The notes under the pieces were generated by a model. It saw nothing but the letters and a program-made list of their open reading frames with translations. It made no database searches and was not told the DNA's origin. This document shows, one piece after another, positions 1-26,881 of a DNA stretch of 26,881 nucleotides; position 1 is the stretch's first letter; each line of letters opens with the position of its first letter. The position numbers and the translations under genes were made by a program. This DNA is from a virus, in IMG/VR virus record IMGVR_UViG_3300050821_011572, positions 1 through 26,881 of that record. One strand, 5' to 3'.

Positions 1-1755
1 GCCGATCCGATCCAGCGCCAGACCGCGGCCGAACTTCAGGCCGGCGTCACGCCCGTCAACCTGCAATTCGCCCCCGGCAACGTGTTTCGCTACGGCGCCG
101 TGGGCGATGGCATCACCGATGATTCGGTCGCCATCAATCAGGCCACCTCCTGCAACACGGTGGTCTATTTCCCGACGCCCACCGCGTTCTACGGCATCTC
201 GCACGTGCTCTACATTCAGTCCAGCGCACCCGTCAATGTGCAGTGGGTGGGGCAGAGCCGCACCACCACCATGATTCAGCCGCTGGTCGCGAATCTCGCG
301 GATTCCGTGACCGCCATCAACACGATGATTTTCAATCGTCTGGCGAATGGCAAATGGTCGATGTCGAACATGCGCCTGTGCTGCCAGGGCGTTGCGACCT
401 ACAACGGGGTCTACATCTACGCGGTGTCGGGGGGTGGCGCGGATGGCTCGGGGCAGATCCTGCAATCGGGCTCCATCGACAATTGCTGGTTCGACACCTC
501 ATCGCCGGTGATTGCGGGCTTCTTCCAGGGCGGCATGAGCAATCACCGCGTCTCGCACTGCACCTTTGATCTCACCTGGAAGAACTGGATCTTCAACCTG
601 CAAGGCCCCGGCGGCGGCGGGGAGATCATTTTCGACAACAACGTGATGTTCAACTGCTATGACTACTTCATCACCCACTCAGATTCAACTCAAGCGAATA
701 TCGTCACGGTCTCAGGATTGCACGTCTACGGCCACAACCGCGGCCAGGTGTTTAACTTCTCGAACATCAACGCCAGCATCAAGATCAGCGATCTCGTCGT
801 GCAGCCGCAAGCGAACGGGGTATCCCCCTACACCAATGCGGGCAACGTCGGCATTGGCACCTTCATCAATTGCACGGATCTGCAACTCTCCGACTTCCAG
901 CTGGTCGCCAACCCCACGGTCGGGACCGGGCCGGCCGCGACCGCCTTGACCTTCTCAGGCACCACGGCGCAGATCTCGGACGGCTTACTCGATGGGCCGA
1001 GCGTCGGCGTGGTGGTCAAGGACAGCACCTCCAATCGCCTCTCCTTCGATCACGTCGACATCATCAATACGCAGACCGCGGCCTACCAGAACGCCAGCGG
1101 CACGCCCACCGGCTTGGTGACGGTGAGCGACTGCAACTGGTCGGATGGGCAGAACAATCTCGTGGTCTTTACCTCGGCCGCGGCCTATGACTTCTACCTC
1201 TCGAACTGCCGCCTGATGAACGCAGGCTTAGGGGGCACGTCCTCATCGAACAACTTCGCGCCCGCGACTTCGGGCTTATGCAAGGTGAGCGACTCCATCA
1301 TCGGCCAGAACAACGGCTCAGCCTCGGCGAGTAACTACATCAACGGCGCAGGCAGCGGGCAATTGGTGTTCCAGGATCCGGTGTTTGTGGGCGCACCGCC
1401 GACCGCCATCCAGGCCGCGGCGGCCACCCAAGTGGGGAGCATCGGGCGCCTGGTGGTGCCGTGGAGCGCAAGCGTCACGTTCTCGGCGGCGGTCTTCGAT
1501 AAATTCGAAATCACCGCCACCAACAACACCGCCTTTACGGTGAACGCGCCCACCTCGCCGATGGACGGCAAGTCGATCAGCATCACCATTCGCAACACCG
1601 CGGGCGTGGGCTTGGGCGCCATCACCTGGAATGCGGTCTTCAAGATGAGCACCTGGACCAGCCCCGCGACTGCCTTTAGCCGCACGGTGTCGTTTTTCTT
1701 TGATGGCACGAACTGGGTGCAGACGACTATGTCGACGGTGGACGTGCCTAATTGA
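1..1755 (+). CDS. Tailspike / tail fibre with pectate-lyase-like beta-helix (5' end outside window)
   Basis: The reading frame is open from the first base, so the true start lies upstream; 584 codons are visible. A GTG at 82 is in frame but falls inside the conserved entry motif of the domain, so I do not take it as the start. Around in-window residues 27-46 the sequence reads NVFRYGAVGDGITDDSVAIN, the classic beginning of the pectate lyase superfamily 3 right-handed beta-helix found in phage tailspikes. The body is rich in Asn, Ser, Gly and Thr with repeated short strands, as expected for a parallel beta-helix. The last 120 or so residues look like a separate beta-rich tip. The role is inferred to be host surface binding, possibly with polysaccharide cleavage; no catalytic residues can be assigned by eye. 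It precedes the lysis cassette, a common end-of-late-operon position. Confidence 0.85.
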   Translation, partial: ADPIQRQTAAELQAGVTPVNLQFAPGNVFRYGAVGDGITDDSVAINQATSCNTVVYFPTPTAFYGISHVLYIQSSAPVNVQWVGQSRTTTMIQPLVANLADSVTAINTMIFNRLANGKWSMSNMRLCCQGVATYNGVYIYAVSGGGADGSGQILQSGSIDNCWFDTSSPVIAGFFQGGMSNHRVSHCTFDLTWKNWIFNLQGPGGGGEIIFDNNVMFNCYDYFITHSDSTQANIVTVSGLHVYGHNRGQVFNFSNINASIKISDLVVQPQANGVSPYTNAGNVGIGTFINCTDLQLSDFQLVANPTVGTGPAATALTFSGTTAQISDGLLDGPSVGVVVKDSTSNRLSFDHVDIINTQTAAYQNASGTPTGLVTVSDCNWSDGQNNLVVFTSAAAYDFYLSNCRLMNAGLGGTSSSNNFAPATSGLCKVSDSIIGQNNGSASASNYINGAGSGQLVFQDPVFVGAPPTAIQAAAATQVGSIGRLVVPWSASVTFSAAVFDKFEITATNNTAFTVNAPTSPMDGKSISITIRNTAGVGLGAITWNAVFKMSTWTSPATAFSRTVSFFFDGTNWVQTTMSTVDVPN

Positions 1756-1768
1756 TTAGGGGAACTCT

Positions 1769-1975
1769 ATGGACTTTTCATGGTTGATTTGGTTTCTGGT
1801 CTTTGTCGTGGTGGCCTCCATCGCCTTTTGGATCATCAAGGCTCTCATCATGCCCGTGGTGCCTGCGCCTGCGCAGGCGGTCGTCTGGGCCGTGATCGGC
1901 ATCTGCCTGCTGATCGGATTGCTGATCTTTATAGGAAATGGTTCAGGCTTCTTTCGCCGCGGGCACTTCGGGTGA
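1769..1975 (+). CDS. Holin-like two-TM membrane protein
   Basis: This 68-aa protein has two hydrophobic segments, at about residues 4-27 and 36-58, separated by a Pro-rich turn (PVVPAPAQ), and a short basic tail ending FFRRGHFG. Size, two TM helices, a charged C-terminus and position directly upstream of a peptidoglycan-cleaving enzyme fit a phage holin that permeabilises the inner membrane at lysis. The start ATG follows the purine-rich sequence AGGGGAACTCT. Its TGA overlaps the GTG start of the transglycosylase gene (GTGA), indicating translational coupling. I cannot assign it to a named holin family, and an antiholin or another small membrane protein remains possible. Confidence 0.65.
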   Translation: MDFSWLIWFLVFVVVASIAFWIIKALIMPVVPAPAQAVVWAVIGICLLIGLLIFIGNGSGFFRRGHFG

Positions 1976-2409
1976 ACTGGAAAACCGAAGGCGAGGGGCC
2001 GCTGTGGATGGCTGCGCTCCACGTCGCGGAGATCCGCCACGGCATCCCGCCGGACCTCTTGGCGCGGGTGGCCTACCAGGAGAGCCGGTTCAAGTCCGCG
2101 GTGATCAACGGCCGCGAGCGCTCCACCGCCGGCGCGATCGGCATGATGCAGCTCATGCCGCAGTTCTTCCCGCAGGCCGGTATCAGCGTGCTCGCTGACA
2201 TCGAGACCGCGGCCGATCTCTTGGCTTCGCTCTACCGGCGATTCCGCGATTGGAGGCACGCCGTCGCCGCTTACAACCAGGGCGGCCTCAATCAGGAACT
2301 GTGCTTGCAGGGTGAGCGGCAAATGCCACCGGAAACAGAAAATTACGTGCGCGAGGTCTTTGCCGATGTGCCGATGCCGGTGGGGCCGCCGGGCAGTGAA
2401 CTGGCATGA
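1972..2409 (+). CDS. Endolysin: SLT-family lytic transglycosylase
   Basis: A 145-aa protein with the lysozyme-like soluble lytic transglycosylase (SLT) fold. Visible signatures are the catalytic glutamate in AYQESRF (about residue 37), then GAIGMMQLMP (54-63) and AAYNQG (99-104), in the order and spacing typical of SLT domains. These enzymes cleave the MurNAc-GlcNAc bond to give 1,6-anhydro products. There is no signal peptide, so it should reach the wall through the upstream holin-like pore. I chose the GTG at 1972 because it overlaps the holin stop; an ATG at 2008, preceded by GAGGGG, is an alternative start 12 codons in and would also retain the catalytic region. Its stop overlaps the next ATG (ATGA). 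At this length the protein is essentially a single catalytic domain with no wall-binding module. Confidence 0.88.
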   Translation: MNWKTEGEGPLWMAALHVAEIRHGIPPDLLARVAYQESRFKSAVINGRERSTAGAIGMMQLMPQFFPQAGISVLADIETAADLLASLYRRFRDWRHAVAAYNQGGLNQELCLQGERQMPPETENYVREVFADVPMPVGPPGSELA

Positions 2410-2798
2410 GTGTCGCCGAGGTTGTGACCTTGCTCTCGGCCGTCGCCGCCTTCGTCACCTCGATGGCGGGCGTGTACGTGAGCGTAAAGAATTCAGGAAA
2501 GCTGGACATCAACACTGCGAAGACTGAAGCCACGGCCGCCAAAGTCGATACCGTCCAAGAGCGACAAGCGACGACACACGAGGCCCTGGTCGCGGTGGTC
2601 GCCACGGTCGCGGACGTCAAGAGCAGTGTGAAGACGGTGGAAATCGCAACCAACCACATGAAAGATGCCTTGGTGGCCGCGACCGCGCAATCGAATTTAC
2701 TGCAAGGCCGCAACGAAGGTGTTGCAATGGAGAAAGAACGCGCCGCCACCAGCGGCGAATTTCGTACCCTGGTCGATGAGCAGCTTAAAAAACCGTAA
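2406..2798 (+). CDS. Membrane-anchored coiled-coil protein of the lysis cassette
   Basis: This 130-aa protein has one hydrophobic segment near the N-terminus (about residues 5-27, SVAEVVTLLSAVAAF onwards). It is followed by a long helical region with regular Ala, Val and charged spacing (about 36-110) that looks like a coiled coil. It starts by ATGA overlap with the transglycosylase stop. The topology resembles small phage lysis accessory proteins such as XhlA-like or inner-membrane spanin-like proteins, but no diagnostic motif is visible and no outer-membrane lipoprotein partner is recognisable nearby. A role in lysis or holin modulation is inferred only from position and topology. Confidence 0.7.
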   Translation: MSVAEVVTLLSAVAAFVTSMAGVYVSVKNSGKLDINTAKTEATAAKVDTVQERQATTHEALVAVVATVADVKSSVKTVEIATNHMKDALVAATAQSNLLQGRNEGVAMEKERAATSGEFRTLVDEQLKKP

Positions 2799-2808
2799 AG
2801 GAGATTGT

Positions 2809-3084
2809 ATGAATACGCCGAACAATCCGATTCTGATCGCCGCTGCCCCCGCGCTCTTGGCCGTGGTCGCGGCGATCGAGACCCTCATTGACAACGTGGG
2901 GAGCGACCCCGCGCAGGTTGCGGTCAAATGGCCGGGCGCCCTGCAGGTGTTTTTGGGCACGATCGAAATGCAGCTGCCGGTGCTCGCGGTGGGGGAACTC
3001 GGGGCCGTGCAGGTGGCCGCCAAAGCGCGCCTGGCCGGGGTCACCACGCAGCTCAAAGCCCTGCTCGCGCCACCGCCGCCGTGA
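2809..3084 (+). CDS. Hypothetical protein at end of lysis cassette
   Basis: A 91-aa protein starting at the ATG preceded by a good ribosome binding site (AAAGGAGATTGT). The frame is open further upstream, but that part overlaps the previous gene and lacks a site. The N-terminal third is hydrophobic (ILIAAAPALLAVVAAIETL, about residues 9-27) and could be a membrane segment or an amphipathic helix. The rest is Ala/Val/Leu-rich and ends in a run of prolines (APPPP). I do not recognise a family. Its location, ten bases after the coiled-coil gene and before a convergent endonuclease gene, suggests the last gene of the original lysis transcription unit. Confidence 0.7.
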   Translation: MNTPNNPILIAAAPALLAVVAAIETLIDNVGSDPAQVAVKWPGALQVFLGTIEMQLPVLAVGELGAVQVAAKARLAGVTTQLKALLAPPPP

Positions 3085-3086
3085 CC

Positions 3087-3602
3087 TTACAGATTACCAA
3101 ACGGATGAAGAGATCGCTTTGCCGCGAGATATGCGGCGTGAGCCTCTTCGGCAGATTGGAAAACTCCAAGATGATGCGCCTTACCGCAGATTGTAATACT
3201 AGAACGAAAGGGTCTGCGGGCACTCGGAGATCTAAACACGCCAATCAAGCCAGTTCCACTATCGCGCCTCGCCTGTTTTCTATTTTGCTGATTTTCAGCC
3301 GAGGATGCCTTACGCAGATTTGCAAATCTATTGTTCATCCCATTGCCATCAATATGGTCAATATGCCCTTCAGGCCAATTACCGTTCACATAAAGCCATG
3401 CAAGGCAGTGGGCGCCATACGATTCATTGAATATGCCAATATTAATGTACCCTTGGACGATGGATCCAGCTACCGTCCCCACTCGATTCCGTCCCCGTGG
3501 ACTTCGTTTGATCCAAGTAAATATGCCAGTGCTTGGATCGTAATTAAGAAACTCGCGCAGCACTTGCGCGCTAAACTTCGGCTTAGCCATGGTGCGATTC
3601 AT
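3087..3602 (-). CDS. HNH homing-type endonuclease with AP2 DNA-binding domain
   Basis: This 171-aa protein carries an HNH nuclease core: H65 in AHCLAWLYVNG, then IDHIDGNGMNNRFANLR at 81-97 containing the HxxxN...N arrangement. A C-terminal AP2-like DNA-binding domain follows, from GVFRSP near 121 to about 166, with GVFQSAEEAHAAYLAAK typical of the helix. This domain pair defines free-standing phage homing endonucleases that nick or cut intronless alleles and spread by repair. A second ATG at 3590 gives a protein starting MAKPKF and is equally plausible; neither start has a strong ribosome binding site. The gene is antisense to its neighbours, ends two bases from the preceding rightward gene and is visibly AT-richer than the flanks, consistent with a mobile insertion. 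Confidence 0.9.
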   Translation of the reverse strand: MNRTMAKPKFSAQVLREFLNYDPSTGIFTWIKRSPRGRNRVGTVAGSIVQGYINIGIFNESYGAHCLAWLYVNGNWPEGHIDHIDGNGMNNRFANLRKASSAENQQNRKQARRDSGTGLIGVFRSPSARRPFRSSITICGKAHHLGVFQSAEEAHAAYLAAKRSLHPFGNL

Positions 3603-3616
3603 CCGCGTTGTGGTGA

Positions 3617-3660
3617 GAGGCCCGTATACGATTTGTACTCGTTGCGGGCCTCGCTATTTT
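3617..3660 (+). terminator. Candidate rho-independent terminator
   Basis: GAGGCCCG at 3617-3624 pairs perfectly with CGGGCCTC at 3645-3652. Inside the loop ACGA can also pair with TCGT, giving a long bulged hairpin. It is followed on the + strand by GCTATTTT, a modest U-rich tail. Reading rightward it would end transcription coming from the lysis genes; on the other strand there is no U tract. It sits just upstream of the HNH gene start, so it may have been separated from the lysis genes when the endonuclease gene arrived. Confidence 0.5.
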
Positions 3661-3706
3661 CGCATGAATTCGTGTCAGACGGGTGGCGGATAGGGGGCGT
3701 GAGGCA

Positions 3707-3913
3707 GTGACCGAGCAGGAACTGAAGGAGATCCTGGACGCGGTCGCCAAGGGCCAGCTCGCCACCCAGGAGGCGGAGCGACGCCTCGCCGAACTCATCA
3801 CCAATAGCCGCTCGCACCTCGTGGTCGCGACCGAAAGCATGGGCGCTGACGTCAAGGAGCAGAAGGGCATCTTGGTGTGGTTGAAGGCGTGGGCGCAGCG
3901 GCTGCACAAGTGA
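3707..3913 (+). CDS. Small helical hypothetical protein
   Basis: A 68-aa charged, helix-rich protein (TEQELKEILDAVAKGQLATQ near the start) ending in a Trp-containing amphipathic stretch (GILVWLKAWAQRLHK). I chose the GTG at 3707 because GTGAGGCA lies immediately upstream; an in-frame GTG at 3683 would add eight residues. No conserved domain is recognised. It follows the terminator-like hairpin and may be transcribed from a separate promoter or by read-through. Function is unknown. Confidence 0.6.
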   Translation: MTEQELKEILDAVAKGQLATQEAERRLAELITNSRSHLVVATESMGADVKEQKGILVWLKAWAQRLHK

Positions 3914-3968
3914 GGTCGAGGCGTCGGCCTATTGCCAACGCGGCGCAGCGTAGGGCATAACCTGATGG

Positions 3969-4148
3969 ATGATGCAGCAGCTGTTCCAGGAAATCGACTA
4001 CCGGCGCCTCGAGCGACTGCAGGCGGTCAAGCGCGAACAGTGGAAACTGGAGCAGCAGTTCACGGATGATGAGCGGCGGCGCGAACTCACGGCCGCTGCG
4101 TTGGAGGCGCTGCAGGCGGTACGGCGAGAGACGCCTGCTGATCTGTGA
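3969..4148 (+). CDS. Very small charged helical protein
   Basis: A 59-aa frame starting with tandem ATG codons (3969 and 3972). It encodes a highly charged helix (for example QEIDYRRLERLQAVKREQ, then TDDERRRELTAAALEALQ) with the character of a coiled coil rather than of a random GC-rich frame. The ribosome binding site is weak (TAGGGCATAACCTG). It follows the 68-aa gene by 55 bases on the same strand and overlaps the convergent leftward gene by 62 bases. Function is unknown. Confidence 0.5.
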   Translation: MMQQLFQEIDYRRLERLQAVKREQWKLEQQFTDDERRRELTAAALEALQAVRRETPADL

Positions 4149-4443
4149 CGGCGAGATAGGCGCGACCATCGCGTAACACGCGCTCGAGCAACTGACGCGC
4201 CTCGGCTAGTTCAGCCTCCAGCGCCTTGACCCGCCTTTCGAGCGCGTCATAGTCGGCGGCGAGGACATAATCGTCGTCAGTCGTCTTTATTTCGGTGCTT
4301 TGCTCACCGCTATGCCACATTCCGTCATACTGCCATTCCCACCGCTTCGCCAGATACGCCCCACGGCATGGCCAAGTCTCGCCGCAGACTAAACACTTGT
4401 CCGCGCCCGGACCACTGCCGCCACGCACGTTGTGTTCGCTCAC
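4087..4443 (-). CDS. Cys-motif plus coiled-coil hypothetical protein (last gene of leftward operon)
   Basis: A 118-aa protein starting at the GTG that overlaps the preceding stop (GTGA). The N-terminus has a short Cys motif, KCLVCGETWPC, resembling half of a zinc ribbon. A predicted coiled coil follows (YDALERRVKALEAELAEARQ). The coiled-coil part resembles the larger coiled-coil proteins encoded at 6402-7435 (YDAL and ALxAELA motifs), suggesting paralogy. The tail runs into the convergent small rightward gene, so the two transcripts would be antisense for 62 bases. Function is unknown; early-region position suggests a non-essential or host-directed role. Confidence 0.65.
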   Translation of the reverse strand: MSEHNVRGGSGPGADKCLVCGETWPCRGAYLAKRWEWQYDGMWHSGEQSTEIKTTDDDYVLAADYDALERRVKALEAELAEARQLLERVLRDGRAYLAVTDQQASLAVPPAAPPTQRP

Positions 4444-4658
4444 TTGCCCAGCCTCGCATCGGCAGCCTGCGCCTCTTCCCACAATTGACCATCGACCAGC
4501 GTTAGATGGGGAAGGTCGGTGGTAAAATCAGTCCAATACTCAAACACCGAGCGCTCACACGCGATAATGATGCGCTCGCGATAGCGGACAATTCCGATGA
4601 CCCGTCCCGCGCGCGCTGGCAAGTCGAGTGCCCATCGAATAGTCGGCAATTCGTCCAT
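4440..4658 (-). CDS. Hypothetical early phage protein
   Basis: A 72-aa protein beginning MDELPTIRWALDLPARAG, with a beta-rich core (RVIGIVRYRERIIIACER) and an acidic and aromatic middle. I chose the ATG at 4658 because GAGGGGGAAGAG immediately precedes it; an upstream ATG at 4679 lies inside an inverted repeat and lacks a site. Its stop overlaps the next GTG. No family is recognised. The phrase IIIACERSVFEYW is reminiscent of short beta-propeller-like repeats, but one repeat is not enough for a call. Confidence 0.65.
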   Translation of the reverse strand: MDELPTIRWALDLPARAGRVIGIVRYRERIIIACERSVFEYWTDFTTDLPHLTLVDGQLWEEAQAADARLGK

Positions 4659-4670
4659 CTCTTCCCCCTC

Positions 4671-4700
4671 ATTACGCACCCCTGCGTAATCTTGCGTAAT
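4671..4700. repeat. Inverted/direct repeat of ATTACGCA before an early-gene ribosome binding site
   Basis: ATTACGCA (4671-4678), a CCCC loop, then TGCGTAAT (4683-4690) form a perfect 8-bp stem; a second TGCGTAAT follows at 4693-4700. In the leftward transcript the hairpin ends just before the GAGGGGGA ribosome binding site of the 72-aa gene. It could act as an RNA structure controlling translation, or as a protein-binding site. Confidence 0.55.
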
Positions 4701-4714
4701 TTATCGCCTTTCTC

Positions 4715-4843
4715 CTATCCGCACGGTGCCGCAACGACCACATATTTTGTATGTGAATCCAGACCGGACTTGCGGTAGCAGTACAGCTCGAACTCGTCGC
4801 GATGGGTGAGGGCCGGAGGGCGGCCCATTTTTGATTCAGCCAC
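4715..4843 (-). CDS. 42-aa hypothetical protein, possibly frameshifted zinc-ribbon protein
   Basis: A 42-codon frame starting at the GTG that overlaps the end of the upstream zinc-ribbon gene. It begins AESKMGRPPALTHRDEFELY, and the GRPP patch is AT-hook-like. An in-frame ATG at 4828 is an alternative start. The N-terminal half looks like genuine phage coding sequence. In the -1 frame the next bases encode FTYKICGRCGTVRIGERR up to a stop at 4701, a more convincing zinc-ribbon half than the in-frame ending. So the true product may involve a frameshift or a past indel. Function is unknown. Confidence 0.5.
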   Translation of the reverse strand: MAESKMGRPPALTHRDEFELYCYRKSGLDSHTKYVVVAAPCG

Positions 4844-4979
4844 GTGGCATCTCCCGCTTCTCGACCGGTTTTAATTCCCCGCCGCACAGGCAGGTGCGCA
4901 CCCCCTGGGCCACGGCTTGATACTTTTGCCCGCAGCGGGTGCACGCCAGGAGAATCGTGGAATGGCGATTATCCCCCAT
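4836..4979 (-). CDS. Small zinc-ribbon protein
   Basis: A 47-aa protein beginning MGDNRHSTILLACTRCGQKY, with CTRC followed about 16 residues later by CLCGGELKP. This is a two-knuckle (CxxC...CxC) zinc-ribbon arrangement. It overlaps the preceding gene by 11 bases (start inside the last codons) and ends by overlapping the next small gene. Zinc binding is inferred from Cys spacing; no function can be named. It is one of several such peptides in this operon. Confidence 0.65.
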   Translation of the reverse strand: MGDNRHSTILLACTRCGQKYQAVAQGVRTCLCGGELKPVEKREMPRG

Positions 4980-5160
4980 GGCCGCCCTCGCTCGACAACT
5001 GCAGCAGCATGTCCGCACGGCGCAAGGCACGCGCCGCCAGTTCCGAGTTGTCGTCAATCAGTCCGCGGGCGGCCGCGATCTCGCTGGCCATGAAGATGCA
5101 CGCAAATACCAGCCGCAGTTCCTCCCGCTCGGCGATCTGCTTGCGGCTCTCCCCCGTCAT
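4969..5160 (-). CDS. Small helical hypothetical protein
   Basis: A 63-aa protein beginning MTGESRKQIAEREELRLVFA. It is predicted to be helical throughout (MASEIAAARGLIDDNSELAA, then RALRRADMLLQL), with a Gly/His tail. The ATG overlaps the preceding TGA (ATGA). It resembles short helical proteins common in phage early regions, but no family signature is visible. Function is unknown. Confidence 0.65.
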   Translation of the reverse strand: MTGESRKQIAEREELRLVFACIFMASEIAAARGLIDDNSELAARALRRADMLLQLSSEGGHGG

Positions 5161-5351
5161 CGACGGCCCTTGCGTGTGTCAGATTCCATCAAGTCGTGCT
5201 GCTCGTCGCCGGTGAGCGCTGCTGGCGCTCTCGTTTCGGCGCGCGTCACCGTCACCGGCCCCAGGCACTTCGGGCACATCGGCATCTCACGGGTGAGCGG
5301 TGCGCTGAAGCGGTGACCGCAGAGCACACATTTGACGTGGACTACGCTCAC
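5157..5351 (-). CDS. Small zinc-ribbon protein
   Basis: A 64-aa protein with two clear zinc knuckles: VKCVLCGHRF near residue 8 and MPMCPKCLGPV about 15 residues later. This is the standard CxxC...CxxC zinc-ribbon pattern. I chose the GTG at 5351 because a strong ribosome binding site (GGGAGGGGCGATAAA) precedes it; an ATG at 5390 would overlap the upstream gene by 23 bases. The C-terminal half is polar and possibly disordered. The role is unknown; zinc ribbons of this size usually bind nucleic acid or a protein partner. Confidence 0.68.
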   Translation of the reverse strand: MSVVHVKCVLCGHRFSAPLTREMPMCPKCLGPVTVTRAETRAPAALTGDEQHDLMESDTRKGRR

Positions 5352-5367
5352 TTTATCGCCCCTCCCA

Positions 5368-5547
5368 TCATCGGCCCTCTCTATGCGCATACGATTGGCC
5401 GGCAAGGCAGGCGTCGTAGACCAACTTCGCAGCGTTCGCCATATCCTCGGCCAGCAGGTCGTAGACCATGAACTCGCGAACATCGTTTTCCTCGTCGATG
5501 ATCTTTTCCATCGCCTTGACCAGATGCGCAAACGTAATTGGCTCCAT
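5368..5547 (-). CDS. Small acidic helical hypothetical protein
   Basis: A 59-aa protein beginning MEPITFAHLVKAMEKIIDEE, acidic and helical, ending with a basic tail. The start is set by the strong GGGGAGGGGAAGTG sequence directly before ATG 5547, which also overlaps the upstream stop (TGATG). This start lies within the duplicated 32-bp gene-junction sequence described separately. No recognised domain. Confidence 0.65.
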   Translation of the reverse strand: MEPITFAHLVKAMEKIIDEENDVREFMVYDLLAEDMANAAKLVYDACLAGQSYAHREGR

Positions 5548-5575
5548 CACTTCCCCTCCCCCGTCGGTGCGGCGG
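5544..5575 (-). repeat. 32-bp gene-junction repeat, copy 1
   Basis: This segment matches 5856-5887 at 31 of 32 positions in direct orientation. On the leftward transcript it encodes the end of one gene (PTGEG, one codon, stop), the purine-rich ribosome binding site and the ATG of the next gene. Confidence 0.85.
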
Positions 5576-5699
5576 GGGCGGATTGAGAGCGCCGAACCAT
5601 CCATTCCGTCCAGCTAACAGGGCACTCAAAGATCGTGCGGTAGCCCTGCTTCTTGACCCATCGAACGTAGGCCATGTACATGCGTTCAAGTTCCGTCAT
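5547..5699 (-). CDS. Short hypothetical protein with shared C-terminal tail
   Basis: A 50-aa protein beginning MTELERMYMAYVRWVKKQGY and continuing TIFECPVSWTEWMVRR, an aromatic-rich sequence. It ends QSAPAAPTGEGK, nearly the same tail as the gene ending at 5859. The ATG overlaps the previous acidic zinc-binding gene by 14 bases. A longer in-frame reading upstream exists but is Met/Thr-rich and overlaps a better gene in another frame. Function is unknown. Confidence 0.6.
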   Translation of the reverse strand: MTELERMYMAYVRWVKKQGYRTIFECPVSWTEWMVRRSQSAPAAPTGEGK

Positions 5700-5859
5700 T
5701 GGGGTCCACGGAGAGACCGCAGCACTTGCAAACGCCATCCAATTCGTCGGCGTCGTGAAAGGCCCCGCAATGGCAATACTCATCGTCTTCGTCATAGTCA
5801 TCATCGACCTCGCTGAAATCTGGAGCGCTTTGGGCTGGCGACCATTTTTTACTTGCCAT
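5686..5859 (-). CDS. Small acidic Cys-rich (zinc-binding) protein
   Basis: A 57-aa protein in three parts. The basic N-terminus is MASKKWSPAQ. A very acidic run follows (EVDDDYDEDDE). The third part is a compact Cys motif, YCHCGAF then GVCKCCGLSVDP, which could bind one zinc. ATG 5859 follows GGGGGAGGGGGAGTG and overlaps the upstream stop (TGATG). The acidic stretch suggests a protein-binding or DNA-mimicking surface, but that is speculation. It overlaps the next gene's start by 14 bases. No family is recognised. Confidence 0.68.
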   Translation of the reverse strand: MASKKWSPAQSAPDFSEVDDDYDEDDEYCHCGAFHDADELDGVCKCCGLSVDPNDGT

Positions 5860-5887
5860 CACTCCCCCTCCCCCGTCGGTGCGGCGG
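5856..5887 (-). repeat. 32-bp gene-junction repeat, copy 2
   Basis: Direct repeat of 5544-5575 with a single mismatch. It spans the C-terminal codons and stop of the 91-aa gene and the ribosome binding site and start codon of the acidic Cys-rich gene. Confidence 0.85.
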
Positions 5888-6134
5888 ACTGCGAGGGGGC
5901 GGCTGAGTACAGGCGTTCATGCACATAAGCGTCAACAGCCTCATCTAACTGTTTCTCGATATGCTGAATCGTCGCCCACTTGCCCTTGGGAAACCATTCT
6001 GGACGGTCCTCGCATCTCTTGAGCAGCAAGACCAGCCACGCCATGCGGTCGGCCCCTTCGACGCCGTACACATCCTGGTCGAGCGCCTTACCGATGCCCT
6101 CTGCGGCACTGTTCGACAGCGACACGGTACTCAC
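5859..6134 (-). CDS. Hypothetical early phage protein
   Basis: A 91-aa protein starting at a GTG that overlaps the upstream stop (GTGA). The core is helical with aromatic residues (MAWLVLLLKRCEDRPEWFPK, then IQHIEKQLDEAVDAYVHERL). The Pro/Ala/Ser-rich tail ends QSAAPTGEGE, like the gene ending at 5547. The pattern of charged helix plus low-complexity tail is shared by several genes here. Function is unknown. Confidence 0.68.
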   Translation of the reverse strand: MSTVSLSNSAAEGIGKALDQDVYGVEGADRMAWLVLLLKRCEDRPEWFPKGKWATIQHIEKQLDEAVDAYVHERLYSAAPSQSAAPTGEGE

Positions 6135-6415
6135 GGCTTACCCTCGGTCTGTGATGCCTCTGACTGCGCTACAGCGGCAGTTGTGCGGTAGATAATGTCG
6201 CTAACGCGGCACCACGGGCACCAATCCTCTTTGGCTCGCGTAGTCTCCACGCAAATCGCATCATCAGATCCTTCGCAACCGACGAAGCTCACTTCCTGGC
6301 CGATCTCGCGCAATGCGGCGCGCAGCATATTGATCTCGTTGCCGAGTTCGGCGGCACCCTTGAGCGCTTCGGTCAATTTGACCTCGACTTGGTGCTCTGG
6401 CCTATGATTTGCCAT
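6131..6415 (-). CDS. Cys-containing helical hypothetical protein
   Basis: A 94-aa protein beginning MANHRPEHQVEVKLTEALKG. I chose ATG 6415 because GGGAA sits six bases upstream; the ATG at 6421 has no room for a site. An amphipathic helix (AAELGNEINMLRAALREIGQ) is followed by a Cys cluster: VGCEG, AICVE and DWCPWCRV. These four or five cysteines could coordinate zinc. The tail AQSEASQTEGKP resembles that of the neighbouring 206-aa protein. Function is unknown. Confidence 0.65.
   Translation of the reverse strand: MANHRPEHQVEVKLTEALKGAAELGNEINMLRAALREIGQEVSFVGCEGSDDAICVETTRAKEDWCPWCRVSDIIYRTTAAVAQSEASQTEGKP
6148..6169 (-). repeat. 22-bp C-terminal tail repeat, copy 1
   Basis: Matches 6434-6455 at 20 of 22 positions in direct orientation. 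It encodes AQSEASQ near the end of the 94-aa protein. Confidence 0.75.
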
Positions 6416-7022
6416 GCTCATTTCCCGTATCGCTCTGTGATGCCTCTGGGTGCGCGGATGCATCGAAAACAAAGCCTTTGCCGTGCGCGTAATTGAACAG
6501 GGCCGCTGTAGCGCCGCCTTTAGCGACGTATTGCCACAGGTGCGGCTGCCCACTGATCTGATACGGCCCTTCGAACCCGGCACGCTGGCACGCAGATTGC
6601 CAGTCCTCGTACTTCGTGAACGTGCGCGGCTCGCTCATTTGGGCCGTCGCGCGCAGGGCGGCTAGGACTGGTGCGTACGCGTAATGGTCTTTCGGGTAGC
6701 ACAGTTCACTCATATGACGTTCGACGGTACGCAGCGCCGCTTCGAGCGTCGCGATGCGGGCGCGAATAGTGACCGAATCGTCCAGCAGCGTTTGATAGTT
6801 GCCGCGCCATTGGGCAAGCTCAGCGGCGAGGGCGTCGCGCTCTTTGATTCGCCAATCAAGCGCAACCTGTGTGCCGGTGAGGGTGGCATCAACTTCGGTA
6901 AGCCGCATCTTAGCCGCTGCATGATGGTTCTCCAATTCATCCACCGTGGCCTCGGCTATGATCGCGCGAGCACGCAGCGCGTCATATTCGCGTTTGGTGA
7001 GCATGACGTAGCCGTCGCTCAT
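6402..7022 (-). CDS. Coiled-coil early protein
   Basis: A 206-aa protein beginning MSDGYVMLTKREYDALRARA. Residues about 8-105 form a long coiled coil (DELENHHAAAKMRLTEVDA, later ALAAELAQWRG and ARIATLEAALRTVERHM). The C-terminal half is globular, with DWQSACQRAGFEGPYQISG and HLWQYVAKGG. The first part is similar in layout to the 138-aa gene just upstream. The ATG overlaps the preceding stop (ATGA). The phrase PEASQSDTG at the end matches the next gene's tail at DNA level. No known family or enzymatic motif is visible. Confidence 0.72.
   Translation of the reverse strand: MSDGYVMLTKREYDALRARAIIAEATVDELENHHAAAKMRLTEVDATLTGTQVALDWRIKERDALAAELAQWRGNYQTLLDDSVTIRARIATLEAALRTVERHMSELCYPKDHYAYAPVLAALRATAQMSEPRTFTKYEDWQSACQRAGFEGPYQISGQPHLWQYVAKGGATAALFNYAHGKGFVFDASAHPEASQSDTGNEHGKS
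6434..6455 (-). repeat. 22-bp C-terminal tail repeat, copy 2
   Basis: Matches 6148-6169 at 20 of 22 positions. It encodes AHPEASQ near the end of the 206-aa protein, in the same reading phase as copy 1. Confidence 0.75.
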
Positions 7023-7435
7023 TTCTGCTCCAGCGCTTCCCGCGCAATCGTTATGACGTCGGTGCTATATTTCCAGCCGTCGGTCAGAAGGGTGAGGGCG
7101 GCTTCGAGTTCGGCGATGCGGGCCACATAGCCGTTCAGCACATTGGCAACATCAGGCCAGCGACCTTCGTGCGCTAGGGCCAGCTCCGCGGCGAGGGCAT
7201 GGATGCGGTCCTTAAGGGCGATCTCGGTACTGCACACTTCATCGCGGTGACGCCGCACCTCTGCGTTGTCCGCTTCGAGTTCGGCGACGCGCATCCAGGC
7301 GGCGTGCAATTTATTAGCGTCATCTGCCATGCGCCGCACGTTGTCGGCATTGTCGGCGGCGAGGGCGTCAAGTTGCTGTCGTAGATCATGGTTCTCGCGC
7401 TGTAGGACGCCAACGTCCGTTTTGCCGGTCATCAT
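7019..7435 (-). CDS. Coiled-coil early protein
   Basis: A 138-aa protein, almost entirely coiled coil: QRENHDLRQQLDALAADNAD, then AAWMRVAELEADNAEVRRHR, then ALAAELALAHEGR and ARIAELEAALTLL. The last section resembles the middle of the 206-aa neighbour (ALAAELA ... ARIA/TLEAAL), so the two genes are probably related by duplication. It starts with two consecutive ATG codons at the ATGA overlap. No catalytic motif is seen. Such proteins in phage early regions are usually of unknown function. Confidence 0.7.
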   Translation of the reverse strand: MMTGKTDVGVLQRENHDLRQQLDALAADNADNVRRMADDANKLHAAWMRVAELEADNAEVRRHRDEVCSTEIALKDRIHALAAELALAHEGRWPDVANVLNGYVARIAELEAALTLLTDGWKYSTDVITIAREALEQK

Positions 7436-7683
7436 TTCGTCGCCTCCGGTGCGGGTGCGAGGGCGCGGTAATACTCGCTCGCGATTTCAGCGGCTTCGGC
7501 AAATTGAGGATGCTTGAGAATCGTTAGCCCAAGATAGAATTCATGAAAGGTCGTGGCTGCTTTCGCGCAAGCTTCCTCTAGTTCGCGCACGCGGGCCTCA
7601 TGCTCCGCCCACCGCACGAACTCACCGGCGGGGTGCTCGTAGAGGTCGGGGTACGCGGAGCTGGTGCGGTACCTTTTAAGCAT
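7432..7683 (-). CDS. Helical hypothetical protein
   Basis: An 83-aa protein beginning MLKRYRTSSAYPDLYEHPAG, then a charged helix (VRWAEHEARVRELEEACAKA) and a second helix (FAEAAEIASEYYRALAP), ending in a short APAPEATK tail. ATG 7683 overlaps the end of the upstream HTH gene by eight bases. The helical phrase HEARVRELEEA hints at kinship with the downstream coiled-coil genes. Function is unknown. Confidence 0.68.
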   Translation of the reverse strand: MLKRYRTSSAYPDLYEHPAGEFVRWAEHEARVRELEEACAKAATTFHEFYLGLTILKHPQFAEAAEIASEYYRALAPAPEATK

Positions 7684-7864
7684 TTGAGTCCTTTGCAGAT
7701 TGTGACGCTAGATAGAGCAGCGCTAATTCAACGGTTTTCGGAATAGCTGAGTCGCCCGCGCAGTACTTACGCATGGTCCGCTCGTTGATCTCTAGGGCCT
7801 TGGCTGCGCCGCGCTGCGAGAGTCCAGCGCGGTCCAGCAGGCGTTGCAGTTGCAGGGCGGTCAT
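7676..7864 (-). CDS. Small HTH DNA-binding protein (XRE/Cro-type)
   Basis: A 62-aa protein beginning MTALQLQRLLDRAGLSQRGA. Residues about 16-38 (SQRGAAKALEINERTMRKYC) fit a helix-turn-helix of the XRE/Cro kind, with the Ala-Ala pair and hydrophobic spacing expected. The protein is little more than that domain. It overlaps the upstream gene by ATGA. The pair lies downstream of a promoter-like sequence with a 12-bp palindrome at 8097-8108, a reasonable candidate operator for autoregulation. That link is inference. Confidence 0.78.
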   Translation of the reverse strand: MTALQLQRLLDRAGLSQRGAAKALEINERTMRKYCAGDSAIPKTVELALLYLASQSAKDSNA

Positions 7865-8046
7865 ATTGCGTCGAACTCGCTCTCGAAGCAGTGATCGACG
7901 ATGGATTTAAGGTCGTGCTCGTCGGCATCATGGTCCTGGACTTGGATAAATACGTTGTCATTGATGGTCGCCAATTGTTCTGCGGTAAACCCCTCGGTGT
8001 TCTGCAAGGTCGCCTGAAATCGGTTGTTGAATTCGTCGCGGGTCAT
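7861..8046 (-). CDS. Small acidic hypothetical protein
   Basis: A 61-aa acidic protein beginning MTRDEFNNRFQATLQNTEGF, with DHDADEHDLKSIVDHCFESE near the end. The start at 8046 is fixed by a strong ribosome binding site (ACAGGAGAGGCCA). It is the first gene after the 70-base intergenic promoter-like region and is coupled to the HTH gene. No family is recognised. Its acidity could suit a partner-binding or antitoxin-like role beside the HTH gene, but no toxin is visible. Confidence 0.68.
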   Translation of the reverse strand: MTRDEFNNRFQATLQNTEGFTAEQLATINDNVFIQVQDHDADEHDLKSIVDHCFESEFDAI

Positions 8047-8084
8047 TGGCCTCTCCTGTCCAGCGAAATGCTGGTGTGGGATCA

Positions 8085-8113
8085 TTAGGCCATATAACCC
8101 TATAGGGTGTCAA
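8085..8113 (-). promoter_or_regulatory. Candidate leftward promoter with palindromic operator
   Basis: A consensus -35 TTGACA reads leftward at 8113-8108. A perfect 12-bp palindrome, ACCCTATAGGGT (8097-8108), lies in the spacer and touches the -35 box. The -10 is poor: GCCTAA at 17-base spacing, with TAATGA at 20. It sits in the only sizeable gap inside the leftward block, so it could drive 8046-4087 under control of a repressor bound to the palindrome. Confidence 0.45.
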
Positions 8114-8116
8114 GTC

Positions 8117-8353
8117 CTATTCTCCCGTCTCATCCGCGCCCGTGGCCCCGGTCGGCAGCGGCGACCAGGCTTTGACGGCGCCGCGCTTGTACCAGGTCCC
8201 ATCGCAGGCATGCCAGCGATCCTCAGCCTCGCCGTAGTAGCCGAGCCAGATCGGCTCATCGCTGCCAGGGACGCAGACGATGACGAAACTATCGTCATCC
8301 GGCGGCGCGTCGGCGGAATACCAATGCAGGACTTCGGTGTCGAGGATGGTCAT
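8117..8353 (-). CDS. DUF551-like protein
   Basis: A 78-aa protein with the small DUF551 pattern: an N-terminal W with PPDDDSFVIVCVPG, a central IWLGYYGEAEDRWHACDG, and a closing VKAWSPLPTG in place of the usual V-x-x-W-x-P-L-P ending. Proteins of this family are common in phage early operons and have no established function. I chose ATG 8353, which overlaps the upstream stop (ATGA). The Gly/Thr/Glu tail (ATGADETGE) loosely echoes the PTGEG tails seen further along the operon. Confidence 0.72.
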   Translation of the reverse strand: MTILDTEVLHWYSADAPPDDDSFVIVCVPGSDEPIWLGYYGEAEDRWHACDGTWYKRGAVKAWSPLPTGATGADETGE

Positions 8354-8595
8354 TGGCCGAGCGCCTCGCGCCAGTCCGCGCAATCACCACATTCTTGGAC
8401 GGCCTCGCGACAGCCCTTGGTGATGTCATCCGGATCGATTTGCTCGAAGATGCTGACGAGTCCCGTCCCGCTGCAGGACTCGCAGGCGGCCGCGGCCGCG
8501 AGCACCCGGTCGCGCAGGCGCAGGTTCTCGGCGCGCACCTGGTCCAGCTCTTTTTCGAGCAGCAGCAGCTTGCGGGTGAACTCGATTTTCGTCAC
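8350..8595 (-). CDS. Coiled-coil and zinc-knuckle protein
   Basis: An 81-aa protein starting at GTG 8595 (GTGA overlap). The N-terminal 35 residues form a coiled coil (LLLLEKELDQVRAENLRLRD). Two Cys pairs follow: CESCSGTG at 38-45, a DnaJ-like CxxCxGxG half-knuckle, and CREAVQECGDC at 62-72. The arrangement suggests one zinc site at the end of a dimerising helix. A DnaJ-type co-chaperone role cannot be claimed because there is no J domain. Function is unknown. Confidence 0.68.
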   Translation of the reverse strand: MTKIEFTRKLLLLEKELDQVRAENLRLRDRVLAAAAACESCSGTGLVSIFEQIDPDDITKGCREAVQECGDCADWREALGQ

Positions 8596-9101
8596 GTCTT
8601 AATCTCGAGACGCTCACCCGCTTCCACATATGCGCCCTCGACGCGCTCCCCCTTGCCGATCGCGGCCTTGATGGCAGCCTTGTCGATGCGCTTGTCGGGC
8701 GGCGGGGGCTGCACCCAGAACTGCTCGGGAATCGCGTGCTCATCGGTGATGACGACGGCGGGCGGATTGGCGCGGCGCGCGATCACGAGCTCCGGCGACT
8801 CGATGCGCTTCTTGCCCGTGGCCTGTAAATGGAATTGTAAGTACGCCTTGATGGAGGCCGCGCGATTCGCGATGCGGTTCGAGCGGCCCATCATCTGGGT
8901 GGCCGCGACGCGCACCGCTTCCGCGTTCGCCTCGAGCGAGAGGATGAACTTCGCGACCTGCACCGCTTTCACCTCGAAGTCCCCCTCGAGCGCCTCCAAG
9001 GTGTCCGCAATGACCTCTGCTGGCAGATCGTCCGACTCGCCCAACTGTTCGAGCGATTGGAACTGCGCGGAAATCTCGTAGAGTTTGAGTGCGCTGTTCA
9101 T
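8592..9101 (-). CDS. Gp157-family protein (Sipho_Gp157)
   Basis: A 169-aa protein matching the Gp157 layout. The N-terminus, MNSALKLYEISAQFQSLEQL, corresponds to the family's LYELTxxYxxL start. An acidic stretch precedes DTLEALEGDFEVKAVQVAKF, and a long helix follows (NRIANRAASIKAYLQFHLQA). The C-terminal part carries the family phrases RRANPPAVVITDEHAIPEQF and PDKRIDKAAIKAAIGKGE, then VEGAYVE. Family members lie beside recombination genes in many phages and one was linked to phage resistance in Streptococcus; the molecular role is unsettled. Here it is two genes downstream of a RecT-like protein. The ribosome binding site GATGAGG precedes the ATG, which overlaps the upstream stop. Confidence 0.85.
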   Translation of the reverse strand: MNSALKLYEISAQFQSLEQLGESDDLPAEVIADTLEALEGDFEVKAVQVAKFILSLEANAEAVRVAATQMMGRSNRIANRAASIKAYLQFHLQATGKKRIESPELVIARRANPPAVVITDEHAIPEQFWVQPPPPDKRIDKAAIKAAIGKGERVEGAYVEAGERLEIKT

Positions 9102-9319
9102 GACGAAACCTCATCGAAATTGATTCGAACTTCTTCGCGCGGTGGCCCTGGATACTTGTAAAACCCTCGCGAATAGAGGGTGTCGACCAACTTTCCGAAG
9201 ATCTCAGGCCCCACGTTCTCGATGGCCAGGTGCGTGCATTCTTCCTGCCGCATGCGGGTCAGCTGCACCGTGAGCGCAAGGACCACTTCCAACTCATGCT
9301 TGTAGAGCGATATGCGCAT
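9098..9319 (-). CDS. Hypothetical protein between RecT-like and Gp157 genes
   Basis: A 73-aa protein beginning MRISLYKHELEVVLALTVQL, helical at first, then IENVGPEIFGKLVDTLYSRG and a short Pro-rich segment. ATG 9319 overlaps the upstream stop (TGATG); a GTG at 9322 is in frame directly before it, so the start may be one codon earlier. No family is recognised. Being locked between two recombination-associated genes suggests a role in the same process, by context only. Confidence 0.68.
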   Translation of the reverse strand: MRISLYKHELEVVLALTVQLTRMRQEECTHLAIENVGPEIFGKLVDTLYSRGFYKYPGPPREEVRINFDEVSS

Positions 9320-10086
9320 CACGATGCGTCCGCCATGTCGCGCGCCTGCGCATCGGCGATCGCCTGCTTCATGGAGTCCTTGACGGCTGCATAACGCTGG
9401 AGCGTGGGCTTGTGCTTGGTCGATGCCTTGGCCGCTGCGTACGCCGCCTGCAGGGCGGGGAGCGTCGTGACATCCATCGCATTGACGTACGCCTCCACCT
9501 CGTTCAAGTCGGGGGCTTGCGCCGCTTGCGCGATCGCCGCGGTCACCGGTTGGGCCTCAGCCGGCGCCTCCATGTCGCGCACCTCTTCGGGCGTGTAGGC
9601 CCCTGAGGTCGCCGACGGGGCGGTCGCGCGCACGCCCTCCGACACACAGCGGCTCCTGAGCATGGCGCGTGGGTACTTGCTGTACATGCCGCCGTTCTTG
9701 TCGACGAGCCCGGCGCGTTTGGCGCGTTCGATATCCCAATCGATGCGCAGCGGCTTGGGGCTGAGCGGATGCGTGAACGTGGCCGAGGCCATTTTGTCGG
9801 TGAGTTCGTGCCATTCAATCTTGCCGCCCGAGGCCTGGAAGTCGCGCATCATCGCCTCGGGTTTCTTGGCCGCCCGGCCCTGGATGACATCGTAGTCGCG
9901 CGCAATGACCGCCGGGTGCTTGCCCTCGGCCTGCGCGATCATCATCAGGGATAACGCCTGGTCGGCATCCTTGACGCCGAAGAGGCCCGACTTCGCGATC
10001 GCGACCGCCATGCGCTGCATGTCGGCGAAGCTGAAAGTGGGCGCGGGGGCGTCGGTGGCCAAAATCACATCTTGCTTAGCGTTCAT
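9319..10086 (-). CDS. RecT-like single-strand annealing / recombination protein
   Basis: A 255-aa protein. The N-terminal 150 residues match the layout of RecT-type phage recombination proteins. FADMQRMAVAIAKSGLFG and DADQALSLMMIAQAEGKHP correspond to the usual low-dose/sampling helix. YDVIQGRAAKKPEAMMRDFQ corresponds to the substrate loop with INGRPSxxxDAM. Then come IERAKRAGLVDKNGGMYSKY and PRAMLRSRCVSEGVR, the conserved YPxxMLxxRAxxxxxR ending. The C-terminal third is Ala-rich and likely a flexible and helical interaction region. RecT proteins anneal complementary strands during phage recombination. The ribosome binding site AAGGAG lies in the tail of the upstream gene. No partner exonuclease is recognisable in this window. 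Confidence is moderate because this is a divergent branch. Confidence 0.72.
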   Translation of the reverse strand: MNAKQDVILATDAPAPTFSFADMQRMAVAIAKSGLFGVKDADQALSLMMIAQAEGKHPAVIARDYDVIQGRAAKKPEAMMRDFQASGGKIEWHELTDKMASATFTHPLSPKPLRIDWDIERAKRAGLVDKNGGMYSKYPRAMLRSRCVSEGVRATAPSATSGAYTPEEVRDMEAPAEAQPVTAAIAQAAQAPDLNEVEAYVNAMDVTTLPALQAAYAAAKASTKHKPTLQRYAAVKDSMKQAIADAQARDMADAS

Positions 10087-10249
10087 CGGTCATCTCCTTG
10101 AGGTTATCGAGCGCTTCCTGGCGCGTGCGGCCAAAGGCGTGGGGGTTCTTTGAATCGGTGGCGCCATCGCAGAGGTCATCGTCGTAGGCGCAGAAATCGA
10201 AGTCTCTGATAGGTATTGGGGGCGGCCAGTATTCAACGATGATGGCCAT
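10076..10249 (-). CDS. 57-aa hypothetical protein upstream of the RecT-like gene
   Basis: A 57-codon frame starting one base after the preceding TGA and overlapping the RecT-like start by 11 bases. It begins MAIIVEYWPPPIPIRDFDFC and has an acidic DDDLCDG patch. It ends with HAFGRTRQEALDNLKEMTDE, a phrase like the GxGxTxxEAlxxL motif of HicB-type and other small antitoxin-like folds. It contains the AAGGAG site used by the next gene. It looks like genuine coding sequence, but function is unknown; the HicB resemblance is one motif only. Confidence 0.68.
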   Translation of the reverse strand: MAIIVEYWPPPIPIRDFDFCAYDDDLCDGATDSKNPHAFGRTRQEALDNLKEMTDER

Positions 10250-10250
10250 G

Positions 10251-10457
10251 TCAGCCCGCCTGGCGCTTCAAGAGCGCCGGGGTGTGGATCTGCGCATCGA
10301 CCGCCAAGTACATCGCATGCGCGCGGCGAAAGTCGGCGAGGGCATCGACGTACGGCGCGCCCTGCTCGGCGGGGAGGCGCTCGATGATGAGGGTGAGGGC
10401 CACCACTGCGCTGATGTAGCTGTCGCGCTCGATGCACAGGACTTCGCAGGGGCTCAC
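10251..10457 (-). CDS. Small helical hypothetical protein
   Basis: A 68-aa protein starting at the GTG preceded by a strong ribosome binding site (GATTGGAGGGATCT) and overlapping the upstream stop (GTGA). It is predicted helical: ERDSYISAVVALTLIIERLP, then YVDALADFRRAHAMYLAVDA. It ends with a short basic tail. No family is recognised. Confidence 0.66.
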   Translation of the reverse strand: MSPCEVLCIERDSYISAVVALTLIIERLPAEQGAPYVDALADFRRAHAMYLAVDAQIHTPALLKRQAG

Positions 10458-10633
10458 AGATCCCTCCAATCGCGGGTCCCTCTGAAGGCCCCCATGTTGT
10501 AGCGATCGATCTCGGTGTTGCGGATGAACTCATCGCGCCGCTGGCGGTATTTTTCAAAGGTGCCGATGAGCCAGTCGACCGCGAAAATCAACACCACCAG
10601 CAGCACGCAGCCCAAGGCGATGTGGCCGCTCAC
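10454..10633 (-). CDS. Single-TM small membrane protein
   Basis: A 59-aa protein starting at a GTG with GTGA overlap. One hydrophobic helix spans about residues 4-25 (ALGCVLLVVLIFAVDWLIG). A charged cytoplasmic-type region follows (KYRQRRDEFIRNTEIDRYN). Positive residues after the helix suggest the C-terminus stays inside. Early phage membrane proteins of this type may act in superinfection exclusion or host interference, but nothing specific is visible. Confidence 0.66.
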   Translation of the reverse strand: MSGHIALGCVLLVVLIFAVDWLIGTFEKYRQRRDEFIRNTEIDRYNMGAFRGTRDWRDL

Positions 10634-10881
10634 GAGACTGATTCCTCGCGCAGGCCCGTCTCGGCCACCCGCTTGACCGCCTTGATGAGCGCGAGCGCGG
10701 CGCCCTCCCACATGCCGCTATCCAAGTGCAGCTGCAGGGCGAAGATGATGTCCTTGAGCGCGCTCGCCATTTCATCCCGCTCATCGCGAATACGCAGCGC
10801 CGTCGCGCTCAAGGCGTCCAAGCTCGCACTGAGCTCGCGCGTCGCCTGCGATTGCATGGCCTCGGTGATGACTTCGTTCAT
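10630..10881 (-). CDS. Helical hypothetical protein
   Basis: An 83-aa protein beginning MNEVITEAMQSQATRELSAS. It is helical throughout (LDALSATALRIRDERDEMAS, then KDIIFALQLHLDSG and ALALIKAVKRVAE). ATG 10881 overlaps the upstream small gene's stop (ATGA); the site upstream (GCGGTGACGCT) is weak, so translation may depend on coupling. No known domain. Confidence 0.66.
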   Translation of the reverse strand: MNEVITEAMQSQATRELSASLDALSATALRIRDERDEMASALKDIIFALQLHLDSGMWEGAALALIKAVKRVAETGLREESVS

Positions 10882-10976
10882 AGCGTCACCGCGTACGCGA
10901 GGTAGGCGGCGAAGACCACGAGTGGCGCCAAGCACACGGCGAGCTCGAGGCGGAAGGGAATCGGGTAATCGGGCAT
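10878..10976 (-). CDS. 32-aa membrane peptide, first gene of leftward operon
   Basis: A 32-codon frame beginning MPDYPIPFRLELAVCLAPLV, with one hydrophobic helix (about residues 11-31). ATG 10976 is chosen because GGAG lies six bases upstream. In-frame ATGs at 10988, 11003 and 11012 lack a site, and the predicted transcript start near 11004 excludes 11012. The stop overlaps the next ATG. This is the gene nearest the leftward early promoter; its function is unknown. Confidence 0.55.
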   Translation of the reverse strand: MPDYPIPFRLELAVCLAPLVVFAAYLAYAVTL

Positions 10977-11010
10977 CTCGCGCTCCATGTGTGGGGGGAC
11001 CATGGGAGCC

Positions 11011-11064
11011 ATCTTAGACAACTTATCTAGCCTGTCAAGTATTATTTGATGTCTTGTCTAAAAT
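11011..11064. promoter_or_regulatory. Divergent early promoter/operator region
   Basis: Leftward: -35 TTGACA (11038-11033), 16-base spacer, -10 TAAGAT (11016-11011). Rightward: candidate -10 TAAAAT (11059-11064), without a good -35. The half-site TTGTCTAA appears perfectly at 11054-11061 and, inverted, at 11014-11021. Related half-sites are TTATCTAG (11023-11030, 6 of 8) and CTGTCAAG (11032-11039, 5 of 8). The pair at 11014-11030 forms a 17-bp pseudo-palindrome, the usual size of a lambdoid operator. The Cro-like protein encoded alongside is the obvious candidate ligand. Confidence 0.6.
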
Positions 11065-11082
11065 GTGCTCCAATCGACACCT

Positions 11083-11307
11083 ATGGAAACCGTCGACGAC
11101 ATTTTTGCGATTTGGGACTCGGTGGCCGACATGGCGCGCGACCTCGATATGCCCTATCAGACGGTCTCCAAGTGGCAGCAACGCGCCCGCATTCCCTATG
11201 AATCGTGGGAGGCAGTCATCAAGGCGGCAGGGGTTGAAGGCTACGAGTTGACGTTCGAGCAGCTCGCCAAGATCAATCGCCCGCGCCTCAACGCCAGCAC
11301 GACATGA
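11083..11307 (+). CDS. Cro-like HTH transcriptional regulator
   Basis: A 74-aa protein beginning METVDDIFAIWDSVADMARD. Residues 13-32 form the helix-turn-helix (SVADMARDLDMPYQTVSKWQ), followed by RARIPYESWEAVIKAAG, a layout seen in many Cro-like phage and prophage regulators. It should bind the operator half-sites just upstream and control the divergent early promoters. I chose ATG 11083; a GTG at 11065 is in frame but lies at or before the likely transcript start. There is no ribosome binding site before the ATG and a very short leader is expected, so translation may be leaderless or nearly so. The stop overlaps a tiny ATG frame. Confidence 0.8.
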   Translation: METVDDIFAIWDSVADMARDLDMPYQTVSKWQQRARIPYESWEAVIKAAGVEGYELTFEQLAKINRPRLNASTT

Positions 11308-11354
11308 GGGCCGAGTTCACCTTCGCGCTACTCGCCCCGCCGCGGGAATTGTAA
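11304..11354 (+). CDS. Possible 16-aa coupling peptide
   Basis: An ATGA overlap with the Cro-like stop opens a 16-codon frame (MRAEFTFALLAPPREL) that ends three bases before the helicase-methyltransferase ATG. That ATG has only a weak ribosome binding site (GCGGGAATTGTAAGCC), so ribosomes handed on through this mini-frame could help start it. It may be chance; there is no other support. Confidence 0.25.
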   Translation: MRAEFTFALLAPPREL

Positions 11355-11357
11355 GCC

Positions 11358-13577
11358 ATGTCGACCGTGGACTATCGCCAGTTCCTGGCCGACAAGGCCA
11401 TCACCTCGCCCTTGAGCGGCGTCACCTTCGAGCCGGTGCTGCGCGAGCACCTGTTCCCGTTCCAGCGCGATATCGTGCGCTGGGCCCTGAAGCGGGGGCG
11501 GGCGGCGATCTTCGCCGACTGCGGCATGGGCAAAACCCCGATGCAGTTGGAATGGGCACGGGTGGTGGCGGAAACGCAGGGGCCGGTGCTGATCCTGGCG
11601 CCGCTGGCGGTGGCACAGCAAACGGTGCGCGAGTGCGAGAAGTTCTACACCGATATGTCGGTGTACTACCACCGCGCGATGCCCGAAGTCACCCGCGGCA
11701 TCACCATCACCAATTACGAGATGCTGCAGCATTTCGACCCGTCGAAGTTTGCCGGCATCGTGCTGGACGAAAGCAGCATCTTGAAAGCCTACGACGGCAA
11801 AACCCGCACTGCGATCATCGAGGCCTTCGCGCAAACCCCCTACCGGCTGGCCTGCACCGCGACTCCGGCGCCCAACGATTACATGGAGTTAGGCAACCAT
11901 GCGCAATTCGTCGGCTCCATGTCGCGGGTCGAGATGCTGTCGATGTTCTTCGTGCACGATGGCGGCGAGACGCAGCAATGGCGCCTGAAGGGCCACGCCG
12001 AGCAGGATTTCTGGCGCTGGCTGGCCTCATGGGCGGTGATGATCCGCAAGCCCTCCGACTTGGGTTATGACGACGGCGCGTTCATCCTGCCCAAGCTGTC
12101 ATTGCATGAGCATGTGATGCACGTCGAGAAGGCCACCGATGGCTATCTGTTTGCGCTCGAGGCGGTGACCCTGCAGGACCGGATCGCCGCGCGCCGCGAG
12201 TCGGTGGTGGATCGGGTGGCCGAATGTGCCGCGCTGGTCAACACCAGCGATCAGCCGTGGGTGGTGTGGTGCAATCTCAACAGTGAATCGGAGGCCCTGC
12301 GCAAGGCCATTCCGGATGCCATCGAGATCCGCGGCAGTCAGTCGAACGAGGACAAAGAAGCGGCCATCCTGGCGTTTCTCGATGGCTCCGCGCGGGTGCT
12401 CATCACCAAGGCCTCGATGTCGGGATTTGGCTTGAATTTGCAGCACTGCGCGCACATGGCGTTTGTCGGATTATCCGATAGTTGGGAGCAGTTCTACCAG
12501 GCGATTCGCCGCTGCTACCGGTTCGGTCAAGTCCGCGAAGTCAACGCGCATCTCATCATCGCCAGCACCGAGGGCGCGGTGCTGAAAAACATCAAGGACA
12601 AAGACACGGCCGCCGGCGTGATGGCCGAGTCGATCGTCAATCACATGCGTGCCGAAATGCGCGCCAACATCCAGACCGGAACGGTGCGGCACATGAACCA
12701 GTACGAGCGCGAAGTCGTGGGCGGCGATCACTATGCGATGCACTTGGGTGATTGCGTCGAGGTGGTGAAAGACCTCGCGCCCGATTCGATCCACTACAGC
12801 ATCTTTTCGCCGCCGTTCGCCTCGCTCTACACCTATTCCGCGTCCGATCGCGACATGGGCAATTGCCGGGATCAGGACGACTTTCTGACGCATTTCGGCT
12901 TCCTGGTGAGAGACCTGTACCGCGTCACCATGCCGGGCCGGCTGTTGAGTTTTCACTGCATGAATATCCCGACCACCAAGACGCATCATGGCTATATCGG
13001 CATCCAGGATTTCCGCGGCGATTTGATTCGGCTGTTCGAGGCGGTTGGATTTATCTTCCATTCCGAAGTGTGCATCTGGAAAGATCCGGTCACGGCGATG
13101 CAGCGCACCAAGGCGTTGGGGCTCTTGTACAAGCAGCTCAAAAAAGATTCGGCCATGTCGCGCCAGGGCATTCCCGATTACCTGGTGACGATGTGCAAGC
13201 CGGGCGAGAACCCGGAGCGCGTGACGCACACCGCCGAGGACTTCCCGGTGGGTGTGTGGCAGAACTACGCGAGCCCGGTGTGGATGGATATCGCTCCGTC
13301 CGACACCTTGCAGTTTCGCTCGGCACGTGAAGAGAACGACGAGCGGCATATCTGCCCGTTGCAATTGGGCGTCATTCAACGAGGGATCGAATTATGGACG
13401 AATCCAGGCGATACCGTCTTAAGCCCCTTCGCCGGCATTGGCAGCGAGGGCTACGTCGCGCTGCAGAATGGGCGGCGGTTCATTGGCGTGGAGCTGAAGC
13501 GTTCCTATTGGCAACAGGCGTGCGAGAACTTGCGCCAGGCGAAGCGCGTCATGGGCGATTTGTTCGACGTCGCGTGA
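11358..13577 (+). CDS. SNF2-like helicase fused to N4-type (beta-class) DNA methyltransferase
   Basis: One 739-aa polypeptide with two enzymes. Residues 30-430 are an SNF2/superfamily-2 ATPase: Walker A GMGKT (56-60), motif II LDESS (136-140, DES in place of the common DEAH), motif III TATP (167-170), and a C-terminal lobe with ITKASMSGFGLNLQ (349-362) and motif VI QAIRRCYRFGQ (381-391). Residues 450-739 are a DNA methyltransferase. The catalytic SPPF (484-487) comes first, then HICPLQL (664-670) and the SAM-binding PFAGIGSEG (690-698). That order marks the beta class and SPPF favours N4-cytosine. The gene is directly after the Cro-like gene and overlaps the DUF1376 gene (TGATG), so it belongs to the early replication operon. 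Likely roles are self-methylation against host restriction, or replication/remodelling; which one is not visible. No nuclease motif is present. Confidence 0.9.
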   Translation: MSTVDYRQFLADKAITSPLSGVTFEPVLREHLFPFQRDIVRWALKRGRAAIFADCGMGKTPMQLEWARVVAETQGPVLILAPLAVAQQTVRECEKFYTDMSVYYHRAMPEVTRGITITNYEMLQHFDPSKFAGIVLDESSILKAYDGKTRTAIIEAFAQTPYRLACTATPAPNDYMELGNHAQFVGSMSRVEMLSMFFVHDGGETQQWRLKGHAEQDFWRWLASWAVMIRKPSDLGYDDGAFILPKLSLHEHVMHVEKATDGYLFALEAVTLQDRIAARRESVVDRVAECAALVNTSDQPWVVWCNLNSESEALRKAIPDAIEIRGSQSNEDKEAAILAFLDGSARVLITKASMSGFGLNLQHCAHMAFVGLSDSWEQFYQAIRRCYRFGQVREVNAHLIIASTEGAVLKNIKDKDTAAGVMAESIVNHMRAEMRANIQTGTVRHMNQYEREVVGGDHYAMHLGDCVEVVKDLAPDSIHYSIFSPPFASLYTYSASDRDMGNCRDQDDFLTHFGFLVRDLYRVTMPGRLLSFHCMNIPTTKTHHGYIGIQDFRGDLIRLFEAVGFIFHSEVCIWKDPVTAMQRTKALGLLYKQLKKDSAMSRQGIPDYLVTMCKPGENPERVTHTAEDFPVGVWQNYASPVWMDIAPSDTLQFRSAREENDERHICPLQLGVIQRGIELWTNPGDTVLSPFAGIGSEGYVALQNGRRFIGVELKRSYWQQACENLRQAKRVMGDLFDVA

Positions 13578-14149
13578 TGAACTATTTCGAGTTGCATATC
13601 AGCGACTACCAGCGCAAGACCGCGCACCTGTCCCTCGCCGAGCATGGCGCCTACTCGCTGATGCTGCAAACCTTCTATGCCTCGGAACGCCCGCTGCCGG
13701 CCGAGCGCAAAGTACTCTACCGGCTACTGCGGGCCAATTCGGCTGCCGAGCGCAAGGCGATTGATTCGGTTGCCGGGCAATTTTGGCAGCAAGGGGAGCA
13801 GGGGCTCACCAATAAGCGCGCTGCTGAAGTGCTCGATGTCTATAAGCGATGGGTTACCAAACAGAAAGCCAATGGTTCTAAAGGAGGACGGCCAAAGGAA
13901 ACCCACGGGTTAAGCAATGGGATAACCCAAACGGAACCCAACGGCAACCCAACGGGGGGGGACTCTGATCAAGACTCTGACTTCCCACTTCCCACTTTGA
14001 CTTCAACTTCCCACACACACTCCGACTCCGAATCTGACGCGGGCGCAGGCGCGCCACGCGGGCGTGTGGGGGGAAATAGAAAACGGCGTGAGGAACCGGA
14101 GTCCGACTGGAAACCCCCGACCGAGGAGGAAATCCGTGCAGGAAAGTGA
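13577..14149 (+). CDS. DUF1376 replication-associated protein
   Basis: A 190-aa protein. The first 95 residues match DUF1376, found in phage and prophage replication genes: YFELHISDYQRKTAHLSLAE, then HGAYSLMLQTFYASERPLP and KRAAEVLDVYKRW. A linker with SKGGRPKE leads into a Ser/Thr/His/Asp-rich low-complexity region and a charged tail (NRKRREEPESDW). Family members are thought to act in replication initiation, often as the N-terminal part of an origin-binding protein. The ATG overlaps the helicase-methyltransferase stop. An 8-G run at 13954-13961 lies in the linker and is a potential slippage or sequencing-error point. The low-complexity segment is a possible origin region, though no iterons were seen. 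Confidence 0.8.
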   Translation: MNYFELHISDYQRKTAHLSLAEHGAYSLMLQTFYASERPLPAERKVLYRLLRANSAAERKAIDSVAGQFWQQGEQGLTNKRAAEVLDVYKRWVTKQKANGSKGGRPKETHGLSNGITQTEPNGNPTGGDSDQDSDFPLPTLTSTSHTHSDSESDAGAGAPRGRVGGNRKRREEPESDWKPPTEEEIRAGK

Positions 14150-14687
14150 CGCCAAAGGCTTCGAACGGGCGCTTTCCCGGCTCTGCGCGGGGTTCGATGT
14201 GCCCCTGACCGATGCCCGGCGCGAAGCCTACTGGCGGGCCTTTCGCAAGCTCCGGCTGCTGGAATTTACAGGGCTTTGCGATACCGCGCTGGTCGAGTCC
14301 ACGTTCGCCTCGATGCCCACGGTGGGCGCACTGTGGGAGCTGCATCGCAAGCTCCAGCCACCGAGCGAAGCGCCCGCGGATGCCGGCCCCTTGCTCCAGA
14401 CGCAACTGTGCGAGTACGCAGCCATCAAGCTCAAGCACCTGTGCGCGAAGACCGCGACGCCGGCCGAGCGGTGGACGTACTCGCGCCCCTGGACCTACTG
14501 CTACCGCGAGTGGCGCGATGAGACGGGCAAGAGTTGCGCCGAATGCATGGGCGTGGTGATCGACTTGGACGACGGGCGCAAGGTCGGCTGGACGGTCACC
14601 AACATGCGCAACGACACCGAAGTTTACGCGCAGGTGATGCGCCGACTGAGCCCCGATTACCGCGGCGACCGAGTGGTGCAACCATGA
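14136..14687 (+). CDS. Putative replication (helicase-loader-like) protein
   Basis: A 183-aa protein starting at the GTG preceded by GAGGAGGAAATCC. The first 75 residues (FERALSRLCAGFDVPLTDAR, then AYWRAFRKLRLLEFTGLC, then ESTFASMPTVGALWELHRKL) have the all-helical pattern of loader-type phage proteins, with the recurring F/MPTxxxLxEL motif. The second half has a possible Cys pair (SCAECMGV) and a Trp/Tyr-rich segment (WTYSRPWTYCYREWRDE). It follows the DUF1376 gene with a 14-base overlap, matching the common initiator-loader order. The call rests on architecture and context, not on a catalytic motif. Confidence 0.55.
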   Translation: MQESDAKGFERALSRLCAGFDVPLTDARREAYWRAFRKLRLLEFTGLCDTALVESTFASMPTVGALWELHRKLQPPSEAPADAGPLLQTQLCEYAAIKLKHLCAKTATPAERWTYSRPWTYCYREWRDETGKSCAECMGVVIDLDDGRKVGWTVTNMRNDTEVYAQVMRRLSPDYRGDRVVQP

Positions 14688-14878
14688 CCGAAACGCCCCC
14701 CACCGACGATGACGAAGGCGACGATGAGGATGCGCGCCGGCAAGCGCACGCCGAACTGATCGGCCAGCGGCAGGCGCCACCGCCCCCCGACTGGCTCACC
14801 GCGCAAGCCCGCGCCATCGGCACCGCACGGCCCAAACCGCCGCCGGGCGTGTACACCAAGCGCTGGAGAAAGCCATGA
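14684..14878 (+). CDS. Small acidic/proline-rich hypothetical protein
   Basis: A 64-aa protein with an acidic start (TDDDEGDDEDARRQ), a Pro-rich middle (APPPPDWLTAQARA) and a basic C-terminus (KPPPGVYTKRWRKP). It is probably disordered. It is joined to both neighbours by ATGA overlaps. Such spacers in replication operons have no known function; the basic tail might contact DNA. Confidence 0.65.
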   Translation: MTETPPTDDDEGDDEDARRQAHAELIGQRQAPPPPDWLTAQARAIGTARPKPPPGVYTKRWRKP

Positions 14879-15186
14879 CCGGCAAGTCCGCGCTGCGCGC
14901 CGCCTTAGGCAACCGCGATGCCAATCACGCGGATGTGACGCGCTGGTACTCGGAATTGTATTGCACGGTCCAAGATACGCACGCTGTCGGCGGTGGATTC
15001 CCGGACATCGTGGTCAAAATTCCAACGAAACGCGGACCCCAGGTAGCGCTGGTCGAGGTCAAGACCACCGATGGCACTTTACGGGCGAGCCAAATCTGCT
15101 TCATCGCCGAGTGGGGCTCGTGTGTCACCGTGGTGCAAACGCGCGCCGATGTGTTCGATCACGTGGAGCGCGTGCGCAATGGCTGA
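14875..15186 (+). CDS. PD-(D/E)XK nuclease (VRR-NUC / resolvase-like)
   Basis: A 103-aa protein with the restriction-endonuclease-like core: GGGFPDIVV (D44) followed by VALVEVKTTDG (E61, K63) and ASQICFIAEWG (Q73). This is the D...ExK...Q pattern of VRR-NUC and Holliday-junction-resolvase-like phage nucleases. The closing CVTVVQTRADVFDHV is the usual last strand and helix. It lies in the replication operon where RusA-type resolvases often sit, so processing of branched DNA before packaging is the likely role. The ATG overlaps the preceding stop. Confidence 0.8.
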   Translation: MTGKSALRAALGNRDANHADVTRWYSELYCTVQDTHAVGGGFPDIVVKIPTKRGPQVALVEVKTTDGTLRASQICFIAEWGSCVTVVQTRADVFDHVERVRNG

Positions 15187-15640
15187 ACTCGCCTGGGACT
15201 GGTCGGTGATCGCGGTCGCCCTCATCTGGAAACTCGCGCCCAAGGGCTTCGTCCTGTTCCGTGAGGACATGGCACGGCTGCCGCTGGACCGGGTGCTGCT
15301 CGAGGACCGCCAGGCCGATCGCATCACGCTGAGTTTTATCCCGCTCAAAGAAGCGCAGCAGCGCGCCGCCCCCGAACGCGGCGAGAAGCGCGCGACGGTG
15401 AGCGAGCTTCAAGGCCGCTGGCAAAAAATCGCTGTCGTCGCCCTGTGGAGCCTGTCCAAGACCGGCATCACGCTCACCGAGTACGATCGCGCGGCGGTGC
15501 CGGATGGGCTTGAGCTGATGGCGAGCGGGCATGAGTTCGGCGTTGAATGGAGATTTCTGCCACGGTGGGAGGCGCAACAACACCGCAAATGGGACTTCGA
15601 ACACGAGGGCGGCACGATGATCTTGGAGAACTTGCGATGA
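15179..15640 (+). CDS. Hypothetical protein of replication operon
   Basis: A 153-aa protein beginning MAELAWDWSVIAVALIWKLA and overlapping the nuclease gene by eight bases. The N-terminus is hydrophobic with several Trp but too broken to call a membrane helix. The middle has LPLDRVLLEDRQADRITLSF; the end has GLELMASGHEFGVEWRFLPR and a charged tail. I recognise no family. The mixture of beta and helical segments suggests a small globular protein. Confidence 0.68.
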   Translation: MAELAWDWSVIAVALIWKLAPKGFVLFREDMARLPLDRVLLEDRQADRITLSFIPLKEAQQRAAPERGEKRATVSELQGRWQKIAVVALWSLSKTGITLTEYDRAAVPDGLELMASGHEFGVEWRFLPRWEAQQHRKWDFEHEGGTMILENLR

Positions 15641-15930
15641 TCAAACAACCCACCCTCTACCGCGACCGCATCGTGATTCCGGAGGCGCGGCGGATGCTCA
15701 AGTCGATGGAACTGCACACCTCGGGCGGCTTCCCCGACGAGACGCACGCGCTCCAGTTGCTGTGCGCCCGCGGCGAGAATGACTTGGAACTCGCGGTGGT
15801 CAAGTTCCTGATGGAGCTTTTTGGCTATCCGCCCTCCCACGCGAAGGAGGCGCGCTTCGATAAAACCAAACGCGCCCTGACCAAACGCAACGGCAAACCC
15901 CCGCGCGGTGGAGTGGGGGTGGAGGCATGA
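15637..15930 (+). CDS. Hypothetical protein
   Basis: A 97-aa protein beginning MIKQPTLYRDRIVIPEARRM, with a helical centre (ETHALQLLCARGENDLELAV, then KFLMELFGYPPSHAKEARF) and a basic Gly-rich tail (KRALTKRNGKPPRGG). It is coupled to both neighbours by ATGA overlaps. The basic tail suggests nucleic acid contact. No family is recognised. Confidence 0.67.
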   Translation: MIKQPTLYRDRIVIPEARRMLKSMELHTSGGFPDETHALQLLCARGENDLELAVVKFLMELFGYPPSHAKEARFDKTKRALTKRNGKPPRGGVGVEA

Positions 15931-16361
15931 ACACAACCGCCGCCAATGGCGCAGGCGCGGCGCAACCGGCACCTAAGCCCAAGCGCAGCCACCACAAGAA
16001 AAAACCCGCCACGGCCCCCGTGGTGCCCGTAAAGAAGCCCAACCTGCCCCCGGTCGATGCACTCGCCGCCGCCCTCGAGGCCGCCCGCCACGCGCAGGAG
16101 GGCAACACCAAACTCGCACGCGCGATCGATGCCTTACGCGAATGCCTACAACTCATCGTCATCGCCGAGATGGACAACCACACCAAGCTGCCCGTCACCA
16201 CGCGGGACTTACGGGCGCTCGCCGCCGAGGGCCTCGATGCCTATAGCGCGATCACCGGGCAGAACTGGCGGCTCTCAAAAAACCAGGTGGTCAAATCGCG
16301 CGCCGGCGATCGCAATCAGTCGAGCTTAGCCAATGAGGGGTACGACGATGCCAACAGCTAA
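15927..16361 (+). CDS. Basic-tailed helical hypothetical protein
   Basis: A 144-aa protein. Residues 1-42 are Ala/Pro/Lys-rich (PKPKRSHHKKKPATAPVVPV), like a histone-H1-type tail. The remainder is helical (DALAAALEAARHAQEGNTKL, then RAIDALRECLQLIVIAEMDN) and ends in a polar region. A DNA-binding or condensing tail is plausible by composition only. Its end overlaps a 33-aa membrane-peptide gene. Confidence 0.67.
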   Translation: MNTTAANGAGAAQPAPKPKRSHHKKKPATAPVVPVKKPNLPPVDALAAALEAARHAQEGNTKLARAIDALRECLQLIVIAEMDNHTKLPVTTRDLRALAAEGLDAYSAITGQNWRLSKNQVVKSRAGDRNQSSLANEGYDDANS

Positions 16362-16449
16362 AGCATTCCTGCGCGATGTTCTCACCTTAGGCTGCATCGC
16401 GTGCGCCTTGGGGATCATCGAGCTTCTCGGCCAGATCGCGAATCGGTAA
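16348..16449 (+). CDS. 33-aa hydrophobic peptide
   Basis: A 33-codon frame with a good ribosome binding site (TGAGGGGTACGACG) before ATG 16348, overlapping the previous gene by 14 bases. It encodes MPTAKAFLRDVLTLGCIACA and then LGIIELLGQIANR, a single hydrophobic helix with a basic start. Likely a small membrane peptide of unknown function; it is the last gene before the packaging genes. Confidence 0.55.
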   Translation: MPTAKAFLRDVLTLGCIACALGIIELLGQIANR

Positions 16450-16484
16450 TCACGGGCAAAGCAAAATAAAGTAGGCGAATCTAA

Positions 16485-16754
16485 ATGGCCGGCAAACCTG
16501 GGCGAAGCGGACGCAAGAAAGGCACGCCCAACAAGGCCACTGTGACGGCCCGCGAAGCGATTGCCGCTTTCATCGACGGCAACGCGGGAAACCTGCAGAA
16601 ATGGCTCGATGAGGTGTACCGGGCCGATGGCCCGAAAGCCGCATTGGCCTGTTACAACGATCTGGTCGAGTTCCACGTGCCCAAACTCGCGCGCACCGAG
16701 ATCTCGAGCCCCGACGGCAGTGCGCTGTCGCTGACCATCCAGTTATCCAAATGA
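16485..16754 (+). CDS. Putative terminase small subunit / DNA-binding protein
   Basis: An 89-aa protein beginning MAGKPGRSGRKKGTPNKATV, a basic, AT-hook-like N-terminus seen in proteins encoded just upstream of phage large terminases. A helical body follows (AREAIAAFIDGNAGNLQKWL, then GPKAALACYNDLVEFHVPKL). It overlaps TerL by ATGA. Position and DNA-binding character point to packaging-site recognition, but it is shorter than typical TerS proteins and lacks an obvious HTH, so it may be an accessory protein. There is no strong ribosome binding site; the 35 bases upstream are AT-rich and hold no clear promoter. Confidence 0.6.
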   Translation: MAGKPGRSGRKKGTPNKATVTAREAIAAFIDGNAGNLQKWLDEVYRADGPKAALACYNDLVEFHVPKLARTEISSPDGSALSLTIQLSK

Positions 16755-18223
16755 CCACCAGCTACGTCTACAAAAGCCCGGGCGTGGTGTGCGATCAGTT
16801 CTTACTCTCGCAAGCCTTCCTGGTGGGCCTGCGCGGTCCCATTGGCGGCGGCAAGTCGACCGCCTGCGTGATGAAGCTGCTCTCGATCGCGGACAAGCAG
16901 CACATCGCCAAGGATGGGCGCAAGCACGCGCGTTTTGCCATCATCAGGAATACCTACCCCGAGCTCGTCACCACCACCATCAAGACCTGGCATCAGTGGG
17001 TGCCGGAGTCGATCGGCAGCTGGCGTGGGCAAGGCCCGCCGACGCATCGCATTATCGATGACAAGTTGGACCTCGAGGTGATCTTCGTCTCGCTCGATCG
17101 CCCGCAGGACGTGCGCAAGGTGTTGGGGATGGAACTGACCGCGGCCTGGATCAACGAGGCGCGCGAGGTCGGCAAGGAGCTCTTAGACGGGCTCACCGGG
17201 CGGGTGGGGCGCTTCCCGTCCGAGCGCGATGGCGGCTGTGTGGGCGCGCAGATCCTGATGGACACCAACCCGCCGCAGGTCGATCACTGGTGGTACGTGT
17301 TGGCCGAAGAGGACACCTCGAGTGAGCGCAACGCGCAGCTGGTCGAGTCGGTCAAGCTCGCCGAGGCGGAGATGCGTGCCAAGGGTCTGCTGGATAAATA
17401 TCAGCCGCTGTTCCAGTTCTACGCGCAGCCCGATGCCAACTCCCCCGATGGTGAGAACCTGCAGAACCTGCCGCCGGCGTATTACGCGAAGGCCTCGGCC
17501 GGCAAGAGCGAGGAATGGAAAAAGGTCTACATCCGCGGCGAGTACGGCTTCGTGCAGGACGGTCGGCCGGTCTACCCGGAGTTCCGTGAAGCGCTGCACG
17601 TCAAGGAGTTTGAGTTGAATCCACGCCTGCCCCTCTCCTTAGGGGTGGACTATGGCCTGACACCCGCTGCCGCCATTGGGCAGCGCTCTTTTACCGGCAT
17701 CCACCGCGTGCGCTGGGAGGTCGTGACCGAGCACATGGGCGCGAAGCAATTCTCCGATGTGCTGCGCGGTTTCTTGAACCAATACTGCAGTCAGTTCAAT
17801 TTCGATTCGATGACCGGGGACCCGGCTGGCGATGCCGATTCGCAGACGGATTCCGATGAATCGTGCTTCAAGATCATGCGGGTGAACGGCTTCCCCGAGA
17901 TGCGCCCGGCGCACACCAACGATCCCACCATCCGGCGCGAGGCCCATGCGCAGGCGATGAACCGGCTCATTGACGGCCAGGCCGGCTGGCAGGTGCACCC
18001 GCAAGGGTGCCCCACGTTGCGGCGTGGCATGGCGGGGCAGTACCGCTACAAGCGCGTCCAGATGCCGGGGGATGACCGCTATCACGATAAGCCGGAGAAA
18101 AACTCGGTGAGCCACGTGTGCGAGGCGGATCAATACCGGATGCTCGGCTGTGGCGAGGGGCGGGTGGTGCTGCGCGGAACCTTGGGCGGCAGGCGAAGTA
18201 GGCCAGCTTATTCGATCATGTAG
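16751..18223 (+). CDS. terL: Terminase large subunit
   Basis: A 490-aa packaging motor and nuclease. N-terminal ATPase: Walker A GPIGGGKST (29-37), RNTYPELVTTTIKTW (66-80) around the adenine/arginine region, Walker B with catalytic Glu at LTAAWINEA (129-137) and coupling motif ILMDTNPP (168-175). C-terminal RNase-H-like nuclease: GVDYGLTPAAAIG (298-310) and GDPAGDADS (356-364) supply acidic metal ligands. The length is normal for the family. It cuts concatemers and drives DNA into the prohead through the portal encoded just downstream. The start overlaps the small gene's stop. The packaging strategy (cos or headful) cannot be decided by eye. Confidence 0.95.
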   Translation: MTTSYVYKSPGVVCDQFLLSQAFLVGLRGPIGGGKSTACVMKLLSIADKQHIAKDGRKHARFAIIRNTYPELVTTTIKTWHQWVPESIGSWRGQGPPTHRIIDDKLDLEVIFVSLDRPQDVRKVLGMELTAAWINEAREVGKELLDGLTGRVGRFPSERDGGCVGAQILMDTNPPQVDHWWYVLAEEDTSSERNAQLVESVKLAEAEMRAKGLLDKYQPLFQFYAQPDANSPDGENLQNLPPAYYAKASAGKSEEWKKVYIRGEYGFVQDGRPVYPEFREALHVKEFELNPRLPLSLGVDYGLTPAAAIGQRSFTGIHRVRWEVVTEHMGAKQFSDVLRGFLNQYCSQFNFDSMTGDPAGDADSQTDSDESCFKIMRVNGFPEMRPAHTNDPTIRREAHAQAMNRLIDGQAGWQVHPQGCPTLRRGMAGQYRYKRVQMPGDDRYHDKPEKNSVSHVCEADQYRMLGCGEGRVVLRGTLGGRRSRPAYSIM

Positions 18224-18270
18224 GCGCCCGGCGACTTTCATGTGCCCGCCACTTGAGGCATAAGCTCGCC

Positions 18271-18561
18271 ATGAGCTTTGCCCCTGCACTTCACAAGGCG
18301 ATCGGTTGGCTGGACCCGGTGCAGAGCAAGGTCTTTGGCCAAAAGTTCTCCGACTCCACCGACTTAGCCTATCAGGCGTTCAAGCCGAAGACGCCGCCGG
18401 CGCCCCCCGGGGTGCCCAACCCGAACGACGCCATGAACGCCGCGCAGCAGCAGACCGATGCGATGCGCATGCGCCGCGGGCTCATGAGCAACATCTACGC
18501 GGGCAGCCTGCAGGGCCAGGCCTCGCAGCCGGTGAGCGGAAAGACAGCCCTTGGCACCTAG
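18271..18561 (+). CDS. Hypothetical protein between terminase and portal
   Basis: A 96-aa protein beginning MSFAPALHKAIGWLDPVQSK. It has a Pro-rich centre (PKTPPAPPGVPNPNDAMNAA) and a Met/Arg helix (QQQTDAMRMRRGLMSNIYAG), and ends in a polar tail. I chose ATG 18271; a TTG six codons earlier is in frame. Small proteins of this style precede the head-tail connector gene in related podoviruses and may be minor virion components. No domain is recognised. Confidence 0.68.
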   Translation: MSFAPALHKAIGWLDPVQSKVFGQKFSDSTDLAYQAFKPKTPPAPPGVPNPNDAMNAAQQQTDAMRMRRGLMSNIYAGSLQGQASQPVSGKTALGT

Positions 18562-18814
18562 TGCGCTCACCAAGGCGACCGCGCTCTACCGGTACGCGAT
18601 GGAGCAGGGCGCCGCGCTCGAGACCTTTCAGTTAGCGCTCACCGATGCCGAGGCATTCGAGATCCTCGATTGGTTCAAGGCGCAGATGGAGCCGAATGGC
18701 CTCTTCGAGGTGGACCTGGAGATTGCGCACCGCACCGGCCGGCCCTTCGAGATGCTCGGGAATTTCCATCTGATGGGGATTGCGATCGTGCGCGCGAACC
18801 TGGCCTTAAACTGA
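18551..18814 (+). CDS. Small hypothetical protein upstream of portal
   Basis: An 87-aa protein with a TTG start at 18551 preceded by GGAAAGACAGCCC; the first in-frame ATG is at 18599. It contains LALTDAEAFEILDWFKAQME and GLFEVDLEIAHRTGRPFEML, then HLMGIAIVRANLALN. It overlaps the preceding stop by 11 bases and the portal start by TGATG. No family is recognised; conserved position suggests a minor morphogenesis role. Confidence 0.65.
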   Translation: MAPSALTKATALYRYAMEQGAALETFQLALTDAEAFEILDWFKAQMEPNGLFEVDLEIAHRTGRPFEMLGNFHLMGIAIVRANLALN

Positions 18815-20475
18815 TGTCGGACGACGCCAATTCGCTGATTCAGCAGTACCAGGATCTATGGACCAAGCAGGGTAACTTCCGGTCCTTGTGGAACGTCGCC
18901 GCGCAGTTCTGCATGCCCGCCTGGGATTTGTTCATCGGCGAATTTGCCGAGGGCGTGAACCGCAACACCCGCGTCTTTGACTCCACCGCCATCATCGCCA
19001 ATGAACGCTTTGCCGCCTGCATGGAGGCGATGCTCACCCCGCGTGCGCAAGTGTGGGAGAAGAGCAAGCCCGACGATGAAGCACTGGACGACAACCCCGC
19101 GGTCGCCAAGTACATGGATCAGGTGGACAAGATTCGCTTTGCGGCCCGCTACCATCCGGCGGCGAACTTCGCGAGCCAGACGGACGAGTGCTACATGTCG
19201 TTGGGCGCCTTCGGCAACAACTGCATGTTCGTCGACGAGATGTTAGGGCACAGCTTGCGCTATCGCTCCATTCCCTTGCCCGAGCTCGTGTGGGCCTTGA
19301 ATCACCAGCGCATGGTCGACACGGTATTCCGCAAATTCAAGTACACCGCCAAGCAGGCGGTCGATCACTGGGGCGCCAAGGGCAACATCCCGCCCGCCAT
19401 CACGCGGGTGCTCTCCACCAATCCGTACCAGGAATTTGAGTTCCTGCACTGCATTCGACCTAATCCCGATCACGTGCCATTCGCCTATGGCGATAAGGGC
19501 AAGAAATTTGAGTGCTGGTACATCTACTTGGGTGATAAATCCGTCCTATCTCGCGGTGGATATCGGACCTTTCCGTGTGCAATTGGACGATATCGAATGG
19601 CTCCCGGTGAGAGTTACGGCCGAGGGCCAGCAACTACGTGTCTCCCTGACGTACGAACTGCGAACGAGATGGTTAAGACCGGCCTACGAGCAGGTCAAAA
19701 AGCCGTAGATCCGCCGATCCTGCTAGCCGAAGAGTCGGTCCTCAACAACTTCAATCAGCGCTCGGGCGCCAATAACTACGGCATGGTGAGCGCGGACGGC
19801 AAGCCGCTCGCCATTCCGTTTGAGTCCAAAGCCAATTTTCAGCTCGCGGACAAGCTGCTCGATTCCACCCGCCAGGTGATCCGCGACACGTTCTTGAACA
19901 CGCTGTTTCAGATCCTGGTGCAAAACCCCAACATGACCGCCACCGAGGCGCTCTTGCGGGCGCAGGAGAAGGGCGAACTCATCGCGCCTGCGATGGGCCG
20001 CCAGCAGTCCGAGTTCTTAGGGCCCATGATCTTTCGCGAGATCGACATTCTCTCGGAAGCGAATCAGCTGCCGCCGCCGCCGATGGAACTGGTGCGTAGC
20101 AAGCGCGGGATTCGCATCGAATACACCTCGCCGCTGGCGCGGGCACTGCGCGCGGAAGAGGGCACCGCCATCATGAATACGGTGTCCGATATCGCACAGA
20201 TGGCGAACTTGGACAAATCGGTGCTGCGCATCATGGACTTTCACGATGCGGTGCGCGAGATGGCGCAGATCCGCGGCTGTCCCGCCAAACTCATCCTATC
20301 CGAGGACCAGGTGCAAATCCTCATGCAGAACGATCAGCAGCAAGAACAGGCCACTGCCGCCGCGCAACAGGCGCCGCAGGTGAGCCTCGGCGTTAAGAAC
20401 TTGGCGCAGGCCGCGCAGGCCGCAGCGTCCGCCGGTGGCGGTCAACCGGGCGCGCAAGCGCAACCCGCCGCATGA
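18814..20475 (+). CDS. Portal (head-tail connector protein, podovirus type)
   Basis: A 553-aa protein of the head-tail connecting family. Early motifs are LWNVAAQFCMPAWDLF (25-40), RNTRVFDSTA (50-59) and AACMEAMLTPRAQVW (67-81). The signature block GYRTFPCAIGRYRMAPGESY (249-268), then GRGPATTCLPD and TANEM, ends near 285; KAVDPPILL follows at 296-304. The C-terminal wing is Gln/Ala-rich. Portals form the dodecameric ring through which TerL packages DNA and to which the tail attaches. Codon choice is unlike the rest of the gene at about 19540-19710 (CTA, CGA, GGA, GTA), where a second open frame also reads like protein. The start overlaps the preceding gene and the stop overlaps the tailspike start. 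Confidence 0.93.
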   Translation: MSDDANSLIQQYQDLWTKQGNFRSLWNVAAQFCMPAWDLFIGEFAEGVNRNTRVFDSTAIIANERFAACMEAMLTPRAQVWEKSKPDDEALDDNPAVAKYMDQVDKIRFAARYHPAANFASQTDECYMSLGAFGNNCMFVDEMLGHSLRYRSIPLPELVWALNHQRMVDTVFRKFKYTAKQAVDHWGAKGNIPPAITRVLSTNPYQEFEFLHCIRPNPDHVPFAYGDKGKKFECWYIYLGDKSVLSRGGYRTFPCAIGRYRMAPGESYGRGPATTCLPDVRTANEMVKTGLRAGQKAVDPPILLAEESVLNNFNQRSGANNYGMVSADGKPLAIPFESKANFQLADKLLDSTRQVIRDTFLNTLFQILVQNPNMTATEALLRAQEKGELIAPAMGRQQSEFLGPMIFREIDILSEANQLPPPPMELVRSKRGIRIEYTSPLARALRAEEGTAIMNTVSDIAQMANLDKSVLRIMDFHDAVREMAQIRGCPAKLILSEDQVQILMQNDQQQEQATAAAQQAPQVSLGVKNLAQAAQAAASAGGGQPGAQAQPAA

Positions 20476-22637
20476 CGCGCGCCATCATCAACGACACCAA
20501 CGTCGGGCCCGATACCGCGCCGCAGGCGTTCGACAAGGCCAAGGCAAATTTCGTCCTGTGTGATACCGACACCGCGAATATTGCGGTGAACGCCGCGGCC
20601 ATCGCCGCCGCCAACACCAACATCGCCGCCAACACCACCAACATCGCGACCGTGACCACGGGCTTGGCGACTGCCAATACCAACATTGCCGCAGCGGTCG
20701 CGGTCAACACCACGCAGACGGCCAACATCGCCGCCAACACCGCCGCGATCACCGTCAACAGCACCAACATCACGGCGCTGCAGAGCGCGCTGAGCGCGGT
20801 GTCGACCAACGTCGTGTTGCTCTCGGGCTCGGCGAACGCGGCCACCAACACCGCGGCCATCCAGGCGGCCTTGACCGCGGGCGGCATCGTCAACTTGATT
20901 CAGCCCGGGGTCTATTACATCAACGCAACGCTGCTCTTCGGCAGCAACACGGTGCTCATTTTGGGCGCCAATACGACGGTACGCTTAGCCCCGAGCTCCA
21001 ACTGCAGCATGCTGCAGTCGAGCGCGGCCGCGCCCTACCTCGCGGGCGGCACGGCGGTGACCCTCACGCAAGGCGCGCTCAACGCGGTCAATGTGGCGTG
21101 GACCGGGCATGGCCTGATTGCGGGGCAGGGCGTGTGGCTCGGCGGCTCCAGCCCTTCGGCCTACAACGGCGTGTTTCGCGTGAGTGCCGTGGTCGATGCG
21201 AACAACTTCACCCTGTACACCAAAACCTACGCCAATGCGACGCCGACCGGCTCCGCCTTTGGCGTAGTCGCGGTGCAGAACTTCGCGCTGGTGGGCGGCA
21301 CCTGGGACATGGACTATCTGAACCAGAGTCCGCCCTCCGACTACCGCAACCACTCGATCAACTTGACCGGTCTTCTGGACTGCACCGCCTCCGATGTGCT
21401 TTCGATGAACGCCACCAAGTTCTGCTTCTGCCTGTGCGCGGTGGATAACTTCCGCTGGTGGAATTTGAATGCGCAGGGCAATGCCTCGGACGGCATGAAA
21501 GTCTATGGTCCGGCGCGCTCGGTGGTGGGCGATGGGCTCTCTGGCCATAGTCACGATGATTTCATTTCCCTGCAGACCAAGGAGCTCCCCGTCTACATCG
21601 CGCATCAGATCTCGGGCGGCGGGGATATCTACGACTGCACCATCAAGAACATCAATGCGGACGGCTTGGGGAGCACCTTCGCGCTCTACCCGAGTGATAA
21701 CGAGATCATGGATGCGGTGGTGTTCGATCAGGTGACGGGAGTCAAAACCGCCGCCTACATCGGCGAGGTGAACAACGTCACCTTCGTCAACAACAACATC
21801 GGCCAGGTCGTCATCCGCAACGCCAACATCATGGGCGGCATCAACACCCGCTACTGCACCATCGACCAGCTGACCTTCGCCGATTGTTCGTACAATCCGA
21901 ACACCACCACGGTGGCCGGCAGCGCGGTCTTTTTCAACACCGGCACGGGAGCGGTGATCGACTCGCTCATTTTCGAGCGCATCAAGTCCGATGGCATCCC
22001 CTCGACCGCCGGCAACATCAACCTCACGCTCTTCAGCGGCGGGGCTTTTGGGCGCATCGTCGCGCGTGATTGCATGATTCAAAATGGCACCGGCACCTTG
22101 AACCTCTTGTGCTTCAACGGCACGACTTACACGGTGGGCGAGATCTTAATCGACGGCGGCTACTTCGATGCGTCCTCCCACTATCTCGCCTATTTCGCAG
22201 GGACCGGTGCGGGCGGCAGTACGCCCAACATCACCTTGCGCAATGTCTTAAATAACGGCGCGGGCGCTATAACCGCCAGCGGCGTGATGACGGGCTCGGT
22301 GCGCCTCGAGGGCAACACCTTCAACGGCGTCTCCTTGGGGATCGTGCGGACGAGCGCTAACTCCACCTTTGCCATTCAATCCGATGGATGCAATAAGTTC
22401 ACCTCCTCTGCGGTACTCGTCATCGCCGCCGGCTCGCCTATTATCACGGCCTATGGCCCCGACTTGAAGGTCGACGCGGGGCTCTTGGCGACGACCAAAG
22501 GGCAGTCCTTCAGCCATGCCTCCGCGGTCGCGGGGCGCAATGCCGCGAATCAGCAGGGCCTGTGCATCGGGGTCGATGGGACGCATTTCTACGCGCTCGG
22601 GACCGGCACCAGCGGCGTCAACACGCTGATCCTCTGA
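20472..22637 (+). CDS. Beta-helix tailspike / tail fibre
   Basis: A 721-aa virion protein. Residues 1-30 resemble a capsid-binding tip. Residues about 35-115 carry Asn/Thr/Ile/Ala repeats (IAAANTNIAANTTNIATV and similar), a trimeric coiled-coil stalk. From about 125 (NTAAIQAALTAGGIVNLIQP) a pectate-lyase-like right-handed beta-helix begins, full of short NNI/VxIRN strands (NNVTFVNNNIGQVVIRNANI) and extending to about 610. The C-terminal section (GRNAANQQGLCIG onwards) may trimerise or bind host. It could recognise or degrade surface polysaccharide; catalytic residues cannot be picked by eye. It lies between portal and scaffold, an unusual site, and overlaps the portal stop by ATGA. Confidence 0.87.
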   Translation: MTRAIINDTNVGPDTAPQAFDKAKANFVLCDTDTANIAVNAAAIAAANTNIAANTTNIATVTTGLATANTNIAAAVAVNTTQTANIAANTAAITVNSTNITALQSALSAVSTNVVLLSGSANAATNTAAIQAALTAGGIVNLIQPGVYYINATLLFGSNTVLILGANTTVRLAPSSNCSMLQSSAAAPYLAGGTAVTLTQGALNAVNVAWTGHGLIAGQGVWLGGSSPSAYNGVFRVSAVVDANNFTLYTKTYANATPTGSAFGVVAVQNFALVGGTWDMDYLNQSPPSDYRNHSINLTGLLDCTASDVLSMNATKFCFCLCAVDNFRWWNLNAQGNASDGMKVYGPARSVVGDGLSGHSHDDFISLQTKELPVYIAHQISGGGDIYDCTIKNINADGLGSTFALYPSDNEIMDAVVFDQVTGVKTAAYIGEVNNVTFVNNNIGQVVIRNANIMGGINTRYCTIDQLTFADCSYNPNTTTVAGSAVFFNTGTGAVIDSLIFERIKSDGIPSTAGNINLTLFSGGAFGRIVARDCMIQNGTGTLNLLCFNGTTYTVGEILIDGGYFDASSHYLAYFAGTGAGGSTPNITLRNVLNNGAGAITASGVMTGSVRLEGNTFNGVSLGIVRTSANSTFAIQSDGCNKFTSSAVLVIAAGSPIITAYGPDLKVDAGLLATTKGQSFSHASAVAGRNAANQQGLCIGVDGTHFYALGTGTSGVNTLIL

Positions 22638-25033
22638 TGCCCCTCGCAAGCCTGCTCTTGTGCGTGAATGATGCCAAAGCGGGGGCGATCTCAGCGGCGC
22701 CGCCGGCCGCCTTGGCCGCCGGCTACATCCTGCGCACCTTCGGGCCCGCGTTGAGCATCGGCGTCAATTGGTTTCCGAATACGTTCTTTCGCGCGGACAC
22801 CGGCGGCTATGTCCAAAATTCGGACGGCTCGGTGACCTTGGACGGCATCGGCAGCCCCGGCTACGGCCTCTGTACGGCGCAGCACGGCGTCTCGCCCGCC
22901 TGGAGCGGAGTGGCGTTCGCCGGCGGATTTTACGTCGAAGGGATCTTCAAGTTTGCGCCCTCCGCCTCGCCGGTGTTTCCGTGGCCGGCGTTCTGGGGCA
23001 CCACCATCGAAGTGATGGCAGCCAATGCCGTGGTGCCCGCCGTGCAGTGGGTCGGGCAGCCCACCGGCTACGGGCGCTGGGCCGAGACCGATTTCTTCGA
23101 GGCGGACGTCGCGGGCAGCACGGTGAAATACGGCGGGCAACTGTGGGCCTGGTACGAACGCGTGCCGCAAACGCCGGGGCTCCCCACCGTGCATTTGCAG
23201 ACCGCGGCGGCGGTGCCCACGGGGGTGAACTTCAACAACTTCAACAAATACGGCTTTTTGTGGATTCCCGCCACCCCCGCGGTGCCGCGCTCGGGCACTG
23301 CCAAATGGTTTTTCAATGACGTCCAGGTGGCCAACACCGTGCATTGGGACCCGTATGATGCGAGCCTTGCGCCTCCGCCGGTGTACAACCCAGGGCCTAC
23401 GGGACGCTCGGACGCGGGCAGTGCCTTGGATCAAGTGCACATTGCGCTCATCTTCAATACCGGCATGGCGGTCTCGCCGATGACGATTCAAGCGTGCAGC
23501 GTGTGGCAGGCGAGCGCGGCCAGTAACCTCTATGGCTCCGCCACCGGCGCCGGCGCCCCCGCACCGCCCACCATCGGCACCATGAGCGCGGGCAATACGA
23601 GCGCCGCGGTGCCCTTTACCGCGGGGAGTAACGGCGGCTCGGCGATTACGAGTTTCACCGCAACGCTAAGCCCGCCCGATGTGGCGCCGGTCTCGGGTGC
23701 GTCGAGCCCGCTTGCCTTCACGGGCTTGACCAACGGCACCGTGTATACGGCCACCGTCACGGCCACCAATGCGATCGGCACCAGCTCCCCGTCGGGGGTC
23801 TCCAATTCGGTGATTCCGAGTGCCGGCACCAACTTGACGCTCTATGCCAATGGCACCTTCGATGCGACCTTTCCGGTGGCGAACGATCTATCCTTCAGCG
23901 CGACCCGCACCAGCACGGGGGCCAATGCCTGCCCGGGCAGCACGCAGAGCCTGCAGGTCGTCACCAACTCGACGCCGAACTTCGGCGGCGGCTGGCAGCC
24001 GGGGAGCCTGTGGCGCTCGATTCCGCCCAATGGCTTTGATGACAGCACGTACACCCAACTGCAGTTCTCGCTCTACACGCCGCTGCCCACTCACATGTAC
24101 TTGGGCTCGCACTACAGCCGCTCGACCGGCAACGATATTGGCGCCTCGACGAGTTTGACGCAGGGCTCGAGCATCTGGAGCATTCCGGCCAATACCTGGG
24201 TGACCTGCAAAGCGCCGCTCGCGAACCTCGCGATGTTGGGCAGCCACAACTTCTACAAATTCGCCTTGGGCGTTGATACCAACACGACCTTCTACGTCGA
24301 CAACGTCACCTGGATCGCCGGCAACTTAGGCTGGGCCTTCCAAGGCACGGGCGCACCGGCTGCGGGCTGGAGCGATGCGTCGGTGAACGCGACCGCGGAC
24401 TACACCTGGCTGCCGGGGACCTTGAACGCGAGCCTGTACTCGCTCAACAATCCGTCCGTGCCCGCGGCGCAGTTCACCGCAAGTTGCGCGGGTACGACGA
24501 TGACGGTGACCGCGGTCGCGTCGGGCTCGATCAACTTGGGCGATACCGCGTGCTGGCAGGGCAACTTAGGCGGCGCCGCATCGCCCACCATCGTGAGCGG
24601 CAGCGGGCCCTATACGCTCTCGACCTCGCAGACCGTGGCCTCGCAGCCCTGGGCGAGTGCGCCGGCGCAGTCGAAGATGACCGGCGCCAAACTCACCGCC
24701 GCGGTGTTGAACGGTACACTCAAGCTCACCAACGCATCCTTCGCGCTTAGCTCCTATACGACCTTCACCTTTGGCGCGATTCCGACCAAGTCCGGCTTCG
24801 GCTATCAGGTGCAGTTCTACAACACGAGTGGCGCCGCCACCGGCAGCGCGGTCACGGCATCCTCGTACACGCAGCATCAATTCGGAATTAGTACCGGGAG
24901 CTTTACGGTGTACAACATTCCCTTGACTGCCTTTGGCACGCTGCCGGCGAACATCGGCGGCGTGAGTATCAAAGAGACCAGCGCGAACGCGACCAACGTG
25001 ACCTACTTTTCAGCCATCGGGTTTTACTCCTAA
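22637..25033 (+). CDS. Virion protein with GH16-like glycanase domain and FN3 domain
   Basis: A 798-aa protein starting by TGATG overlap. Residues about 35-295 look like a concanavalin-type glycoside hydrolase family 16 domain: GRWAETDFFEADV at 147-159 contains E150-x-D152-x-x-E155, the GH16 catalytic motif. A downstream strand pattern (NKYGFLWIPA, AKWFFNDVQVANTV) is also typical of that fold. Residues about 308-393 are a fibronectin type III domain (GNTSAAVPFTAGSNGGSAIT, then GLTNGTVYTATVTATNAIG). The rest, about 397-798, consists of beta-rich modules resembling carbohydrate-binding domains. There is no signal peptide. A structural depolymerase that cuts host glucan- or galactan-type capsule is the likely role; the substrate is unknown. 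Confidence 0.78.
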   Translation: MPLASLLLCVNDAKAGAISAAPPAALAAGYILRTFGPALSIGVNWFPNTFFRADTGGYVQNSDGSVTLDGIGSPGYGLCTAQHGVSPAWSGVAFAGGFYVEGIFKFAPSASPVFPWPAFWGTTIEVMAANAVVPAVQWVGQPTGYGRWAETDFFEADVAGSTVKYGGQLWAWYERVPQTPGLPTVHLQTAAAVPTGVNFNNFNKYGFLWIPATPAVPRSGTAKWFFNDVQVANTVHWDPYDASLAPPPVYNPGPTGRSDAGSALDQVHIALIFNTGMAVSPMTIQACSVWQASAASNLYGSATGAGAPAPPTIGTMSAGNTSAAVPFTAGSNGGSAITSFTATLSPPDVAPVSGASSPLAFTGLTNGTVYTATVTATNAIGTSSPSGVSNSVIPSAGTNLTLYANGTFDATFPVANDLSFSATRTSTGANACPGSTQSLQVVTNSTPNFGGGWQPGSLWRSIPPNGFDDSTYTQLQFSLYTPLPTHMYLGSHYSRSTGNDIGASTSLTQGSSIWSIPANTWVTCKAPLANLAMLGSHNFYKFALGVDTNTTFYVDNVTWIAGNLGWAFQGTGAPAAGWSDASVNATADYTWLPGTLNASLYSLNNPSVPAAQFTASCAGTTMTVTAVASGSINLGDTACWQGNLGGAASPTIVSGSGPYTLSTSQTVASQPWASAPAQSKMTGAKLTAAVLNGTLKLTNASFALSSYTTFTFGAIPTKSGFGYQVQFYNTSGAATGSAVTASSYTQHQFGISTGSFTVYNIPLTAFGTLPANIGGVSIKETSANATNVTYFSAIGFYS

Positions 25034-25491
25034 TGTGGTACGCGAATGACGGCACGGTGCTCGCCAACAATCCGTATTACTTTGCGGACGGCAGCTACTA
25101 CAAGCCCGGCCAGGGCGGCAACTTTGGTTCGCGCACCCTCGATATCTATGACAATTTGAACGGCTCGGTCAACATCGCGTGGCCCATGATGACGGCGCCC
25201 GTCGATAGCTACAACGTGTATGTCAACGGGATCTTGAATCAGCAGGTGATCGTCGACCCGGTCATCGACCGAGATGATTTCTCCTGCGTGGTCACCGGAT
25301 TGCAGACCGCGAGCTACGCCAATGGGGTCAAGACGCCCGCGCTCAACTATGACTTTAAGGTGGTGGCGGTCTATAACGGTGTCGAAGTGGTCGCGAGCTT
25401 GGATGCCATCGTGACTCCCGGTCCCACCTCCGTGATGCTGGTCACGCCGATGAAGCGGCTGTGGCCATTCCCGAACAGTGGCCTCGACTGA
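25033..25491 (+). CDS. FN3-like tail-associated protein
   Basis: A 152-aa beta-rich protein starting at a TAATG overlap with the GH16 gene. Phrases such as GSVNIAWPMMTAPVDSYNVY and VVTGLQTASYANG, then LNYDFKVVAVYNGVEV, match the strand pattern of a fibronectin type III-like domain. The first 35 residues are aromatic (NPYYFADGSYYKPGQGGNFG). It is probably part of the same receptor/depolymerase assembly as the two genes upstream, either as a structural appendage or a carbohydrate contact module. Confidence 0.68.
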   Translation: MWYANDGTVLANNPYYFADGSYYKPGQGGNFGSRTLDIYDNLNGSVNIAWPMMTAPVDSYNVYVNGILNQQVIVDPVIDRDDFSCVVTGLQTASYANGVKTPALNYDFKVVAVYNGVEVVASLDAIVTPGPTSVMLVTPMKRLWPFPNSGLD

Positions 25492-25772
25492 TGGCGGAGC
25501 GCACCGTCGACGAAGAGAACGAGATCGAAAAGGCGCGGCGCCTGTCGCTCATCCGCGATCGCGCCCGCATTTTTCGCGAGGTCTTGGGCAGCCCGCACGG
25601 CCAATTGTTACTCGGCTATTTGGCGGAGAACTTTAAGACGGTGTCGGGCTTTCCGCCGAATCAACTCGATGACCACGGGCGCACCGATGCGCTGCAGACG
25701 TGGCGTAAGCTCGGCCACTTCGACGTGCTGCATTACATTCAAACTCAACTCGACTGGAAGGAGAACCCATGA
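25491..25772 (+). CDS. Bbp19-like phage structural-region protein
   Basis: A 93-aa protein beginning MAERTVDEENEIEKARRLSL. The central region RDRARIFREVLGSPHGQLLL and the end (TDALQTWRKLGHFDVLHYIQ) follow the pattern of the Bbp19-type family, small proteins encoded next to the scaffold gene in podoviruses related to Bordetella phage BPP-1. Function is not established. It is coupled by TGATG to the FN3-like gene and by ATGA to the scaffold gene. The family match is by eye and moderate. Confidence 0.6.
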   Translation: MAERTVDEENEIEKARRLSLIRDRARIFREVLGSPHGQLLLGYLAENFKTVSGFPPNQLDDHGRTDALQTWRKLGHFDVLHYIQTQLDWKENP

Positions 25773-26719
25773 GCACCCCCGCAGCCGCCGCCCTGAGCGG
25801 CACCGCAGCCCCCGCCGCCACTGCGCCGCCCACAGCTCCTGCGACCGGTGGCGGCGGCACAGCACCCTCTGCCGCGCCCGCCGCCAACCAGGCGTTCTGG
25901 AATGACTGGACCGCGCCTGAGCAGAAAGACACCCGCGATTGGATAGCGAACAAGAACTACGCGGATCCGTTCACGCTCGCGAAAACCGCTCAAGGGCTCG
26001 AGCGCGAAGCGGCGACGCTGCGCACCGCGGCGAACTTGAAAGCCTACCCCGCGGATAAGGTCAATCCCGACGGCACGGTCACCAAAGCCGATCCGAACCA
26101 GGTGCAGGCCTGGCGCGCCACCATGGGCGTGCCGGAGAGCGCGGACAAGTACGAGATCGCGCCGCCGAAGGATTCCCCCTATCCGCAGTTCACCGATTAC
26201 TTAAAGGGCGTGCTGCACGAGGCCGGGGTGCCCGCCGCGATGGCGCCCGCGCTCGCCAAGGGCTACGACGCCGCGGTGGTGCGCTTGGAGACGGAGCTGC
26301 GCGCGGCGGAGGATGCCAAGAGCGCCGCGGACTTGAAGCAACTCGAGATGGAGTGGGGCGCGAACTACAAAGAGCGGGTGGCCTTGGGCGCCCGTGGCAA
26401 GGAGTGGCTTGCCAAGGAAGTCGGGGGCTTGAATGACCTGCAGCTGCGCGCCATGGAGTCGATCTTAGGGACCCCGAAGTTTATGGCGGCGATGTGGAAA
26501 TTTGGCGCCGGCAACACCGAGGCGAGTTTCGCCGGCGGCGGCGGCGGCGGCGCGGGCTTCGAGGGCGGCGCGAGTGCGGCCAAGGCCGAGTTCGATCAGC
26601 TGTGGGCGGATCGCTCGGCGGGCAAGATTTCGAACTTTCAGTGGAACGACCCGAAGGCGGTGGCGCATCGCGATGACCTCGTGGCGCGCATCGCCAACGG
26701 CAATGCAAGCACCAACTAG
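25769..26719 (+). CDS. Scaffolding protein
   Basis: A 316-aa protein with a typical scaffold layout. The Ala/Pro/Gly-rich disordered N-terminus spans 1-40. Then comes FWNDWTAPEQKDTRDWIANK with ADPFTLAKTAQGLEREAATL, and VQAWRATMGVPESADKYEIA, a phrase common in podovirus scaffolds (xxYGxPxxxDxYxxxxP). A long charged helix follows (ALAKGYDAAVVRLETELRAA). The C-terminus carries a poly-Gly run and a small basic/Trp segment (SNFQWNDPKAVAH) that may contact the capsid protein. It guides prohead assembly and leaves before packaging. It has a good ribosome binding site (AAGGAGAACCC). Confidence 0.82.
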   Translation: MSTPAAAALSGTAAPAATAPPTAPATGGGGTAPSAAPAANQAFWNDWTAPEQKDTRDWIANKNYADPFTLAKTAQGLEREAATLRTAANLKAYPADKVNPDGTVTKADPNQVQAWRATMGVPESADKYEIAPPKDSPYPQFTDYLKGVLHEAGVPAAMAPALAKGYDAAVVRLETELRAAEDAKSAADLKQLEMEWGANYKERVALGARGKEWLAKEVGGLNDLQLRAMESILGTPKFMAAMWKFGAGNTEASFAGGGGGGAGFEGGASAAKAEFDQLWADRSAGKISNFQWNDPKAVAHRDDLVARIANGNASTN

Positions 26720-26728
26720 GAGAGGACA

Positions 26729-26881
26729 ATGGCTGATAAAGCGGACAAAGTCGAAACACCGGTGGAGTTGACCGCCGAGGAAATCAAGGCGCGCGAGGCC
26801 GCAGTGGCGGCGGACGTCGCCAAGCGCAATGCGACCACGGCGCCGGAGCCGCAGCCGGAGCCGGAGCCGCAGCCGCAGCCG
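26729..26881 (+). CDS. Start of a charged, Pro/Glu/Gln-rich protein (3' end outside window)
   Basis: ATG 26729 follows a strong ribosome binding site (CTAGGAGAGGACA), nine bases after the scaffold stop; 51 codons are visible. The sequence begins MADKADKVETPVELTAEEIK, becomes helical (AREAAVAADVAKRNA) and then enters a PEPQPEPEP repeat. It does not look like the start of a major capsid protein, which is otherwise expected here. It might be a short structural or scaffold-like protein. The remainder is outside the window. Confidence 0.65.
   Translation, partial: MADKADKVETPVELTAEEIKAREAAVAADVAKRNATTAPEPQPEPEPQPQP

Follow-up and report, generated by a model that had tools for sequence, protein, structure and literature searches.

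The term "DNA methylase-helicase dyad" comes from Iyer et al. (2017), who found SWI2/SNF2 ATPases widely coupled to adenine methylases in phages and plasmids, either within one polypeptide or within one gene neighbourhood; translocation-linked methylation was proposed for these dyads by analogy with type III enzymes (PMC5512222). The DarB protein of phage P1, which protects P1 DNA in cis, and the dyads of polyvalent proteins are phage proteins in which an SNF2-clade ATPase is joined to a DNA methyltransferase (PMC5512222). DarB is a virion protein with an LPD36 domain, in which a gamma-class NPP(Y/F) adenine methylase is located N-terminal to the helicase. Type III (Mod + Res) and Type ISP restriction-modification enzymes also have an SF2 motor that works with a DNA methyltransferase, and the Type ISP methylase belongs to the gamma class. 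The domain order of the locus studied here, helicase and then methylase, is found in the PHROG 16 "DNA helicase/methylase" proteins of actinophages, which are fused in Isolde gp73, Sarma624 gp65 and Pacc40 gp60 and encoded by adjacent genes in Aubs (gp66-67) and Zucker (gp71-72); the proteins of these five phages are about 28-45% identical to the protein analysed here. The helicase domain followed by the methylase domain has been described for Pacc40 gp60 (PMC11855218). Full-length one-chain fusions with 56-58% identity are present in Synechococcus phage S-CBS3 (gp40) and in a Methanosarcinales virus (vir525_00007), where they are labelled only "DNA methylase" or "DNA helicase"; their hosts and neighbouring genes differ from those of our locus.

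The gene at 11358..13577 (+ strand) of the window, by which we mean the whole stretch of 26,881 nucleotides of viral DNA analysed here (positions 1 to 26,881 of IMG/VR record IMGVR_UViG_3300050821_011572), is a fused member of this widespread phage SNF2 helicase-methylase dyad of the PHROG 16 type. It encodes an SNF2 ATPase followed by a beta-class methylase, the catalytic motifs of both are intact, and the protein branches within the family tree, with fused as well as split relatives around it. The novelty implied by the initial annotation of this DNA did not hold, because many phage records annotate the fusion (GenBank product names of relatives include "DNA helicase/methyltransferase fusion protein" and "DNA helicase/methylase"), one case is described in PMC11855218, and both the dyad and its proposed mechanism appear in PMC5512222. 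A megablast search of the phage collection with the window returned no nearly identical phage.

The open reading frame is uninterrupted, starts with ATG and contains 739 codons plus a stop, giving a protein of 739 amino acids; Pfam and PHROG matches, an 82%-identical homologue (L001) and many other homologues support the gene. The protein consists of an SNF2-type ATPase joined through a helical linker to a beta-class N4/N6 DNA methyltransferase, and the PHROG 16 profile ("DNA helicase") aligned with residues 31-738, i.e. across both halves. AlphaFold2, run with 81 sequences (window and IMG/VR), produced a model with a mean pLDDT of 87.9 and a pTM of 0.80. Profile searches and structure prediction, two of the checks proposed by the initial annotation, recovered both the SNF2 ATPase half and the beta-class methyltransferase half. 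Its description of a single chain was confirmed by the intact reading frame and by three Pfam domains above their curated cut-offs, and so was the order of helicase (residues about 30-430) and then methyltransferase (about 452-732) by Pfam and AlphaFold2. All of the motifs it quoted (GMGKT, TATP, QAIRRCYRFGQ, SPPF and PFAGIGSEG) are present in the translation. Comparison with the L001 protein gave a dN of ~0.14 in each half, with synonymous sites near saturation, and both halves are under similarly strong purifying selection.

The helicase half is an SNF2-type SF2 ATPase module (11445..12647, + strand), identified with Pfam (PF00176 and PF00271) and Foldseek. The SNF2-rel_dom model matched residues 36-180 and the Helicase_C model residues 295-390, each at 1.9e-7 and above the curated cut-off, and the top Foldseek matches were the SNF2 remodellers CSB, Chd1, Sth1 and Isw1, together with Mot1. 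By these matches, the protein has the two-lobe ATPase with motifs I-VI of the SNF2 family. Conservation was analysed in 72 de-replicated homologues. The GxGK of motif I (Walker A, CGMGKT, residues 55-60, 11520..11537, + strand) is kept in all 70 rows that have a residue there, a TATP motif occupies residues 167-170, and Q381, R385, R388 and Q391 of motif VI (QAIRRCYRFGQ, residues 381-391, 12498..12530, + strand) are each present in 72/72. Motif II had been noted as DES rather than DEAH. The DES is there (residues 137-139, 11766..11774, + strand), but it is not a sign of decay: DE is invariant (72/72), and DES is the norm of the family (66/72, the other 6 having DEA), which rules out a degenerate motif II. 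The DrmD, DpdE and ZorD models scored far below their NCBIfam cut-offs, and the helicase was not identified as one of the DISARM, Dpd or Zorya systems.

The methyltransferase domain of the second half spans residues about 452-732 (12711..13553, + strand) and is of the beta-class N4/N6 type (Pfam PF01555, phmmer and Foldseek). The Pfam N6_N4_Mtase model matched residues 479-721 at 4.5e-14, above the curated cut-off, and both phmmer (5.8e-19) and Foldseek (TM-score 0.82-0.84 by target length) pointed to TTHA0409 of Thermus thermophilus. TTHA0409 (2zie/2zif/2zig) and M.PvuII share with this half the beta-class methyltransferase fold and the S-P-P motif IV, but they are stand-alone methylases without a motor. 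Motif IV is SPPF (residues 484-487, 12807..12818, + strand) in 67 of the 72 homologues, the remaining five having I at the first P, while S, the second P and F are each found in 72/72. Motif I (PFAGIGSEG, residues 690-698, 13425..13451, + strand) is likewise kept (G693 in 72/72, P and F in 71/72 each) and is located C-terminal to motif IV, which is the beta order; the protein thus combines a (S/T)PP(Y/W/F) motif IV ahead of an FxGxG motif I with a Rossmann fold. Judging from SPPF, cytosine N4 is the most likely methyl acceptor and 4mC the predicted product, a prediction that follows convention only. The DarB-type dyad speaks against the 4mC reading in that it methylates adenine, although with a different (gamma) methyltransferase. 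The protein has neither the gamma-class NPP(Y/F) methylase nor the N-terminal methylase position of DarB; unlike DarB, it carries a beta-class SPPF methylase at its C-terminal end, and its gene lies in a replication region.

In the AlphaFold2 model, a long helix (residues 403-440) is followed by a low-confidence stretch (about 431-450), after which the methylase begins. The linker after the helix (12678..12710, + strand) is the point at which the helicase stop and the methylase start of split homologues fall. The IMG/VR loci were gathered with short peptide patterns, each drawn from one half of the protein, and 70 of the 70 recovered loci encode both halves, always with the helicase first. In the phage collection, a close helicase (E up to 1e-30) was found in 306 records, and in 295 of them a single place contains 80% or more of the full-length fusion; the exceptions include snusmum6-3, which encodes the methylase separately but nearby, and Pacc40, where the gene is interrupted. 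Staphylococcus, Salmonella and Rhodobacter phages carry distant cousins of the helicase outside this E limit. The 72 de-replicated rows comprise 24 fused and 48 split pairs, every one in the helicase-then-methylase order. The tree requires 7 changes between fused and split (at least 4 being forced by well supported branches), as against about 20 with shuffled labels. In most split loci the methylase frame opens near or before the helicase stop in a different frame; a slight shift of frame is therefore enough to fuse or separate the halves. Five loci (L021, L047, L063, L064 and L066) have about 0.4-1.3 kb of other DNA between the two genes. Pairwise distances in one half track those in the other (r = 0.87, 67 sequences), as expected if the genes are inherited together.

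The initial annotation had allowed for the halves being usually separate genes that a sequencing error had joined here. The halves are indeed usually separate genes, two thirds of the homologues being split at this point, and this is what an error of sequencing or assembly would have going for it. The fusion in the window is nevertheless no such error, because its nearest kin, L001 (82% identical) and L005 (70%), share its fusion point. Fusion at the same linker recurs in the independent contigs L001-L009, L012 and L014 and in the sequenced phages S-CBS3, FCV-3 and vir525, and both halves are constrained within one frame. We consider the chance of an artefact negligible, and the independent fused homologues, in contigs and in sequenced phages, rule it out.

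The gene is the first large open reading frame after a gene for a small HTH protein (11065..11307, + strand), as had been claimed, and this possible Cro-like regulator is only weakly Cro/CI-like (Pfam Phage_CI_repr, E 0.0056, below the cut-off; PHROG 35, E 0.0014). At the end of the fusion gene opens a gene for a DUF1376/primosomal-type replication protein (13574..14149, + strand, start position approximate; Pfam PF07120, 1.1e-24; PHROG 9327, primosomal protein, 3.3e-26). The genes next to the homologues encode primosomal proteins, DnaB-like helicases, primases, processivity factors or beta clamps, SSB, ERF, NinB and RecA-like proteins. These neighbours support the location of the fusion gene in a replication/recombination module. 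Of the "early replication operon" previously assigned to it, the replication-module position is therefore backed by the neighbours, and "early" is deduced from position. The + strand upstream contained no sigma-70-like promoter, and promoter and terminator counts equalled those of shuffled sequences. In the flanks compared with L001, L005 and L002, the fusion gene is the only clear shared gene. Terminase and BcepC6B-like portal genes (16751-20475, + strand) mark the window as a podovirus-type fragment, and the nearest portals, at 36-43% identity, belong to Stenotrophomonas phages, Burkholderia phage BcepC6B and an uncultured phage. Genes for a RecT-like annealing protein (9319-10086) and a Gp157/Mu Gam-like protein (8592-9101) are on the leftward (-) side, which is a lambda-like divergent layout. 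An open reading frame at 3087-3602 (-) resembles, by eye, an HNH/AP2-type homing endonuclease. The replication module of L001 is fuller than that of the window: a second SF2 helicase is encoded just upstream of its fusion gene (L001:3079-4476), and a large protein judged by eye to be primase/VirE-like downstream of its fusion gene and VRR-NUC gene (L001:7945-10236).

Type I, ISP and III enzymes have a nuclease domain within the motor polypeptide. Pfam found no nuclease family within the 739-residue chain, and the motor is of the SNF2 rather than the ResIII type found in Type III/ISP enzymes. The earlier statement that no nuclease is present applies to the fusion protein and not to its surroundings, as a VRR-NUC nuclease gene (14875..15186, + strand; Pfam PF08774, 1.4e-7, above the cut-off) is located 1.3 kb downstream in the same rightward gene run. 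This arrangement could be read as a phage-borne restriction-modification or superinfection-exclusion system of a split, type III-like kind, with the VRR-NUC protein as the nuclease, and a VRR-NUC gene is also close to the pair in the records of L001, L005, L006 and L053. However, only 8 of the 48 related records yielded a VRR-NUC match (several of these lying no more than about 1.4 kb from the pair), S-LBS1 has a further SF2 helicase near it, as do the L001 and L005 records, and in Staphylococcus phages it adjoins the distant SNF2 cousin without a methylase of the fusion family. Such a system is accordingly a very improbable explanation, and VRR-NUC as an obligatory partner is rejected as a general rule. 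Given the 8 of 48 records, the other helicases nearby and the Staphylococcus phages, VRR-NUC is more likely a separate module that frequently travels in the same region. The window itself, unlike L001, L005 and S-LBS1, has no second SF2 helicase (a single Helicase_C match).

We slightly favour the explanation that the dyad methylates new phage DNA against host restriction, with the motor delivering or moving the methylase. For the SNF2 motor the prediction is translocation along duplex DNA; the methyltransferase would take its methyl group from SAM and pass it on, most likely to N4 of cytosine. By bringing the methylase to the DNA or moving it along, the motor would allow the pair to modify newly replicated phage DNA, which host restriction enzymes would then not cut. 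The chemistry follows from the conserved motifs, and methylation is the activity that these predict; the coupling of translocation to methylation and its anti-restriction purpose are suggested at one further remove. The coupling proposed in the initial annotation gained indirect support from the near-total co-occurrence of the halves, their repeated fusion and fission and the correlation of their distances, while translocation-driven methylation is an idea that we infer. The mechanism has precedent in the in-cis protection of P1 DNA by DarB and in the translocation-methylation model put forward for such dyads (PMC5512222). Against this explanation, the halves are separate proteins in two thirds of the homologues, and covalent coupling is therefore not required. 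The replication/recombination neighbourhood and the homology of the motor to remodellers and RapA/Mot1 would also suit two independent, co-expressed activities, in which the SNF2 motor would serve phage replication or recombination (remodelling forks or recombination intermediates, or clearing proteins off DNA) and the methylase would be merely tethered to it. The distant helicase cousins next to VRR-NUC, which lack this methylase, fit this alternative. The close relatives of the helicase, however, essentially always keep the methylase alongside, and several changes between fused and split with the order kept are unexpected for unrelated activities, so that we regard independent activities as unlikely.

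A target recognition domain would be expected between the catalytic motifs; that stretch is short in the protein of the window, and its mean pairwise identity is 0.44-0.57, as compared with 0.52 for the whole methyltransferase domain. The corresponding stretch of one family of phage methylases, taken as a control, reached 0.31-0.44 as against 0.57 overall; this family was the one usable control, since the matches of a second query were mostly partial and a third query returned just two loci. This suggests a conserved or short target, the unusual conservation being judged against a single control family. A short stretch conserved like the domain is more in keeping with a fixed target than with an arms race, and the gene is placed with primosomal, clamp and recombination genes, as might be expected if methylation served to regulate replication initiation, packaging or strand discrimination instead of countering restriction. 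Some clades, however, carry insertions of 11-69 residues at 629-635 that may alter specificity, and the target comparison involved one control family; a regulatory role is in our view improbable. A further version, which we rate as rather doubtful, has the motor driving a methylase of little or very short sequence specificity: lacking a discrete target recognition domain, the predicted 4mC methylase would be swept by the SNF2 motor along replicating phage DNA. If this were true, one conserved enzyme would protect phages of very different hosts from many restriction enzymes. The divergent fused subfamily L082-L086 (Sarma624, Isolde, CF24a, RR1-A and FCL-2) differs from the window protein by a methylase insertion of 69 residues at the position of window residue 635, which may be a true target recognition domain.

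Our literature search found no biochemical test of this common phage helicase-methylase pair, to which the window, a BcepC6B-like podovirus fragment, contributes one more fused representative. The comparative picture is the useful part, namely that the halves are almost inseparable and that the fused or split state has switched several times. These two properties make the published translocation-methylation hypothesis testable in cultured phages, which already carry fused (S-CBS3, FCV phages, Isolde and Sarma624) and split (Aubs and Zucker) versions of the pair.
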